Source: an uncultured Ectothiorhodospiraceae bacterium (GTDB lineage: Bacteria > Pseudomonadota > Gammaproteobacteria > UBA6429 > Thiohalophilaceae). Taken from it: 64,000 nt of DNA. This document shows positions 1 to 64,000 of the stretch, piece by piece. The stretch covers positions 1-64,000 of the forward strand of contig CAMYMU010000001.1 of assembly GCA_947259575.1 (NCBI GenBank), read 5' to 3'. A program made the position numbers and the translations under genes. How positions within the stretch are numbered: the first letter of the stretch is position 1; the number at the start of each line of letters is the position of its first letter. The notes beneath the pieces are model-generated. The model was not told the DNA's origin. It saw nothing but the letters and a program-made list of their open reading frames with translations, and searched no databases.

Positions 1-1325
1 CTTTGCTCATCACGTATTTGTTGCAGCACTTCATGGGAATAGATCGTGAGATAATCATGGTTGATGGAATCTAATGGCCGTAAATAGCGGTTCTGCAGCA
101 AGTGTTGATAGAGGTGATGGTGGTTTTTGGGCACAACTAGGTTTTTAAGATTAATAAGATTGTTTGTCTTGGGATCCAGCGCCGGTGAAACATACAGGCA
201 TAGGTCATTTTTAAATAAACGTCCAAAGGATTCGAGAATACCGCCCGGTAAATGTTCATAATACTTTTCATCAAAGATTTCACGGACGGACAATATACCC
301 ATGGCCAGGGCAACCGGCTTACTGGTGTAACGCGACAGGTATTGTGCAAGTCGATAGTACTCACCGTAATTTGAGATCAAGACATTTTTGCCCATGGCAC
401 ACAACAAATCTGCGCGGCATAAATAGTCATTGACATCGATATCTTGTCCGCTGATAAGGTTATTGAGGGTCATTTCAGATAATTCGACCAGCTCATCGGG
501 TTCCAACTTTCCATCTTCGAGAAAGGCATCCCGTGCACAATCGAGCAGATTAATAGTAAATAGCGTGGGTGGCCGAAAACGACTGCGCTCGATGATGACG
601 GCTTTTTTCCACAGGTGTTCTGCAACCTGAACGATTCGACCGTCGGCGGTAAACATGGCGGCATTACTGAGACCTTTCTCTATCAGGCGCAGTGCCATGA
701 GGCGATTGTCGACCTTGGCAAAGGCCGGACCTGAAAAATCAATCATATCGATTTCACATAATTCACCATAAACACTATCTATTAAGGTAATGAGTAATTG
801 CTCCGGGTCCTGGTGTAACTGTAAAGCGCCATAGATCAGATTGACGCCAAGTGTGCCGAGGGTTTCCTGGTCCTGATGGTTTTTCTGTCCATGCAGGTTT
901 ACATGCAAATCGATTTGTGAATAAGGTTCACGTGGCTGGGTTTGGAAACGAATGCCTAACCAGCCATGCCCGTCGGTCTTGTATGAATAACTGCGCGCGG
1001 CAACCGTATTGGCAAAGGCAAAAAAACGGGTTTGCTCACCCCGTTTAATGTCGAGTCGATCCACTACTAATTGGTATTCGTGATCAAGCATGGCATGTAA
1101 CCGCTCACGACTGACATAACGGGGGCTGCTGCCATAGATGGCATCGGAAAAGGTCATGTCATAGGCGGACATGGACTTGGCAATGGTTGCGGCAGCACCC
1201 CCCGCCCGGAAAAACCAGCGCGCAGTTTCCTGGCCTGCACCGATTTCGGCGATGGTGCCGTATAGCGTTTTATCAAGATTGACGGCTTGCGCCTTCTGGA
1301 GCGGGTCTTTGAGTGTTTGACTCAT
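1..1325 (-). CDS. Conserved protein of uncharacterised family, C-terminus off window
   Basis: The frame is open from the ATG at 1325 to the left edge (441 codons seen, no stop). The N-terminus reads MSQTLKDPLQKAQAVNLD, followed by the motif GTIAEIGAGQETARWFF; later parts include EIDMIDFSGPAFAKVDNRLM and a C-proximal REIFDEKYYEHLPGGILE. I recognise this as a widespread family of cytosolic proteins. From memory, its members are variously auto-labelled nicotinate-nucleotide adenylyltransferase or TonB-dependent receptor. I see neither a nucleotidyltransferase HxGH motif nor a signal peptide or beta-barrel pattern, so I accept neither name. No transmembrane segments are evident. The gene is followed upstream by a non-coding stretch of about 380 bases and looks monocistronic at its 5' end. 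The function is unknown. Confidence 0.8.
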   Translation of the reverse strand, partial: MSQTLKDPLQKAQAVNLDKTLYGTIAEIGAGQETARWFFRAGGAAATIAKSMSAYDMTFSDAIYGSSPRYVSRERLHAMLDHEYQLVVDRLDIKRGEQTRFFAFANTVAARSYSYKTDGHGWLGIRFQTQPREPYSQIDLHVNLHGQKNHQDQETLGTLGVNLIYGALQLHQDPEQLLITLIDSVYGELCEIDMIDFSGPAFAKVDNRLMALRLIEKGLSNAAMFTADGRIVQVAEHLWKKAVIIERSRFRPPTLFTINLLDCARDAFLEDGKLEPDELVELSEMTLNNLISGQDIDVNDYLCRADLLCAMGKNVLISNYGEYYRLAQYLSRYTSKPVALAMGILSVREIFDEKYYEHLPGGILESFGRLFKNDLCLYVSPALDPKTNNLINLKNLVVPKNHHHLYQHLLQNRYLRPLDSINHDYLTIYSHEVLQQIRDEQ

Positions 1326-1455
1326 AACGACATTCCCACAGCTGGTATGAAATAAATTGACACTAATTCAATACTAGTCGTTATTTGTACGACTTGCTAA
1401 AAACCGGATCGTTCAATGGGCTAGTTTTACTTTTATTAACGTTGTGTTTAATGTC

Positions 1456-1520
1456 CAATGGGGTCAGACGTCGATTGATATGACGTTTATCTGACGTTTC
1501 AATGGTGTCTGACCCTATTG
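1456..1520. repeat. REP-like imperfect inverted repeat
   Basis: The arm 1456-1469 (CAATGGGGTCAGAC) is matched in inverted orientation by 1507-1520 (13 of 14 bases), with 37 bases between the arms that include two copies of GACGTTT. The GGGTCAGAC core resembles repetitive extragenic palindromes of gammaproteobacteria. Only one copy was noticed in the window, so the repeat nature is inferred. The rest of the 1326-1708 gap is AT-rich and shows no convincing gene. Confidence 0.45.
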
Positions 1521-1708
1521 TGAAGCAGCGATCAAAATGGGACAGGCTTTCGTAAAAATTTAATAGTGTTGCGTCTACTATTAAAGAATTATTTTTTAAG
1601 CTTAGAGACTTTTTTTGATATCAATATGCGACGCTTAAGAAAACGCTTACGATAGTGATGTTTCTTAAACATCCTTTTTATTATCATTCGGTTTTTACTG
1701 TCAGCTAA

Positions 1709-2353
1709 TTATTTTAGTCCCACCCCATTTATCAGTAATTTTTTTATTAAAAGTGTAAAATCTTCAACGGAAGATACGTCACACTCTCCATAGTTTATAT
1801 GTTCATCTCCATCATCCCACTCGCAAAATACGGGGAGTGAATTATATTCTGTATATTCGAGTGTAAAATAACGTGTCAAACCATCATTTTTATTATACTC
1901 CATTGGATCATCGCTTGATTTAACTATGGCAATATAATATGCATGGGGTGACATGCGTGGTTTTGGCATCGTTACTAGATAGAGTTGATAGTCCCCAGTA
2001 GTCTGAACATCCAGTTTCATCTTATCAAAGGGTGGCCAGTTATCATCATCTTCAATTTCTGATAGCTCATCTACATCGATTAAATGTTCCGCTGCAGACC
2101 AGAAATGGAGAAACGGATAGTTTACTGGCTCAGATCCTATAGATTGTAATTGATCAACAAGTTCAGGGTGATTTAAAAAACAGGCATCACGTAGCGTGGT
2201 GTGAGCAAAGTGGTAGAGTAATTTATCACGAACACCGGGTTCTGCGAATTCCTCTTCCATCATTCTACCTAGCTCTTCATCAGTTTCGTTAACAATCTCA
2301 TGCTCATTCTGATTTTCACTAGTCTTCTTACTAAACCAACTGAATATGCCCAT
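1709..2353 (-). CDS. Acidic hypothetical protein (214 aa)
   Basis: I do not recognise the family. The protein begins MGIFSWFSKKTSENQ, a short amphipathic/basic start, and then becomes strongly acidic (a run ELSEIEDDDNWPPFDKM near residue 97). It has no transmembrane segment, no signal peptide and few cysteines, so it is probably cytosolic. The coding sequence is more AT-rich than the neighbouring metabolic genes and lies between non-coding stretches of about 380 and 125 bases, so it appears to be a single-gene unit. AT-richness and orphan status suggest an accessory gene, possibly acquired. It ends GVGLK. Confidence 0.7.
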   Translation of the reverse strand: MGIFSWFSKKTSENQNEHEIVNETDEELGRMMEEEFAEPGVRDKLLYHFAHTTLRDACFLNHPELVDQLQSIGSEPVNYPFLHFWSAAEHLIDVDELSEIEDDDNWPPFDKMKLDVQTTGDYQLYLVTMPKPRMSPHAYYIAIVKSSDDPMEYNKNDGLTRYFTLEYTEYNSLPVFCEWDDGDEHINYGECDVSSVEDFTLLIKKLLINGVGLK

Positions 2354-2478
2354 AATGCCCTTTCTGATGCGCCTTATTAACTTAACTTAGTTTGCTTTTT
2401 TTAATTTTACAATTACTGCTTTGATATGCACTATTATTAGGGTGCAGTTGTTTTATATAAATAAATCTTTTTAGCAGT

Positions 2479-3303
2479 CTACTCGATCGGTGTACTCGGA
2501 TCGTTGCCCCAATCCGACCATGATCCTGGGTAACCTTTTACATTTTCAAACCCAATTGAGTTCAACATTAAACAGGTATGCGCAGAGCGGTGATGGCTCT
2601 GACAATGACAGACAACGGTTTTGTCTGGAGTAATGCCGAGTGCGGCTAAATCGGATTTTAAGGTTTCCGTATCTTTTAATTTCAAATTATTACGACGTTC
2701 CATGGCATTAGTCCAGTCGTAATTGATGGCGCCGGGCATATGGCCACCGCGAGCGGCAAACACTTTGACACCGTTGTACTCCTGGGCACTGCGGGTATCG
2801 ACAATGACGGTATTGTCGTCACTGAGGTGGTCAAGGATATACTGCTTATCGGCGACGGGTCCTTCTATATAGTTAATGTTTCTATCGACTTGATCGGGTA
2901 ATTGTGGAAACCGTAGTTCCTGTTCCAATGGATATCCCTCTGCCGCCCAGGCTGGCAGACCGCCATTCAAGAGTGAAAGTGGCTGATGGCCAATACATTG
3001 CAGGGTCCACAAGAAACGACTGGCACGGCCACCACCCTCATCGTCATAGGCAATGACATGTGTCTGTTCATCGATACCATAGCTGTTCAAAATTCGGCTA
3101 AGTTGATCCTGGTTGGGAAGAAGCCCCATTCGAGGTTTATCGCCGGACACGATCCAGTTATATTCTAAGTACAGTGCTCCCGGGACATGATGTTGTACAT
3201 AACTATCGGCCTGGCAGAGATCGATAAAAAGGACTTTTTCTTTTCCAATCAGGTTGTTAGCCAATTCAGGTTCAATAACTATTGGTAAAGAGACATTATT
3301 CAT
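2479..3303 (-). CDS. Two-domain rhodanese-like sulfurtransferase
   Basis: The tandem rhodanese domains (about residues 6-125 and 150-272; 274 aa is the normal length for SseA/thiosulfate sulfurtransferase proteins) suggest transfer of sulfane sulfur via a cysteine persulfide. The C-terminal domain carries the active-site loop CQSHHR with catalytic Cys234. This differs from the CRKGVT loop of classical thiosulfate sulfurtransferases and the CG[ST]GVT loop of mercaptopyruvate sulfurtransferases, so the donor cannot be inferred. The N-terminal domain has the usual non-catalytic remnant (YDDEGGGRASRFLW). No signal peptide is seen, so it should be cytoplasmic. It is transcribed divergently from the class V aminotransferase, with about 100 bases between them. 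Confidence 0.88.
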   Translation of the reverse strand: MNNVSLPIVIEPELANNLIGKEKVLFIDLCQADSYVQHHVPGALYLEYNWIVSGDKPRMGLLPNQDQLSRILNSYGIDEQTHVIAYDDEGGGRASRFLWTLQCIGHQPLSLLNGGLPAWAAEGYPLEQELRFPQLPDQVDRNINYIEGPVADKQYILDHLSDDNTVIVDTRSAQEYNGVKVFAARGGHMPGAINYDWTNAMERRNNLKLKDTETLKSDLAALGITPDKTVVCHCQSHHRSAHTCLMLNSIGFENVKGYPGSWSDWGNDPSTPIE

Positions 3304-3404
3304 TTTAGTTCCAGACTTAACAGGTGAACGGGCTTAAAGTATACTGTTTCACTTGGTTATTAAGCCAGTAGATTTTTCGTATACGATTACAAGGTATCAG
3401 AATT

Positions 3405-4601
3405 ATGACAACAAAATCATTCATCCCACCACAGCGCATTCTGATGGGACCGGGACCATCAGATGTAAGCAATCGAGTTTTACTCGCCCTGGCACGTCCA
3501 ACCATTGGTCATCTTGATCCTGCCTTCGTTGGCATGATGGATGAAATGAAAGGCTTGCTGCAATATGCCTTCCAAACCAAGAATGAACTGACTATGCCGG
3601 TATCTGCACCGGGTTCTGCTGGTATGGAAACCTGTTTTGTTAATCTGCTTGAGCCAGGTGACAAAGCTATCGTTTGCCAAAACGGTGTATTTGGCGGTCG
3701 TATGAAAGAAAATGTTGAACGCTGTGGTGCGACAGCAGTAATGGTCGAAGATGAGTGGGGTAAGGTTGTCGACCCGAATAAATTGGAAGAAGCCTTAAAG
3801 GCAAATCCTGATGCAAAGGTGGTGGCCTTTGTTCATGCTGAGACATCAACTGGTGCACAATCTGATGCAAAGACGCTGGTCGAAATTGCGCATAAATATG
3901 ATTGTTTAACCATCGTGGATGCGGTGACTTCGTTAGGTGGCACACCTTTACTAGTAGACGAGTGGGGCATTGATGCGATTTATTCAGGCACCCAAAAATG
4001 CCTGTCAGCACCTCCTGGTTTATCGCCGGTCAGTTTTGGTGAGCGCGCCGCTGAGGCGATCAAAAACCGCAAGACCAAAGTGCAAAGCTGGTTCCTCGAT
4101 CTGAGCCTGGTCATGGCTTACTGGGGTGGTGATGGCAAGCGTGCTTATCATCACACAGCACCGATCAATAATTTATATGGACTGCATGAGTCATTGGTCA
4201 TGCTCGAAGAGGAGGGCCTGGAAAATGCGTGGCAACGTCATGCCTCACATCATCAGGCTTTACGTGCAGGTCTTGAGGCGATGGGGATTAACTTTGTCGT
4301 TGCCGAGGCCGATCGTTTACCACAACTAAATGCGGTTACCATTCCAGAAGGTGCCGATGATGCCGCGGTGCGTAGCAAGCTACTAGGAGACTACAATCTT
4401 GAAATTGGTGCAGGCCTGGGTGCACTTGCAGGTAAGGTTTGGCGTATTGGCCTTATGGGCAGTGCCTGTAACATGAAGAACATTGAGTTCTGCCTGGATT
4501 CACTGGACAAGGTCATGACCGAAATGGGTGCCAAGATTAACTCGGGCGTTGCCGTGGATGCGGCTAAATCCGCATTTGAATCATATGCCAAAGCATCCTG
4601 A
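3405..4601 (+). CDS. Class V aminotransferase, alanine/serine-glyoxylate type
   Basis: This is a PLP-dependent fold-type I aminotransferase of 398 aa. The N-terminal signature ILMGPGPSDVSNRVLLAL and the PLP-lysine motif SGTQKCLSAPPG (Lys198) are those of alanine-glyoxylate / serine-glyoxylate aminotransferases. VDAVTSLGG supplies the aspartate that binds the pyridine nitrogen. The expected reaction is amino transfer to glyoxylate, giving glycine, in the cytoplasm. Glycolate oxidase subunits are encoded in this window at 25.6-29.4 kb and would provide glyoxylate; that pathway link is inference. A weak AAGG precedes the ATG. A strong terminator follows, so the gene is likely monocistronic. The exact amino donor cannot be read from sequence. 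Confidence 0.9.
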   Translation: MTTKSFIPPQRILMGPGPSDVSNRVLLALARPTIGHLDPAFVGMMDEMKGLLQYAFQTKNELTMPVSAPGSAGMETCFVNLLEPGDKAIVCQNGVFGGRMKENVERCGATAVMVEDEWGKVVDPNKLEEALKANPDAKVVAFVHAETSTGAQSDAKTLVEIAHKYDCLTIVDAVTSLGGTPLLVDEWGIDAIYSGTQKCLSAPPGLSPVSFGERAAEAIKNRKTKVQSWFLDLSLVMAYWGGDGKRAYHHTAPINNLYGLHESLVMLEEEGLENAWQRHASHHQALRAGLEAMGINFVVAEADRLPQLNAVTIPEGADDAAVRSKLLGDYNLEIGAGLGALAGKVWRIGLMGSACNMKNIEFCLDSLDKVMTEMGAKINSGVAVDAAKSAFESYAKAS

Positions 4602-4619
4602 TAATAATTCCATATCAGT

Positions 4620-4652
4620 AAAAAAAGGCGGGTTGTACCCCGCCTTTTTTTT
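4620..4652 (+). terminator. Rho-independent terminator
   Basis: The stem GGCGGG/CCCGCC, with a short loop, is flanked by an A-run and followed by eight T. It lies 20 bases after the aminotransferase stop and would also work in part on the other strand. Confidence 0.92.
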
Positions 4653-4699
4653 GCACTTCAATTAGTCAAGCAATTAAAAATACACAATAATAATAATAA

Positions 4700-4713
4700 T
4701 TGATAAAGATCAA
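4700..4713. promoter_or_regulatory. Perfect FNR/ANR-type box upstream of acyl-activation operon
   Basis: TTGATAAAGATCAA matches the FNR consensus TTGAT-N4-ATCAA at every defined position. Its centre is at 4706.5, about 106 bases before the ATG at 4813. A TATAAT lies at 4743-4748, and a TACCTA at 4736-4741 would fit the classic -41.5 activator spacing. Which hexamer is the -10 is undecided. An FNR-family regulator is the natural reader. Regulation is inferred from the site alone. Confidence 0.65.
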
Positions 4714-4812
4714 ATCTTGGTCTGTTTCTCTACTCTACCTAGTATAATTCTTTAATATAGTCGTTATTATTTATATACAGTAATTGAAATTACTGACAGA
4801 CAATGGTTTTGC

Positions 4813-6648
4813 ATGACCACCTTTACACAACAAAATACTGACTTTATTAACGAGGCGGTTGCGACAACTTTGCCGGGTTTGTTTGATGCGCGAGTCAAAA
4901 GTAGCCCCAACAAACTTGCCTATCAACAATATGCAACAAGTACGGGCTCATGGCGAAGCTATTCATGGAATGATATGTATCAACTGGTATGTCGCTGGCG
5001 GCAGGCGATGGAGCTGGAAAAGCTTACGCAGGGTGATAGAGTTGCCGTTAATCTGGGTAATAGCATTGAGTGGGTTTGTTTCGATCAGGCGGCACAATCA
5101 CTGGGTCTGGTAGTTGTGGCGCTTTACACCACCGATACTCCGGAGAACATTCGTTATATTCTCAACGATGCGGGTGTACGCTTGTTGTTGGTTGATAAGC
5201 TACAGACCTGGCAAGGGCTTTCTGAAGAGAGACAGTCGCTTGTTGACTTGCAACGTGTTTGGTGTTTGGAAAAAGAGGAAAATTCGGCAAAGTTTCCGGA
5301 TCAGCGACTGCGTTATGTAAGTGATATCTTGCCTGATGTAGCAACGCCTTATGTCAGCTCTGAACTGGATACAAATGCGTTGGCAACACTCATTTATACT
5401 TCGGGCACGACGGGACGACCCAAGGGGGTCATGTTATCCCATCACAATATCCTCTCGAATGCAGAAGCCGTACAACAGATAGTGCCGACTTATCAGGAAG
5501 ATATCTTTCTTTCCTTTCTGCCTCTGGCGCATGGCTTTGAACGTACTACGGAGTACATCCTGCCAATGATGGCCGGCTGTTGTGTGACGTATGCTCGCTC
5601 AATCAGTTTATTGAAAGATGATCTGGTAGAGGTAAGGCCAACGGTCTTTATTTCCGCGCCGCGCCTATATGAAAAGATCTACGTCGCGATACAAGAGAAA
5701 ATTTCTACGAGTTGGTTGAAACACAAGTTATTTGACTGGGCAGTCGCACTGGGCTGGAAACAATTTCTTGCCAGACAAAAACGCGGTCCCCATTTGAATC
5801 CCATTCAGCAATTTTTTCTTAAGCTTTTACAGAACGTTGTTTCAAAAAAGGTGCTGACTAAATTAGGTGGTCGTATACGTGTTGCTGTAACCGGTGCTGC
5901 GCCCTTGTCGCCGAGTGTCAGTCGCTTCTTTATTGGTCTGGGTTTACCATTGCTAGAGGGTTATGGATTGACTGAAGCAGGGCCGGTTGTGAGTGGCAAC
6001 AATCAGGGTGACAATGTCCCGGGCTCGGTGGGCAGGTCCTTGCCCGGTGTTGACGTCACAACAACAGATACTGGTGAGCTCCTGGTTCGTTCCCCCAGTG
6101 TGATGCAAGGCTATTGGCAACGAGAACAGGCTACCCGTGAGGTGCTCGATGATGAGGGTTGGTTACGCACCGGCGATCTGGCTGAGATCAAGGATGGTTA
6201 TATTTATATAACAGGTAGAAGTAAGGAGATCCTTGTGACTTCTACCGGTGAAAAGATTCCACCTGCTGATATGGAAACAACAATTATGCTGGATCCTTTG
6301 TTTGCTCAAACCATGGTGGTAGGGGAGGGTAAACCCTATCTGTCAGCCATATTGATTCTTAATCAAGAGCTATGGTCTGGGTTTGCAAAAGATCTGGGAT
6401 TGGACCCGAACGATAAACAATCGCTGCGTGATGAAAGGGTAGTTAATGCAGTACTAGAACGCCTTGCTGGTTTGCTTGGCGCTTTTCCTGTCTATGCGCA
6501 AGTGCATGCTGTTTATCTAAGTTGTGATCCCTGGACGATTGAGAATGGTTTGTTGACACCTACATTAAAAACCAAACGGCATGTACTAGAGGGAAAATTT
6601 GCTGAACAAATCAAAGAGCTCTATCGTGGTCATGTAATGCTCGAATAA
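4813..6648 (+). CDS. Long-chain acyl-CoA synthetase (AMP-dependent ligase)
   Basis: This 611-residue ANL-superfamily enzyme activates a long-chain fatty acid as acyl-AMP and transfers it to CoA. The ATP-binding loop YTSGTTGRPKG is near residues 195-205, the adenylate motif GYGLTEAGPVVS near 386, and the hinge TGDLAEIKDGYIYITGRSKE near 455. The closest textbook relatives are the FadD15/ACSL-like large synthetases rather than E. coli FadD. It should be cytoplasmic or membrane-associated. The ATG at 4813 begins MTTFTQQNTDF. The ACP-ligase-acyltransferase fusion follows after 25 bases, so the two are almost certainly co-transcribed, and the FNR-type box lies upstream of the pair. Substrate chain length is not deducible. 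Confidence 0.9.
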   Translation: MTTFTQQNTDFINEAVATTLPGLFDARVKSSPNKLAYQQYATSTGSWRSYSWNDMYQLVCRWRQAMELEKLTQGDRVAVNLGNSIEWVCFDQAAQSLGLVVVALYTTDTPENIRYILNDAGVRLLLVDKLQTWQGLSEERQSLVDLQRVWCLEKEENSAKFPDQRLRYVSDILPDVATPYVSSELDTNALATLIYTSGTTGRPKGVMLSHHNILSNAEAVQQIVPTYQEDIFLSFLPLAHGFERTTEYILPMMAGCCVTYARSISLLKDDLVEVRPTVFISAPRLYEKIYVAIQEKISTSWLKHKLFDWAVALGWKQFLARQKRGPHLNPIQQFFLKLLQNVVSKKVLTKLGGRIRVAVTGAAPLSPSVSRFFIGLGLPLLEGYGLTEAGPVVSGNNQGDNVPGSVGRSLPGVDVTTTDTGELLVRSPSVMQGYWQREQATREVLDDEGWLRTGDLAEIKDGYIYITGRSKEILVTSTGEKIPPADMETTIMLDPLFAQTMVVGEGKPYLSAILILNQELWSGFAKDLGLDPNDKQSLRDERVVNAVLERLAGLLGAFPVYAQVHAVYLSCDPWTIENGLLTPTLKTKRHVLEGKFAEQIKELYRGHVMLE

Positions 6649-6673
6649 TTATTATTTTTATATAACTTCTGAC

Positions 6674-9526
6674 ATGATGACAATAGAAAAAAAATCGCGA
6701 CCGAATATTCAGGATGATGTTGCCGCAAGGTTACTGACGGTTATACAAGAGCTGATTAACGAACTACGTCCTGCCAAGGGCCGAACGCTGATATTGTCAC
6801 TCGACAGCTCACTTGATGAGGATCTAGGTTTAGATAGCCTGGGTCGCGTTGAACTGATTGCTCGCCTTGAACAGCGTTTTAATATTGTTTTACCGCAAAG
6901 GACCTTTTCAGAAGCAGAGACTCCACGAGATTTACTGCGGGCTATAAAGAGTGCACATGGCCGCGATAAATTTTTCCATATCTCAGAAACTACAGAGTTG
7001 GTGGGCGAACAAATCGAAAGCCTACCGGTTGATGCCCAAACACTTATCGATGTCCTTGAGTGGAATGTTAAATATCATCCAGACCGGTTGCACCTACGTG
7101 TCCTCGGCGATGAAGATGAACAGGATAATCTAACCTACAAACAATTATGGGATGGTGCGGTAAATGTTGCCGCTGGTCTTCAGAAGCAGGGAGTTCAAGC
7201 TGGTGAAACCATTGCAATCATGCTACCAACTGGAAAGGATTATTTTTATAGCTTCTTTGCAATATTACTTACCGGGGCGATTCCGGTACCGATTTATCCA
7301 CCCGCCAGGCGTAGTCAGCTTGAAGATCATTTAAAACGACATAATGGAATTTTGAATAATTGTAAGGCGACGGTGCTTATTACCATCCCAGAAGCAAAGG
7401 TGATTGCACAATTACTCAAATCACAAGTAGGAAGCTTGCGTGATATCGTGACAGTGGCTGATTTAATATCGCATAACGAGAATTATATCCGCCCGCTCAT
7501 CGGCCCCTTCGAGGTAGCCTTTCTTCAATATACCTCGGGGAGTACCGGTAACCCCAAAGGGGTAGTACTAACGCATGCTAACTTGTTGGCCAATATACGT
7601 GCCATGGGAGAAGCAGTAGAGGCAGATTCAAGTGATGTCTTTATTAGCTGGTTGCCGCTATATCACGATATGGGACTTATAGGTGCATGGCTAGGAAGTA
7701 TGTATTTTGCAATGACCTTTATCGTCATGTCGCCATTAACCTTTTTAACCCGGCCCCAACGTTGGCTTTGGGCGATGCATCATTATCGCGGTACCTTATC
7801 TGCATCACCAAACTTTGGTTATGAACTGGTTATGAAGCGTCTTAACGACGCTGAGATCAAAGACCTTGATCTAAGTCATTGGCGATGTGCCTTTAATGGT
7901 GCTGAACCAGTTAGCTCAGATACGATTAAACGCTTTAGCAAACGATTTAGGGCGTATGGGTTTAAGCCTGAAACCATGATGCCGGTATATGGTCTTGCAG
8001 AGTCATCAGTCGGACTTGCATTTCCACCACTCCATCATTTACCTCGTGTGGATTGTGTAGAACGCGAGCTCTTCACGCACACGCGGCAAGCAAAAGAGGC
8101 GGATGAAAAAGACAATAATGCATTGTGTTTTGTGACATGCGGTCAGGCGATACCTGGCCATCAAGTTCGTGTTGTCGATGGTAGTGGTAAAGAAGTTCAT
8201 GAACGGCAAGAAGGTATGTTGCAGTTTCGCGGACCTTCAGCAACCAGCGGCTATTACCGAAACCCTGATGCAACAAAAAAATTATTCCAGGATGAATGGT
8301 TGGATACTGGTGATCTCGCCTATATGGCAGAGGGGTATATTTTTGTAACAGGGCGAAGCAAGGATGTCATCATTCGTGCCGGCAGGAATATATATCCTCA
8401 AGAGGTTGAAGAGGCAGTAGGCAAAATCGATGGAGTTCGCAAAGGCTGTGTTGTGACATTTGGCACGATTGAATCATCAACTGGAACTGAGCGTTTGGTC
8501 TTGATTGCAGAGACAAGGCAAGTAGATGACAAGTTTAAGCACGATTTACAAAAAAAAATTACGACTATTGCGAATGATCTAATTGGTCTACCACCAGATG
8601 AGGTGATCATTGCACCGCCACATACGGTATTAAAGACATCGAGTGGCAAGATAAGGCGTTCAGCCTGTCGGGAGATTTATGAACAGGACCAACTCGGTAA
8701 AACCCAAGCTGCATTATGGTTGCAAATCATACGTACAGTCAGCCGGTCGTTTTTACCTGTATGGCATCGATTGATACAGAAAGTAACTAATAGTTTCTTT
8801 GCAGCGTATGCCTGGCTTTTATTTTATATTCTGGCTTTTTTTTGTTGGACATCAGTCGTTTTGCTTCCAGTGTTAACCTGGCGCTGGCCTGTGATGCGTT
8901 TCTTTGCAAAGGGTTTAGCAGTTATAACAGGAACAAAAATCAGTGTGACTGGATTAGAAAACCTGCCCGATCCAGCAACAGCATGCATCTATGTTGCCAA
9001 TCATTCAAGTTACCTGGATGGAATGGTGATAGTAGCCGCTATTCCGCGAATATTTCGCAATGTTGCAAAGTCCGAATTACAAGATAATATAATTGCAAGA
9101 TTATTCCTGAACAGGATGGGCGTGGAATATGTTGAACGTTTTGATAAAAATCGAGGAGTGATTGATGCGCAACGTATAGCAAAAGTCGCGAAACAAAAAC
9201 AATCACTTTTTTTCTTCCCAGAAGGCACATTTCAAAATGTACCTGGCTTAATGAATTTTCATATGGGGGCATTCTTAACCGCAGCAGAAGTCAATGTTCC
9301 GGTTATCCCAATTGCGATTCGTGGTACACGCTCAATATTACGCGGAAAATCAAAGTTCCCGCGACGAGGTCGTATCACTCTTAACATTGGAGAAGCGATT
9401 CGTCCGGACGATTTATCTGAAGAAATGAACTCAGATCAGTGGAAACTTGCCATAGCACTTAGGGGTCAAGCAAGGAAACATATTTTGCATTATTGTGGGG
9501 AGCCTGATATCTCTCGTGCGGAGTAA
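6674..9526 (+). CDS. ACP - fatty acyl-AMP ligase - PlsC acyltransferase fusion
   Basis: Three functions are fused in 950 residues. Residues 1-95 form an acyl carrier domain with the phosphopantetheine site DEDLGLDSLGRVEL (Ser55). Residues about 110-690 form a fatty-acyl-AMP-ligase-like adenylation domain with YTSGSTGNPKG near 287 and TGRSKDVIIRAGRNIYPQE near 560. A hydrophobic segment at about 705-735 leads to a PlsC/LPLAT acyltransferase domain with the HX4D motif (His777, Asp782) and FFPEGTF. The layout suggests activating a fatty acid, loading it on the internal carrier or another acceptor, and acylating a lysophospholipid at the inner membrane. E. coli Aas joins the last two functions in the reverse order. 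The preceding synthetase lies 25 bases upstream. The start is uncertain by one codon (ATG ATG) and lacks a clear Shine-Dalgarno. It converges on ppsA with no obvious terminator. Confidence 0.9.
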   Translation: MMTIEKKSRPNIQDDVAARLLTVIQELINELRPAKGRTLILSLDSSLDEDLGLDSLGRVELIARLEQRFNIVLPQRTFSEAETPRDLLRAIKSAHGRDKFFHISETTELVGEQIESLPVDAQTLIDVLEWNVKYHPDRLHLRVLGDEDEQDNLTYKQLWDGAVNVAAGLQKQGVQAGETIAIMLPTGKDYFYSFFAILLTGAIPVPIYPPARRSQLEDHLKRHNGILNNCKATVLITIPEAKVIAQLLKSQVGSLRDIVTVADLISHNENYIRPLIGPFEVAFLQYTSGSTGNPKGVVLTHANLLANIRAMGEAVEADSSDVFISWLPLYHDMGLIGAWLGSMYFAMTFIVMSPLTFLTRPQRWLWAMHHYRGTLSASPNFGYELVMKRLNDAEIKDLDLSHWRCAFNGAEPVSSDTIKRFSKRFRAYGFKPETMMPVYGLAESSVGLAFPPLHHLPRVDCVERELFTHTRQAKEADEKDNNALCFVTCGQAIPGHQVRVVDGSGKEVHERQEGMLQFRGPSATSGYYRNPDATKKLFQDEWLDTGDLAYMAEGYIFVTGRSKDVIIRAGRNIYPQEVEEAVGKIDGVRKGCVVTFGTIESSTGTERLVLIAETRQVDDKFKHDLQKKITTIANDLIGLPPDEVIIAPPHTVLKTSSGKIRRSACREIYEQDQLGKTQAALWLQIIRTVSRSFLPVWHRLIQKVTNSFFAAYAWLLFYILAFFCWTSVVLLPVLTWRWPVMRFFAKGLAVITGTKISVTGLENLPDPATACIYVANHSSYLDGMVIVAAIPRIFRNVAKSELQDNIIARLFLNRMGVEYVERFDKNRGVIDAQRIAKVAKQKQSLFFFPEGTFQNVPGLMNFHMGAFLTAAEVNVPVIPIAIRGTRSILRGKSKFPRRGRITLNIGEAIRPDDLSEEMNSDQWKLAIALRGQARKHILHYCGEPDISRAE

Positions 9527-9565
9527 CTTCGTTTGCATCTAGTAGTATCAATAATATAACAATAT

Positions 9566-11938
9566 CTATTTGTTTTGATTCTTTGCGAGGAATAACCAGG
9601 TTTCCACTACAGTGTCCGGATTCAAGGACATGCTATCAATTCCTTGTTCCATTAACCACATCGCCAGGTCAGCGTGATCAGATGGGCCCTGGCCACAAAT
9701 CCCAATATATTTATCTTGCTTCTTACAGGCCTTTATCGCCATTTCAACTAGCTGTTTTACAGCAGGGTTGCGTTCGTCAAAGGCTTCAGCAATTAAAGCA
9801 CTATCCCTATCTAGTCCTAATGTGAGCTGAGTTAGATCGTTGGAACCGATCGAAAAGCCGTCAAAGTATTCCAGGAACTCTTCAGCCAACAGGGCATTGG
9901 ATGGGATTTCACACATCATGATATGTTGTAAGCCGTTCTCACCGCGAGCCAGTCCATTTTTTGTAAGTAATTCACTCACTGCTTTTGCCTCTTCCAGGGT
10001 TCGCACAAAGGGGATCATGATCGCGATATTATCCAGACCCATGCTGTTGCGAACTTTTTTAATCGCTTCACACTCGAGTTGGAAACAGGCCTGAAATTTT
10101 TCGCTAATGTAGCGTGAGGCTCCGCGTAAACCGATCATTGGATTTTCTTCTTCGGGCTCGTAATGCTTACCGCCAATTAAGTTTGCGTATTCGTTGGATT
10201 TGAAATCGGAGAGACGAACAATCACTCGCTTGGGATAAAAAGCAGCGGCCAGTGTGGCGATACCTTCGGTCAATTTTTCAATATAAAATGACACCGGGTT
10301 TGCAAAACCAGCTGTTTGTTGATTGATTTTGTCTTTCAAGTCCTGATCGCATTGGTCCATATTTAAAATGGCCAACGGGTGAATGCCGATCATGCGGTTA
10401 ATTATAAATTCAAGTCGGGCGAGACCGACTCCGGCATTCGGTAAGGCCTGAAAATCAAAAGCACGATCGGGGGTGCCGACATTCAGCATCATTTTAACGG
10501 GTAACTCTGGCATTGACTCCAGGTTAATTTCATTAATAACAAATTCGGCCTGGCCTTCATAAACAAAACCAGTATCGCCTTTCGCACATGACACGGTGAC
10601 TTCTTGGGTATCTTTAATTTGTTCGGTAGCTGTGCCACAACCGACAATCGCAGGGATGCCTAATTCACGCGCAATAATTGCCGCGTGGCAGGTACGCCCA
10701 CCTCTATTTGTAACAATGGCGGCTGCCTTTTTCATGATCGGTTCCCAGTCCGGATCGGTCATGTCGGTGACCAGCACATCACCTTCTTCGATCCGATCGA
10801 TCTGGCTGACGTTTTTAATGATCTTGGCCTTACCTGTGCCGATACGATTGCCGATGCTGCGGCCAGTGATAATAATCTCGTCATGTTTTCGAAGTTCATA
10901 ACGGGTTAATACATGTTTACTCGATTGACTGGCGACGGTCTCAGGTCGCGCCTGGACTATATACAACTGGCCATCATTGCCATCTTTGGCCCATTCAATG
11001 TCCATCGGTCTACCATAATGCTGTTCAATGGCGACCGCCATCCCCGCGAGCTTGTGGGCTTCATCGCCGCTGATCGAAAATTTGTTTTGCAGCTCTTTAT
11101 CAACATTCAGAGTCAAGGTGGCGGACTGTAGTTGATGCTGCTCGCCATAAACCATGCGCACAGCTTTATCACCTAGGCTTCGTTTCAGGATCGCATGTCG
11201 GTGTTGATCCAGATTAGGTTTGTAGACATAGAATTCATCAGGATTGACGGCACCTTGCACAACAGTTTCACCCAAACCATAGGCCGAGGTGATGAAGACA
11301 ACCTGATCGAAACCAGATTCGGTGTCTATCGAAAACATGACGCCGCTACTGGCAAGGTCACTACGAACCATTTTTTGTACACCGGCTGATAATGCAACCT
11401 GGCGATGATCAAAGTTCTGGTGAACACGGTAAGCAATCGCCCGATCGTTAAATAAAGAAGCAAACACATGTTTGAGTGCCCGTAATAAATTCTCGATGCC
11501 CTGAATATTGAGATAGGTCTCTTGCTGACCAGCAAACGAGGCCTCAGGTAAATCTTCGGCGGTTGCTGAGGAGCGAACCGCATAACTGGCATCACTGCCA
11601 TAGCGACTGACCAGTTCCTGGTAAGCATCGCGGACATTTTTTTCTAAATCAACAGGCAACGGTTGGGCAATGATCCAGTCACGGATCCTTTTGCCGGTTT
11701 CAGCTAACTGGCCAAGATTGGTGATATCGAGCTGGTCCAAATCTTTGTGTATGCGTTCTTCCAGACCATCATGAGCAAGAAAATGGCGATAGGCCTCAGC
11801 CGTGGTGGCAAATCCACCAGGAACCCGGATGCCTTTTGGCGACAGTGCCTGGATCATTTCTCCGAGAGAAGCATTCTTGCCGCCAACACTGGCGACATCT
11901 TCAATACCAACATTTTCAAACCAACGAATAACTGACAT
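9566..11938 (-). CDS. ppsA: Phosphoenolpyruvate synthase
   Basis: It converts pyruvate, ATP and water to PEP, AMP and phosphate in gluconeogenesis. The protein starts MSVIRWFENVGIEDVASVGG, the typical PpsA N-terminus, at 11938. An earlier ATG at 11965 would add nine residues, but GAAGGGAT lies just ahead of 11938, which also gives 790 aa, near the E. coli length of 792. The ATP-grasp domain comes first. The phosphohistidine domain contains GGRTCHAAIIARELG with the catalytic His, and the C-terminal PEP/pyruvate-binding barrel contains SIGSNDLTQLTLGLDRDS. It is divergent from its own regulator gene ppsR, about 110 bases away, so the pair shares a promoter region. Confidence 0.97.
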   Translation of the reverse strand: MSVIRWFENVGIEDVASVGGKNASLGEMIQALSPKGIRVPGGFATTAEAYRHFLAHDGLEERIHKDLDQLDITNLGQLAETGKRIRDWIIAQPLPVDLEKNVRDAYQELVSRYGSDASYAVRSSATAEDLPEASFAGQQETYLNIQGIENLLRALKHVFASLFNDRAIAYRVHQNFDHRQVALSAGVQKMVRSDLASSGVMFSIDTESGFDQVVFITSAYGLGETVVQGAVNPDEFYVYKPNLDQHRHAILKRSLGDKAVRMVYGEQHQLQSATLTLNVDKELQNKFSISGDEAHKLAGMAVAIEQHYGRPMDIEWAKDGNDGQLYIVQARPETVASQSSKHVLTRYELRKHDEIIITGRSIGNRIGTGKAKIIKNVSQIDRIEEGDVLVTDMTDPDWEPIMKKAAAIVTNRGGRTCHAAIIARELGIPAIVGCGTATEQIKDTQEVTVSCAKGDTGFVYEGQAEFVINEINLESMPELPVKMMLNVGTPDRAFDFQALPNAGVGLARLEFIINRMIGIHPLAILNMDQCDQDLKDKINQQTAGFANPVSFYIEKLTEGIATLAAAFYPKRVIVRLSDFKSNEYANLIGGKHYEPEEENPMIGLRGASRYISEKFQACFQLECEAIKKVRNSMGLDNIAIMIPFVRTLEEAKAVSELLTKNGLARGENGLQHIMMCEIPSNALLAEEFLEYFDGFSIGSNDLTQLTLGLDRDSALIAEAFDERNPAVKQLVEMAIKACKKQDKYIGICGQGPSDHADLAMWLMEQGIDSMSLNPDTVVETWLFLAKNQNK

Positions 11939-12048
11939 TACGATCCCTTCTGGTTTTTGTGTCACCCTGTCTGACGCACAGCAAACATGGTAGTAAACGA
12001 TAATAATAACTCCAACCTGCTATGATTATCTAAGAGAGTGACGTAAAT

Positions 12049-12858
12049 ATGAAACAACAAGTTTTTCTTGTATCAGATAGCACCGGTATCACCGTTGAGG
12101 CCTTAGGCCAGAGCCTGCTTGCTCAGTTCCCTCAGATCGTCTTTGAAACATCCATTCACCGTTATGTTAACAGTGTTGAAAAAGTCGATGCTATATGCCA
12201 GCAAGTGGCGGATAGCGCCAGTCGCTCAAAGCACAAACCCATTATCCTGAGTACCCTGGTACAGGGCCCATTGCGGGCAAAATTAGAGCAGGCCGACGCC
12301 CATGTTTTCGACATTATGGGTGAGTTTCTCACCCCACTGGAAGAAATTTTTCACTCCCAGGCTAGCCCGTCTTTGGGGCAGACTCACGGCCAAAAAGAGG
12401 ATGCGGAGTATCAACAACGTATGGATGCGGTCAATTTCGCATTGATTAATGATGATGGGGTAACGGGTAAGCATCTTGAGCGCGCCGATGTCATCCTGAT
12501 TGGTCCGTCTCGTTCTGGTAAAACGCCGACCTGCCTGTATCTGGCGATGCAATATGGTGTTTATGCCGCTAATTACCCATTGGTAGGGGAGGACTTCGAT
12601 CTGATGGTTTTGCCAGCAGCGTTGGTAAAGCATAAAAATCGACTATTCGGTCTGGTGATCAGCCCGGCCCGCTTGCACGAGATTAGGGAGGCCCGTCGCG
12701 CAGGCAGTGAATATGCCTCACTAAAGCAGTGCCAGTATGAGATCAATCAGGTCAATATTCTCTACCGTGAACACGATATTCCGACCTGTGAGGTCACAAA
12801 CCGCTCTGTAGAGGAAATTGCCACTAGAATCCTGCCTCATCTCCCCATCTCGTCTTGA
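12049..12858 (+). CDS. ppsR: PEP synthase regulatory protein (kinase/pyrophosphorylase)
   Basis: A DUF299-family bifunctional enzyme of 269 aa. It inactivates PEP synthase by ADP-dependent phosphorylation of a threonine next to the catalytic His, and reactivates it by phosphate-dependent dephosphorylation. The N-terminal VFLVSDSTGITVEALGQSL is diagnostic, and the P-loop GPSRSGKTP lies near residue 150. It faces ppsA across a short shared intergenic region, the usual arrangement. Its stop codon overlaps the -35 element of the htpG heat-shock promoter. Confidence 0.97.
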   Translation: MKQQVFLVSDSTGITVEALGQSLLAQFPQIVFETSIHRYVNSVEKVDAICQQVADSASRSKHKPIILSTLVQGPLRAKLEQADAHVFDIMGEFLTPLEEIFHSQASPSLGQTHGQKEDAEYQQRMDAVNFALINDDGVTGKHLERADVILIGPSRSGKTPTCLYLAMQYGVYAANYPLVGEDFDLMVLPAALVKHKNRLFGLVISPARLHEIREARRAGSEYASLKQCQYEINQVNILYREHDIPTCEVTNRSVEEIATRILPHLPISS

Positions 12859-12882
12859 AACAGGGAATCACTGGCCCCATTT
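12854..12882 (+). promoter_or_regulatory. Sigma-32 heat-shock promoter of htpG
   Basis: CTTGAAA at 12854-12860, a 14-base spacer, and CCCCATTT at 12875-12882. Both hexamer regions and the spacing match the E. coli sigma-32 consensus exactly. The -35 element overlaps the TGA of ppsR. The htpG ATG is 67 bases past the -10 end. Confidence 0.9.
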
Positions 12883-12949
12883 AGTCTCCAGACTGTTTTT
12901 TCGAAACTATATATATAGATAAAAAAATGACTTTAGGAGATGACTGCCC

Positions 12950-14839
12950 ATGAGCGTGGACACCCAGAAAGAAACCCTGAGTTTCCAGACCGAGGTAAAG
13001 CAACTGCTGCACCTCATGATCCATTCATTGTATTCCAATAAGGAAATCTTCCTACGTGAGCTGATTTCCAATGCCTCTGATGCCTGTGACAAGTTGCGTT
13101 TTGAAGCGCTAAGTGATGCCGCACTACTAGAGGATGATACCGAGCTAAAAATCCGAGTTGAGTACGACAAGGACAACAAGACGGTAAGCTTTACCGATAA
13201 CGGCGTGGGCATGAGTCGTCAAGAGGTAATGGACAACATCGGTACTATTGCCAGCTCAGGGACTAAAAAGTTTCTGGATAAACTAACCGGCGATCAATCT
13301 AAAGATGCCAATATGATTGGCCAGTTTGGTGTTGGTTTCTATTCCTCGTTTATCGTTGCTGACAAAGTCACGGTTGAGACACGTCGCGCCGGCCTGGCAA
13401 AAGATGAGGCAGTACGGTGGGAATCTACTGGCGAAGGCGAGTACAGTATAGAGAACATCGAACGTGAGCCACGTGGTACCACTGTCACCCTGCATCTGCG
13501 TGATGATGAACACGAATTTGTCGAACCCTTCCGTTTACGCAGCGTGATTACCAAATACTCTGATCACATCTCGATGCCAATTGAGATGTGCAAACAAGAT
13601 GACAAAGGTGAGGACACCGAAGAGTTCGAGACGATAAACAAGGCATCTGCCTTATGGACACGGTCGAAGTCTGAGATCACGGATGAGGAATATAAAGAAT
13701 TTTATAAAACTGTAGCACACGACTTTGATGAACCCCTGTCATGGATTCACAATCACGTTGAAGGTACCCAGTCTTACACAACACTATTCTATTTACCAAA
13801 GCGCGCACCCTTTGATTTGTTTGAGCGTGATCAACGTCATGGTATAAAACTTTATGTCAAACGCGTATTCATTATGGATGATGCAGAACAATTAATGCCT
13901 AACTATTTGCGTTTTGTTCGCGGGGTGGTGGATTCAGATGACTTGCCGCTAAACGTCTCGCGTGAGATTCTACAACGTAATAAACACATCGACAGTATTC
14001 GTAGTGGTGGTGTGAAACGTATCCTTGGTGTGCTTGAAAAGATGGCCAAGGATGATGAAGAAAATTATGCCATATTCTGGAAGGAATTTGGTCGTGCACT
14101 CAAAGAAGGCCCAGCTGAAGATTTTGCAAACAAAGAGAAGATCGCAAAGCTAATGCGCTTTAGCTCTACCAGTAATGATAGTGATGCTCAAACCGTGTCA
14201 TTAGATGACTACATTGCGCGCATGAAGCCAGAACAGGACAAAATATTTTATATTACTGGCGATTCGTATAATGCGATTAAAAATTCTCCTCACCTGGAAT
14301 TATTCAAGAAGAAAGATATTGAAGTTCTATTGATGCATGATCGCGTCGATGAATGGATGATGTCTTACCTGGATGAGTATAGTGGTAAGAAGTTTGCGTC
14401 AGTAGCCAAAGGCGAAGTCGACTTGGGCGACCTGGAAGACAAGGAAGATAAAAAGAAAGGTGAAGAGGCGACTAAGGATTACAAAGAACTGCTGGAGAAA
14501 ATGAAGGAAACATTAGGGGAGAAGGTCAAGGAGGTTCGCATTTCTAACCGGCTCACCGACTCACCTTCGTGTCTGGTCGTAGAAGAACAAGACATGGCAG
14601 TTAGTATGCAAAAGTTGCTGAAACAGGCTGGACATAGCTTACCTGATATTCATCCTATCCTTGAGATCAATCCTGATCACATGCTGGTCAAGCGTTTAAA
14701 AGAACAGCCTGACGATCAACATTTTAGTGACTGGACTCACATCCTGTTTGATCAGGCCATGTTGAGTGAGGGTGGTCAGCTTGATGACCCCGTTAGTTTT
14801 GTTAAACGTATGAATGAGTTACTCACTTCTATTAGTTAA
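12950..14839 (+). CDS. htpG: Molecular chaperone HtpG (Hsp90)
   Basis: An ATP-dependent dimeric Hsp90 chaperone of the cytoplasm, 629 aa (E. coli 624). The N-terminal GHKL ATPase shows LFLREL-type helix residues ([19 protein letters not shown]), DNGVGM and [11 protein letters not shown]. The middle domain carries [11 protein letters not shown] with the catalytic Arg region, and the C-terminal dimerisation domain contains [13 protein letters not shown]. An AGGAGA ribosome binding site precedes the ATG. The consensus sigma-32 promoter just upstream and the terminator just downstream indicate a single-gene heat-shock unit. Confidence 0.98.
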
Positions 14840-14863
14840 GTAACTAATATTGAACTATGATAG

Positions 14864-14890
14864 CAGGCGCCGATGGCGCCTGTTTTGTTT
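14864..14890 (+). terminator. Rho-independent terminator of htpG
   Basis: A perfect 8-bp stem CAGGCGCC / GGCGCCTG with a GAT loop, followed by TTTTGTTT, 24 bases after the htpG stop. Confidence 0.93.
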
Positions 14891-14993
14891 ATAGGCTGTA
14901 CAAAAAAATAAAACTAGTGGCAGCACTGACATCTGTAGTTAATACTGGGCTAAGCTGAAAAAACTTAATTGGGAATTTAAGTGAAGATCTATT

Positions 14994-17900
14994 TTAGTTT
15001 AGATGAGATGTGTTGCTAGATAGCGTTTTATTAACCGCTTCTCTCAAGTCAGTAATTCTTATGGGTTTGGTGAGGTAACGCTCGAAACCGGCATGCAGTC
15101 CCCGTTCTACATCACGTGGCATCGCAGCAGCACTTAATGCAAATGCAGGGGTGTGTTTGGTATTTTCCGTTTTTCTAAGTTTTGCCAGGGCCTCGTAACC
15201 ATCCATACCGGGTAGGTTTAAATCGAGAATGATGATGTCAGGTGTATTTTGTCTGGCTAGCTGCAAGCCGTCTTCCGCATTAGTTGCCTTCAAGAGTTTA
15301 ATCTTTGGGTCTTTTGCAAAGACTTCTTCAATCAACTTCATATTCGCTGGGTTGTCTTCAACATACAATATGACTCTTTGAACATTCGTTCGACTTGTTT
15401 TGTTGTCGTTTCGAATATCGTCTGATAAGTCCTGATCTTCTCCTGTTGCCAGAGGGCATTCGAGCCAGAAGGTGGTTCCATTTCCTGGTTCGCTAATCAC
15501 GCCAATCTTACCACCCATATTCTCAATCAGTTGTTTGGAAATAGTTAAGCCGATGCCTGTACCTTCCACCTCGCTGTATTCAGCGCCCAGTCGATTAAAT
15601 GGCTCAAACAAGGTCTCCTGCTTCTCTTTTGCTATGCCTGGACCGTCATCACTGACTTCAAGACAGATTTTATCTTTGCCAGCGGCTTCGCATCGGATAC
15701 TAATTTTACCGCCTTCATTAATATATTTGATCGCATTGGATAGTAAGTTAAGAATAATTTCTTTAAAACGCAATTTATCAACAGATACATTTATCTGATT
15801 GTCAGAAGCTAACGAATTGATAATGGTAATGCTTCGTTTGTTGGCGTCGGATGTGACGAGTGAAATCGACTCATCAATAATATCGCATAGGTGATAACTA
15901 CGGATATTTATTTTTATCTTACCCGCTTCTATTGTTGAGAGCTCTAGCACTTCATCAATCAGGCCTAGCAGGTGGTTGCTGGCATCGTTAACTTCTTTAA
16001 TATAGGCTGCAACTTTTGGGCTGATTTTTTCTAGAGAAATTAACTGGCCAAAACCAATGATTGCATTCATGGGGGTTCGGAGTTCGTGGCTCATGCGGCC
16101 TAGGAATTCAGATTTTAGTTTGTTGGCATGAATAGCTTCTTCTTTTGCGATGATGAGTGACTGTTCAGCACGTTTACGTTCATCGTTTTCTTTGTTAACT
16201 GCAGTAATTGATTCCTTAAGCTGCTGAGTACGTTCTTCGACGCGAAGTTCAAGTTCTTCATTTAATTGTTTTAGCTCGAGCTCCACATTATATTTCTCGG
16301 TAATATCCATGGTGTAGCCGATCATGCCGTAGGCTTTACCTGTGTCGTCGAGTAGCATCGATAATGACAAATGGCCGCAAAATGTGTTGCCGGATTTGTT
16401 AAGCATCGTTACTTCAATCTCATGTGTTCCTTTTTGCTTGAGGGGTGCAATCACATCTGTAGCTAAAAATTCCTGTTTGTCTTTGGGGTAAACAATACTA
16501 ATATGTTTACCGATCATTTCAGTTTTGCTGAACCCAAACATGCTTTCAGCGCCTTTATTCCAACTAGTAATATAACCATCCAAATCCGTTGAGACGACTG
16601 AGTCATGGATTTGATCAATCACCTGGGCTTGTAGATTGATCGCTTGCTCTAGCATCCGCTGTCCAGTAATGTCCTGACCAAGTGCAATGACTGAGCTGAT
16701 ATTGCCATTTGAGTCAGTCGTGATGGTGTTTGACCAGGAAATCAGAATATCTTCACCATCTTTTGTTACCCAGTAGTTTTCTTTCTGGCTTGGTAAACTG
16801 CTAGTGACGAGATTATTGAAGACATTTTTTACAGGTTCAATCTCTTCCTCTCGTAGCAAGAAGTCCCAGACCATCTTTCCTTCAATTTCTTCGCTGCTGT
16901 AGCCTGTGGCCTGTTCACAAGCCTGGTTGAATCGAATGACTTTCCCCTGGTTATCCATTACAACCATCAGGGCACCTGCTTTTTCCAGAATTTGTTCAGA
17001 TAAATTCCGTTCTTGTTCAAGTTTCTGATTGTGACCAGCAATAGTGCTGGTCATTGCATTGAAAGTTTTCCCCAGAATACCTATCTCATCATCACTGGTA
17101 ATGTTTAATTGAACATGTTCTTCTCCATCGCTAAATCGATCGACGGCAGTAACAAGAGAATTTAATGGTCCGGCAACGCTGTCGCGTAATATCCAGAACA
17201 TGATCAGTAGTTCCAGTAGCAATGAAGCAACTCCAAGTATCAGAATTATCTGGGCCGTTTCAAAAGCGGGTGCAGTGATTAATTGTTTAGGATAGACCGT
17301 TACAAAGTGCCAACCAGGTTGTTTGATTTGTGTAACGGCTAGATAGGCCGCCTGGTTTGAGTCTTCAATGATAGATTTACCTTGATTTTGCATGACAAGA
17401 TCATAGATGTCTTTGAGTTGACTATCCTTTGATGTGTTTAAGTCGTAATAACCCGCTGCTTTTTTTATCACATCCATTTTGTTCGGGTGGGCAATGAGGC
17501 GCCCGTCGTTCCTGAAGATAAAATTATAGGCTCCCTTAAGATTATCATTGATGGTGCGCTCAAGTAATTCGTTAAGGAGGATGTCATGGCCGACGCTTCC
17601 TATATGCTTTTCATTCAGATCGAGTGGTGTCTCAACCGAAACCATCCATGCACCACTAGGCTTGTCATAAAATAAACCGGTCCAGACAGTTTTGCGTGAT
17701 GGATTATGTTTTTTATCTACCACCCAAATAAACTCTTCATCAGGCATGTAATAATCTGCCGATGTGCCATGTGCCCAGTCAGGTACCTGAGGCCAGTAGC
17801 CAACTAGAATATTATCGGGGGTAGTGAAGTAAACATTCTGGAGTCGGTGATGCCAGGCGGGACCATATTGATTACTTAGATCCAGATATATCAGCAATTG

Positions 17901-18308
17901 TCGACGCAGATCGGCATCGATTTTGGCCTGGGTACCAATATAGGCAAACGCCTCTTTAGTACCATCGAATCCTTCTAGACGATTTCGTATCACCCCATCC
18001 GGAAAGCGTGTGAATATTTTGTCAAAGCGCTCTTTGGGATCCTGGTTACCGTATCTGGCTAATCGTGTGAAAACTTCTTCTTTTAGTCGGGCGTGATTAT
18101 CTTCTGCTAGTTGGAAGATGGCACTGTCTCTGTGACCACGTTCAGTAATATATTTGTCGAGTTGTTCGACAGATTGTTCGGTGATGACTGACACAACATG
18201 GTAGTAAGCGATCATCGTCATCACGATAATCACGAGTGCAACACGCATGGCGATTTTCACCAATGTGTTACGAGCAATTGATCCTGTGGATTTAGCGACT
18301 GGCGTCAT
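14994..18308 (-). CDS. Hybrid sensor histidine kinase (sensory, HAMP, 2 PAS, HisKA, HATPase, REC)
   Basis: A 1104-residue membrane sensor kinase. Transmembrane helix 1 is at about residues 18-38, followed by a periplasmic sensory region of about 300 residues (Cache-like) and helix 2 at about 346-368. HAMP (369-425), two PAS domains (about 438-555 and 556-675) and a coiled coil (680-725) lead to HisKA with MSHELRTPMNAI (His741). HATPase_c shows DDGPGIAKEKQ and GTGIGLTISKQL. A C-terminal receiver has IIILDLNLPGMDG with Asp1029. The second PAS ends in ITEKYNVELELKQL, PAC-like. No partner response regulator is adjacent; the upstream neighbour is an unrelated divergent gene about 330 bases away. 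The signal is unknown. The Cache-type sensor suggests a small ligand in the periplasm. Confidence 0.93.
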   Translation of the reverse strand: MTPVAKSTGSIARNTLVKIAMRVALVIIVMTMIAYYHVVSVITEQSVEQLDKYITERGHRDSAIFQLAEDNHARLKEEVFTRLARYGNQDPKERFDKIFTRFPDGVIRNRLEGFDGTKEAFAYIGTQAKIDADLRRQLLIYLDLSNQYGPAWHHRLQNVYFTTPDNILVGYWPQVPDWAHGTSADYYMPDEEFIWVVDKKHNPSRKTVWTGLFYDKPSGAWMVSVETPLDLNEKHIGSVGHDILLNELLERTINDNLKGAYNFIFRNDGRLIAHPNKMDVIKKAAGYYDLNTSKDSQLKDIYDLVMQNQGKSIIEDSNQAAYLAVTQIKQPGWHFVTVYPKQLITAPAFETAQIILILGVASLLLELLIMFWILRDSVAGPLNSLVTAVDRFSDGEEHVQLNITSDDEIGILGKTFNAMTSTIAGHNQKLEQERNLSEQILEKAGALMVVMDNQGKVIRFNQACEQATGYSSEEIEGKMVWDFLLREEEIEPVKNVFNNLVTSSLPSQKENYWVTKDGEDILISWSNTITTDSNGNISSVIALGQDITGQRMLEQAINLQAQVIDQIHDSVVSTDLDGYITSWNKGAESMFGFSKTEMIGKHISIVYPKDKQEFLATDVIAPLKQKGTHEIEVTMLNKSGNTFCGHLSLSMLLDDTGKAYGMIGYTMDITEKYNVELELKQLNEELELRVEERTQQLKESITAVNKENDERKRAEQSLIIAKEEAIHANKLKSEFLGRMSHELRTPMNAIIGFGQLISLEKISPKVAAYIKEVNDASNHLLGLIDEVLELSTIEAGKIKINIRSYHLCDIIDESISLVTSDANKRSITIINSLASDNQINVSVDKLRFKEIILNLLSNAIKYINEGGKISIRCEAAGKDKICLEVSDDGPGIAKEKQETLFEPFNRLGAEYSEVEGTGIGLTISKQLIENMGGKIGVISEPGNGTTFWLECPLATGEDQDLSDDIRNDNKTSRTNVQRVILYVEDNPANMKLIEEVFAKDPKIKLLKATNAEDGLQLARQNTPDIIILDLNLPGMDGYEALAKLRKTENTKHTPAFALSAAAMPRDVERGLHAGFERYLTKPIRITDLREAVNKTLSSNTSHLN

Positions 18309-18642
18309 TCATCCTGTTCACGATTTAATAATTGTGAGGTATTAATTCACGCTAATTATTTGTTGAGCATCACAGTCAGTTATTCTGTCGGTCGCTGTGC
18401 AAAAAGTTATACACTTATTAATATAGTTAAATTACGAGTTATGTCTCGTAAATTGATGTATTGAATACAAAAAATTGTAAATTTGGTGGTTATAAGATCT
18501 CTAAAGATTGTTGTGCAGGGAAATGCTGTTGATTTTATCGACAAGCTGAGCTGGGTAGACGGCTCTTACATATAGCCGTCGAAATATCTTGAGCCATAAA
18601 TTCGAGTAAACTAAACCTGATTTGTTCATGAGGGTTATTTGG
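18309..18642. other. Intergenic region, divergent promoters
   Basis: AT-rich stretch between the hybrid kinase and the DUF3301 gene. It must hold both promoters. I see no hairpin with a T-run, no RNA gene and no convincing operator in it. Confidence 0.5.
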
Positions 18643-18945
18643 ATGGAGTGGATTCTAGTTCCTTTTCTCGGCCTACTTATTTGGTTGTGGTGGGATGGAT
18701 TGGCCGCAAAGGAAGTGGCTGACAAGGAGGCAAAACGCTTATGTCGTAATGCGGATGTCTTATTCTTGGACGATTCTGTAGCGATTCGGCGTTTGAAGCT
18801 GTGTCGGCATCGCAATGGGCGAGTCGGCTTATATCGCCGTTTTGGATTTGAGTTCACATCGGATGGGGAACAGCGCTATTCAGGTTATATCGATATGCTA
18901 GGGGAGGATATTCTGCAGACCCATATGGATGCTTATCGAATCTGA
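18643..18945 (+). CDS. DUF3301 family small membrane-anchored protein
   Basis: A 100-residue protein with an N-terminal membrane helix (MEWILVPFLGLLIWLWWD), followed by a cytoplasmic part containing FLDDSVAIRRLKLCRHRNGR and YSGYIDMLGE. This is the layout of DUF3301, a gammaproteobacterial family of unknown function. The ATG at 18643 is chosen because AGGG sits 8 bases ahead of it; in-frame TTG (18622) and ATG (18628) codons upstream are alternatives. It is not tightly linked to the PilZ gene downstream (about 210 bases). Confidence 0.82.
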   Translation: MEWILVPFLGLLIWLWWDGLAAKEVADKEAKRLCRNADVLFLDDSVAIRRLKLCRHRNGRVGLYRRFGFEFTSDGEQRYSGYIDMLGEDILQTHMDAYRI

Positions 18946-19154
18946 TATTCACTATTTCGCTAGCAAATCCCATACATTTTGTGAACAATTGTTACAATTT
19001 GCACTATTTAGCATCAATAATTGAAGATAGACGGTCGGTTTTGATTGATATCTGGTGGGAAAATGAATAGCTCTAATAAAAACAAAGAGTTACTATGCTC
19101 GCAGGATTAAAAAACAAGCAGTATACTCAGTACCAGTAACAACGGGATTTAAAT

Positions 19155-19481
19155 ATGTGGGATTCAACTTCACAAGAAAGCCAATCAGGGGTCAATATGC
19201 TGAGTGATCGCAGGCAGCGTCGCCGCATCCCTTTTAAAAGGCCTTTCCTACTGACAACCAACCAGGGGGAAAAGATATCTCAGATGTGCGTCGATTTTTC
19301 GATGGAAGGTATCGGCTTTTTCTCCATCGAACCCCGTGACGTTGGTGACATCCTGCGCGTGTCATTAAACATCGGTAATAATGGACGTACCCATATTCTG
19401 GATGCACTTGGTGAAGTTGTGCACCGTCGCTATGCCGATCAAAAATTTTATGTCGGTATGCGATTCTATAGAGACAAGTAA
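19155..19481 (+). CDS. PilZ domain protein (candidate c-di-GMP receptor)
   Basis: A stand-alone PilZ domain of 108 aa. Both c-di-GMP-binding elements are visible: RxxxR (Arg20-Arg24 within SDRRQRRRIPF) and DxSxxG (Asp47, Ser49, Gly52 in VDFSMEGIG). The C-terminus ends in the usual barrel strand FYVGMRFYRDK. It is a cytoplasmic adaptor expected to pass the second-messenger signal to a surface or motility target. An alternative start is Met15 (19197). A terminator follows. CheX is encoded about 540 bases downstream, which hints at a motility theme but not an operon. Confidence 0.9.
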   Translation: MWDSTSQESQSGVNMLSDRRQRRRIPFKRPFLLTTNQGEKISQMCVDFSMEGIGFFSIEPRDVGDILRVSLNIGNNGRTHILDALGEVVHRRYADQKFYVGMRFYRDK

Positions 19482-19533
19482 CGAGTTTGTTTAGGTTGAC
19501 GCTTTCTCTTTCTCCAAAAGAAGCGACCAAGTT

Positions 19534-19563
19534 AAAGCCGCCTGAATAGGCGGCTTTTTTTAT
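19534..19563 (+). terminator. Rho-independent terminator of the PilZ gene
   Basis: A 9-bp stem AAAGCCGCC / GGCGGCTTT with a 6-base loop, followed by a T-run. It also sits at the 3' side of the convergent 34-residue membrane protein gene. Confidence 0.92.
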
Positions 19564-19589
19564 CTACCTAACCTAACTAACGAGAATAT

Positions 19590-19694
19590 CTATGCAATTA
19601 AGTTTGCAACAATAATGAGCCCAAGCATTACGCCAACGAGTACTAATACGGTATAACCGACGTGGACGCCCATTTCTTTATCTTCGACGTGCAT
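19590..19694 (-). CDS. 34-residue single-pass membrane protein
   Basis: A short gene that is easily missed. ATG at 19694, TAG at 19590-19592. A strong ribosome binding site GGAGGA lies 4 bases before the ATG. The peptide starts MHVEDKEMGVHVGYT, followed by one hydrophobic helix (VLVLVGVMLGLIIVANLIA) to the C-terminus, which predicts an inner-membrane miniprotein with a short charged N-terminus. A perfect FNR-type box lies upstream at promoter distance, so expression is probably tied to oxygen. Small proteins of this shape are often subunits of terminal oxidases or other respiratory complexes, but I do not recognise this one. It converges with the PilZ gene. Confidence 0.72.
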   Translation of the reverse strand: MHVEDKEMGVHVGYTVLVLVGVMLGLIIVANLIA

Positions 19695-20023
19695 CTGTTC
19701 CTCCAATCAACATATTATGAACCGCCCGTTACCTTAATACCTGCAGTTCATGTGGTTATTGATCTGGATCAACTGTCAGGCGTTGTTCAACTGGATTTCA
19801 GCTAGGTGTCTGTAAATTAAGGATTATTATTTTTTTATCGAATACTTACTTAGCTAGCGGTTTACGCATTCAAAGCGGAAAACCTGACTAATTAAAGACT
19901 GTATAGAAGCATTTACTTATATATCAAGCTTTGTACCTGCTTGCCGACATATTCTGAGTTAGATAAGAAAAGCTGGTCTCAGAAAGATAATCACAAAACG
20001 ATAAATCCCAGACAGAAAATCGA
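19695..20023. other. Intergenic region between the 34-aa membrane protein gene and cheX
   Basis: A divergent gap that holds the FNR-type box described separately and must contain the cheX promoter. I see no RNA gene or terminator in it. Confidence 0.5.
19734..19772 (-). promoter_or_regulatory. FNR-type box and -10 for the 34-aa membrane protein
   Basis: TTGATCTGGATCAA at 19759-19772 is a perfect TTGAT-N4-ATCAA palindrome. On the minus strand a TATTAA hexamer at 19739-19734 would put the start of transcription near 19724-19727, so the box is centred about 38-42 bases upstream, close to the -41.5 of FNR-activated promoters. That start lies about 30 bases ahead of the miniprotein ATG. Confidence 0.7.
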
Positions 20024-20488
20024 ATGAAAGCAAACATGATCAATCCCATTCTGCAGACCATGGTCACAGTGATGACGACAATGGCGAGTGTTGAGCCGAG
20101 TATGGGGAAGCCAACATTGAAGGACGATGATGCAGCACTCGGTGATGTCACCGGCATCATGACCATGAATAGTCCTCAGATGAAAGGCTCATTTGCTCTT
20201 ACGTTTCCGGCCCCTGCCATTTTCGATATCGTGAAGCGCATGTTGGGAGAAGAAATTAACGAAGTGAACGATACCGCAAAGGACATGGCAGGGGAGATGA
20301 CCAATATGGTTGTCGGCGGTGCTAAAAATATTTATATCGAACAAGGTTATGATTTTGATATGTCGACACCGAATATAATTACCGGTAAAGACCACAAGGT
20401 AGAGCATGAGTGTAACGGCAAAACCATCGTCTTACCCTTTAACATAGAAGGTCAGGAATTTTTTGTTGAATTGTGTTTTGATGAATAA
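20024..20488 (+). CDS. cheX: CheX-type chemotaxis phosphatase
   Basis: A 154-residue CheC/CheX/FliY-family protein, expected to dephosphorylate CheY-P or related receiver domains. The catalytic E-x-x-N motif is present once (Glu91, Asn94 in AGEMTNMVVGGAKN), as in CheX, which has a single active helix per protomer. The C-terminal strand region (FNIEGQEFFVELCF) is typical. It stands alone with no che genes beside it. The PilZ gene and the hybrid kinase with a receiver are the nearest signalling neighbours. Solitary CheX proteins in gammaproteobacteria may act on receivers other than CheY. Confidence 0.88.
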   Translation: MKANMINPILQTMVTVMTTMASVEPSMGKPTLKDDDAALGDVTGIMTMNSPQMKGSFALTFPAPAIFDIVKRMLGEEINEVNDTAKDMAGEMTNMVVGGAKNIYIEQGYDFDMSTPNIITGKDHKVEHECNGKTIVLPFNIEGQEFFVELCFDE

Positions 20489-20519
20489 GGCCTGAGCCCT
20501 TCAATATCCATTCAATTTT

Positions 20520-20735
20520 TTAGCTTCGGTTATAGGCAACAAGTGATTGCTGCCATGCAGCATTAGGCGGCTCAGTTGTTATACGATAGCAACGGCCTAG
20601 TTCGTTTTCATACCAACCCTGGTGATGTTGGTGCGGTTCGACCTCATAACCCCACCAGGTACCGTCTGCATCCTGAGCCAACCAATGAACCCAGTCGGGT
20701 ATATCCTTGTTAAATTGCGGTTTTTGCTTACACAT
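20520..20735 (-). CDS. Small Trp-rich conserved hypothetical protein (71 aa)
   Basis: The protein is rich in Trp and His (DWVHWLAQDADGTWWGYEVE, then HQHHQGWYENELGR). I recall short bacterial proteins with the same WLAQDADGTWWGYE core, so it is probably real, but the function is unknown. No membrane segment is present. It converges on cheX (about 30 bases) and is divergent from bolA. Confidence 0.65.
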   Translation of the reverse strand: MCKQKPQFNKDIPDWVHWLAQDADGTWWGYEVEPHQHHQGWYENELGRCYRITTEPPNAAWQQSLVAYNRS

Positions 20736-20890
20736 ATTTGTTTGGCCATTTTTTACCTGGCTAGGTTTTATCAGTTCCCGACAGAATTTTACCTTGAAAC
20801 AAGCTTGTTCCGGACTTATATCCTTGGCTGTGAAAGAGTTTGCTACAATAGCACAACATAGAAGCAGTGAAATAGAAACGAGGTTTTAGC

Positions 20891-21214
20891 ATGACAGTAC
20901 AGAGCGTTATTGAACAGAAGCTGGCGGCAGGCATCCATGCCAAACATATGGATGTTGTGAATGAAAGTTCTAATCACAATGTGCCCCCTGGTTCGGAATC
21001 ACATTTTAAGGTCGTGCTTGTCTCAGAAGATTTTGCAGATAAAAAATTATTGCAACGCCACCGCATGATTAATGAAATATTGGCGGATGAATTAAAAGAT
21101 AAGATCCATGCCCTGGCTATTCATACATACACAGAGAGTGAATGGAAAGATGCGAATGGTGATGCGCCTATGTCTCCACCTTGCCAGGGTGGTGACGGCA
21201 GCTTAAGTCCCTGA
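20891..21214 (+). CDS. bolA: BolA family protein
   Basis: A 107-residue BolA/IbaG-like protein with a class II KH-like fold. The core shows NHNVPPGSESHFKVVLVSEDF, then LLQRHRMINEILADEL and IHALAIHTYTESEW, as in E. coli BolA. Family members act with monothiol glutaredoxins in iron-sulfur handling and, in E. coli, in morphology and transcription control. The putative cluster-ligand His (in IHALAIHTYT) is present. GAGG precedes the ATG. The C-terminal tail (SPPCQGGDGSLSP) is variable. It converges with the hypothetical gene at 21236. Confidence 0.93.
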   Translation: MTVQSVIEQKLAAGIHAKHMDVVNESSNHNVPPGSESHFKVVLVSEDFADKKLLQRHRMINEILADELKDKIHALAIHTYTESEWKDANGDAPMSPPCQGGDGSLSP

Positions 21215-21235
21215 AGCTCTTGTGTCTCTAAACGT

Positions 21236-21910
21236 TTATTGATTGGTGGCAGTGGCGATCTGTGCCAGACGTTTTTCTACTTCGCTACTATCTATTAGAT
21301 TCGGCTCAACTGATTTTAAATATTCCGTGGCCTGCTGCAGAATAATCGCGAGATGCTCCTGTTCGAATAAGGCTAAGCTGTTCGCTAGATCAACCTCTGT
21401 TTGACTCAGTAATGTTGGGATCAATTCTTCAGCGCTGACTATCTCGTCACCACGCATTAAATCGGCAACCAGTGGTGATTCCAGTAGTTTAAAATACACG
21501 CTCCTGGCCTGCGTTTCTTCATCGAGTTTTTTCAGGGCACCAGGGTCATCTTCCGCGCCATCCCTAATACTGTTCATGCAGATATCGATGAGTTTGATTA
21601 AGGCCTGCTGGTGTTGGCTGAGATCACCGGCGAGGCTGGCACTGGTGACGTAAAGTCTCTCCAGGCTTTGTTTGAGGTCTAGCAGCACATCAGCCTCGAC
21701 CGAGCCATCCAAAGCCGCGGTCTCCTGGACCGTCTCTTGAAATGCATCCAGGAAAACCCTTAGGTCTTGCCGGTCTTTTTCTCGCGCCTGTTCCACTTCC
21801 TCTGCCAGCAAATGTTGATCGGCTGTCTGGAAAAGCGGATTTTGATATTTCCGCTGAGCATGGCGTTCATATGCGCCCGGTTCTGCACTAAACTTTATAT
21901 TGATAGACAT
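21236..21910 (-). CDS. Alpha-helical hypothetical protein next to ppk (224 aa)
   Basis: I do not recognise a named family. The sequence is predicted to be largely helical and acidic, with heptad-like stretches (EEVEQAREKDRQDLRVFLDA), one cysteine, no signal peptide and no transmembrane segment. It is divergent from ppk, about 100 bases away, so it shares the polyphosphate kinase promoter region. That is the only functional clue. The ATG at 21910 is supported by GAGAAAA upstream. Confidence 0.75.
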   Translation of the reverse strand: MSINIKFSAEPGAYERHAQRKYQNPLFQTADQHLLAEEVEQAREKDRQDLRVFLDAFQETVQETAALDGSVEADVLLDLKQSLERLYVTSASLAGDLSQHQQALIKLIDICMNSIRDGAEDDPGALKKLDEETQARSVYFKLLESPLVADLMRGDEIVSAEELIPTLLSQTEVDLANSLALFEQEHLAIILQQATEYLKSVEPNLIDSSEVEKRLAQIATATNQ

Positions 21911-22012
21911 CAGTATTTTCTCTTGGATCTGCTGCTAGACTGTAACTCGCCTGTAACAAACGTGTTATAAATAAATTGTAATATTACTTTAATACAACGA
22001 GAACACCCCATA

Positions 22013-24085
22013 ATGGACATGCTCGACTTAAAACAGCCGGATCTATACATAAATCGCGAGCTCAGCCTGATTGAGTTCAATCGGCGCGTATTGGCGCTGG
22101 CGGAAGATGAAACCATCCCGTTGCTGGAACGTTTGCAGTATTTATGCATTTCTTCCAGAAACCTGGATGAGTTTTTCGAGGTACGTGTTTCCGGTCTGAT
22201 TCAAATGGTAGAGTTGGGTTCTGTGCAGACGGGGCCGGATAATATGCTGCCGGCAGAACTATTAAGTACAATCAGCACCCGTGTGCATGAATTAGTTGAT
22301 GAGCAATACCGTGTCCTAAATGATGTCATCCTGCCTCTCTTGCAGGCAGAAGGGGTGAGGACCATCAAACGTAGTCAATGGACGCCAGCGCAGGAAGCCT
22401 GGTTGAGTGATTACTTTGAAGAAGAGTTAAGCCCGGTTTTAAGTCCGCTTGGATTAGACCCCGCCCATCCATTTCCCCGAATTCTAAACAAGAGCCTTAA
22501 CTTTATCGTCTCATTGACCGGTAAGGATGCGTTTGGTCGTAACAGTGGCCTGGCGATTGTACAGGCACCCAGAGCATTACCGCGGCTTATCCAGTTACCA
22601 CCAGATCTAGCCGATACGGGAGCGTATGACTTTGTATTTTTATCCTCCGTAATTCACGCCTTTGCCGATCGCCTGTTTTACGGTATGAAGGTCAAAGGCT
22701 GTTACCAGTTCCGTGTAACACGCAACAGTGACATGTTTGTGGATGAAGAAGAGATCGATGATCTATTGCGTGCAGTAGAAGGTGAATTAATTTCACGCCA
22801 CTATGGTGATGCCGTGCGGCTTGAGGTTGCACATAATTGCCCGGATGATCTGATCACCTTCCTGCAGCATCGCTTTGAGATCACCGAAGCTGATATTTAC
22901 AAAGTGGCCGGACCAGTTAACTTGAATCGTGTTTCAGCGATTGCTGATTTGGTGGATCGACCTGAACTTAAGTTTCCAGGTTTTACCTCAACTATTCCAA
23001 AACAGCTCTCGAACACTGCCAGTGTGTTTGAGGCAATCCGGAAGTCGGATATTTTCCTGCACCATCCTTTTGAATCTTTTGTACCGATTATTGAATTTAT
23101 CCGCGCAGCAGCAGAAGATTCAAATGTGCTGGCGATTAAGCAAACACTGTATCGAACCGGTCCCAAATCGGCGATTGTTGATGCGCTGGTCGCCGCCGCC
23201 AAAGCTGGCAAAGAGGTAACGGTAGTCATTGAACTGCGTGCACGCTTTGACGAAGAGGCCAATGTGGCTTTGGCAAACCGTCTTCAGGAAGCGGGCGTCC
23301 ACGTTGTTTATGGTATCGTTGGTTATAAGACACATGCCAAAATGATATTAGTTGTGCGTAGAGAGAAGAAAAAATTGCGACACTACGTGCATATGGGTAC
23401 AGGTAATTATCACCCACGAACTGCACGGCTCTACACCGATTATGGTTTATTCACCTGCAATGAACAAATTGCCGATGATATTCAAAGTGTGTTTATGCAA
23501 CTGACCAGTATGGGCAAGGTACCCAAGTTACATAAAATATTACAATCACCATTCACGCTGGCAGATTCATTGCTGGAAAAAATTAAGCGGGAAACAAAAA
23601 ATACCGAGAGTGGTAAGCCCGCCAGAATTATCATTAAAGTTAATTCTCTCATTGATCAGAAATCAATCCAGGCATTATATGAAGCATCCATTGCGGGTGT
23701 GCAGGTAGATCTGATTATTCGCGGCATTTGTGGTTTGCGTCCAGGTGTGCCGGGTGTCTCTGAAAATATACATGTGCGTTCTATTATTGGGCGATTCCTC
23801 GAACATCCACGCGTATATTATTTTGAAAATGGTGGTAAACCAGAAGTGTTTGCGGCCAGTGCGGACCTGATGCCTCGTAACTTGTATAGCCGTGTTGAAA
23901 TTGCCTTTCCTCTGGAATCAAAATCCATACGCCAACGCGTGATTACCGATTTGAATAATTATCTGAAAGATAATACCCAGGCCTGGATTATGAAATCAGA
24001 TGGTAGTTATGAGCAGCCTGCTCCTGGTGACAAAGAGCCATATTCAGTGCAACGGGATCTATTATTAAACTTGGCAGAGACTTAG
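22013..24085 (+). CDS. ppk1: Polyphosphate kinase 1
   Basis: It makes inorganic polyphosphate reversibly from ATP. The 690 residues have the PPK1 N-terminal domain (YINRELSLIEFNRRVLALAED; SSRNLDEFFEVRVSGL), the middle domain and two phospholipase-D-like catalytic lobes. The autophosphorylated His corresponds to His441 in YKTHAKMILV, and MGTGNYHPRTARLYTDYG follows. The second lobe has GRFLEHPRVYYFENGG. The exopolyphosphatase gene ends only 12 bases away in convergent orientation, so synthesis and breakdown genes are adjacent but not co-transcribed. Confidence 0.97.
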   Translation: MDMLDLKQPDLYINRELSLIEFNRRVLALAEDETIPLLERLQYLCISSRNLDEFFEVRVSGLIQMVELGSVQTGPDNMLPAELLSTISTRVHELVDEQYRVLNDVILPLLQAEGVRTIKRSQWTPAQEAWLSDYFEEELSPVLSPLGLDPAHPFPRILNKSLNFIVSLTGKDAFGRNSGLAIVQAPRALPRLIQLPPDLADTGAYDFVFLSSVIHAFADRLFYGMKVKGCYQFRVTRNSDMFVDEEEIDDLLRAVEGELISRHYGDAVRLEVAHNCPDDLITFLQHRFEITEADIYKVAGPVNLNRVSAIADLVDRPELKFPGFTSTIPKQLSNTASVFEAIRKSDIFLHHPFESFVPIIEFIRAAAEDSNVLAIKQTLYRTGPKSAIVDALVAAAKAGKEVTVVIELRARFDEEANVALANRLQEAGVHVVYGIVGYKTHAKMILVVRREKKKLRHYVHMGTGNYHPRTARLYTDYGLFTCNEQIADDIQSVFMQLTSMGKVPKLHKILQSPFTLADSLLEKIKRETKNTESGKPARIIIKVNSLIDQKSIQALYEASIAGVQVDLIIRGICGLRPGVPGVSENIHVRSIIGRFLEHPRVYYFENGGKPEVFAASADLMPRNLYSRVEIAFPLESKSIRQRVITDLNNYLKDNTQAWIMKSDGSYEQPAPGDKEPYSVQRDLLLNLAET

Positions 24086-24097
24086 TAGGTCTGAGGT

Positions 24098-25591
24098 TTA
24101 TTTAAATGACAGGGTGATTTTTTCACTTGCCAGATATTCGGCTTCTTCTAATAAATCAGCCCTGGTTAAGTCATGTTCGTCAAGCCAGCCATCAGTAAAC
24201 GTCAGTTTAATTTGTTTATCGTCTATCTCGATCTGAAATTGATGGCTTATTTCAGTACGACTGCGATTTAGGATGGTTGACAAGCGAAGAATAATGGATA
24301 GTTTCTTTGCTAAAGCACGCCAGTACGAAGGTAGCTCCTCTATTGCAGCCATCGGTAACTTACGGCGATGCATGAGTACCAGTGTGGCCAACAACAATTG
24401 TTCCTGTCGCGAGAAACCGGATATATCTGAATTCTCAATAATATAGGCGCCATGTTTCTGGTAATGACTGTGTGCGATATCAAGGCCTATCTCGCACAAT
24501 GTCGCCGCCCATTCGAGCCATTGCAGATGTTCATTAGCATCAAGCTGCCATTGTTCTGCCATTTGCGAAAAGCAATAGCGTGCGGTGTCTTGTACGCGTG
24601 CAACTTGTTCTTTATCAACATGGTATCTTTCTGCCAGAGCATTCACACTGTGTGAACGGATATCCTCATGATGAAGACGTCCCAGCAAATCGTGAATTAA
24701 ACCTTCTCGCAATGCGCCATCCGACACGCGCATTAGTTTAATTCCCAGAACTTTGAAGGTTGTGTAGAGAATTATGGCACCACCGGCAAAGACGGGTAGA
24801 CGCTCAGGATCGAGATCTTTTAAATCTAGTTTGTCGACATGTCCGGCTTCTAACATGTGCTCTTTTAATTTCTTCAGGCTTTTAAAGGTAATGCCATTGT
24901 CCGACCAACCCTGGGCCAGAACAATTTTGTTGATGGCGCGTATCGTCCCTGAGGCGCCAATCGCATCTTGCCAATTAAACTGTTGCAGGCGTTGTATGTA
25001 AGGCTCTAGTTCTAGCTCTACTGCTGTTTCTGCTTTCTTGATTTTGTCTTTGGTGATTTTTCCAGACTTGAAAAAGCGACGGCTCATAGAGACGCAGCCC
25101 ATATATAAACTTTCCTTATATAAGGAGTCGAAGTGTTCGCCAATAATAAGTTCTGTACTACCGCCACCGATATCCATTACCAGCCGACGTTGGTTGTCAT
25201 CAGATGCTAGACTGTGCGCGACGCCAAGATAGATCAAACGTGCTTCCTCAACGCCAGAAATAACTTCAATCGGATGGCCGAGGCATTCTTCGGCCTTTTC
25301 GATAAATTCAGCAGAGTTGCGAGCACTGCGTAATGTATTAGTGCCGACTATGCGAACACAACTGGCGGGCAGATCTCTGAGCCGTTGTCCAAATCGTGAC
25401 AGACAGGCTAATGCTTTTTCCTGAACCTCTTCGGAAAGTACTTTCTTGTTGTCAATGCCTGCCGCTAGTCTTACCATTTCTCGGATCCGATCAAGCACGA
25501 TGAGCTGATCGTTTTGTATACGACAGACAATCATATGGAAGCTGTTTGAGCCGAGATCGACGGAGGCAATAATGTTTGGTTGTTGTTTCAC
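24098..25591 (-). CDS. ppx: Exopolyphosphatase (Ppx/GppA family)
   Basis: It removes terminal phosphate from polyphosphate (and, in GppA-type members, from pppGpp). 497 aa. The ASKHA ATPase fold shows ASVDLGSNSFHMIV at the N-terminus, GVEEARLIYLGVAHS and VMDIGGGSTELIIG. The C-terminal half has the HD-like helical domain (LCEIGLDIAHSHYQKHGAYII). Length and the ppk neighbour favour Ppx over GppA; the two cannot be fully separated by eye. It is convergent with ppk1. Confidence 0.94.
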   Translation of the reverse strand: MKQQPNIIASVDLGSNSFHMIVCRIQNDQLIVLDRIREMVRLAAGIDNKKVLSEEVQEKALACLSRFGQRLRDLPASCVRIVGTNTLRSARNSAEFIEKAEECLGHPIEVISGVEEARLIYLGVAHSLASDDNQRRLVMDIGGGSTELIIGEHFDSLYKESLYMGCVSMSRRFFKSGKITKDKIKKAETAVELELEPYIQRLQQFNWQDAIGASGTIRAINKIVLAQGWSDNGITFKSLKKLKEHMLEAGHVDKLDLKDLDPERLPVFAGGAIILYTTFKVLGIKLMRVSDGALREGLIHDLLGRLHHEDIRSHSVNALAERYHVDKEQVARVQDTARYCFSQMAEQWQLDANEHLQWLEWAATLCEIGLDIAHSHYQKHGAYIIENSDISGFSRQEQLLLATLVLMHRRKLPMAAIEELPSYWRALAKKLSIILRLSTILNRSRTEISHQFQIEIDDKQIKLTFTDGWLDEHDLTRADLLEEAEYLASEKITLSFK

Positions 25592-25651
25592 TAGCTTAAT
25601 AAATATTTTTCTATTTAAATAGATACTAGCACAGATCGGCCCAGAGGTAAT

Positions 25652-26860
25652 TTAGTTTAGATGTTTGGCAATCAACTCAGTCCAATGAATGACAGGGACC
25701 CGACTTTCAGAATTTAAGTGATGTTGGCAACCAATATTGGCGGTTAGAATATATTGCGGCGAGGAGGCCTGCAGCTTTTCCAGTTTGTCCTGCTTCAGAC
25801 TCTGTGAGAGGGCAGGCTGCAAAATAGAATAGGTACCCGCTGAACCGCAACACAAATGACTATCTTCAATTGGCACACATTCGCAACCTAATTTAGTGAG
25901 CATATCTTCAACCTGGGTTGAAAGTTTAAGTCCATGTTGCAGGGTACAAGGCGCATGGAAGGCAACCGTGACTGGTTCAGCTATTTTCAGTATTTCAATA
26001 TCTTGTTCTGAAATAAGCTCGCTAACATCTTTCACTAAGTTACTAATGGTATTGGCCTTGTCGGCATACTCGGGGTCATGATCGAGGTAGCGTCCATATT
26101 CTTTAAGCGTAATGCCACAACCACTTGCGTTAGAAACAATCGCATCACAACCGTTTTCAACATGCGGCCACCAGGCATCAATATTATTACGAATCGTTTT
26201 CAGTGCTTGTTTCTGCTTATTTAAGTGGTGAGAGATCGCGCCACAGCATTCAGTTTGCTTGAGGCTTATCGTGCTGATTCCCAACTGGTTAAGTACTTTG
26301 CGAGTTGCGATATTTATGTTCGGTTCCAGGGTTGGTTGCACACACCCCTCTAGCAGCAACACGGTTCGCTCATGTCGATCAAGCGGTAGTTGTTGAACCG
26401 GTTTGGGAGCGGTGACTTTTAGTGCTTTGGGTAAAATGAAATTTAGCTTGCAGGCCAGCCGATATAAGCGGTTAAAACGTTTTGGGTTAGACAGTACCCA
26501 GTGCAGTGCATTGCGTTTGATGTTATCGAGAAATGAACGATGAGTTCTTTTTTCAACAAAGTGGCGACCAAGATCCAGCAAACGCGAGTATTCGACCCCG
26601 GACGGGCAGGTGGTCTCACAACTGCGGCAGGTCAGACAGCGATCAAGATGCGATAAGGTCTTACGAGTTGGCTTTTCTCCTTCAAACACATTTTTCATCA
26701 AATAAATTCTGCCACGCGGGCTATCGAGCTCGTCGCCTAACAAACGATAGGTAGGACACGTTGCCGTACAAAAACCACAATGCACACAGGCCCGTAAGAT
26801 TTGATCGGCATGATGACCTTCGTAGGTATTAAGAATGTCTTCAGGAATATTTGTTTGCAC
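25652..26860 (-). CDS. glcF: Glycolate oxidase iron-sulfur subunit
   Basis: A 402-residue subunit with two N-terminal [4Fe-4S] ferredoxin-type motifs (CVHCGFCTATCP and CLTCRSCETTCP) and two CCG domains (CCGAISHH and CCGSAGTY). It passes electrons from the flavin subunit to the respiratory chain during glycolate oxidation to glyoxylate. It is third in a glcD-glcE-glcF order with gaps of 5 and 2 bases, clearly one operon. Length matches E. coli GlcF (407). Confidence 0.96.
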   Translation of the reverse strand: MQTNIPEDILNTYEGHHADQILRACVHCGFCTATCPTYRLLGDELDSPRGRIYLMKNVFEGEKPTRKTLSHLDRCLTCRSCETTCPSGVEYSRLLDLGRHFVEKRTHRSFLDNIKRNALHWVLSNPKRFNRLYRLACKLNFILPKALKVTAPKPVQQLPLDRHERTVLLLEGCVQPTLEPNINIATRKVLNQLGISTISLKQTECCGAISHHLNKQKQALKTIRNNIDAWWPHVENGCDAIVSNASGCGITLKEYGRYLDHDPEYADKANTISNLVKDVSELISEQDIEILKIAEPVTVAFHAPCTLQHGLKLSTQVEDMLTKLGCECVPIEDSHLCCGSAGTYSILQPALSQSLKQDKLEKLQASSPQYILTANIGCQHHLNSESRVPVIHWTELIAKHLN

Positions 26861-26862
26861 TG

Positions 26863-27921
26863 TCAGAATCCTTCATACATGCGATATGGATTAAACAGGC
26901 AGTGAGGATCCATAGCCAGTTTTACGTTCATATGTAGCTCGTGCAGTTTTCCTGAAATAGGATGAAAGACCAGGTCATTTTCTTCTGAATTTTTGAATAT
27001 CGTGGCGTGACCACCATGTTTATCAATCGTTTCACGGATAATATCTGGCGCCTGGTCACTGGCGAGCCAGCGTTGACCAGCGCGCCATTCAATGAGTTGC
27101 TCACCTAACAATTCCAGCGGTGGCGTTGCCGGCTTTAGAGACAAGCGCCATATTCTTTTCTTGCTACTAAAAAACGGATGGCTTTGATTATTAATGCTGG
27201 TCCAAAAATCACTGTCGTTTTCTAAGAGCTCGCCACCTAACATGTTCTGTGCTTTTGTTACACCCGATTCGGTTCCTGATAGGCGAACATATAATTGTTT
27301 ACCATCATAACAAGTTGCTGAGACAGGATAGGCCTGAGCACAGATCTTATTCACACGACTAATGGATGCCCGCTCGGTTAGTTCGAAACAGCTTGTCATC
27401 TCTACTTCCGGGCGGGGCAAGACCTTTAGTGACACATCCAGAATAATTCCCAGGGTACCCATTGAACCCACTAGCAGGCGTGATACATCATAGCCGGCGA
27501 CATTTTTCATCACCTCACCGCCGAACTTTAGAATCTCGCCATTACCATTAATCATCGATATGCCAAGTGTTGCATCACGTGCGGCGCCTGCAAAGGGACG
27601 GCGTGGTCCAGATAGGCCGGCTGCAATACAGCCACCCAGTGTTGTGTGTTCAGAGAAAGTGGGGGGTTCAAAAGCTAGCATTTGATTTTGTTCAGCCAGT
27701 ATGGATTCAATGGCTTGCAAACGGCTTCCACAACGGGCGCTGATGACCAACTCAGTCGGTTCGTAATGCACGACCCCGCTATGTTCTTTTACGGATAAGG
27801 CTTCACCGGTGATTTCATGTGCATAAAAGGTTTTACTGTTGCCCGCAGTGATCTGCATGGTGCGGCCATGTTCGATATTTTCTTTAACCCGTTGTTGTAA
27901 CAGCAGACTTTGATCAGACAT
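26863..27921 (-). CDS. glcE: Glycolate oxidase FAD-binding subunit
   Basis: A 352-residue FAD_binding_4 protein paired with GlcD. The FAD-binding part shows TLGGCIAAGLSGPRRP and GGEVMKNVAGYDVSRLLVGS, typical GlcE signatures. It is near the E. coli length (350). It sits between glcD and glcF with almost no spacing and lacks the C-terminal oxidase domain of GlcD, as expected. Confidence 0.95.
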   Translation of the reverse strand: MSDQSLLLQQRVKENIEHGRTMQITAGNSKTFYAHEITGEALSVKEHSGVVHYEPTELVISARCGSRLQAIESILAEQNQMLAFEPPTFSEHTTLGGCIAAGLSGPRRPFAGAARDATLGISMINGNGEILKFGGEVMKNVAGYDVSRLLVGSMGTLGIILDVSLKVLPRPEVEMTSCFELTERASISRVNKICAQAYPVSATCYDGKQLYVRLSGTESGVTKAQNMLGGELLENDSDFWTSINNQSHPFFSSKKRIWRLSLKPATPPLELLGEQLIEWRAGQRWLASDQAPDIIRETIDKHGGHATIFKNSEENDLVFHPISGKLHELHMNVKLAMDPHCLFNPYRMYEGF

Positions 27922-27926
27922 GGTAT

Positions 27927-29417
27927 TTAAAAGCGTTCAAGCTCAGGGTGAGGTAACTCGCCATTATGGACGTGCATGCGACCTAACTCGGCACAACGAT
28001 GCAGCGTGGGCACCGCTTTTCCAGGGTTTAGCAGGCCAGCCGGGTCGAAAGCAGCTTTGATTGCATGAAACTGTTTTAATTCGACTTGTCCGAATTGAAT
28101 ACACATTTGATTAATTTTTTCTACCCCCACTCCGTGCTCACCGGTGATGGTACCCCCGACTTCAACACAATATTCCAGAATCATCGCGCCGAACATCTCG
28201 GTGCGCTTTAATTCACCTTTCTTGTTAGCATCATAAAGAATGAGCGGGTGTAAGTTGCCATCGCCGGCATGAAATACGTTGGCGACGGGGAGATCAAATT
28301 TTTTCGATAGCTGATTAATTCTCTTTAACACTGCAGGTAATTGCTTGCGAGGGATAGTACCATCCATGCAATAGTAATCTGGCGCGAGTCGGCCCACCGC
28401 AGGGAAAGCAGACTTGCGACCTTGCCAGAGTTGTAAACGCTCCTGTTCGGATTCAGAGATACGAATATCAGAGGCGTGATGTTCAAGCATAATCTTTTTA
28501 ACCCGCTTGATGAGTTCGACTACTTCTTCGGTGTTGCCATCGAGTTCACAAAGTAATATTGCCGCGGCCTGAATTGGGTAACCTACGTTGGCAAAGTCTT
28601 CGGCTGCCTGAATCGCAAGGTTGTCCATCATCTCTAAGCCTGCGGGGATAATGCCAGCGGCAATAATTGCAGCCACCGCTTTGCCAGCTTGTTCAACGTC
28701 ATTAAAAGCTGCGAGTAATACTTTGGCATGCTCAGGGATGGGTAACAGATTCACGGTAATATCAACAACAATGCCGAGCAAGCCCTCCGAGCCATTAAAC
28801 AAAGCAAGCAAGTCAAAACCGGGTCCGTCAAAACCACTACCGCCGAAGGTGACCAACTCACCATCCATGGTAACAATGGTAATTTGTTGGACATTGTTAA
28901 CGGTTAAACCGTATTTGAGACAGTGCACACCGCCGGAATTTTCGGCGACGTTACCGCCGATACTACAGGCAATTTGTGAAGAAGGGTCGGGGGCATAATA
29001 AAGTCCGTGTGGTTTGGCAGCATTACTGATCGCCTGATTGGTGACGCCGGGTTGTACACGGGCGGTACAATTTACTGGGTCGATCTCGAGTATCGAATTG
29101 AACTTGGCCAGACTAAGTAGTAAGCAATTATCTCTCGGCAGGGCACCGCCAGAAAGTCCGGTACCAGCACCTCGGGCAATCACGGGTACCTCGTGCGCAG
29201 AACAGATTCTCAGGATCGCTTGAATTTGTTCGATGGTCTCGGGCAGAGCGATAACCCAGGGGGGGACGCGATAAGCCGAGAGCCCGTCACACTCGTAGGG
29301 ACGTGTATCTTCGGGATCGAATAACACCGCCTCTTTTGGAAGGATCAGTCCCAGGCTATGGACCAAACTTTCTTTGCTAATGTTACTTTTCTTGATGAGA
29401 CCATCATATATAGGCAT
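27927..29417 (-). CDS. glcD: Glycolate oxidase flavoprotein subunit
   Basis: The catalytic FAD subunit oxidising glycolate (or D-lactate-like 2-hydroxyacids) to glyoxylate. The FAD-binding domain has RGAGTGLSGGALP and GNVAENSGGVHCLKYG, and the C-terminal domain has VFHAGDGNLHP and GEHGVGVEK. The frame is open from 29474, but MPIYDGLIKKSN at 29417 lines up with the E. coli GlcD N-terminus; neither start has a strong ribosome binding site. It is first in the glcDEF operon. No glcC regulator or malate synthase gene is adjacent. Confidence 0.95.
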   Translation of the reverse strand: MPIYDGLIKKSNISKESLVHSLGLILPKEAVLFDPEDTRPYECDGLSAYRVPPWVIALPETIEQIQAILRICSAHEVPVIARGAGTGLSGGALPRDNCLLLSLAKFNSILEIDPVNCTARVQPGVTNQAISNAAKPHGLYYAPDPSSQIACSIGGNVAENSGGVHCLKYGLTVNNVQQITIVTMDGELVTFGGSGFDGPGFDLLALFNGSEGLLGIVVDITVNLLPIPEHAKVLLAAFNDVEQAGKAVAAIIAAGIIPAGLEMMDNLAIQAAEDFANVGYPIQAAAILLCELDGNTEEVVELIKRVKKIMLEHHASDIRISESEQERLQLWQGRKSAFPAVGRLAPDYYCMDGTIPRKQLPAVLKRINQLSKKFDLPVANVFHAGDGNLHPLILYDANKKGELKRTEMFGAMILEYCVEVGGTITGEHGVGVEKINQMCIQFGQVELKQFHAIKAAFDPAGLLNPGKAVPTLHRCAELGRMHVHNGELPHPELERF

Positions 29418-29536
29418 TAGTAAATCATACCCAGAGTGAGGCGATAAAACCACTAATGGGTTTTTTACCAACACGTATAGCGTGGGTATATACCATTAAG
29501 GCTTATGGTAATATGCAGGGCTTGGGGGATTGTTGA

Positions 29537-29920
29537 ATGTTTCGTATATTGTTTGTTTTGATTCTCTTTGCAGCAACGTGTGCCGTAGGACTGTACCTGC
29601 CGCATTTCAAGGGGATGGATTTTTTTGCGATCTTGTTGATGCTGTTGGCGGGGCTCCTGGTTGGTTTTGCACTTGCGGATGGCCGATTTGATAAAATTAT
29701 CATTGAACTGGTCGTAGCCGTCGGTTTTGTTGCGCTAACTATGCTCGGTATGTGGAAATCGGCCTGGTTAATTCCTCTGGGGTTTGTTTTGCATGCCGCC
29801 TGGTGCCTGGTACACCATTACTCGTTCATCGGCGCGAGAATTCGCTCCTGGTTTTCACCACTATGCGCACTGTACTCTATATTAATAGCTGGATTTGTTT
29901 ACGGGCGTTTCTTTTTCTGA
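29537..29920 (+). CDS. Small multi-pass membrane protein (127 aa)
   Basis: Unrecognised. Four hydrophobic segments can be drawn (about residues 3-22, 29-46, 55-85 and 108-126), joined by short loops with GRFDK and HHYSF. It is probably an inner-membrane protein. It is the first gene of a likely operon with hslR (10-base gap) and the Nudix gene, and divergent from glcD. No catalytic motif is visible. Confidence 0.75.
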   Translation: MFRILFVLILFAATCAVGLYLPHFKGMDFFAILLMLLAGLLVGFALADGRFDKIIIELVVAVGFVALTMLGMWKSAWLIPLGFVLHAAWCLVHHYSFIGARIRSWFSPLCALYSILIAGFVYGRFFF

Positions 29921-29930
29921 ATAAACAACG

Positions 29931-30305
29931 ATGATACGTTTAGACAAATGGTTATGGGCAGCACGGTTTTATAAAACCCGCTCGATGGCGACGGATGCCG
30001 TCAATGGCGGCCACGTGCATGTGAACAGCCAGCGATGTAAAGCATCGAAAAATGTTCAGCTTGGTGATGAGATCCGAATCAAGAAGAGTGGCACACAGTT
30101 TATTGTTGTGGTCGAAATGCTTTCGGAAAAACGGGGCTCGGCAACACAAGCCAGAGAGTTATATAGCGAAACAGAGCAGAGTATCGAACAACGCGAGCTA
30201 TCAAGTGTGCAGCGAAAATTAAATGCGCTGGCCAATCCACACCCAACACGCAAACCCGACAAACGACAGCGCAGGCAGTTAAGAGCATGGCAGGATAAGA
30301 CATGA
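29931..30305 (+). CDS. hslR: Hsp15-type ribosome-associated S4 RNA-binding protein
   Basis: A 124-residue S4-domain protein. The N-terminal RLDKWLWAARFYKTRSMATD is the HslR/Hsp15 signature, and the basic C-terminal tail (RKPDKRQRRQLRAW) is typical. In E. coli Hsp15 is a heat-shock protein that binds 50S subunits carrying nascent chains released prematurely and helps recycle them. I found no sigma-32 promoter directly upstream. Its stop overlaps the Nudix start by 4 bases, so translation is coupled. Confidence 0.93.
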   Translation: MIRLDKWLWAARFYKTRSMATDAVNGGHVHVNSQRCKASKNVQLGDEIRIKKSGTQFIVVVEMLSEKRGSATQARELYSETEQSIEQRELSSVQRKLNALANPHPTRKPDKRQRRQLRAWQDKT

Positions 30306-30754
30306 CAAAACCAGTCACCCCATTATTGGCTGCGGATGCCATCATCGAAATGATCAATGAGCCAGGCCGCCCCATCGTCCTGATCGAAAGAATGAATATT
30401 CCCTATGGTTGGGCGATCCCAGGTGGTTTTGTCGATATTGGTGAGACCGTGGAAGCGGCCGCAGTCAGAGAGGCGAAAGAAGAGACCTGTCTGGATGTCG
30501 AATTAACCGGGCTTTTAGGGATTTATTCCAATCCAGAACGGGACACGAGAGGCCATATTGTTACGGCAACCTATGTGGCTCAGTCCACTGGTACCCCAAA
30601 AGCGGCCGATGATGCAAAAAACCTGGATCTTTTTACCCTGGATCGTTTACCTTCCCCGCTGGCCTTTGACCATGAACTGGTCCTGGCCGACTATAAGCGA
30701 TATCGTGAGCAGGCCGCTAAGCAGCCAATAGTAGCGCCATTACGGTTGAAGTAA
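30302..30754 (+). CDS. Nudix hydrolase
   Basis: A 150-residue Nudix-fold pyrophosphohydrolase, probably of the ADP-ribose/NADH pyrophosphatase-like branch. The Nudix box starts at Gly42 (GFVDIGE) and continues REAKEETCL. The usual G in REUxEExGU is replaced by Cys63, while the metal-binding glutamates are intact. The substrate cannot be read from sequence. It overlaps hslR by 4 bases (ATGA). Confidence 0.9.
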   Translation: MTKPVTPLLAADAIIEMINEPGRPIVLIERMNIPYGWAIPGGFVDIGETVEAAAVREAKEETCLDVELTGLLGIYSNPERDTRGHIVTATYVAQSTGTPKAADDAKNLDLFTLDRLPSPLAFDHELVLADYKRYREQAAKQPIVAPLRLK

Positions 30755-30789
30755 ATATTGAAGAATTTAAAGCAAATAAAGAGGCAGCT

Positions 30790-31152
30790 ATGGCAACTGT
30801 AGATTTAACGGTAGAAAATTTTGTAGACACCATAACCAACAACGATATTGTGATTGTTGACTTCTGGGCACCCTGGTGTGGACCTTGCCAGTCTTTCGGT
30901 CCGATTTATGAAGAACTCTCTGAGCAGCATGACAATGTAGTGTTCGCTAAGGTCAATACCGAAGACCAACAAGAACTGGGTGCACGGTTTCAGATCCGTT
31001 CAATTCCGACATTAATGTTGTTCCGTGAGCAGATTATTTTGTATCAAGAGGCTGGTGCACTGGGTAAAGCCGATCTAGCCAAATTGGTTGAGCAAGCGGT
31101 ATCGCTTGATATGGCCGAAGTTAAAAAGTCGATTGAAGAAAGTGCAGAGTAA
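30790..31152 (+). CDS. Thioredoxin-like protein, CGPC active site
   Basis: A 120-residue cytoplasmic thioredoxin fold with FWAPWCGPCQSFG (Cys30, Cys33) and the cis-proline in RSIPTLMLF. There is no signal peptide. It is slightly longer than TrxA (about 108), with an acidic C-terminal tail (AEVKKSIEESAE). This looks like a thioredoxin-family disulfide reductase distinct from the housekeeping TrxA, which I would expect elsewhere. It lies 35 bases after the Nudix gene, probably in the same transcript. Confidence 0.92.
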   Translation: MATVDLTVENFVDTITNNDIVIVDFWAPWCGPCQSFGPIYEELSEQHDNVVFAKVNTEDQQELGARFQIRSIPTLMLFREQIILYQEAGALGKADLAKLVEQAVSLDMAEVKKSIEESAE

Positions 31153-31210
31153 ACTATTTAATATAACTGGTTTGCTTTATCCATGCGCATAGAGTGTGGA
31201 CAGAAATCTG

Positions 31211-31238
31211 AAACGCCCGATGGAAACATTGGGCGTTT
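31211..31238. terminator. Hairpin without T-run, weak terminator candidate
   Basis: AAACGCCC and GGGCGTTT form a perfect 8-bp stem around a 12-base loop between the thioredoxin and the Cys-cluster protein genes. It is followed by GCATATG, not a T-run, so it could be a partial terminator or a 3'-end stabiliser. Confidence 0.45.
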
Positions 31239-31259
31239 GCATATGAAGAGAAAGTTTTC

Positions 31260-31640
31260 GTGAAAGCATGTAATCAGTGTGGAAAGTGTTGCATCAATTA
31301 CAGCAACGGAGGGTTGTCAGCATCCGTCAGTGAAATAGAAGCCTGGGAGGACAAGCGACCCGATATCATGCGTTATGTAAGTGAAGGCAAGATCTGGGTC
31401 GATCCCGACACCGGTGAGCAACTCACGCGCTGCCCCTGGCTAAGAAAAGAAAGCAATCAAGAAAAATATAGCTGCGATATCTATGATGACCGCCCCAGCG
31501 ATTGCCGCTACTACCCAGTTACCATTGAAGACATGATTAAAGACGAATGTGAAATGTTAGAAGCGAATGACCTTGCCAAACCTAAACTGGCGCAGAAGCG
31601 ACTGAATAAGCTTATGGCTAATGACCGGCCAGCTTATTAA
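31260..31640 (+). CDS. YkgJ-type cysteine cluster protein
   Basis: A 126-residue protein of the zinc- or iron-chelating CxxCxxCC family. The N-terminus has CNQCGKCC (Cys4, 7, 10, 11), with later RCPWL and CDIYDDRPSDCRYYP completing the ligand set. The family binds a metal or iron-sulfur cluster; function is unknown in bacteria. The start is GTG at 31260; GAAGAGAAAG upstream could serve as ribosome binding site. Confidence 0.88.
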   Translation: MKACNQCGKCCINYSNGGLSASVSEIEAWEDKRPDIMRYVSEGKIWVDPDTGEQLTRCPWLRKESNQEKYSCDIYDDRPSDCRYYPVTIEDMIKDECEMLEANDLAKPKLAQKRLNKLMANDRPAY

Positions 31641-31663
31641 TTCTTCAATAGAAATAAACTAGT

Positions 31664-32104
31664 ATGAATGAGAGTAAAAATAAACTAATCGTTCTAGGCC
31701 AAACTGTTGTGGCTGTAATTGCCGCTTTCTTTGGCTTTGTGTTGGTTCAAGATGCAGTTTTTGCCGTCTACTTAAAAATTAATAATGGTATTTATCCGCC
31801 TTTCATGCCTGAATTTGTTGATACTATAAGCTTTTATATTGGCGGCTTTATAGCTGGAACTTTAGCGATCTTCATCTTGTTTCGAGTCAAATATAAGGTT
31901 CAGATTACATTAGCAATAATATTTTGTATTTTTCTATCACTATTAAAATTACGCTATGATGTGCAACCAGAAATTACAGTGCAGATATTACCCTACGAGG
32001 TAATTTTAGGTGGTGGATTACTGGTTGTAATTTATGCGGCTGTTACAAAGTATATGGCTGCTAACAAGTCATCCAAATCGACGCCAAAAGGCGGTGCGAT
32101 TTGA
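31664..32104 (+). CDS. Hypothetical membrane protein (146 aa)
   Basis: Unrecognised. Four hydrophobic segments (about 8-30, 56-76, 80-97 and 107-128) predict an inner-membrane protein. The tail (NKSSKSTPKGGAI) is polar. It follows the Cys-cluster gene by 23 bases and may be co-transcribed, and it is convergent with the HerA-like ATPase gene. The codon usage is AT-richer than in surrounding genes. Confidence 0.7.
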   Translation: MNESKNKLIVLGQTVVAVIAAFFGFVLVQDAVFAVYLKINNGIYPPFMPEFVDTISFYIGGFIAGTLAIFILFRVKYKVQITLAIIFCIFLSLLKLRYDVQPEITVQILPYEVILGGGLLVVIYAAVTKYMAANKSSKSTPKGGAI

Positions 32105-32147
32105 TTCAAACGTTACAGATTCTAAATGACTTCTCAATTCTTGTTGT

Positions 32148-33620
32148 TTAGCGTCCGCCTAATAATGAACCCATAATCCCGCGAATAATACGCCGACCTA
32201 ATGTGCTGCCGATCGAGCGTGCTGCACTTTTGAGCATTGCTTCACCGACACTCTGTCGTCGTGAGCGCGAGCGCGTGGAGCGTTGTTTTACTTCAACATT
32301 TTTTTGTTCAGCTTTTTCGGCAGCCTGCATGCGTTGTTCATCTTCGCTGCGTTTCTTTAACACTTCATGAGCGGACTCTCTATCGATGGTTTCATCATAG
32401 CGTCCTTTGAGGGGAGAGCGATTGATAACAGTCTCACGTTCTTGTTGTGTTAATGGACCAATACGAGAGTGCGGCGGACATATTAATACTTGCTCGACCG
32501 GAGTAGGGCTGCCTTTATCATCTAATATAGATACCAGAGCTTCACCGGTACCAAGTTCAGTAATCGCCTTAACCGTATCGATATCAGGATTAGTTCGAAA
32601 TGTTTGCGCGGCAGATTTAACGGCTTTTTGATCGCGGGGGGTAAATGCACGTAACGCGTGTTGTATGCGTGTGCCTAACTGTCCTAAAATTTCATCGGGA
32701 ATGTCTAGAGGGTTTTGGCTAATAAAATAAACGCCTACGCCTTTTGAGCGAATCAATCGAACGACTTGTTCTATTTTTTCAAGCAATGCTTTGGGTGCGT
32801 CATCAAATAACATGTGCGCTTCATCAAAAAACAATACCAGCTTTGGTTTATCGGCATCGCCGATTTCGGGCAATTGTTCAAACAACTCTGCTAGCAACCA
32901 AAGCAAGAACGTCGCGTATAAACGTGGTGACTTTGACATTAAGCGAGTGACATCAAGCACACTGATTACTCCGCGGCCACTGAAGTCGGTAATCATTAAA
33001 TCATTAAGATTCAGGGCTGGCTCACCAAAAAAATGTTCGGCACCTTGTTCTTCCAGGACCAAAAATTTTCGTTGTATAGCGCCAATGCTCGCAGATGACA
33101 TATTGCCATACTCACTACTTAACTCTTTGCGATTTTCACGTAACCAGTCTAACAGGCTACGTAAGTCTTTAAGATCTAATAGCATCAAACCATTGTCATC
33201 GGCAAAATCAAAGGCGCTGTAGAGTACACCGGTTTGTGTATCATTCAAGTCAAGCAGATTAGACAGCATCAGTGGACCAATATCAGATATCGTCGTGCGC
33301 ACAGGATGTCCCGCGCTGGCAAACATATCCCAGAACAAAGTTGGGTTGGCCTCGTTGGAAAAATTATTCAGCCCTATTGTTTGCAAACGTGACTGAACTT
33401 TGTCGTTCATGGTTCCCGCTTCTGCCAAGCCAGATAAGTCGCCTTTTATATCTGCTAAAAACACCGGCACGCCATTGCGTGAAAAGTTTTCCGCTAACAC
33501 TTGTAAGCTAACTGTTTTTCCGGTGCCGGTTGCACCTGCAATCAAGCCATGTCGATTGGCCATGCGCAGATTAAGATTAACCTGTTTATCTTTGTTGCCA
33601 CCAATGCATATGTTTGTCAT
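32148..33620 (-). CDS. HerA-like ATPase (DUF853, YjgR type)
   Basis: A 490-residue FtsK/HerA-clade P-loop ATPase. Walker A is GATGTGKTVSLQVL near residue 31, Walker B is KLVLFFDEAHMLF near 264, and a sensor-like YFISQNPLDIPDEILGQLG lies further on. The C-terminal part is basic and low in complexity (KQRSTRSRSRRQS), then glycine-rich. E. coli YjgR is the relative; its role is unknown, although HerA relatives act as DNA translocases. It lies 6 bases after the MscS-type channel gene in the same direction, so the two are probably one transcript. Confidence 0.92.
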   Translation of the reverse strand: MTNICIGGNKDKQVNLNLRMANRHGLIAGATGTGKTVSLQVLAENFSRNGVPVFLADIKGDLSGLAEAGTMNDKVQSRLQTIGLNNFSNEANPTLFWDMFASAGHPVRTTISDIGPLMLSNLLDLNDTQTGVLYSAFDFADDNGLMLLDLKDLRSLLDWLRENRKELSSEYGNMSSASIGAIQRKFLVLEEQGAEHFFGEPALNLNDLMITDFSGRGVISVLDVTRLMSKSPRLYATFLLWLLAELFEQLPEIGDADKPKLVLFFDEAHMLFDDAPKALLEKIEQVVRLIRSKGVGVYFISQNPLDIPDEILGQLGTRIQHALRAFTPRDQKAVKSAAQTFRTNPDIDTVKAITELGTGEALVSILDDKGSPTPVEQVLICPPHSRIGPLTQQERETVINRSPLKGRYDETIDRESAHEVLKKRSEDEQRMQAAEKAEQKNVEVKQRSTRSRSRRQSVGEAMLKSAARSIGSTLGRRIIRGIMGSLLGGR

Positions 33621-33626
33621 CGTGGT

Positions 33627-34688
33627 TTAGCCTTGTTTAGTTTCGATGGTGTATAAGGTTTGGGTAGGGAACGCGAACTCAAGTCCATTGGCATTAAACT
33701 GCCGTAGGATTTCAAGGTTGATTTGAGTTTGCACGTCGGCAATCGCTTCACCACTTTTAATATAATAGATAAACAGAATATTCATCGCGAAATCACCAAA
33801 GGCATTAAACGATAATACGGTTTTCTCTTCCGTACTGGCGTTGGCTCCGTTTATCTCTTTGAGAATCACCATCGCCTGTTCCATTTGCTCCGCGGTGGTG
33901 TCGTAGGTGAGTCCGAGATTCAGCACAATTTTGCGTGAAGGTTCCTGTGAGACATTTTCGACTGGCGCGTCGGTAAACGTCGAGTTGGGAATAGTGACAA
34001 TACGTCCTTCAAGGGTACGCAGTCGTGTACTGCGGACACCAATTTCTATAATGGTTCCATCGTAGCCGTCTATTTTAACGCGATCATTAATGCGAAACGG
34101 TTGATCCGCAAAGATCGTAAAACCACCGAATATATTGGATACCGTATCTTTGGCAGCCATCGCCAGGGCTAAACCACCAATACCCAGTCCAGCGAGAATC
34201 GCGCCAACATTATAGCCGGCATTATTCAGGCCAATGACGATGGCCATCACCCAGATGATCAAGCGTACGCCTTTACGCAGGATTGGCATTAATTGATCAT
34301 CGAGGTCATTTTCGGTTTTTTCTGACCAGGGTAATAGAATGCTTTCGTAAAACGCTTCAAACAGACGTACCAATAACCAACCGATCAGGATCGCAAGAAT
34401 AATATGCAGAGAATTGTGGATAGCACTTGCAAACGACTCAGGTAGTTTCAATAAAGTGAAGGCAAACCATATTCCGCTGGCGATTAACATAAATACGATA
34501 GGTTCTTCGACCAGATCAACAATAATGTCATCAAGCTTGTTTTTGGTCTTGGCAGTAAATGCCTTGATGATTTTAGAGAATAGCCAGTAAACCGCCTTAC
34601 CCAACAAAACGACAAATAGAATTATGCCGAGTGAAATAAGCCATTCCTGAACGGTGTTGCCGTAGTAAGTGGTATTCAGAAATTCCAT
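33627..34688 (-). CDS. MscS-family mechanosensitive channel
   Basis: A 353-residue small-conductance mechanosensitive channel. Four to five membrane helices cover residues about 15-160, and the pore-lining helix with Gly/Ala packing (AILAGLGIGGLALAMAAKD) is near 165. The cytoplasmic beta domain begins GGFTIFADQPFRINDRVKI and ends in the MscS C-terminal alpha/beta domain. It should release solutes on osmotic downshock. Upstream lies a 240-base gap with no recognised gene. Confidence 0.93.
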   Translation of the reverse strand: MEFLNTTYYGNTVQEWLISLGIILFVVLLGKAVYWLFSKIIKAFTAKTKNKLDDIIVDLVEEPIVFMLIASGIWFAFTLLKLPESFASAIHNSLHIILAILIGWLLVRLFEAFYESILLPWSEKTENDLDDQLMPILRKGVRLIIWVMAIVIGLNNAGYNVGAILAGLGIGGLALAMAAKDTVSNIFGGFTIFADQPFRINDRVKIDGYDGTIIEIGVRSTRLRTLEGRIVTIPNSTFTDAPVENVSQEPSRKIVLNLGLTYDTTAEQMEQAMVILKEINGANASTEEKTVLSFNAFGDFAMNILFIYYIKSGEAIADVQTQINLEILRQFNANGLEFAFPTQTLYTIETKQG

Positions 34689-34928
34689 CTGTGACTCCCT
34701 TTTTTTGATAATTTGTTATTTTTCTAGTCGCCAATTATACAATGAAAAATGCCAGATACGTATATTCACGTGAATCAATAAGAAATGACTAATACTTGGT
34801 CCTGATAATCTAGATGGGCAATCTACATGTCATTATTATCACAGGATTTAATAAGAGAAAGCATGAACTTCAGGGATTAACTTCGCGAGACACGGGAGGT
34901 ATCGTATATCTAGCTTGGAGGACTATAA

Positions 34929-36188
34929 TTAAGTTAATCCATCAAACATAATCACATCCACTTCTTCTCCTGCTTCAATCGAGCCAGACATCTGAGGAAT
35001 GACAACAAAGCAATTGGCATTGCTCATGCCACTTAAGATGTGCGAGGCCTGCATGCCAGCAGAGTCTACCATCAACTTACCATTTTCATCTGTGGCTATG
35101 CCACGTTGATAGTCAGTGCGTCCGGGATGTTTTTTAATTAAGGATTTGGTTGTTGCTTTAACAGTTAGTGGTTGTTGATAGTCTTCACCCATCAAACGTC
35201 TTAACGCGGGCTGGGCAAATAAATAAAATGTCGCCATTACTGAAACAGGGTTGCCGGGCAGGCCAAAGAACATTGCATTTTTAATTTTGCCCAATGCAAG
35301 TGGCTTGCCGGGTTTCATCGCAACTTTCCAGAAGTCGACTTTACCAATTTTTTCGAGTGTTAGTTTTACGAAGTCGGCTTCACCCACGGAGACACCACCG
35401 GATGTGATTACCGCATCGGCAATATCGGCGGCATGGTTAAAGGCCTCTTCAATCGCCTGTCGATCATCGCGAATGACACCGAGGTCAATGATCTCAACAC
35501 CTAATTTTTCCAGCATTCCGTAAATGGTGTAACGGTTACTATCGTAGATCTGGCCTTCTTGCAGTTTTTCACCCACCGCAACCAGTTCATCACCGGTTGA
35601 AAAAAAGGCAACACGGACTTTTCGTTTAACCTTGACTTCTGGGTAACCTAAAGATGCGAGTAGGCCGATCTCGGCTGGACCGATCAACTTACCGCTTGTG
35701 ATGACGGTGCTGCCTTTGGCCATATCTTCACCAGGGAGACGGACGTTTTGTCCAGCTGAGTGGCCACTGCCAATAGTGATTGCATGACCATCAGCGTTTA
35801 CCTGTTCCTGCATGATCACCGTATCTGTTCCTTCGGCAATCTGTGCGCCCGTCATAATACGAATACACTGGCCTGATGTTACCTTACCTTTGTAAGGATC
35901 GCCGGCAAATGATTTACCGATCATTGTTAATGTAATTTTACCTGAGGCCGGTAGGTCAGCAGCATTGAGTGCATAGCCATCCATCGCCGAGTTAGCGTAG
36001 GGCGGTACATTGATCGGTGAAATGACATCTTCAGCGAGTATCCGTCCCAGTGCCTCGCGAATAGCGACTCGCTCTATGCCCGTTACTGGCGTGGTCAGTT
36101 GCGCGAGTTGTTCATGAACTTGCTCGACGGTCAGTAGTTTGGGATCGGGGCTGTCGCAGTCGCCTGCAGATACGGGGATAGTTTTCAT
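34929..36188 (-). CDS. moeA: Molybdopterin molybdenumtransferase
   Basis: It inserts molybdate into adenylated molybdopterin in molybdenum cofactor synthesis. The MoeA N-terminus (AREALGRILAEDVISPINVP), the MPT-binding domain with SGGVSVGEADFVK and MKPGKPLALGK, and the C-terminal domain with DYQRGIA are visible. The ATG at 36188 starts MKTIPVSAGDCD; a TTG at 36230 would add 14 residues, and neither has a clear ribosome binding site. mobA and mobB lie 1.7-2.8 kb upstream in the same orientation, split off by the TlpA/barrel genes and the RegA-type gene. Confidence 0.95.
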   Translation of the reverse strand: MKTIPVSAGDCDSPDPKLLTVEQVHEQLAQLTTPVTGIERVAIREALGRILAEDVISPINVPPYANSAMDGYALNAADLPASGKITLTMIGKSFAGDPYKGKVTSGQCIRIMTGAQIAEGTDTVIMQEQVNADGHAITIGSGHSAGQNVRLPGEDMAKGSTVITSGKLIGPAEIGLLASLGYPEVKVKRKVRVAFFSTGDELVAVGEKLQEGQIYDSNRYTIYGMLEKLGVEIIDLGVIRDDRQAIEEAFNHAADIADAVITSGGVSVGEADFVKLTLEKIGKVDFWKVAMKPGKPLALGKIKNAMFFGLPGNPVSVMATFYLFAQPALRRLMGEDYQQPLTVKATTKSLIKKHPGRTDYQRGIATDENGKLMVDSAGMQASHILSGMSNANCFVVIPQMSGSIEAGEEVDVIMFDGLT

Positions 36189-36315
36189 GAGTTTTTGGCC
36201 GTGATTGTTAATTTCTGATGATGTCCTCAAGCGCTATTATGCACGTCCTTAAGCTCATGGATCCAGTATCTCGGCCTGGGTATATATTGAATCTGTTAGG
36301 TTTAGCAGGGGATTT

Positions 36316-36876
36316 CTATTCGAGAAGTAAGCCGTCTATTTTATCTTTCACCTTCACGCTGTCCCAGTCGACGGCACCGCTGGCTAGATAGCGCAGCTTT
36401 CCTTGTTTGTCGATGAGATACGAGCCAGGCAAGCCCTCAACTTGAAAGTCGCGAAGTGCCTTACCGTATTGATCAATCAGTATCGGCAAGTTCGGATTAT
36501 TTTTACGGACATACTGATCGATATTTTTGTGACTATCCGCGGCAATCGTGATGATTCTAAAAGCCGACTTGTTCTGGTAATTCTGTCTTAGTTTTTTTAT
36601 TAAAGGCAACTCTTTCTGGCAGGGTAAACACCAGCTGGCCCAGAAATGCAGCAGCGTGACTTGCTGCTGATACTCTAGATTGATTACCCGTTTATCCAGA
36701 TTAACAAGTGAAACAGCAGGGGCTATATTAGGCTCAGTTACCTTTAAACTGGCATGCAACAAAACGCCACTATCAATATCAGTATCAGCTTCAGCAGCGG
36801 GCACTGATAGCGACAACACCAGGAGGTGGAAGGATAAAAAGATTCTTACCAGGCAACGGAGCCAGTGACTAACCAT
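36316..36876 (-). CDS. TlpA/ResA-like periplasmic thioredoxin
   Basis: A 186-residue secreted thiol-disulfide protein. An N-terminal signal peptide (residues 1-28, ending VPAAEA) precedes a thioredoxin fold with FWASWCLPCQKELP (Cys83, Cys86) and the cis-proline in EGLPGSYLID. TlpA/ResA-type proteins reduce disulfides in the periplasm, commonly of cytochromes or metallochaperones. Its 5' end overlaps the 3' end of the beta-barrel remnant by 31 bases, so the two formed one operon, and the partner it served may be that outer-membrane protein. Confidence 0.9.
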   Translation of the reverse strand: MVSHWLRCLVRIFLSFHLLVLSLSVPAAEADTDIDSGVLLHASLKVTEPNIAPAVSLVNLDKRVINLEYQQQVTLLHFWASWCLPCQKELPLIKKLRQNYQNKSAFRIITIAADSHKNIDQYVRKNNPNLPILIDQYGKALRDFQVEGLPGSYLIDKQGKLRYLASGAVDWDSVKVKDKIDGLLLE

Positions 36877-37295
36877 CGTCCATCCAGTACTTGTTGATAA
36901 CCGTTAACATTCTGGTAAACAGGGTGCTGGTACTTGAGCTCGACACTACCGGTGGTATCAGGGATTCGGTATTGAATGCTGGGCGATAACGAGATTGAAG
37001 TTAGTCCAGTATAATCTGTATTGTCGACCATCGACATTGTGGGGCGACTATATTGGCCATCATGATCCTCCTCTTTTTGTGTCTTGATCATGTTCAGTTC
37101 CATACCGAGGTTGACGTAGTTCGTGGCCGAGTAACGCGCTATAAGATCCAGACCAAATTGATCACCAAACTCGTAACCTTCATCACCTTCCGTGGTCAGG
37201 TGATAAAACGCATTGTCCTGAAACACAATCGGATAGTAGGCGCGCATGTAATTCATGGTTAGCAGGCCATCCCAGGAACCACTACTTGAATAATA
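36846..37295 (-). pseudogene. 5'-truncated outer-membrane beta-barrel gene remnant
   Basis: The frame is open from just after a TGA at 37296-37298 to the stop at 36846 and encodes only the C-terminal part of a barrel: alternating strands (GLDLIARYSATNYVNLGMEL, SISLSPSIQYRI, SVELKYQHPV) and a C-terminal aromatic strand LVTGSVAW, the BamA-type end signal. There is no signal peptide and no barrel N-terminus. In-frame codons upstream of the first ATG (37256) still read as barrel (SSGSWDGLL), so the gene was longer and was cut at about 37.3 kb, next to the start of the RegA-type gene. The ATG at 37256 is unlikely to make a useful product. Confidence 0.7.
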
Positions 37296-37298
37296 TCA

Positions 37299-37893
37299 AT
37301 GAACGACACTAATCATGACATAAAAGGTCAGGACAAAATAAGTCAGGATCAATTAGGTAAAGACAAACCCAGTCTGCTCATTGTCGACGACGATGAGACA
37401 TTGTGTTTGGTGTTGCAAAAATGCGATGCAAAAGCGTGGTTTTGAAACGCGCATTGCCCATGATGTTACTAGTGCGGTATCGCTTGCGGAAGAGGATCCT
37501 CCTGAATACGCCATTATCGATTTGAGTTTGCCGGGTGAGTCAGGTCTGGATCTGATAAGTAAACTCAAAGAGATTGACGAACATACTCGCATGGTTGTTA
37601 TGACTGGTTATACTTCATTAGCATCCGCGGTCGAGGCGATTAAGTTAGGTGCCATTCATTACTTAGCCAAACCAGCGGATGCCGATGAAATTCAGCATGC
37701 CTTTCATCGTGATGAAGGGGATAGCACTGTACCGATTTCAACACGGCCATTATCGGTTGCGCGTTTGGAGTGGGAACATATTCAACGAGTCCTGGCGGAG
37801 TGTGAGGGTAACATTTCCGAAACTGCGCGCCGCCTCAATATGCATCGCCGTACCCTGCAACGTAAATTAAACAAACGCCCTGTTAAAGAATAA
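37299..37893 (+). pseudogene. regA: RegA/ActR/PrrA-type response regulator with +1 frameshift
   Basis: The ATG at 37299 opens a receiver domain (SLLIVDDDETLCLVLQ) that would stop at 37443-37445 after 48 residues. The family continues in the next frame from 37423 (AMQKRGFETRIAHDV...YAIIDLSLPGESG, LAKPADADEI), ending in the Fis-type helix-turn-helix SETARRLNMHRRTLQRKL. Removing one base from the run of five A at 37417-37421 or the T at 37422 restores a 197-residue protein close to RegA length. RegA regulators respond to redox state through RegB. No regB gene is adjacent. It is either a real lesion or a homopolymer sequencing error. The downstream frame alone, from a TTG at 37381, would lack the phosphorylation pocket acidic pair. 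Confidence 0.82.
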
Positions 37894-37910
37894 AAGCAAA
37901 AAATTAAAAG

Positions 37911-38444
37911 CTAAAGACTAAGGTACTGAATAATAAAATTCACAATCTGTTCGGGTTTATTTAAATCCAGTTGCGGAATAGTGACATCCATCTTCTGTAA
38001 TTTTTCTGATTGGGGCTCATCGATAGCTAAGGCGATTACCGATTTGTCTTCCAGACACATAAGTTTCTGTCCTTGTGAGGGTCTGTGACACTCGATTTTA
38101 GGATAGTCAACATGCTTAAAGCCTTCAATCAGAATCAGGTCCAGTTTTGTCGAGTCTAATTGTTTCAACAAATTATCAAGCTGCGCTTCATCTTGATCAG
38201 GGGTCTCGACCATTAATGCCCAACGTTTTGAAGAGGCAACCAGCATTTGTTCGGCACCCGCTTTACGAAGCTCGTAACTATCCTTTCCCGGTTTGTCGAT
38301 ATCAAAATCATGATGAGCATGCTTGATCATGCCAATACGAATACCCTTGGCTTTTAATATTGGGATAACTTTTTTCAGTAAAGTCGTTTTACCAGTGCCG
38401 CTATAGGCAACAAAACCAAGCAGAGGACAATCGATATCAAACAT
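37911..38444 (-). CDS. mobB: Molybdopterin-guanine dinucleotide biosynthesis adaptor
   Basis: A 177-residue P-loop GTP-binding protein that assists MobA. Walker A is AYSGTGKTTLLKK near residue 14, and GMIKHAHHDFDID is the MobB family signature. It is encoded after mobA with an 8-base overlap, so translation is coupled. It converges with the RegA-type gene 17 bases away. Its presence implies an MGD-type molybdoenzyme in the cell, not encoded in this window. Confidence 0.94.
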   Translation of the reverse strand: MFDIDCPLLGFVAYSGTGKTTLLKKVIPILKAKGIRIGMIKHAHHDFDIDKPGKDSYELRKAGAEQMLVASSKRWALMVETPDQDEAQLDNLLKQLDSTKLDLILIEGFKHVDYPKIECHRPSQGQKLMCLEDKSVIALAIDEPQSEKLQKMDVTIPQLDLNKPEQIVNFIIQYLSL

Positions 38445-39021
38445 TTTCTTGTAGTGCCTCTAGTTGTTCAGGTGTATTGATGTTAATAAAGGCCTGGGGC
38501 TGATCAGAAAAATCTATTTGCTGTGCATCATGTTCAGTAAGAAAGTGATGCACGGCGAGGTGATTATTTTCTAGTGCCTGCTGTAAGTCTGTTTGCAGGG
38601 AATGGTGCAGTAAGCAACAGCCACTATGTTGACGTTCACCATCAAAGGCGACATAAGCTTTTACACTACCGCCATGGTTAAGCATACGCTCGACATAATT
38701 TAGAGGGAGCAAGGGGACATCGCAAGGTACGACCAGCAGCCAGTCTTTTTTCGTGACCTGCATAGTACTGTAGATGCCGGTAAGAGGCCCAAGCTGACCT
38801 GGTATTGCATCCGTGACAACGGGGTAGCCTAGTGATTCGTATTGGGGTATTGCCTCATTAGCACTGATAAACCTATTTGTTAGCTGTGGGTCGAGCCTGT
38901 CCATGACGTGCTCGATCAATGTTTTGCCTGCAAGCTTGATCAGGCCCTTGTTCTGGCCGCCCATGCGACTGGCCTTGCCACCCGCAAGTACTACTACAGC
39001 AATATTTTCTATTTCTATCAA
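38437..39021 (-). CDS. mobA: Molybdenum cofactor guanylyltransferase
   Basis: It transfers GMP from GTP to molybdopterin, giving MGD. The N-terminal nucleotide-binding signature is VVLAGGKASRMGGQNKGL, with VVPCDVPLLP near residue 98. 194 aa equals the E. coli length. First gene of mobA-mobB. The upstream neighbour is a divergent 58-residue small gene. Confidence 0.95.
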   Translation of the reverse strand: MIEIENIAVVVLAGGKASRMGGQNKGLIKLAGKTLIEHVMDRLDPQLTNRFISANEAIPQYESLGYPVVTDAIPGQLGPLTGIYSTMQVTKKDWLLVVPCDVPLLPLNYVERMLNHGGSVKAYVAFDGERQHSGCCLLHHSLQTDLQQALENNHLAVHHFLTEHDAQQIDFSDQPQAFININTPEQLEALQENV

Positions 39022-39117
39022 ACTAAGCCACTGATTTTTCGCTAATAAACTGCTCTAAATTTTATGCTATTTGGGACGCTATGTACTCAACAGAGCGAAT
39101 TATTTTCGAGGTAAACA

Positions 39118-39294
39118 ATGGCTTCAGGGGTGAATTTTGATGCGGCAATTGCCGGATTACAAAAAGGGGTAGACAGTGCACGTGCCGCAGGAGCTTCGCT
39201 TGCAAAAAGTACTCAGCCGGTAGTTGAATCTGCCGCGTCATCTTCAGGTTCAGCAGAAGAGGGCAAAGGTGCCATCATCGACGTTACGGTTTAA
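39118..39294 (+). CDS. Small protein of 58 residues
   Basis: ATG at 39118, TAA at 39292-39294, with GAGG seven bases before the start (GAGGTAAACAATG). The sequence starts MASGVNFDAAIAGLQKGV, has an Ala/Ser-rich middle and ends GAIIDVTV. No hydrophobic helix is present, so it should be cytoplasmic and possibly partly disordered. The overall shape (short helix, Ala/Ser linker, terminal DV-V) loosely resembles YjfB-type putative motility proteins; I would not assign that. It lies alone between mobA (divergent) and queG (convergent). Confidence 0.65.
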   Translation: MASGVNFDAAIAGLQKGVDSARAAGASLAKSTQPVVESAASSSGSAEEGKGAIIDVTV

Positions 39295-39305
39295 ATTTTG
39301 TTTGC

Positions 39306-40424
39306 TCAGGTTTTGACCTGATGTTGTTGTAATGCCCAGCCAACATGTTCACGTACCAGACTCGAGGTGTGTTGTTGCTTGGTTTTTAGTGCTGCGATTA
39401 TTTTCTCAGCCGATTCTGGGTTGCGGCTTAGTGTTTGACTCCTTAATGCGTTACCGAGCGCGATAGCAATATTTCGCATCCAGACTTCATAGCCAATACG
39501 CCGAATGGGGGAGCCCTGCATTTCTTTTTCGAAACGCGCTTCATCCCAGGCGAATAGTTCAACCAGAGTTATGTCATCCAGTTGATGGCGAGGCAAAAAA
39601 TCTTTTTCGCTACTGGATTCCGAAAACTTATTCCAGGGACAAACGAGTTGGCAATCATCGCAGCCATAAATGCGATTGCCCATTTTTATACGCAACTCTT
39701 CAGAGAAACTGCCGCGGTGTTCGATGGTGAGATATGAAATACAACGACGTGCATCTACTTGATACGGTTCAACGATTGCCTGGGTGGGACAGACCTCAAT
39801 GCAGGCCTGACAGGTTCCACAATGATTCTCACTTATTGAATCATTTACCGGTAAAGGAAGATCAGTATAGATCTCACCGAGAAAAAACCACGAGCCTGCA
39901 TCACGGTGGATCAGGTTGGTATGTTTACCAATCCAGCCCAGGCCCGCTTTTTCGGCGATCGGTTTTTCCATGACCGGTGCACTGTCAACAAAGACACGAT
40001 AACCAAATTCACCGATGGCCTCGCTAATAAGGTCTGAGAGTTTTTGTAAACGTTGGCGAAGTAGTTTGTGGTAGTCGCGACCTAGTGCATAGCGAGAGAC
40101 AAAGGCCTTGTCTGGATCGTTAATCACATCCCAGGCATCATGACTGGGTTCGGGCCAGTAGTCCATACGGACACTGATCACTCTTAATGTGCCGGGATGT
40201 AATTCGGCAGGGCGAGTGCGTTTGCTTCCATGTCGTTGCATCCATTCCATCTCGCCATGGTAGTCATTGGCCAACCAGTCGGTCAGACGTTGTTCTGCCT
40301 CAGATAGATCGGTGTCACTGATGCCGAGCTGTTGAAAGCCAAGTTGCTTTGCCCATAGCTGGATTTGTCGGCTAAGCTCTTCAAGTTCTACTGAGCGGTC
40401 TGTTGGACTATGATATGAAGACAT
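39306..40424 (-). CDS. queG: Epoxyqueuosine reductase
   Basis: It reduces epoxyqueuosine to queuosine in tRNA, using cobalamin and two [4Fe-4S] clusters. 372 aa. Cluster motifs are CGTCQACIEVCP and YGCDDCQLVCPWNKF; RYALGRDYHKLLRQRL and GWIGKHTNLIHRDAGSW belong to the cobalamin-binding domain. It is divergent from nnr, with a 51-base gap, exactly the E. coli and Pseudomonas arrangement. Confidence 0.96.
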   Translation of the reverse strand: MSSYHSPTDRSVELEELSRQIQLWAKQLGFQQLGISDTDLSEAEQRLTDWLANDYHGEMEWMQRHGSKRTRPAELHPGTLRVISVRMDYWPEPSHDAWDVINDPDKAFVSRYALGRDYHKLLRQRLQKLSDLISEAIGEFGYRVFVDSAPVMEKPIAEKAGLGWIGKHTNLIHRDAGSWFFLGEIYTDLPLPVNDSISENHCGTCQACIEVCPTQAIVEPYQVDARRCISYLTIEHRGSFSEELRIKMGNRIYGCDDCQLVCPWNKFSESSSEKDFLPRHQLDDITLVELFAWDEARFEKEMQGSPIRRIGYEVWMRNIAIALGNALRSQTLSRNPESAEKIIAALKTKQQHTSSLVREHVGWALQQHQVKT

Positions 40425-40475
40425 AGATTTGCGAGTCAGTGTGTATGTTCAGGAATTTAAGGTTATGATTGGGTT

Positions 40476-41957
40476 ATGACAAAGCTAGCACATAATTTAT
40501 ACAAGGCCGAACAAGTTCGAGAGATGGACAATTATGCCATCAATAAACTCGGCATATCAGGCACGGTCCTTATGGAACGTGCAGGTTCGGCGGCTTTTGA
40601 TGTGTTGCGAAAACACTGGCCAGAAGCAAAATCTATTTCGATTGTCTGTGGTTCTGGCAATAATGCCGGTGATGGCTATGTTGTCGCGCGCCTGGCCAAA
40701 GAAGCCGGCATGGAAGTGCAAGTACTGCAGATTGGTGATAGTTCACGCATGAAAGGTGATGCGCTGGCAGCGGCACAACGTTTACAGTCGGTAGGTATCG
40801 ATACGACAGAATTTACGGTACCAAAGTGTCAGCAGGCCGATGTGGTTATTGATGCTCTATTAGGTACCGGTCTCAGTCGTGAAGTCAGTGACGAATACTA
40901 TACGGTGATTAAAGCAATAAATGCCTGTGGCAAACCAATACTTGCCCTGGATATTCCTTCTGGTCTTAATGCCAACACTGGTACCGCAGAAAGTATTGCG
41001 GTTAAAGCAAATGTCACCGTAACTTTCATTGGCAATAAGCAAGGACTCTTTAGCGGTGATGCCTGGGATTATTGTGGTACCCATATTTTTGAATCTTTGA
41101 GTGTACCGACAGAAGTCTACGAACAAACCACCTGTGGTGTTGAACAGATCAATTATGAAAAGCTCAAACATATCTTAAAACCGCGTGCCCTCAATTCACA
41201 CAAAGGTCACAATGGGCATGTGTTAATTATCGGTGGCGAAGCTGGATTTACTGGCGCGGCCCGCATGGCGGGTGAAGCTGCAGCCAGGGTTGGTGCCGGC
41301 CTGGTCAGTATTGCTACTCGCAAAGAGCATGCTGCTGGTATGAATGCTTCCCGACCTGAACTCATGGTACACGGCATCGATAGTGAAAAAGAATTTCACA
41401 TTCTGGCAGAGCGAGTGAATGTTATTGCGATTGGTCCTGGTCTGGGACAGTCAGAATGGGCCAAACAATTACTAGGATTTGCACTTGATAGTGGTTTACC
41501 AATGATCGTTGATGCCGATGCGCTTAACTTATTATCGGCTGAACCAAAGAAGCGTGATAATTGGGTGCTCACACCCCATGGTGGTGAAGCAGCAAGATTG
41601 TTAGGCAAGTCGACCCAGGAAACAGAAGAAAACCGTTTTGCCACGGTCAGAACACTGCAAAATGAATTTGGTGGCGTGGTCATTCTCAAAGGACCGGGTA
41701 GCTTGGTCTGCTCACATGATGAGCCCATGTTTTTGTGTACTGATGGCAACCCAGGTATGTCCAGTGGTGGTATGGGTGATGTGCTAACGGGCGTAGTTGC
41801 GGGATTGGCTGCACAAGGTCTTGGTCTGCTGGATGCGGCCTCTTTGGGAGTTAGTCTGCATGGTGCCGCAGGTGATGGTGCGGCAAAAGCTGCTGGGCAG
41901 CGAGGGTTGTTGGCGAGTGATTTGATGAGTTGGGTGAGACGCTTAGCGAATCCTTAA
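40476..41957 (+). CDS. nnr: Bifunctional NAD(P)H-hydrate epimerase/dehydratase
   Basis: It repairs hydrated NAD(P)H. The N-terminal YjeF epimerase domain (residues 1-215, with CGSGNNAGDGYVVARL) and the C-terminal ADP-dependent dehydratase domain (ribokinase-like, GNPGMSSGGMGDVLTGV) are fused as in E. coli. 493 aa. It starts the block nnr-tsaE-amiC-mutL-miaA-hfq. Confidence 0.96.
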   Translation: MTKLAHNLYKAEQVREMDNYAINKLGISGTVLMERAGSAAFDVLRKHWPEAKSISIVCGSGNNAGDGYVVARLAKEAGMEVQVLQIGDSSRMKGDALAAAQRLQSVGIDTTEFTVPKCQQADVVIDALLGTGLSREVSDEYYTVIKAINACGKPILALDIPSGLNANTGTAESIAVKANVTVTFIGNKQGLFSGDAWDYCGTHIFESLSVPTEVYEQTTCGVEQINYEKLKHILKPRALNSHKGHNGHVLIIGGEAGFTGAARMAGEAAARVGAGLVSIATRKEHAAGMNASRPELMVHGIDSEKEFHILAERVNVIAIGPGLGQSEWAKQLLGFALDSGLPMIVDADALNLLSAEPKKRDNWVLTPHGGEAARLLGKSTQETEENRFATVRTLQNEFGGVVILKGPGSLVCSHDEPMFLCTDGNPGMSSGGMGDVLTGVVAGLAAQGLGLLDAASLGVSLHGAAGDGAAKAAGQRGLLASDLMSWVRRLANP

Positions 41958-41989
41958 TCAAACGATTAATCCCTATATAATTTACAACC

Positions 41990-42505
41990 ATGCAACCTGT
42001 AAATTTCCAACTTAAAAACGAAGAGCAGACGTTAAAACTGGCGCGCTGTTTTGCTGATGCATTCAAAGAGAAAAATCTTGGTTTTGCGCATATCTATTTG
42101 TCCGGTGACTTAGGCGCAGGCAAAACAACTTTTTCTCGGGGCTTTATTCAGAGTTTTGGTCACCGGGGTAATGTCAAAAGCCCGACTTACACGCTGATCG
42201 AACCATACCAATTACCTGAGATCACCATTCACCATCTCGATCTGTATCGACTTGGTGATCCTGAGGAACTCGAATTCCTGGGTATCGATGAGATTTGCCA
42301 GGATGAGGGAATTTGCCTGATCGAATGGCCTGAACGCGGCCGCGGAGTATTGCCTGAGCCAACCCTTAGCCTCGAGCTGAAACACCCTGGTTCAAATCAG
42401 GCGCAAGGTCGAGAAATGGTCGCGACAGCCCACACCCCAGCGGCACAAGCCTGGTTAAACCTGACCCGATCCCACTTTGAGTCCGATCCTCAGATCAAAG
42501 ATTAA
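41990..42505 (+). CDS. tsaE: tRNA threonylcarbamoyladenosine ATPase TsaE
   Basis: A P-loop ATPase that works with TsaB and TsaD to make t6A37 in ANN-decoding tRNAs. Walker A is GDLGAGKTTFSRG near residue 38, and KSPTYTLIEPY and HLDLYRLGDPEELEFLG are family motifs. 171 aa includes a slightly long C-terminal tail. It follows nnr by 32 bases. Confidence 0.96.
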   Translation: MQPVNFQLKNEEQTLKLARCFADAFKEKNLGFAHIYLSGDLGAGKTTFSRGFIQSFGHRGNVKSPTYTLIEPYQLPEITIHHLDLYRLGDPEELEFLGIDEICQDEGICLIEWPERGRGVLPEPTLSLELKHPGSNQAQGREMVATAHTPAAQAWLNLTRSHFESDPQIKD

Positions 42506-42604
42506 GATCCACTGCTATCTATATAAGAAATATAAGAAATTTACTTGAAAAATCTGCAAAATAAGGCACAATAAATAGGGAGTAGGAGCGAAAGGGGTCG
42601 TTCA

Positions 42605-43927
42605 ATGGATTTTGCGCGTTTAACTTTACGCACAGGATTGCTATTTATACTGTTAACGGTGGTGAGCCTGACTCAGGCCGTTACCGTGCAAGGGCTGCGT
42701 ATGTGGCCTGCACCCGATCATACACGCCTGGTGTTTGACCTGAATGCTCCCGTCGAACACAGCCTGTTTACCCTGGCTGGGCCCGATCGGATAGTCATCG
42801 ATCTAAAATATACTGATTTCAACGCAGCATTGCCTGCCATTACTAGCGATGCCTTCATAAAAGATATTCGTTACGCACGCCGTGGCAAGGACGGTATGCG
42901 AGTGGTCCTCGATCTAAAACGCAAGGTGAATCCAAAGAGTTTTGTACTCAAGCCGCATCGTGAATATGGCCATCGCCTGGTGGTGGACCTCATTGATTCC
43001 AGTGAGGCTAAGCCACGAGAACCGGTACGCCGTAATACTGATAAGCTAGGTAAGCCTCGCGATGTGATCATTGCAATTGATGCGGGTCATGGTGGTGATG
43101 ACCCGGGTGCGGTTGGGCGTAAGGGTACCAAAGAAAAGAATGTAGTACTCGGTATTGCTAGAGAATTGAAAAAGATGATCGATAAGCAACCGGGTATGAA
43201 GGCTAAATTAATTCGTAACGGCGATTATTTCCTGGCATTAGATACTCGAGTTAAAAAAGCCCGTGAGGCGCAGGCTGATTTGTTTATTTCTATTCACGCA
43301 GATGCTTTTAAGGATCGACGCGCACGTGGATCATCTGTGTTTGTGCTCTCTGAAAATGGTGCGAGCTCTGAAGTAGCCAGCTTTCTGGCTGAATCGGAAA
43401 ATAGCTCAGACCTGATCGGTGGTGTCAGCCTGGATGGTAAGGGCGATCTGCTGAAGCTCGTATTGGTTGATATGTTAAAGAACTCGACCATGGAAGAGAG
43501 CAACGACGTTGCTAAATATATGATCAAGGGTTTGAAGGGTGTGAATCATATGCATAAGAAGCATGTGGAAGAGGCCCGTTTCCGAGTCTTGACGGCGCCT
43601 GATATTCCTTCGGTCTTGATCGAAACGGCATTTATTTCAAATCCGAAAGAAGAACGTAAACTGCGCAGTAAGAGACATCAACGCAAACTCGCCAAGGCGA
43701 TTTTCAAAGGTACGGTCAATTATTTCAAAAGCAATCCACCGCCAGGCACACTTCTGGCGCTTAAGGATCGGAAGCACAAAATTTCGTCTGGCGATACGCT
43801 AAGTGCTTTGGCTGAGCAGTATCAGGTTAGTATGGCTGATATTCGGCGCGCCAATGACATGAAAAGCGATCGTCTGCTGGTTGGCCGCGTCTTACGCATC
43901 CCTTCTTATGTGACGCATGATTCATGA
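42605..43927 (+). CDS. amiC: N-acetylmuramoyl-L-alanine amidase with AMIN and LysM
   Basis: A periplasmic amidase that cleaves septal peptidoglycan at cell division. The N-terminal signal peptide (residues 1-25) is followed by an AMIN domain (about 28-125), a zinc amidase_3 domain (about 150-375; IAIDAGHGGDDPGAVG, SIHADAF, IETAFISN) and a C-terminal LysM (about 390-436; HKISSGDTLSALAEQY). LysM-bearing amidases occur in the AmiB/AmiC group; the symbol is chosen for type, since the locus corresponds to E. coli amiB. 440 aa. mutL follows closely. Confidence 0.94.
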   Translation: MDFARLTLRTGLLFILLTVVSLTQAVTVQGLRMWPAPDHTRLVFDLNAPVEHSLFTLAGPDRIVIDLKYTDFNAALPAITSDAFIKDIRYARRGKDGMRVVLDLKRKVNPKSFVLKPHREYGHRLVVDLIDSSEAKPREPVRRNTDKLGKPRDVIIAIDAGHGGDDPGAVGRKGTKEKNVVLGIARELKKMIDKQPGMKAKLIRNGDYFLALDTRVKKAREAQADLFISIHADAFKDRRARGSSVFVLSENGASSEVASFLAESENSSDLIGGVSLDGKGDLLKLVLVDMLKNSTMEESNDVAKYMIKGLKGVNHMHKKHVEEARFRVLTAPDIPSVLIETAFISNPKEERKLRSKRHQRKLAKAIFKGTVNYFKSNPPPGTLLALKDRKHKISSGDTLSALAEQYQVSMADIRRANDMKSDRLLVGRVLRIPSYVTHDS

Positions 43928-43990
43928 GTTGTGGATATACCACCTCCAGTTAATTTACATCCCCCTACCAATTTACATACACTAGACCTC

Positions 43991-45664
43991 ATGTCCGAGG
44001 TTGATCTATTACCCAATATAAAGAGACTGCCTACGCAATTGGCCAATCAGATTGCTGCGGGTGAGGTGATCGAGCGCCCAGCCTCTGTGATAAAAGAGTT
44101 AATTGAGAATGCGCTGGACGCGCAGGCATCTCGTGTTGATATCGAATTAGTGAATGGCGGCATGGAAGGCATCACAGTAAGTGATGATGGTCATGGCATT
44201 CATGCAAAAGAATTATCACTGGCGATTAGTCGCCATGCGACCAGTAAGATCGACTCGGTTGAAGATCTCCTGAACTTGCATAGCCTGGGTTTTCGCGGTG
44301 AAGCGCTAGCAAGTATTTGTTCGGTGAGCGAGTGGGAAATCATCTCAAGACCACAAGCACAGGAACAAGCTGCAAAAATAACTTATCTAATGCCGGATAA
44401 GATTATGGATATTAATCATGCCCAGGGGACGCGGATTAGTATTAAACAACTTTTTTGTAACACCCCAGCCCGCAGAAAATTTTTACGTGCTGAGCGAACC
44501 GAATACCGCCACTGTGAGGATGTGATTAAGCGAATGGCACTGGCACGTTTTGATGTCGCGTTTTATCTAAAACACAATGATCGTCAGACACTGAAACTAC
44601 AGGCGGTTAGTGATGATACGGGTCGCTCGCGACGCGTTGCGCAAATTTGTGGTGAAAACTTTATAAAGCAATCTATCGTGATTGATTACCCGCATAGTAG
44701 CATGCGTTTATGGGGCTGGCTGAGTCAGCCTGAATACTCAAGACAATCAACCGACTTGCAATACTTTTATATAAATGGCCGCATCATTCGAGATCGTGTT
44801 ATTAACCATGCAATTCGCCTCGCCTATCAACATCTTTTGCCGCCGGGGCGACATGCAGCATATGTATTGCACCTGGAGATTGATCCTGCGGTAGTCGATG
44901 TGAATGTTCATCCGACAAAATATGAAGCACGATTCAGGGAATCACGGATTATTCACGATTTTATCTCTCGTAGCATTCGTGATGCGATTCATCAGACATC
45001 ACCGGATACGTACAAATTCAATCAGCAAAATGTTCATAACGGTGTTTATATTAATCAAGGGACTCAAACCCATCAGCATAAATCAATAGCTGAACAACAG
45101 GCCTTCTATCAGCAAACAACGCAAAGCAAGTTTGGAGATATACTAACGATTGTTGATGATTGCTTCGCATTGACGCAACAACAGCAACGTTTATTTTTAA
45201 TTGATTTGAAAGCGGCAGCAGCGAAGTGGGTTTCTACGCAGTTGTTTACGGGGCTTAAGACTAAACAAATAAAATCATTACCCTTATTGATTCCGCAACG
45301 GTTAACGTTGACAAAACAACAAGCTGCAAACTTTAGCAGGCATAATGCAGAACTGACACGCTTGGGATTTGAGCTAAGCTTGACTGAAGATGAGAGTTTA
45401 CTGGTACGTAAAGTACCTTCCTTGACTCAGTGCTATGAAAGCACAAGTTTAATTATGAACTTATTGATGCTTAGCCCTGTAACTAATATTTCAGCTGAGA
45501 ACCTGAATGCTGTTTTGTTTGATTTAATACCTGATTACACAATGCTGGATTTAAATATTATGCTGACAGCAATCGAGTCCTCAAATCAGCAATCAACAGA
45601 TGAGTTTGCAGCCTGTTGGCGTGAAATAACAACAGCCGATCTGGGTAACTGGTTAGGCGAGTAG
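43991..45664 (+). CDS. mutL: DNA mismatch repair protein MutL
   Basis: A GHKL ATPase that links MutS mismatch recognition to MutH/UvrD or equivalent. The N-terminal motifs [36 protein letters not shown] and [13 protein letters not shown] are intact. The C-terminal dimerisation domain is short and I do not see the DQHAxxERxxYE endonuclease motif, so it may belong to the non-endonuclease type found with MutH. The start is taken as ATG 43991 ([14 protein letters not shown]); a GTG at 43931 would add 20 unconserved residues. No good ribosome binding site precedes either. Confidence 0.95.
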
Positions 45665-45677
45665 TCGAATAGTTACC

Positions 45678-46631
45678 ATGCCAGCCTCGACTGAAACAAA
45701 TAAGCCACCGGCTTTTTGCATCTTGGGACCGACCGCATCGGGTAAAACTGATCTGGCCGTGGAGCTAGTTGAGCGTTTTCCAATGGACATTATCAGTGTC
45801 GATTCTGCTCTGGTTTACCGGGGTATGGATATTGGCACGGCCAAGCCCGATGCTGAAACACTCGCACGGGCACCGCATCGCCTGATCGATTTTCTTGATC
45901 CTTCGGTTTCGTATTCAGCAGCAGAGTTTCGCAGTGACGCCTTGCGGGAAATGGCAGATATCACGTCGCGAGGTCGCATTCCTTTATTAGTTGGCGGCAC
46001 CATGATGTACTTCAAGTCACTCTTGCATGGACTGGCAGAGATGCCTGCAGCGGATGAGGCGACTCGCGAAACATTGCTGGCTGAGGCCAATGAAAGGGGT
46101 TGGGATAAGATGCACGTCAAACTGGCGAAGGTGGACCCAGAGTCAGCCCAACGTATTCACCCAAATGATCCGCAACGCATTTCACGTGCCCTGGAAGTAT
46201 ACGAGCTGACCGGGATACCGTTGTCGGCCTGGCAGGCAAAACCTACTAAGACTTTTCCTTACCAGTCCACGTTGGTGGCACTGTTCCCATCAGATCGGGC
46301 CTGGCTGCACGAGCGGATTGAACGCCGTTTCCATCAGATGGTCGAACAGGGGTTAGTGGATGAAGTTCGAGCATTGTATGAGCGTGGTGATCTGGATGAA
46401 TCCATGCCCTCCGTCAGAGCGGTCGGATATCGACAGGTCTGGCAGTTTCTGCAAGGCGAATATGACCAAAAAGAGATGGTCGAGAGAGGCATTATTGCCA
46501 CCCGACAGCTGGCCAAACGACAGCTAACCTGGTTACGTTCAATGCCCGATCTGGTCACTTTAGACTGTATAAACAAGAACTTATTGGATGAAGTCTTGAA
46601 ATTAGCCAGCCAGGTCCACATAAACGAATAA
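45678..46631 (+). CDS. miaA: tRNA dimethylallyltransferase
   Basis: It transfers the dimethylallyl group to A37 of UNN-reading tRNAs. The P-loop [14 protein letters not shown], the [18 protein letters not shown] motif and [16 protein letters not shown] are all present. 317 aa. It starts 13 bases after mutL, in the conserved mutL-miaA-hfq order. A 188-base gap with AT-rich promoter-like sequence separates it from hfq. Confidence 0.97.
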
Positions 46632-46819
46632 ACGGTGGTATGCTAAACTCTGTGGAAGCTAGAATATTAGAATAAAGCCTTATCACTTAAACAATTTTTA
46701 AGACGCCTGAGACATTTGAGGCATATTATTGGGTATATTATTACTCGGCACCCTATTAAATTGGTAATGAGATTGGTACCGCCCAGTAAATAATTATTAT
46801 AAAGAAACGGAGAACAACA

Positions 46820-47068
46820 ATGAGTAAAGGGCAAGCTTTACAAGATCCATTTTTGAATGCGCTCCGCAAGGAACGCATTCCTGTTGCAATTTACCTGGTT
46901 AATGGCATCAAATTACAGGGACAGGTTGAGTCATTTGATCAATTCGTAGTTTTGCTGCGCAATAGCGTTAGTCAAATGGTTTACAAGCATGCTATTTCGA
47001 CAATTGTGCCTGCACGCAATATCAAGTTACCGATGGCTGATGATATTTCAGGCCCTGCAAACGACTAA
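46820..47068 (+). CDS. hfq: RNA chaperone Hfq
   Basis: A hexameric Sm-like protein for sRNA-mRNA pairing. It starts [19 protein letters not shown]; the Sm1 ([19 protein letters not shown]) and Sm2 ([14 protein letters not shown]) motifs are canonical. 82 aa, with a short C-terminal tail lacking the long disordered extension of E. coli Hfq (102 aa), as in Pseudomonas. GGAGAACAACA precedes the ATG. Confidence 0.98.
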
Positions 47069-47106
47069 ATTCAAATTATCTGGTCTCGCCAGTAGGAGGC
47101 GTTTCA

Positions 47107-48429
47107 TTGTTTGAACGCCCCACTGGTGGAGAGCGAGCCATCCTGGTCCATCTGGATTTCTCGCAGTACACGGATCAACAGGTCATTGAAGAATTCAAAG
47201 AACTGGCTTTAGCAGCAGGTGCTGAGATTGCTGCCTTTGTCACGGGTTCAAGACGCTCCCCCGATCCCAAATATTTTGCCGGTTCCGGCAAGGTTGATGA
47301 AATTCTGCAACTGGTTAAACAGCATGATGCAGATCTGGTCATCTTTAACCACACACTTTCACCGATTCAGGAACGTAACCTGGAAAAGGCACTCTCTTGC
47401 ATGGTGCTAGATCGTACAAGTTTGATTTTGGACATCTTTGCACAAAGGGCACGCAGCCACGAAGGTAAGCTGCAAGTCGAACTCGCGCAATTACGACACT
47501 TGTCCACGCGTCTGGTCAGAGGCTGGACTCACCTTGAAAGGCAAAAGGGTGGTATTGGACTGCGCGGACCGGGTGAGACACAGTTAGAAACTGACCGTCG
47601 TTTATTAGCTGTCAGGATCAAGCAATTGAAGCATAAACTTGAAAAAGTGGACCGGCAGCGTGAGCAGGGACGGCGAGGGCGCAAGCGTGCTTCACTGCCA
47701 ACGGTCTCTCTGGTGGGGTATACCAATGCGGGCAAGTCCACGCTGTTTAATACAATGACGGATGCTGATGTGTATGCCGCAGATCAGCTTTTTGCGACAC
47801 TGGACCCCACTTTGCGCCGGGTTGAATTAGGTGACAAGCAATCAACTGTATTAGCGGATACGGTTGGATTTATTAGTAATCTGCCACATGACCTGGTGGC
47901 TGCTTTTCGCTCGACCTTGCAGGAAACGCGTGAGGCGGATTTGTTGTTGCACGTGATTGATGCACACGATCCAAAGCGCAACGACAATATTCATGAAGTA
48001 AATACTGTACTCGAAGAGATTGAGGCCGATGATCGGCCGCAACTCTTGATTTATAACAAGATCGACCTGATAGATGGTATTAGTCCACGCATCGATCGTG
48101 ATGAAGAGGGTAAACCTTCTCGTGTTTGGCTATCCGCCCAGACCGGCGAGGGCCTGGATGAATTACGTGAGGCGATGACCGAATTACTGCAATCTGCCAC
48201 GATTCAGGAATCACTGATATTGGGGCATGAACAGGGCAAATTACATGCAAAGCTACATGAATTGGGAACTGTACTGCTTGAAGAAACCGATCAGGAAGGA
48301 CGCTGGTTAATGAATGTTCGTATGCCGGCCGCGACCTGGCAGGGTCTGGACAAGCATTTCCGACTAAATGACTGTATTTGTGATAATTCAAGTCCGGATT
48401 GTCTTGCGATAGAGGGCAAGGCTCCCTAA
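47107..48429 (+). CDS. hflX: Ribosome-associated GTPase HflX
   Basis: A GTPase that splits stalled ribosomes under stress. The N-terminal HflX domain (SGKVDEILQLV, FNHTLSPIQERNLE, DRTSLILDIFAQRARSHEGKL split across residues 60-120), a coiled coil and the G domain (GYTNAGKSTLFN, DTVGFISNLPHDLV, YNKIDLID) are clear. 440 aa. The start is TTG with a strong GGAGG 7 bases ahead. It follows hfq by 38 bases. Confidence 0.97.
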   Translation: MFERPTGGERAILVHLDFSQYTDQQVIEEFKELALAAGAEIAAFVTGSRRSPDPKYFAGSGKVDEILQLVKQHDADLVIFNHTLSPIQERNLEKALSCMVLDRTSLILDIFAQRARSHEGKLQVELAQLRHLSTRLVRGWTHLERQKGGIGLRGPGETQLETDRRLLAVRIKQLKHKLEKVDRQREQGRRGRKRASLPTVSLVGYTNAGKSTLFNTMTDADVYAADQLFATLDPTLRRVELGDKQSTVLADTVGFISNLPHDLVAAFRSTLQETREADLLLHVIDAHDPKRNDNIHEVNTVLEEIEADDRPQLLIYNKIDLIDGISPRIDRDEEGKPSRVWLSAQTGEGLDELREAMTELLQSATIQESLILGHEQGKLHAKLHELGTVLLEETDQEGRWLMNVRMPAATWQGLDKHFRLNDCICDNSSPDCLAIEGKAP

Positions 48430-48485
48430 AATTCCGTTTTGCACAAATTTAACTAATGACCGCTTAGTCACATTGGGAGTATCAC

Positions 48486-49679
48486 ATGGCGTGGAATGAA
48501 CCTGGAAATTCCGGGGATAAAGACAAAGACCCTTGGGGTAACACTGGGGGTAAAAAAGGTGGCAATGATGGCCCGCCCGATCTGGAAGATGTAGTTAAAA
48601 ATCTTCAGGACAAGGTGACGAGTATCTTTGGTGGTCGCAAAGGCGGAGGCGGCGGTGGTCGCGGTCGTTCTGGCGGCGGCATGAGCGCGACAGGATTTAG
48701 TCTGATCTTTGTTGTGATACTGGCTGTCTGGGCATTCTCAGGAATATATATAGTGACTGACGGTACTCGTGGTGTCGTTCTACAGTTCGGTGAGTTTCGT
48801 GCTGTTACTAATCCTGGTCCTCACTGGTATCCACGTTTTATTCAGAGCGTTGAGATTGTTGAAGTCGACAAAAGTCGAAGTGTTCGTGTAGGTGTGAACA
48901 CCGAAGAATCTCTGATGTTGACCAAGGACGAGAACATCGTCGATGTTAAATTCGAGGTTCAGTACAAAGTAAAAGATGCAAGAGACTATCTTTTCAATGT
49001 GGCAAATCCTGATGTCACTATTCGAACCGCAACAGAAAGCGCTTTGCGTGAAATTGTTGGTACTAGCGACATGAATTACGTGTTAAAGCGTAATGATGTG
49101 GCTGAGCGAACAGGTAAATTACTACAGGTCATATTGGAACGCTATGACACAGGATTGCTGGTAGAAGAAGTTAACCTGGTCTATTCAGAGGCACCTGAAC
49201 AAGTTAAACCTGCGTTCGACGATGTAAATAGTGCCGAGCAGGATCGGGATCGTTTTATCGAAGAAGCGCGCAAATATCAAAACCAGATCATACCGATTGC
49301 ACGTGGTGAAGCGGCACGTGTCGAGCAGGAAGCAGAGGCCTATAAGGCTGAGAAAATTGCCAGAGCCGAGGGTGATGCCAAACGTTTTAACCAGTTACTG
49401 GTGGAATATAAAAAGGCACCTAAAGTCACACGTGAACGCTTATATATTGAAACCATGGAAGAGGTGTTATCTAACAACCGCAAAGTCATGATCGATGTGA
49501 AGAAAGGCAATAATCTTTTATACATTCCTGTCGATCAGCTAAACAAACAAAGGCAACAGACTGGGGGTGGCCAAATGGATTCCTCGTCAGGTGTCTCGGC
49601 GACGACCGGTGTACCGGAAAGAAAAGATTCAAGAGATCGCTCACGATCGCGTAGCCGTCAAATGGAGGTGCAGCCATGA
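48486..49679 (+). CDS. hflK: FtsH protease modulator HflK
   Basis: An SPFH/prohibitin-type membrane protein that forms the HflKC complex around FtsH. It begins MAWNEPGNSGDKDKDPWGN; a Gly-rich linker (GGGGGRGRSGGG) precedes the single transmembrane helix (about 71-93), and the SPFH domain and coiled coil follow on the periplasmic side. 397 aa. The C-terminal tail is Ser/Arg-rich. The stop overlaps the hflC start by 4 bases. Confidence 0.96.
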   Translation: MAWNEPGNSGDKDKDPWGNTGGKKGGNDGPPDLEDVVKNLQDKVTSIFGGRKGGGGGGRGRSGGGMSATGFSLIFVVILAVWAFSGIYIVTDGTRGVVLQFGEFRAVTNPGPHWYPRFIQSVEIVEVDKSRSVRVGVNTEESLMLTKDENIVDVKFEVQYKVKDARDYLFNVANPDVTIRTATESALREIVGTSDMNYVLKRNDVAERTGKLLQVILERYDTGLLVEEVNLVYSEAPEQVKPAFDDVNSAEQDRDRFIEEARKYQNQIIPIARGEAARVEQEAEAYKAEKIARAEGDAKRFNQLLVEYKKAPKVTRERLYIETMEEVLSNNRKVMIDVKKGNNLLYIPVDQLNKQRQQTGGGQMDSSSGVSATTGVPERKDSRDRSRSRSRQMEVQP

Positions 49680-50599
49680 GTAATCGCCAAATATTTATAC
49701 TGGTCATCGTCTTCGTTGTCAGCCTGATTGGATACGCTTCCGTATTTACAGTGACAGAACGTGAGCTGGCATTAAAATTCAAGCTGGGTGAAATTGTTAG
49801 ATCAGATTACGAACCAGGAATTTACGGTCAGTGGCCATTCATCAATAATGTTATTAAATTTGATCGACGTATCCTGATGCTTGATGCTCGTCCATCAGAA
49901 TATTTGACAGTTGAGAAGAAAAGACTGGTCGTGGACTTTTTTGCCAAGTGGCGGATTAATGATGTTGAGAAGTTTTACCGGACCATGTCTGGTGGCGACA
50001 TGAATACAGCTAAATTGCGTATCTTCAATATTGTTAACGACGGTCTGAAGAGTCAGTTTAGTCAATACAAAGTGACGGAACTGGTTTCAGGTCAACGACA
50101 GGGGGCTGATACGAAGGATGCAAAGGCAGCTGAAGAAGACTTACGTACAACGGTGATGTCAAGGGTTACCGAAACGGCGAATGCCCAGGTCGAAAAATAC
50201 GGTATCTCGGTGGTTGATATTCGAATCAAGCGAATCGATTTGACGACCAAGATCAGTGAAAGTGTATTTAGTCGTATGATATCTGAACGACAACAGTTTG
50301 CTGCAGATATTCGTTCAAGAGGAAAAGAAGCATCAGAAAGACTCAGAGCCGATGCTGATCGTCAACGCACGATTATTCTAGCGAATGCCTATAAAGATGC
50401 ACAAAACACACGTGGTGAGGGCGATGCAGTAGCAACTGACACCTATGCTAAAGCTTATGGAAAGGATCAGGAATTTTACGCCTTCTATCGTAGTCTTGAT
50501 GCCTATAGGAAATCATTTGCCGGACATGAAGATATCCTGGTGATAGAACCGGATTCAGATTTCTTCAATTACTTTAAACAGAACAAGCCGCAGCGATAA
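49676..50599 (+). CDS. hflC: FtsH protease modulator HflC
   Basis: Partner of HflK, 307 aa. An N-terminal signal-anchor (residues 5-23) is followed by an SPFH domain (TVTERELALKFKLGEIV, YEPGIYGQWPFINNV) and a long helix ending YGKDQEFYAFYRSLDAYRKS. It overlaps hflK by 4 bases and is followed by a strong terminator. Confidence 0.97.
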   Translation: MSNRQIFILVIVFVVSLIGYASVFTVTERELALKFKLGEIVRSDYEPGIYGQWPFINNVIKFDRRILMLDARPSEYLTVEKKRLVVDFFAKWRINDVEKFYRTMSGGDMNTAKLRIFNIVNDGLKSQFSQYKVTELVSGQRQGADTKDAKAAEEDLRTTVMSRVTETANAQVEKYGISVVDIRIKRIDLTTKISESVFSRMISERQQFAADIRSRGKEASERLRADADRQRTIILANAYKDAQNTRGEGDAVATDTYAKAYGKDQEFYAFYRSLDAYRKSFAGHEDILVIEPDSDFFNYFKQNKPQR

Positions 50600-50629
50600 A
50601 CATAGCAGAGATGCTAAACTGAAACAGGA

Positions 50630-50676
50630 CCGGGCGTTCCGTATTGCACTAATACACGAACGCCCGGATTTTTTTT
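50630..50676 (+). terminator. Strong Rho-independent terminator after hflC
   Basis: CCGGGCGTT (50630-50638) pairs with AACGCCCGG (50659-50667). An inner GTATT/AATAC stem extends it, and a run of eight T follows. The DUF2065 gene begins only 9 bases after the T-run. Confidence 0.93.
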
Positions 50677-50685
50677 GAGATCAAA

Positions 50686-50874
50686 ATGAACGACATTCTC
50701 TGGATCGCCTTTGCTCTTTTTCTGGTCTTTGAAGGCCTGTTACCGGCTATTAATCCACAATTGTATCGCCAATTGGTACAATTAATTAGTGAACAGGATG
50801 ACAAACCGATGCGTATAATCGGGTTTTCCATGATAGTACTGGGTGCTGTCATAATTTTTATCGTAAAATCATAA
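50686..50874 (+). CDS. DUF2065 small membrane protein (YjeT type)
   Basis: A 62-residue inner-membrane protein with two helices (about 2-20 and 41-60), ending in GAVIIFIVKS. It is the YjeT homologue always found between hflC and purA in this gene order. Function unknown. hisZ starts 2 bases after its stop. It lies immediately after a strong terminator, so it is probably transcribed by read-through or from a promoter inside hflC. Confidence 0.9.
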   Translation: MNDILWIAFALFLVFEGLLPAINPQLYRQLVQLISEQDDKPMRIIGFSMIVLGAVIIFIVKS

Positions 50875-50876
50875 CA

Positions 50877-52052
50877 ATGAATAAAGAAACATGGTTACTG
50901 CCAGAAGGCATTGAAGAGGTTTTGCCCCCCCAGGCTGAGTATCTGGAGGGAATACGCCGAGCTTTGCTGGATTTATATCACAGCTACGGTTATGAGCTGG
51001 TGATACCGCCTTTTATCGAGTACCTGGAATCATTATTGACGGGTACCGGCGATGATCTCGATTTAAAAACCTTCAAACTCACTGATCAACTCAATGGTCG
51101 GATGATGGGCGTGCGTGCGGACATGACGCCGCAAGTAGCACGTATCGATGCACACCAGTTAGGCCGAGAAACTCCTACACGGCTTTGTTATATGGGCACT
51201 GTGTTACACACGCGTGCAGAAGGCTTTGACGCCTCACGCGCACCACTTCAGATTGGCCTGGAACTCTATGGTCACAAAGGTTCTGAAAGCGATGTTGAGG
51301 TGTTTCAATTAATGGTAGCAACGCTATCTGCCTGTGGTGTTGAAGACGTTTATTATGATCTGGGTCATGTAGGTATCTACCGTGGATTGGTGAAACAAGC
51401 CGGTCTGGATGTGCAACAAGAGTCGCAACTGTTTGATGCGCTACAACGCAAGGCCAAACCAGAAATCAAAGAAATGTTATCTGATTGGAGCCTGGACTCA
51501 AAAGTCAACGATATGTTGTTAGCATTGGCCGATCTCAATGGCGATGATGTGATTGATAAAGCAGGGACGGTATTAGCCGCTGCTAGTGATGAGGTCAAGG
51601 CAGCTATTCAGGAACTGAGTGATATTGCTGAGGCGATTAAGGCTCGTATCCCAGGTATCAGCTTGCACTATGATCTCGCAGAGTTGCGAGGCTATCACTA
51701 CCACACTGGTGTAGTGTTTGCCGCCTTTGTCCAGGACAAAGGTTCGGCGATTGCACAGGGCGGCCGCTATGATGGCATTGGTGAGGTGTTTGGTAATGCC
51801 CGCCCCGCGACGGGCTTTAGCAGCGATTTAAAAACTCTATTGGCTTTTAATACCGATACAGTGGTACAAAAGCCCGGTATTTTTGCCCCGAATGAACAGG
51901 ATGCAGCGTTACAGTCAGCGATAACAGCCGCACGAGAAAATGGCGAACGTGTCATTGTTGAATTGCCTGGTCAGGTTGGAGACGCAAAAGCCATGCAATG
52001 CGATCGTCGATTTATTGCTGAAAAAGGTAAATGGGTTATTAAACCAGTTTAA
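50877..52052 (+). CDS. hisZ: ATP phosphoribosyltransferase regulatory subunit HisZ
   Basis: A histidyl-tRNA-synthetase-like paralogue that activates the short form of HisG in histidine synthesis. The class II core motifs (PFIEYLESLL; VRADMTPQVARIDAHQ; GGRYDGIGEVFG) are present, but the anticodon-binding domain is missing. 391 aa is the usual HisZ length. It implies a short-form hisG elsewhere. It is in the DUF2065-hisZ-purA run, as in Pseudomonas; E. coli lacks it here. Confidence 0.95.
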   Translation: MNKETWLLPEGIEEVLPPQAEYLEGIRRALLDLYHSYGYELVIPPFIEYLESLLTGTGDDLDLKTFKLTDQLNGRMMGVRADMTPQVARIDAHQLGRETPTRLCYMGTVLHTRAEGFDASRAPLQIGLELYGHKGSESDVEVFQLMVATLSACGVEDVYYDLGHVGIYRGLVKQAGLDVQQESQLFDALQRKAKPEIKEMLSDWSLDSKVNDMLLALADLNGDDVIDKAGTVLAAASDEVKAAIQELSDIAEAIKARIPGISLHYDLAELRGYHYHTGVVFAAFVQDKGSAIAQGGRYDGIGEVFGNARPATGFSSDLKTLLAFNTDTVVQKPGIFAPNEQDAALQSAITAARENGERVIVELPGQVGDAKAMQCDRRFIAEKGKWVIKPV

Positions 52053-52063
52053 TTAATTGTTAA

Positions 52064-53392
<1,329 letters not shown>

Positions 53393-53416
53393 TAGTCTGT
53401 TTGCTATCGAAAATAT

Positions 53417-53448
53417 AAAAGCCCGATGTCGAAATCGGGCTTTTTTTT
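53417..53448 (+). terminator. Rho-independent terminator of purA
   Basis: The stem GCCCGAT / ATCGGGC with a 6-base loop is flanked by AAAA and an 8-T run, 24 bases after the purA stop. Confidence 0.94.
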
Positions 53449-53599
53449 GGCCATTCAAATGTTGTCCTAGGTGACTTCTAGCTGCGCTATTATTTCTAGG
53501 CGACAGCCTGAAAGCGAGCCCAAGCACTGAGATCGCTCATTTAACATATTGAAATAAAGGGTAAAAAAGACGGTAATGGTGTATAATACGGGATTAAAA

Positions 53600-53686
53600 T
53601 GGTGCCGAGGAGAGGACTTGAACCTCCACGGGGTTGCCCCCACTAGCACCTGAAGCTAGCGTGTCTACCAATTTCACCACCTCGGC
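53600..53686 (-). tRNA. tRNA-Leu (anticodon CAG)
   Basis: Read on the minus strand, an 87-base class II tRNA. The acceptor stem GCCGAGG pairs with CCTCGGC, CCA is encoded at the 3' end (53602-53600), the anticodon stem CTAGC/GCTAG holds the loop TTCAGGT with anticodon CAG, and a long variable arm (GGGG/CCCC) is present. It occupies the same purA-tRNA-rnr position as in Pseudomonas. Confidence 0.96.
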
Positions 53687-53711
53687 CGAGATGGAACTCT
53701 CAAGGCCGCGC

Positions 53712-53741
53712 ACTTTACCGGGAACCAAACTTCCTTGTCAA
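53712..53741 (-). promoter_or_regulatory. Promoter of tRNA-Leu
   Basis: On the minus strand TTGACA (53741-53736) is followed, after 18 bases, by TAAAGT (53717-53712). A GC-rich discriminator (GCGCGGCC) typical of stringently controlled stable-RNA promoters comes next. It lies 26 bases ahead of the tRNA 5' end. Confidence 0.6.
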
Positions 53742-53792
53742 TTCAAACTTATTAAGCATAATAAAAAATAACGGAAAAAATCACACATTAAT

Positions 53793-56309
53793 ATGAGCAA
53801 AAAATCCAAAGCCCCAAATACCGCCAACGATCCTCACGCAAAAAGAGAGGCGGCAAAGTACGAAAATCCTATACCCAGTCGCGAATTTATACTGGAATTC
53901 CTCGAGGCATCGGGCGTGCCTCTGAAGCTGGATGAGATTGCTTCACATCTTAAACTGACCAGTGAGATGGATAAGACTGCTCTGCATAGACGTTTGCGCG
54001 CAATGGAGCGTGATGGCCAAATCCTGTTTAACCGACGCCGGCGCTATTGTCTGGCAAGTAAGATGGACCTGATCACGGGGCGGGTAATTGGACACCCTAG
54101 CGGTTTTGGTTTCCTGGTACCGGACAAGGGCGGGGATGACCTGTTTCTATCTACTCGCGAAATGCAAAGTTTAATGCACAGCGATAAAGCGGTTGTGCGA
54201 GAAGTTGGTCGCGACCGACGTGGCCGACGCGAGGGTGTCGTGGTCGAGATTCTGGAGCGCGGTATTCAGCATGTAGTCGGGCGATTGTTTATTGAAGGGG
54301 GCATGGGATTCGTCGTTGCCGACAATAAACGTATTCATCAGGACATTCTGGTTTCCAAGGAAGATTTTAATGGTGCGAAACATGGCCAGATCGTCTCACT
54401 CGAAATTACGGAACACCCGAATCGGCATCGTCAGGCCATCGGCAAGGTGGTGGAAATTATTGGCGATCACATGGCGCCTGGCATGGAGATCGATATCGCG
54501 ATCCGAAATCACGACTTGCCGCAAAAATGGCCCGATGCCGTTCAGGCGCAGATTAAAAATTTAACGGACATCGTCTCTGAGCAAGACAAACAGGGACGCG
54601 AAGATATTCGCCACCTGCCACTGGTCACCATTGACGGTGAAGATGCGCGTGATTTTGATGACGCAGTGTATTGCGAAAAGGATGGTAAAGGTTGGCGTTT
54701 GATCGTCGCCATTGCCGATGTCTCGCATTATGTAAAACCCGGTACAGCCCTTGATGATGAGGCAGCGAATCGAGGAACCTCCGTATATTTTCCTGAACGC
54801 GTGATCCCGATGTTGCCAGAGGTGATATCGAATGGGCTTTGTTCACTGATGCCTTTGGTTGATCGTCTCTGTATGGTTTGTGACATGCGTTTAAATGCAA
54901 GCGGTGAATTTGAAAGTAGCCGATTTTATCCCGCCGTTATGCACTCACATGCGCGACTCACTTACGATAAAGTCGCTGCGATGCTGGTGGACGGTGATCA
55001 ATCACTGCGCGAACAATACAAAACATTACTACCTGATCTTGAAAACCTCTATGCCTTGTTCAAGGTATTATTAAAAATACGTGAAGCCCGAGGCGCCATA
55101 GAGTTCGAATCAACCGAGACGCGTATTGTCTTTGGTGAAAACAAAAAAATTGAACAGATCGTGCCTGTAACACGTAACGATGCGCACCGTTTGATCGAAG
55201 AGTGCATGTTAATGGCCAATGTCGCGACAGCACAGTACCTGGAAAAAAATCTGATACCGGCGTTGTACCGAAATCATGAAGCGCCCGGTGAAGAAAAGCT
55301 GGCCGATTTACGCGAGTTTCTATCTGAGATAGGTCTTAACCTTGAAGGCGGCAACGAACCGGAGCCGAAGCATTATAAAAACCTGCTGGCACAAATTCAG
55401 GGGCGGCATGACTCACACCTGATTCAAACTGTTTTATTACGCAGCCTGAAGCAGGCGGTCTATGCTGCGGATAACCTCGGACATTTTGGTCTTGCTTATG
55501 ATGCCTATGCACATTTTACCTCGCCGATTAGACGTTATCCTGATCTTTTAGTGCATCGCGCGATTCGCCATGTTTTATCAAAGAAACCTATCGAGAATTT
55601 CCGTTACTCGACGAATGATATGGATCAGTTAGGCGATCACTGTAGTGTAACGGAACGTCGTGCCGATGAAGCTACACGCGATGCAACCGACTGGCTTAAA
55701 TGTGAATACATGCTGGATAAACTCGGGGAGAAGTATGAAGGCGTGATCACATCCGTGACCAGCTTTGGTATTTTTGTGGAACTAAAAGATATCTATGTTG
55801 AAGGCCTAATCCACATAACGGCACTCAAACAGGACTATTATCACTTTGATGCTATTCATCACCGACTCATTGGCGAACGTACAGCCAAGATGTATCGACT
55901 GGGTGATCCGATCAATGTCGTTGTTGCACGTGTCGATCTGGATGAAAAGAAAATTGATTTTGATCTGGATGAAAATCAACCTGTTGTTAAGCAGCCCTAC
56001 ATTAAACCAAAACTAACTGGTTCTGAAAAGCAGACTGGCAAACGCAGCGCTAATAAAAATAAATTTTCTAAAAAGAAATCTGATAAGAAGAAAGCGAAGA
56101 AGAAAAAAATTAGCAAGAAGAAAACAGGTAAGAAGAAAGTCAATAAAAAGAAGACGAGCAAGAAAAAGACCAGCCAATATCGTGGCAAGAAAAAGTCAGC
56201 TAAGAAAAAGACTTCTAAAAAGAAAGCCAGTAAGAAAAAAACGGCCCAGAAGAAATCAACAAAGAAAAAAACAAGTAAGAAGAAATCAGCACAAAGGCGC
56301 CGGCGTTAA
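53793..56309 (+). CDS. rnr: Ribonuclease R
   Basis: A 3'-5' exoribonuclease that degrades structured RNA and takes part in trans-translation decay. 838 aa. The domains in order are an N-terminal helix-turn-helix (about 25-90), two cold-shock domains (about 90-250), the RNB catalytic domain (DGEDARDFDDAVY with metal-binding Asp residues; ARLTYDKVAAML; HFTSPIRRYPDLLVHRAI), S1 (about 646-735) and a Lys-rich tail. The tail (about 748-838) is over 90 residues of KKK(T/S) repeats, longer and more regular than the basic tail I know from E. coli RNase R. rlmB follows 5 bases downstream. Confidence 0.96.
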   Translation: MSKKSKAPNTANDPHAKREAAKYENPIPSREFILEFLEASGVPLKLDEIASHLKLTSEMDKTALHRRLRAMERDGQILFNRRRRYCLASKMDLITGRVIGHPSGFGFLVPDKGGDDLFLSTREMQSLMHSDKAVVREVGRDRRGRREGVVVEILERGIQHVVGRLFIEGGMGFVVADNKRIHQDILVSKEDFNGAKHGQIVSLEITEHPNRHRQAIGKVVEIIGDHMAPGMEIDIAIRNHDLPQKWPDAVQAQIKNLTDIVSEQDKQGREDIRHLPLVTIDGEDARDFDDAVYCEKDGKGWRLIVAIADVSHYVKPGTALDDEAANRGTSVYFPERVIPMLPEVISNGLCSLMPLVDRLCMVCDMRLNASGEFESSRFYPAVMHSHARLTYDKVAAMLVDGDQSLREQYKTLLPDLENLYALFKVLLKIREARGAIEFESTETRIVFGENKKIEQIVPVTRNDAHRLIEECMLMANVATAQYLEKNLIPALYRNHEAPGEEKLADLREFLSEIGLNLEGGNEPEPKHYKNLLAQIQGRHDSHLIQTVLLRSLKQAVYAADNLGHFGLAYDAYAHFTSPIRRYPDLLVHRAIRHVLSKKPIENFRYSTNDMDQLGDHCSVTERRADEATRDATDWLKCEYMLDKLGEKYEGVITSVTSFGIFVELKDIYVEGLIHITALKQDYYHFDAIHHRLIGERTAKMYRLGDPINVVVARVDLDEKKIDFDLDENQPVVKQPYIKPKLTGSEKQTGKRSANKNKFSKKKSDKKKAKKKKISKKKTGKKKVNKKKTSKKKTSQYRGKKKSAKKKTSKKKASKKKTAQKKSTKKKTSKKKSAQRRRR
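56035..56306 (+). repeat. Degenerate KKK(T/S)-coding repeat in rnr
   Basis: Imperfect tandem units of about 12-15 bases built on AAGAAAAAG code for the lysine-rich RNase R tail. The A-rich, slippery repeats would be prone to length changes by replication slippage. Confidence 0.75.
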
Positions 56310-56314
56310 CGATT

Positions 56315-57064
56315 ATGGCGAAACCATCTAGTTATTATATATATGGTTTAAACAGTGTGCTTGCCGTGCTTAATCACTCTCCTGAGCGAGTATTAGCATT
56401 AACTCTCGATCCTGCTCGCAAAGATGATCGCGTTCAGAATCTCAGACAAGTTGCCCGTGAACTCGGACTCACTGTACAGAGTCTGGACAGTCGAGGTTTT
56501 GAAAAACAGTTAGGCGACGTTAATCATCAAGGCGTCATGGCCCAGGTTAAACAGACCGCGGCGCTTAACGAAACGGCTCTATTCACGCAACTTGATGCAT
56601 TAACATCAACGCCCTTGTTGTTGTGCCTGGATGGAGTACAAGATCCCCATAATCTCGGAGCCTGCTTAAGGACCGCGGATGCAGCGGGTGTGCAGGCTGT
56701 GATTGCCCCGAAGGATCGGGCCTGCAGTTTGACAGCAACGGTGAGCAAAGTGGCCAGCGGTGCCGCTGAAGTGGTTCCGTTCTATGCAGTGACTAATCTG
56801 GCACGTTGCCTCCGTGAAATTCAGCAACAAGGCATCTGGTGTATTGGTCTTGCGGGTGAAGCAGAATTCTCTTATTTCGATCAAAAACTAACGGGTCCAC
56901 TCGCTATTGTGATGGGTGCTGAAGGCAAAGGTCTAAGGCGCCTTACTCGTGAGACTTGCGATGAACTTACTCACATTCCTATGCTGGGTAGCGTTAGCAG
57001 TCTCAATGTCTCTGTGACGGCCGGCGTGGCACTCTTCGAAGCGGTTCGCCAACGGCACAAGTAA
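56315..57064 (+). CDS. rlmB: 23S rRNA (guanosine-2'-O-)-methyltransferase RlmB
   Basis: A SPOUT methyltransferase for 2'-O-methyl G2251 of 23S rRNA. The N-terminal substrate-binding domain (residues 1-75) and the C-terminal knot with LDGVQDPHNLGACLRTADA, GAEGKGLRRLTRE and MLGSVSSLNVSVTAGVALFE are intact. 249 aa. It is 5 bases after rnr, the conserved pair. Confidence 0.97.
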   Translation: MAKPSSYYIYGLNSVLAVLNHSPERVLALTLDPARKDDRVQNLRQVARELGLTVQSLDSRGFEKQLGDVNHQGVMAQVKQTAALNETALFTQLDALTSTPLLLCLDGVQDPHNLGACLRTADAAGVQAVIAPKDRACSLTATVSKVASGAAEVVPFYAVTNLARCLREIQQQGIWCIGLAGEAEFSYFDQKLTGPLAIVMGAEGKGLRRLTRETCDELTHIPMLGSVSSLNVSVTAGVALFEAVRQRHK

Positions 57065-57082
57065 ACAGCGATCATCTTCCTC

Positions 57083-57118
57083 CAGGCTGGGGACTCAGAT
57101 GTTCAGCCTGACATTTTT
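57083..57118 (+). terminator. Probable terminator of rnr-rlmB
   Basis: A perfect 7-bp stem CAGGCTG (57083-57089) / CAGCCTG (57104-57110) with a 14-base loop, followed by ACATTTTT. The T-run is short, so the strength is uncertain. Confidence 0.6.
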
Positions 57119-57240
57119 ATATTTTCCGCATCTTAACCAGTATGCCCTCTCATCCCGTTGATTCTTCTAGGAGGGGAGGATCCTGTGCCTGATTTTTTAC
57201 TGGGCTGAAACGTTATACGTCGTTAGTTGAGGAAAATAAT

Positions 57241-57834
57241 TTGCTAATTCACTCTAGAGCCAATGCGCGAAGCTTAGCTTTCCGAGGCATCTGTGCATGC
57301 CTGTTATGCCTGGTTTTCTACATGGCATCAGGCCTGTCAACCACCGTTGAGGCCAGCACTACTTCGATTAAAAAGGAAGAGGTAAACCAGCCCTTATACA
57401 ATTCGGACAAGAAACAACAAACGGTCATTGCCGAGACAGAAGAGGGTGGCCCGGCGGCAGCTGTACCGGTTGACTTGGAAGCAGATGACGGCAGCCGACT
57501 CAATGTGGCCAGCGCATTCATTCGGGCCATGGCAGAAGGTGATATTCGGCAGTTGATGTTGCTGTCGACCCCCACTTTCCAGACGGAGATCCTGAAAGCC
57601 ATGGAGGTGACTGAGATGGAAATTGACCAGATCGAGGCGACACCCGATCTACGCTGGGCAACCCCGGTATTTCTAGGGTCTGAGGGTACAGAAGGCCGCT
57701 GGCAATATGATTTTGCCCGCTCAGAGAGACCAGACAAGTGGGAGTTTGGCGTGGTGCTTCTCAAACTGGGCGAGGAGTATCTGGCCTGTGGAGTGGTGGA
57801 CAAATCGAGCACATTGGGTGAAAGCCTACCTTAA
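57241..57834 (+). CDS. Secreted hypothetical protein (197 aa)
   Basis: Unrecognised. An N-terminal signal peptide (hydrophobic core LCLVFYMASGLS, about residues 18-36) is followed by a polar spacer and a compact acidic domain (VASAFIRAMAEGDIRQLML; WQYDFARSERPDKWEFG; YLACGVVDKSS). The spread of conserved-looking hydrophobic positions suggests a small periplasmic alpha/beta domain of the nuclear-transport-factor-2-like kind; that is a guess from pattern. The start is TTG at 57241 with GAGG 8 bases ahead. It sits between rlmB and rpsF, where Pseudomonas has no such gene that I recall. Confidence 0.75.
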   Translation: MLIHSRANARSLAFRGICACLLCLVFYMASGLSTTVEASTTSIKKEEVNQPLYNSDKKQQTVIAETEEGGPAAAVPVDLEADDGSRLNVASAFIRAMAEGDIRQLMLLSTPTFQTEILKAMEVTEMEIDQIEATPDLRWATPVFLGSEGTEGRWQYDFARSERPDKWEFGVVLLKLGEEYLACGVVDKSSTLGESLP

Positions 57835-57892
57835 GGGCTAAATCGCTTGGTTTATTGGCCTTGAGTTTTGGTGGTTGTGTACTGCTTCGCTG

Positions 57893-57921
57893 TTGCTTCA
57901 GGAGGCTAAATTCCGTAGAAT
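57893..57921 (+). promoter_or_regulatory. Sigma-70 promoter of rpsF operon
   Basis: TTGCTT (57893-57898), a 17-base spacer and TAGAAT (57916-57921), followed by the GC-rich discriminator TCGCGC typical of ribosomal-protein promoters. The implied transcript starts near 57928, giving a leader of about 95 bases. Confidence 0.62.
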
Positions 57922-57938
57922 TCGCGCTCACAATCTGC

Positions 57939-57972
57939 GGTCGTCCCAAATAAGCATATTTGGAATTCGACC
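57939..57972 (+). promoter_or_regulatory. Leader hairpin of rpsF, candidate S6:S18 autoregulatory site
   Basis: GGTCG (57939-57943) pairs with CGACC (57968-57972), and CCAAATA (57946-57952) with TATTTGG (57957-57963) over an AGCA loop. The two stems are separated by an asymmetric internal loop (TC against AATT). Hairpins with internal loops in rpsF leaders are known to bind the S6:S18 complex. Whether the motif is conserved here needs alignment. Confidence 0.5.
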
Positions 57973-58022
57973 ATTCTCTGCTCCACTGTATAGACAGGGG
58001 GCTGTAACCATAGGGAAACACA

Positions 58023-58430
58023 ATGCGACACTATGAAATCGTGTTTCTGGTCCACCCTGACCAGAGCGAGCAAGTCCCTGCCATGATCGATCGTTATAAA
58101 GCGATTATCGAAGGCAAGGAAGGCAAAATCCACCGTCTAGAAGACTGGGGCCGTCGCCAACTTGCTTATACCATCCAGAAAATTCACAAGGCTCATTACG
58201 TCTTGTTCAATATCGAGTGTAATCAAGAAGCACTGGATGAGCTTGAGAGTGCATTCCGTTTTAACGATGCAGTGCTCCGTCATATGACCATCAAGTGTGA
58301 CAAAGCCGAAACCGAAGCGTCTCCCCTGATCAAGAAAGAAGATGATCGCGTAGCTGAGTCAGTTGCTGCACCCGTGGAAGATAGTAATGAACCAGCTGGC
58401 AGTGATGACAGCGATACTGAAGCTGCATAA
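58023..58430 (+). CDS. rpsF: 30S ribosomal protein S6
   Basis: Starts [19 protein letters not shown] and contains [22 protein letters not shown]; the acidic C-terminal tail (135 aa in total) is typical of proteobacterial S6, which can be polyglutamylated. It binds the 30S platform with S18. First gene of rpsF-rpsR-rplI. No priB lies between S6 and S18, unlike E. coli. Confidence 0.98.
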
Positions 58431-58447
58431 CGGGAAGGAGACTAATC

Positions 58448-58675
58448 ATGGCACGTTATTTTCGTCGTAAGAAATTCTGTCGTTTCAAGGCCGAAGGCAT
58501 TGAACACATCGACTACAAAGATATTAATCTGTTAAGAAATTACATTATGGAAAACGGTAAGATTGTTCCTAGTCGTATTACTGGAACTAGCGCCAAGTAT
58601 CAGCGCCAGCTGGCAACGGCTATCAAACGCGCTCGTTTTCTTGCCTTATTGCCATTTTGCGATGCGCATAAGTAA
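58448..58675 (+). CDS. rpsR: 30S ribosomal protein S18
   Basis: 75 aa, [17 protein letters not shown], with the core [21 protein letters not shown] (positions 23-43). It forms the S6:S18 heterodimer on the 30S platform. A strong GGAAGGAG-type site precedes the ATG, and rplI follows 20 bases after its stop. Confidence 0.98.
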
Positions 58676-58695
58676 TTGAGCCGGAGGATAAGACA

Positions 58696-59148
58696 GTGCA
58701 AATTATTCTATTAGAGAAAGTCGCCAACCTGGGTGATCTAGGTGATCAGGTCAATGTTAAAGCCGGTTATGGTCGCAATTACCTGATCCCGCAAAAGAAA
58801 GCTGTTTCGGCTACCAAGGCAAACATCGAGAAGTTTGAGGCGCGTCGCGCAGAGCTTGAAAAAGCGGCTGCTGAAGCAGTTGCAGCAGCACAAACACGCG
58901 CGGATAAGGTTGCAGAGATTGGGACCGTGACGATGGCTCGTAACGCGAGTGATGAAGGTAAGTTGTTCGGTTCGGTTGGCCCTGCGGATATCGCCGAGGC
59001 ATTAACTGAAGCGGGTGCGGACATCGAAAAGCGTGAAGTTATCATGCCAGAAGGCGCACTTCACACAATAGGCGAGTTTGAAGTCAGTGTTAGAACTCAT
59101 ACTGACGTAACTCAAGCCCTTAAACTCGTGATTGAGGCAGCCGCTTAA
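58696..59148 (+). CDS. rplI: 50S ribosomal protein L9
   Basis: It binds 23S rRNA domain V and restrains frameshifting. The 150 residues show the L9 N-domain ([33 protein letters not shown]), a long helix and the C-domain ([19 protein letters not shown]). The start is GTG with GGAGGA 7 bases upstream. It is the last gene before a terminator. Confidence 0.98.
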
Positions 59149-59177
59149 AGCCCGTTTGGCAATTTAGCGATATAAAA

Positions 59178-59227
59178 AGCCGTGGTGCTGAATATTTTTT
59201 GAATATTACGGTGTCACGGTTTTTTTG
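59178..59227 (+). terminator. Rho-independent terminator of rpsF-rpsR-rplI
   Basis: CCGTG (59180-59184) pairs with CACGG (59215-59219), and an inner AATATT/AATATT stem lies between; a run of seven T then follows. It is 30 bases after the rplI stop. Confidence 0.82.
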
Positions 59228-59481
59228 TTTTTGCTCGTCACTCCCCTGGTCAAGGGGATATACCCCATGGGCGAGCCTCTGTAGTGGAATGGCGAGTAAA
59301 CAACCAGTGTGAATTGGTTCTATAAACAAGCCATTCATAGCTTTTCCTCAAGTTATACACAGGTTTGTCCACTGTCCAGTTGGATAACTTCTTGCTATTC
59401 TGTCGCGTCTGCCGAAACATAATAATTTGAACCTTTGGTAGTTGTTTTAATCTGTTTATTTAGGGGACAATACACTCACTT
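59228..59481. other. Intergenic region ahead of dnaB
   Basis: About 250 bases with GC-rich and AT-rich patches, a perfect DnaA box (listed separately), two weaker DnaA-like sequences near 59370-59385, and GGGGACAATACAC before the dnaB ATG. It must hold the dnaB promoter. No RNA gene was recognised. Confidence 0.5.
59353..59361 (+). promoter_or_regulatory. DnaA box upstream of dnaB
   Basis: TTATACACA matches the 9-base DnaA consensus TTATNCACA exactly, about 121 bases before the dnaB start. Nearby GTTGGATAA (59377-59385) is a 7 of 9 match in the opposite orientation. It could tie dnaB expression to DnaA, but a single box can occur by chance. Confidence 0.5.
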
Positions 59482-60897
59482 ATGGCCGATCAGCTCTCAT
59501 ATCCGAAATCCACCACCGACGACACACAAATCGAGGGCATCAAACTTCCGCCATTTTCTATTGAAGCTGAACAGGCCGTATTAGGCGGCTTAATGCTTGA
59601 TAATATGGGCTGGGACAAAGTTGCTGATGTTATTACCGAAGAAGATTTCTACCGACGTGACCATCGCCTGATCTTCAGTGCCATTTCTCATTTAGCCAAT
59701 GCCGGCCAGCCCTGTGACGCAGTGACCCTTTCTGAGTGGTTGGACAAGCAAAACGAATTAGATAATGTGGGTGGGCTTAGTTACCTGGGCTCACTCGCCA
59801 ATAACACACCCTCTGCCGCCAATATCAAGGCCTACGCTGATATTGTGCGTGAGCGTTCGGTGTTGCGTAACCTTATCAATGCCTCAAATGATATAAGTAC
59901 TACTGCCTACAACCCAGAAGGGCGTACTAGTCAGGAAGTGCTTGAGATAGCAGAGCAGCGCGTGTTTGAAATTGCGGACAAAGGCGCCCGTGGGCGTTCT
60001 GGTTTCAAAGGCATGAAAACCCTGCTGACCAAGGCCGTTGATACCATTGATAAACTCTTCCAACTAGATAGCCCAATTACCGGTGTACCGACTGGCTTTA
60101 AAGACTTTGATGAGCAAACCGCCGGTCTACAACCTGCGGATCTCGTTATCGTTGCGGGTCGTCCGTCTATGGGTAAGACCACTTTTGCGATGAACATTGC
60201 TGAAAATGCTGCGATTAAACATAAAAAATCGGTTGCGGTGTTTAGTATGGAAATGCCCGGTGAATCACTGGCGATGCGTATGATGTCTTCGCTTGGCCAT
60301 ATTGACCAACATAAAATTCGTACTGGAAAGTTGGGCGATGAGGATTGGCCACGATTAACTTCAGCGGTAGGCATTCTGTCTGAAGCAAAAATATTTATTG
60401 ATGACACACCCGCAATGTCTCCCAGTGAAGTACGAGCAAGGGCACGACGTATCGCTCGCGAGCATGGACTGGATATGATCGTACTGGACTATATTCAGCT
60501 GATGCAATCCTCTCCTGGTGCTAGCAGGGAAAACCGTGCGACTGAAATTTCCGAGATCTCGCGAAGCCTCAAGGCGCTGGCCAAAGAGTTAGATGTTCCC
60601 GTGGTTGCACTGTCGCAGCTTAATCGTTCTTTGGAGCAACGCCCGAACAAACGCCCGGTTATGTCAGACCTGCGTGAGTCAGGCGCGATTGAGCAAGATG
60701 CCGATGTGATAGTCTTTATCTATCGTGATGAAGTCTATAACGAAGATTCACCCGATAAAGGTACCGCGGAAATCATTGTTGGTAAGCAACGTAATGGTCC
60801 TATTGGCACTACACGCCTGACTTTCCTCGGCCAGTATACCCGTTTCGAAAATTTCATCAGCAACCCGTCGTTTAATAATAACGAAGGCTTTTCATGA
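59482..60897 (+). CDS. dnaB: Replicative DNA helicase DnaB
   Basis: Hexameric 5'-3' helicase of the replisome. 471 aa. The N-terminal domain (PPFSIEAEQAVLGGLMLDN) interacts with DnaG primase. The RecA-like domain has Walker A GRPSMGKTTFAMNIA near residue 228, DMIVLDYIQLMQ (Walker B) and KQRNGPIGTTRLTF (the arginine-finger region). No intein insertion is visible. The stop overlaps the alr start by 4 bases. Confidence 0.98.
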   Translation: MADQLSYPKSTTDDTQIEGIKLPPFSIEAEQAVLGGLMLDNMGWDKVADVITEEDFYRRDHRLIFSAISHLANAGQPCDAVTLSEWLDKQNELDNVGGLSYLGSLANNTPSAANIKAYADIVRERSVLRNLINASNDISTTAYNPEGRTSQEVLEIAEQRVFEIADKGARGRSGFKGMKTLLTKAVDTIDKLFQLDSPITGVPTGFKDFDEQTAGLQPADLVIVAGRPSMGKTTFAMNIAENAAIKHKKSVAVFSMEMPGESLAMRMMSSLGHIDQHKIRTGKLGDEDWPRLTSAVGILSEAKIFIDDTPAMSPSEVRARARRIAREHGLDMIVLDYIQLMQSSPGASRENRATEISEISRSLKALAKELDVPVVALSQLNRSLEQRPNKRPVMSDLRESGAIEQDADVIVFIYRDEVYNEDSPDKGTAEIIVGKQRNGPIGTTRLTFLGQYTRFENFISNPSFNNNEGFS

Positions 60898-61973
60898 CCC
60901 GCGCCACGCGCGCTGAGATCAACCTATCTGCTCTGCGACATAACCTTGAAGTCGCACGTTCACACAGCCATGCTAGTAAAGCCAGGCTAATGGCGATTAT
61001 CAAGGCCAATGGCTATGGCCATGGCATCGTCGAAGTCGCGCGTGCTTTGTCCAAAGCGGATGGATTTGGTGTCGCCACGATTAACGAAGCGATTACTTTA
61101 CGTGAGTCTGGCGTCTATCAACCTATTTTGTTACTGGAAGGTTTTAATCGGGCAAGTGACCTCGCATTAATCCATGCCTATGATTTGGATTGTGGTATTC
61201 ATAACGAAGAGCAAGTGGCGATTATCGAAAAGGAAGCCACCAAAAATATAAAAGTCTGGTTAAAAATCGATACTGGTATGCACCGCCTTGGCTTTGCACC
61301 CGAGCAAGTTAAGTCAACACATCAACGCCTGAGGGCAATCGATCGTGTAAAGCAACCGATCACGTTAATGACACACTTTGCCTGTGCAGATGACCGTCAA
61401 TCAGATTATACAAAGCAACAACAGACAGCATTTGAAGAAATCACCAGCGAATTTGCTAGTGCGCCAAAAAGTATGGCCAACTCGGCTGGTTTACTCGCTT
61501 GGGTCGATACGCATGCAGACTGGGTACGCCCTGGCATAATGTTATATGGAAGCTCACCTTTTGTTGGTGGCAAGGCGAGCGATCATGATTTGCATCCCGT
61601 CATGACCTTAAAGTCAGAAATTATAGCTATCAAAAACTTTAGAAAAGGTGACAGTATTGGCTACGGGCAGAGTTATACCTGTGATGCGGATATGCCTGTT
61701 GCCATCATCGCGGTTGGTTATGGGGATGGTTATCCACGCCATGCTATTTCAGGAACACCGGTATTAATTAATGGCCAACAGGTTCCATTAATAGGGCGTG
61801 TCTCAATGGACATGATTACTGTTGATGTGCGAGATACAAAAGCAAAAGTAGGTGATGAGGTTACCTTATGGGGTGAAGGCCTGCCGGCTGAGCTTATTGC
61901 GGAAAAAGCAGGAACGATTAGTTATGAGTTGTTTTGTGGTGTAACTCAGAGAGTTAACTTTTTCTACACGTGA
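60894..61973 (+). CDS. alr: Alanine racemase
   Basis: A PLP enzyme producing D-alanine for peptidoglycan. The PLP lysine is in AIIKANGYGHG near residue 38, with MHRLGFAP and ANSAGLLAW supporting family membership, and the catalytic tyrosine in SIGYGQSY. 359 aa. It overlaps dnaB by 4 bases, and the dnaB-alr pairing is conserved in Pseudomonas. Confidence 0.97.
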   Translation: MTRATRAEINLSALRHNLEVARSHSHASKARLMAIIKANGYGHGIVEVARALSKADGFGVATINEAITLRESGVYQPILLLEGFNRASDLALIHAYDLDCGIHNEEQVAIIEKEATKNIKVWLKIDTGMHRLGFAPEQVKSTHQRLRAIDRVKQPITLMTHFACADDRQSDYTKQQQTAFEEITSEFASAPKSMANSAGLLAWVDTHADWVRPGIMLYGSSPFVGGKASDHDLHPVMTLKSEIIAIKNFRKGDSIGYGQSYTCDADMPVAIIAVGYGDGYPRHAISGTPVLINGQQVPLIGRVSMDMITVDVRDTKAKVGDEVTLWGEGLPAELIAEKAGTISYELFCGVTQRVNFFYT

Positions 61974-62036
61974 TCTTTTTCAACAATAATCATGAGTTGG
62001 TATTTCCAATAATTAATTAAATAAAAAGAAATAAAT

Positions 62037-62462
62037 ATGGAAATTAATGAATTTTTAAACTCCCTTAAGGATGTGCCTGTCTGGGGATGGATTATTGGCG
62101 CGATAATTATCCTTATTATATTTGGTGACCGTAAACGCTGGGAGTATGAAGTTAAGATTTTGTTTCCAGCAGGAACTGGCCGGGGTGAGATCGAAATTGA
62201 ATCGGTTGGCAATAAGATTTTTAAAAAAAGAGAAAAAAAGAGAATAGAAATAGAGCTCGATCTTGAACCGGCTGCGCAAAACAAGCCATATGAAGTTTTT
62301 CTTAATGGTAAACGCATACATACCATTACTGAAAATGAGACTCGTTCATCACGTGTTCGAATAAATGATAAGTACAACGGCGATGAGCCAACACCAGGTG
62401 ACAATATAGAGATCAAAAGTAATGGTGAAGTATATTTTTCGGGTCAATTAGGAAAAGATTAA
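62037..62462 (+). CDS. Single-pass membrane protein with beta-rich domain (141 aa)
   Basis: Unrecognised. One N-terminal membrane helix (about residues 16-32, WGWIIGAIIILIIFG) is followed by a charged segment and a beta-rich domain (NKPYEVFLNGKRIHTITENE; GDNIEIKSNGEVYFSGQLGKD). The AT-rich coding sequence differs from alr just upstream, suggesting an accessory gene. It lies 63 bases after alr in the same direction. Confidence 0.72.
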   Translation: MEINEFLNSLKDVPVWGWIIGAIIILIIFGDRKRWEYEVKILFPAGTGRGEIEIESVGNKIFKKREKKRIEIELDLEPAAQNKPYEVFLNGKRIHTITENETRSSRVRINDKYNGDEPTPGDNIEIKSNGEVYFSGQLGKD

Positions 62463-62526
62463 CTACTGCTGCCTAATCTTAACTAGATTTAATGTGCTTT
62501 CCAGTGTGCAATGGAACTACGGAAAA

Positions 62527-63534
62527 TTACAAGCCCGGACAAATCCCATCAATAAGTAAAGAGTTCACTTCATTACTAATAGTTTGTTCTGGCACTCCGT
62601 AGAGATGTATCTCAACCCCCGTCACGATAGCTTCTTTGGGTAGTTCAAATGGGTACTCGATTACCGACCAGCCTTCTCCTGCAATTTCAAATTTCTCTCT
62701 GAAGATGTTTTTAAATATGGTGCTGGTTTTTTTGCTACCTATCTTATAATGCACTTCGGGCAATATCTGAATCGGGATTTTGCTGGTAGCGACCCGAAAG
62801 TTGATCGCGCTTATGTTTTGCCATTCTTGTTTGCTGCTTAAATCCGGTGATTTTACCGAAAAAGTCCAGTGCGGGTCTTTACTCATTTGGTTGCTGGTCT
62901 TGGGGAAGCACTCGCTTGAGATCGGCACAAACAGGCTGCCACCTTCAGTGGTTTGATTTAGTTTTGCCGGCCAGCTGGTGTTTACGAAAAATAATCCGGG
63001 ACAGGTTGTTGTGCTTACGGGCTCTTCGCGGGCTTCAATGAAGACGTGGCTACTACCCCAGCCCATCACATCTTCATCTTTATTGTCGAAGTTGAAGCAA
63101 TTGCCCGCAAGTGTGTCATGGACCTTAAAATCGTGGGTCAGAGTTTTAGTTGCAAAGCCTGTATTAATACCTAGAAAAAATTTCTGCGCTGGTATATCTA
63201 TGAGTAATCGATAGTGTCCTGAAGGTAAGTTTTCAACATCTATGTTGTACTGGTTTTTGTTTTTTGCGTCGACCTTAACACTAACTGGGTAGCTTAGTGC
63301 TGAATTGTATTTGTCGTAAACGTGTGCTGGCGGTAACCGGTCCTCGGCTAACAAACCTTCCGTCGTTGTTAAAGTGAACGACACTTTTTGGTACGCCTCA
63401 TTTCTATCCGATAACTGTTTTATAGTTGCAGAGACGGCAGTCTGACTGCATGAGCTGATTGCAGCACAACTTAGCAACAATAAACTAATATGCAGTAGGT
63501 TTCTAATCTTTAGAGTCTTGTTCATGTGATCCAT
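62527..63534 (-). CDS. Probable lipoprotein (335 aa), unknown function
   Basis: The N-terminus is MDHMNKTLKIRN followed by a hydrophobic core (LLHISLLLLSCAAISSC). Cys29 in ISSC fits the lipobox well; Cys23 in LLSC is an alternative. The mature part is a secreted beta-rich protein with several cysteines (GNCFNFDNKD, TTTCPGLF, SSECFPK) and ends LIDGICPGL. No known family was recognised. The start could also be Met4 (63525). It overlaps the 3' end of the upstream TerC/PGPGW gene by 32 bases, so the two are probably co-transcribed. Confidence 0.75.
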   Translation of the reverse strand: MDHMNKTLKIRNLLHISLLLLSCAAISSCSQTAVSATIKQLSDRNEAYQKVSFTLTTTEGLLAEDRLPPAHVYDKYNSALSYPVSVKVDAKNKNQYNIDVENLPSGHYRLLIDIPAQKFFLGINTGFATKTLTHDFKVHDTLAGNCFNFDNKDEDVMGWGSSHVFIEAREEPVSTTTCPGLFFVNTSWPAKLNQTTEGGSLFVPISSECFPKTSNQMSKDPHWTFSVKSPDLSSKQEWQNISAINFRVATSKIPIQILPEVHYKIGSKKTSTIFKNIFREKFEIAGEGWSVIEYPFELPKEAIVTGVEIHLYGVPEQTISNEVNSLLIDGICPGL

Positions 63535-64000
63535 CAGTTTCTGACTTGTCCCGGTTAAAAAAAGCCTTTGACTCTTTACCGTAATGTATAAATTTATGTT
63601 TCACTTTTTTTAGAAGTACGCGTGCCCAGACAAATTCGCTGGCCAGGATAGCAAGTCCTGCAGGGATAACGATGATAGCAGGCCCAGGCGTCACAATAAA
63701 AATAATTCCTATAATTAAAACGCTTACCCCAATCAGGGTAATGATGATTCGTCTAAAGCCAGTGTACGTTATTAAGTATAGTTTACCAAAGTTATCCAGT
63801 ATCGGATAATTTGGAAGTTGACCTCGATCACGATGTAGTAGCGAATAAATAACACCAATTAATAAAATTGAGCTGGTGACAAGCAGAGTAAGTGCCGAAT
63901 CAACGGGGTAATAATTTGCTAGTAACATTTTGAGGCTTAGTAAAATCAGAATAACAATTAATGTGATTTTGATATAGCGTAATTGTTGTAAGGCCGTTGC
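63503..64000 (-). CDS. TerC-like membrane protein with C-terminal PGPGW region, partial
   Basis: The reading frame continues without a stop to the right edge, so the N-terminus lies outside the window. The visible first 24 codons (LQQLRYIKITLIVILILLSL) followed by KMLLANYYPVDSALTLLV resemble the end of a TerC/Alx-type membrane protein. The next part, with VTPGPAIIVIPAGLAILASE, matches the PGPGW putative transmembrane family, and a polar tail (KSETDGSHEQDSKD) ends the protein. An ATG at 63928 exists but is likely internal. Function unknown; TerC relatives are linked to metal-ion export. Confidence 0.72.
   Translation of the reverse strand, partial: ATALQQLRYIKITLIVILILLSLKMLLANYYPVDSALTLLVTSSILLIGVIYSLLHRDRGQLPNYPILDNFGKLYLITYTGFRRIIITLIGVSVLIIGIIFIVTPGPAIIVIPAGLAILASEFVWARVLLKKVKHKFIHYGKESKAFFNRDKSETDGSHEQDSKD

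Follow-up and report, generated by a model that had tools for sequence, protein, structure and literature searches.

A widespread carrier–FAAL–PlsC fusion and its probable role in the CoA-free re-acylation of lysophospholipids

Introduction

The Aas protein of E. coli carries an acyltransferase (residues 1–203) followed by a synthetase (residues 204–719) (PMC11416262). The fatty acyl-AMP ligases (FAALs) typical of bacteria are described as always being associated with polyketide or polyketide/lipopeptide genes, and in EcFAAL the residues W224, M231 and F279 along with the helix T252–R258 block the CoA pocket (PMC8460268). A single sentence of the same work mentions the fusion, in bacteria, of a FAAL-like domain to a lysophospholipid acyltransferase, for which functions independent of PKS/NRPS systems are proposed (Patil et al. 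2021, PMC8460268). In the acyltransferase PlsC of Thermotoga maritima (TmPlsC), R159 is thought to grip the phosphate of LPA (PMC8319176). Within the open-licence literature, outside which most subscription papers lie, we found no functional study of a carrier–FAAL–PlsC fusion among the titles and abstracts listed. Here, we analyze such a protein encoded in a stretch of 64,000 nucleotides (hereinafter the window) from an uncultured Ectothiorhodospiraceae bacterium and propose that it probably returns free fatty acids to membrane lipids that are damaged or only half made.

A three-domain fusion conserved as a unit

The fusion is encoded on the forward strand of the window at 6674..9526 as an ATG-initiated open reading frame of 950 codons, with the corresponding antisense frame being riddled with stop codons. 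Pfam profiles recover PP-binding (residues 40–91, E 2.4e-11), AMP-binding (residues 128–528, E 5.1e-68) and Acyltransferase (residues 755–882, E 6.4e-23) domains, all above their cut-offs, and the AlphaFold2 model of the complete protein has a mean pLDDT of 88.7 and a pTM of 0.81. Among the best 25 NCBIfam matches none reaches its cut-off, the top one being a model for fatty acyl-AMP ligases, which scores 427.7 bits where 600 would be required. In an alignment of 73 sequences, whose relatives are 44–54% identical, Ser55, K295, K659, H777, D782 and E850 are invariant. The Pfam matches and these residues bear out the sequence-only reading, which had seen a Ser55 carrier, an adenylation domain and an HX4D acyltransferase joined in one 950-residue chain. 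The acyl carrier domain spans residues 12–93 (6707..6952, forward strand), as delimited by the Pfam match and the model helices at 12–31, 55–69, 75–80 and 84–93. Ser55 (codon 6836-6838, forward strand) is the conserved DSL serine within the sequence LGLDSL, and the genome has one PF01648 match for a phosphopantetheinyl transferase.

A census places this architecture in 65 of 369 sampled gammaproteobacterial genomes: it is common, not rare, and the fusion belongs to a widespread family of a type already mentioned in print (PMC8460268). Cultivated bacteria such as Thiocystis violacea and Hahella ganghwensis are among those that carry it. Across 85 loci (80 genome contigs, four plasmids and the window) the three parts are co-linear in 77, which align from before residue 60 to beyond residue 880, while of the remaining eight, seven run up to the edge of their contig and the reading frame of one (L050) is broken. 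Because the parts are co-linear in so many loci and the other eight are explained, chance, mis-assembly and frame accidents are excluded; the fusion is a real gene. The evolutionary distances of the three domains are correlated (Mantel r of 0.37, 0.62 and 0.41, as against maxima of 0.21–0.25 in 500 permutations), with those of the carrier showing only a moderate correlation with those of the other two domains. Three other genomes of the same genus were searched without a match, and the fusion is therefore dispensable.

The adenylation domain as a FAAL

The adenylation domain (residues 122–672; 7037..8689, forward strand), defined by Pfam, PDB matches, alignment and Foldseek, retains the catalytic residues S288, K295, E443, D547, R561 and K659 in 73/73 sequences. 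We take these to represent the ANL motifs A3, A5, A7, A8 and A10, with the A10 lysine, Lys659, being encoded at 8648-8650 (forward strand). The best PDB sequence matches are FAALs (3pbk, E 8e-87; 7r7e-g), as are the best 14 Foldseek matches if FadD32 is counted among the FAALs, with 3pbk_A giving a TM-score of 0.92 by target length. The residues corresponding to W224, M231 and F279 of EcFAAL are W326, M333 and F381, each found in all 73 sequences; where the fusion has W326 and M333, FadD and both Aas proteins compared have A and F. F381 is not diagnostic by itself, as F also occurs in both Aas proteins and the neighboring ligase, and S in the FAAL-like protein L003 of the same genome. The FAAL-specific helix region (residues 354–361; 7733..7756, forward strand), located by alignment to EcFAAL T252–R258, is modeled as a helix at 354–359, with P354 and F357 universally conserved (73/73).

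The FAAL-specific insertion region (residues 444–489; 8003..8140, forward strand), identified by comparing ligases with and without it, is shared by the fusion and two FAALs of the same genome, and about 29 of its residues are absent from FadD, both Aas proteins, the neighboring ligase, own_L007 and own_L008 of the same genome, and a Cupriavidus ligase. Across the 73 sequences, the stretch from E443 to G489 is 43–55 residues long. In a small tree of 25 sequences (16 fusions and 9 references), the fusions and two FAALs form one clade (0.996), with Aas outside it and no clade uniting the fusion with Aas. Judged by these signatures, the adenylation domain is a FAAL predicted to reject CoA, a kind of ligase from which carrier loading is to be expected, and the synthetase part of the fusion is not of the Aas type.

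The PlsC domain, its membrane helices and the acceptor

The PlsC-type acyltransferase core lies at 8936..9319 (forward strand), as supported by Pfam, alignment and structure matching, with the HX4D motif (H777–D782) at 9002-9019 and motif III, FPEGTF, at 9215-9232 on the same strand. H777, D782, E850 and G851 are present in 73/73 sequences and the P preceding E850–G851 in 61/73. This part matches TmPlsC (5kym) with an E-value of 3.5e-34 and a Z-score of 25.0 over 227 residues. The sequence-only reading had placed a membrane segment between the last two domains. A hydrophobic stretch is indeed found there (about residues 706–737, with a hydropathy peak of 2.29 at residue 715), but it is not a separate part: it belongs to the N-terminal helix pair of PlsC (residues 693–752; 8750..8929, forward strand), which aligns with the start of 5kym. 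The whole-protein model has its helices at 693–730 and 734–752, a separate model yields the same pair, and a hydropathy peak above 1.6 occurs at this site in 69/73 sequences.

The equivalent of TmPlsC K105 is K799, kept in 69/73. Arg159, taken here as a mark of LPA acyltransferases (PlsC proper), is not found in the fusion, with the equivalent position being F in 58, L in 12, I in one and R in two of the 73 sequences. Because the R159-type arginine is replaced in 71/73, a lysophospholipid that carries a head group is the probable acceptor. Aas acts on lysophospholipids and has Ile aligned at this position, although the comparison is not a clean one because the preceding residue in Aas is an Arg (EGRI versus EGTF in the fusion). 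It might instead be argued that the PlsC part converts LPA to phosphatidic acid, so that free fatty acids are channeled into new phospholipid. Its fold and motif III resemble those of the LPA acyltransferase PlsC and its profile scores 80.6 bits with E. coli PlsC versus 65.0 with E. coli Aas; yet the arginine presumed to hold the LPA phosphate is the very residue replaced, and it is kept by two of the three stand-alone PlsC-like proteins of the same genome, making this reading quite improbable.

The acceptor argument turns on a single aligned residue, whose loss would be matched equally well by an acceptor that has no phosphomonoester, for example an aminolipid. The same chain with the same chemistry could act on a lyso-aminolipid, a glycolipid or another non-phosphomonoester lipid, thereby making a special membrane lipid rather than serving repair. 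SalA, a lyso-aminolipid acyltransferase, likewise shows the R159-type loss (PMC8319176), and the patchy distribution of the fusion, with its absence from all three congeneric genomes, fits this alternative, on which the gene neighborhoods also bear.

Genomic context

No steady operon partner emerges from the 85 loci: the largest clusters of neighboring genes, one of AMP-ligases and the other of an ABC ATPase, reach 11 loci and are scattered, and an ATG22-like MFS protein lies near the fusion in seven. These neighbors were picked by a codon-position score with the fusion forced, and their calls are rough. The self-contained machine that the sequence had suggested at first reading thus holds up insofar as no partner recurs beyond a few loci, and gene context lends little positive support to a role in lipid repair. 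Among the 25 commonest Pfam families, none exceeds 4 of the 112 same-strand neighbors scanned (out of 130, with 95 opposite-strand neighbors outside the set). This absence of a recurrent lipid-synthesis partner, in a scan outside which distant and opposite-strand partners fall, speaks against the making of a special lipid, which we consider possible if rather unlikely.

The neighborhoods also bear on whether the carrier and FAAL supply some other pathway (polyketide, lipopeptide or alkyl lipid), with the PlsC part independently using acyl-CoA or AcpP thioesters. Typical bacterial FAALs do serve PKS/NRPS systems (PMC8460268), and the genome has another FAAL-carrier protein as well as a FAAL on contig C62. 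However, the domains stay together in all loci that are neither truncated nor frame-broken, their distances correlate, and of the 11 neighbors of at least 1000 aa located up to three genes away, none is a PKS or NRPS; such a division of labor is hence very improbable.

The same genome encodes an Aas protein 49% identical to that of E. coli, with an LplT-like MFS protein (32%), and for this reason a repair role for the fusion would be redundant. The idea that the fusion replaces Aas is not supported: at E-values up to 1e-40, Aas is about equally common in genomes with (6/13) and without the fusion (18/45 other relatives), the six including two weak, approximately 30% identical, long-frame matches (G025 and G038).

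Upstream of the fusion is a gene for a 611-aa FadD11-like long-chain acyl-CoA ligase (4813..6648, forward strand; Pfam, NCBIfam and gene picking), which ends 26 bp before it and is probably co-transcribed with it. This ligase adjoins the fusion in one of 11 related loci searched and lies outside the conserved unit. The two-gene unit is preceded by an exact FNR/ANR-type palindrome, TTGATAAAGATCAA (4700..4713, no strand assigned), and by a hairpin resembling an intrinsic terminator (4618..4654, forward strand; −20 kcal/mol, z −5.29) behind the upstream aminotransferase gene; a consensus scan did not list this hairpin. Boxes of the FNR type with at most one mismatch occur in the 300 bp directly before the fusion, the stretch covered rather than that before operons, in 5 of the 78 loci that were usable among the 85, versus 0.83 expected in shuffles, a weak excess. 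Where readable, the 11 relatives L105–L115 have no exact box upstream of the fusion; only L106 has the same ligase gene, and its promoter is unreadable because the contig ends inside that gene. The neighbors of the plasmid relatives also hinted at an FNR/hypoxia regulon. As a general feature such a regulon was rejected on these counts, leaving a local lead.

Proposed function

We posit, with a probability of roughly 60%, that the fusion is an ATP-driven, CoA-free system for lysophospholipid re-acylation with a built-in carrier, in a single membrane-bound chain. From the architecture, the FAAL signature, the intact catalytic residues, the PlsC fold, the R159-type loss and the wide conservation as one unit, we infer a fatty acid as the substrate, loading in cis, a lysophospholipid acceptor and a role in repair. 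Ser55 would be armed by a phosphopantetheinyl transferase, whereupon the FAAL domain would convert a free fatty acid and ATP to acyl-AMP, keeping CoA out, and load the acyl group onto the phosphopantetheine arm of the carrier in the same chain. Tethered by about 29 residues, the carrier might then swing to the PlsC domain, held at the inner membrane via its helix pair, which would acylate a head-group-bearing lysophospholipid at its free hydroxyl. The net reaction would be free fatty acid + lysophospholipid + ATP to phospholipid + AMP + PPi, drawing on neither CoA nor the shared AcpP, and the fusion, with its parts covalently joined, could offer a different solution from E. coli Aas to lipid repair or recycling. 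Its fatty-acid specificity is not readable from sequence.

A broader and more tentative proposal, to which we give slightly less than even odds, is that a large and widespread branch of FAALs, joined to its own carrier and a PlsC domain, left natural-product synthesis and became a complete CoA- and AcpP-independent lysolipid re-acylation enzyme, forming a second repair route beside Aas/LplT through which a cell could incorporate free fatty acids into its membrane while leaving its CoA and AcpP pools alone. If the proposed function is correct, this family of FAALs joined to membrane acyltransferases would tie CoA-avoiding chemistry to ordinary membrane lipids. A single gene would then suffice for placing chosen fatty acids in lipids, and one could cleanly test whether passing an acyl group across three sites in a single chain brings more speed or selectivity than the loosely combined Aas and ACP.

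Comparison with known systems

The Arc3 defence family was considered as a known relative and rejected: in the accounts available, Arc3A is a polytopic membrane protein and only Aas is comparable (PMC8926400, PMC12663445). The FAAL/lysophospholipid-acyltransferase fusion of Patil et al. 2021 very probably has the same architecture as the protein described here, and the sentence devoted to it says nothing of a carrier domain, of how the fusion is distributed, of its acceptor or of how it works (PMC8460268). The FAAL–ACP didomain proteins HapA and NocH, as reported, resemble the fusion in joining a FAAL to its own carrier, but they supply PKS lines and have no PlsC domain (PMC11837247). Thermotoga maritima PlsC shares the fold, inclusive of the N-terminal helix pair, the HX4D motif, the K105 equivalent and the FPEG motif, whereas the fusion has F, L or I in place of R159 and its PlsC domain sits behind its own acyl-loading module. 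Aas of E. coli likewise combines an acyl-ACP synthetase with a PlsC-type acyltransferase in one chain, with the same net reaction being proposed here, and like the fusion lacks an Arg at the R159 position. However, its domain order is reversed relative to carrier–FAAL–PlsC (PMC11416262), confirming the early impression that the two differ in order and content; Aas has no carrier domain and uses free ACP as the donor, its synthetase is without the FAAL insertion and falls on another branch of the small tree, and Aas is found beside LplT.

Domain architecture of the fusion protein

The fusion gene (6674–9526, plus strand, 950 aa) codes for three domains, each matched by Pfam above its cut-off: PP-binding at residues 40–91, AMP-binding at 128–528 and Acyltransferase at 755–882, as the sequence-only reading had anticipated for a search with PP-binding, AMP-binding and PlsC. 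The carrier site and acyltransferase motif claimed there are also borne out, with Ser55 lying within LGLDSL and the HX4D motif occupying residues 777–782. None of the best 25 NCBIfam models listed for the fusion attains its own cut-off, the top one being a fatty acyl-AMP ligase (FAAL) model.

The adenylation domain

Sequence searches place the E. coli FAAL and that of the Synechococcus olefin synthase as the closest solved relatives of the adenylation domain, and rows 1–14 of a Foldseek search with it are FAALs, FadD32 counted among them. According to PMC8460268, the E. coli FAAL excludes CoA by means of the bulky W224, M231 and F279 and a short helix, T252–R258. Transferred by sequence alignment (the structure chain numbering being the paper numbering minus one), these correspond to W326, M333, F381 and approximately residues 354–360 of the fusion, and the structure model has a helix at 354–359. 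W326, M333 and F381, as well as P354 and F357, are unchanged in all 73 sequences of the fusion alignment. At the W326/M333 positions, the aligned controls display W/M in both FAAL-like proteins of the same genome, A/F in E. coli FadD and both Aas proteins (acyl-ACP synthetase/lysophospholipid acyltransferase; from E. coli and the same genome), F/F in the neighboring FadD11-like ligase and two other own-genome AMP-ligases, and P/F in a Cupriavidus ligase. Position 381 is less diagnostic: F is also found in both Aas proteins and the neighboring ligase, and S in the FAAL-like protein L003. An insertion downstream of the A5 glutamate is shared by the fusion and the two own-genome FAAL-like proteins (with small gaps in L003); in the alignment it is missing from FadD, both Aas proteins, the neighboring ligase, the own-genome sequences own_L007 and own_L008, and the Cupriavidus ligase. 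In a small FastTree of adenylation domains (16 fusions and 9 references), the fusions group alone with a support of 0.946 and together with two FAALs with 0.996, while Aas is placed elsewhere, outside the latter group. Given its FAAL relatives, the CoA-blocking residues, the insertion and the tree, we classify this domain as a FAAL; the residues, insertion and tree placement rule out an Aas-type synthetase.

The PlsC-type acyltransferase and its predicted acceptor

A profile built from the last 261 residues (alignment A4, 61 sequences) recovers a single confident solved relative, the T. maritima PlsC (5kym; E 3.5e-34). When Foldseek's matches were re-compared with a separate model of the PlsC part (mean pLDDT 95.9), 5kym gave Z 25.0 over 227 residues with an rmsd of 2.5, the runner-up being human GPAT1 with Z 16.1. 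The 5kym alignment extends over the N-terminal helices of the PlsC part; hence, the membrane segment that had been noted between the last two domains is indeed present, but belongs to the PlsC helix pair. This N-terminal pair is said, from Robertson's work of 2017, to have a membrane-positioning role.

H777, D782, R822, E850 and G851 are invariant in the 73 fusion sequences, and K799, equivalent to K105 of TmPlsC, is retained in 69. By whole-profile score, the PlsC part is closer to E. coli PlsC, at 80.6 bits, than to E. coli Aas, at 65.0. PMC8319176 states that R159 of TmPlsC is thought to coordinate the phosphate of lysophosphatidic acid (LPA) and that the lyso-aminolipid enzyme SalA has Val at this position. 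Its equivalent in the 73 fusions is F (58), L (12), I (1) or R (2). In the alignment, Ile occupies this position in both Aas proteins (E. coli and own-genome), yet each has Arg one position earlier, and the three stand-alone PlsC-like ORFs of the same genome read EGTR in two cases and EGTT in one. With the R159 equivalent mostly replaced, LPA would be a poor guess as the acceptor; judging from this one residue, better candidates would be a lysophospholipid or some other lipid that lacks a terminal phosphate.

Conservation and phyletic distribution

At least 587 relatives were found among the 588 pattern-matching stretches listed from the genome collection, and 85 loci were compared: the window, the best 80 contigs and four loci on plasmids. 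Of these, 77 are full-length and co-linear; seven of the remaining eight are truncated by contig ends and one (L050) has a broken frame. The 73-row alignment comprises the window plus 72 contig loci of full length, excluding the eight partial and four plasmid loci. In an earlier set of 15, which included plasmid and genome relatives and spans 41–67% identity, S55, K659, H777, D782 and E850 are present throughout. The carrier–FAAL tether (residues 93 to 122) ranges over 24–45 residues, with 29 in 29/72 sequences, while the FAAL–PlsC tether (residues 672 to 706) measures 34 residues in 57/72. Pairwise distances computed for one domain correlate with those for the others (r 0.37, 0.62 and 0.41; permutation maxima 0.21–0.25), only moderately where the carrier domain is involved. 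At one locus of a relative (L112, 3720–6441; genome G034), the gene is broken between the FAAL and PlsC parts and matches in two pieces, either through a broken frame or because it is naturally split.

The proposed census of the architecture, counted at E up to 1e-150 with the window's genome included, recovers the fusion in 65/369 gammaproteobacterial genomes, 13/58 relatives and 6/398 genomes of a differently drawn phylum-wide sample. Two matches each occur in G117, G209 and G344 among the 65 positive genomes (one of the six being partial), so some genomes have the fusion twice. Three other genomes of the same genus (completeness 86, 70 and 99%) returned no fusion match. Among plasmid records, 168 had a match of any kind, and in 9 of these it extends over at least 80% of the protein. 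By record title, the best 80 contigs span gamma-, beta- and alphaproteobacteria, Desulfobacterota, Nitrospira, Acidobacteriota (Thermoanaerobaculia, Blastocatellia), Entotheonella, Planctomycetia and actinobacteria (Mycobacterium innocens, Rhodococcus aetherivorans, Nitriliruptoraceae). Many of these contigs are MAGs; hence, isolated odd placements may be binning errors.

Gene neighborhoods and lipid genes of the same genome

The fusion gene lies 26 bp downstream of a FadD11-like acyl-CoA ligase gene (611 aa) on the same strand, and a terminator-like hairpin (4618–4654) sets this pair apart from the preceding aminotransferase gene. On its other side, 40 bp downstream and on the opposite strand, is phosphoenolpyruvate synthase, which is divergent from its regulator PpsR (9566–12858), with htpG adjoining at 12950, an ordinary arrangement. 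An AMP-ligase adjoins the fusion on the same strand in the window, Cupriavidus and Paraburkholderia; the window's ligase type does so in 1/11 related loci. On a Cupriavidus plasmid (L023, 7242–17204), the fusion occurs in a run with an AMP-ligase, an acetate–CoA ligase, pyruvate dehydrogenase E1 alpha, E1 beta and E2, and a free acyl carrier protein. No steady partner emerged, the commonest families reaching 4/112 same-strand neighbors scanned, and none of the 11 neighbors of at least 1000 aa within three genes is a PKS or NRPS. An ATG22-like MFS protein, counted from a gene cluster with three members named by Pfam, is encoded within two genes of the fusion on either strand in 7/85 loci (L045, L057, L059, L061, L074, L082 and L101). 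It may transport lipids or lysolipids in concert with the fusion, in faint resemblance to LplT adjoining Aas.

An exact FNR/ANR-type palindrome (4700–4713) lies about 100 bp upstream of the ligase–fusion pair, and the genome codes for two FNR-type proteins with an N-terminal CX2CX5C. The window has two exact boxes against 0.25 expected, and 4/100 shuffles likewise reach two; hence, the second (19759–19772), ahead of a gene at 20024 for a CheX-like protein, may be due to chance. None of the 11 relatives examined has an exact box upstream of the fusion; the sequence of the ligase-sharing one ends before its promoter. Low-oxygen control of the pair is a possibility, and would be local only.

The genome also possesses an Aas 49% identical to that of E. 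coli, followed by an MFS protein 32% identical to LplT, and one phosphopantetheinyl transferase match. Aas is present in 6/13 fusion-bearing and 18/45 other relatives, and looks unrelated to the fusion. Contig C62 of this genome codes for a FAAL with a C-terminal carrier domain (L002, 1426–3384) and, about 5 kb away, a second FAAL-like protein whose AMP domain is DIP2-like (L003, 1339–3093); the two may belong to a separate lipid or lipopeptide cluster.

Proposed mechanism and comparison with Aas

All the parts and residues for the following route, each chemical step of which we infer from the families, are present. A phosphopantetheinyl transferase would arm Ser55; the FAAL domain would convert free fatty acid and ATP to acyl-AMP with CoA shut out; and the acyl group would pass to the carrier domain of the same chain. 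At the face of the inner membrane, the carrier would then dock on the PlsC domain, and the acyl group would be delivered to a lysophospholipid.

PMC8460268 mentions a few bacterial FAAL-like domains fused to lysophospholipid acyltransferases and suggests PKS/NRPS-independent roles; in the main text of a 2025 FAAL review (PMC11837247), neither "PlsC" nor "phospholipid" occurs. Searches of the open-licence literature listed no functional study on this three-domain fusion. The fusion is expected to work like the Aas of the Aas/LplT system (described in PMC11416262), but is built from a FAAL rather than from an Aas. Its gain over the latter would lie in not depending on the AcpP pool and in being kept strictly apart from CoA-linked beta-oxidation.
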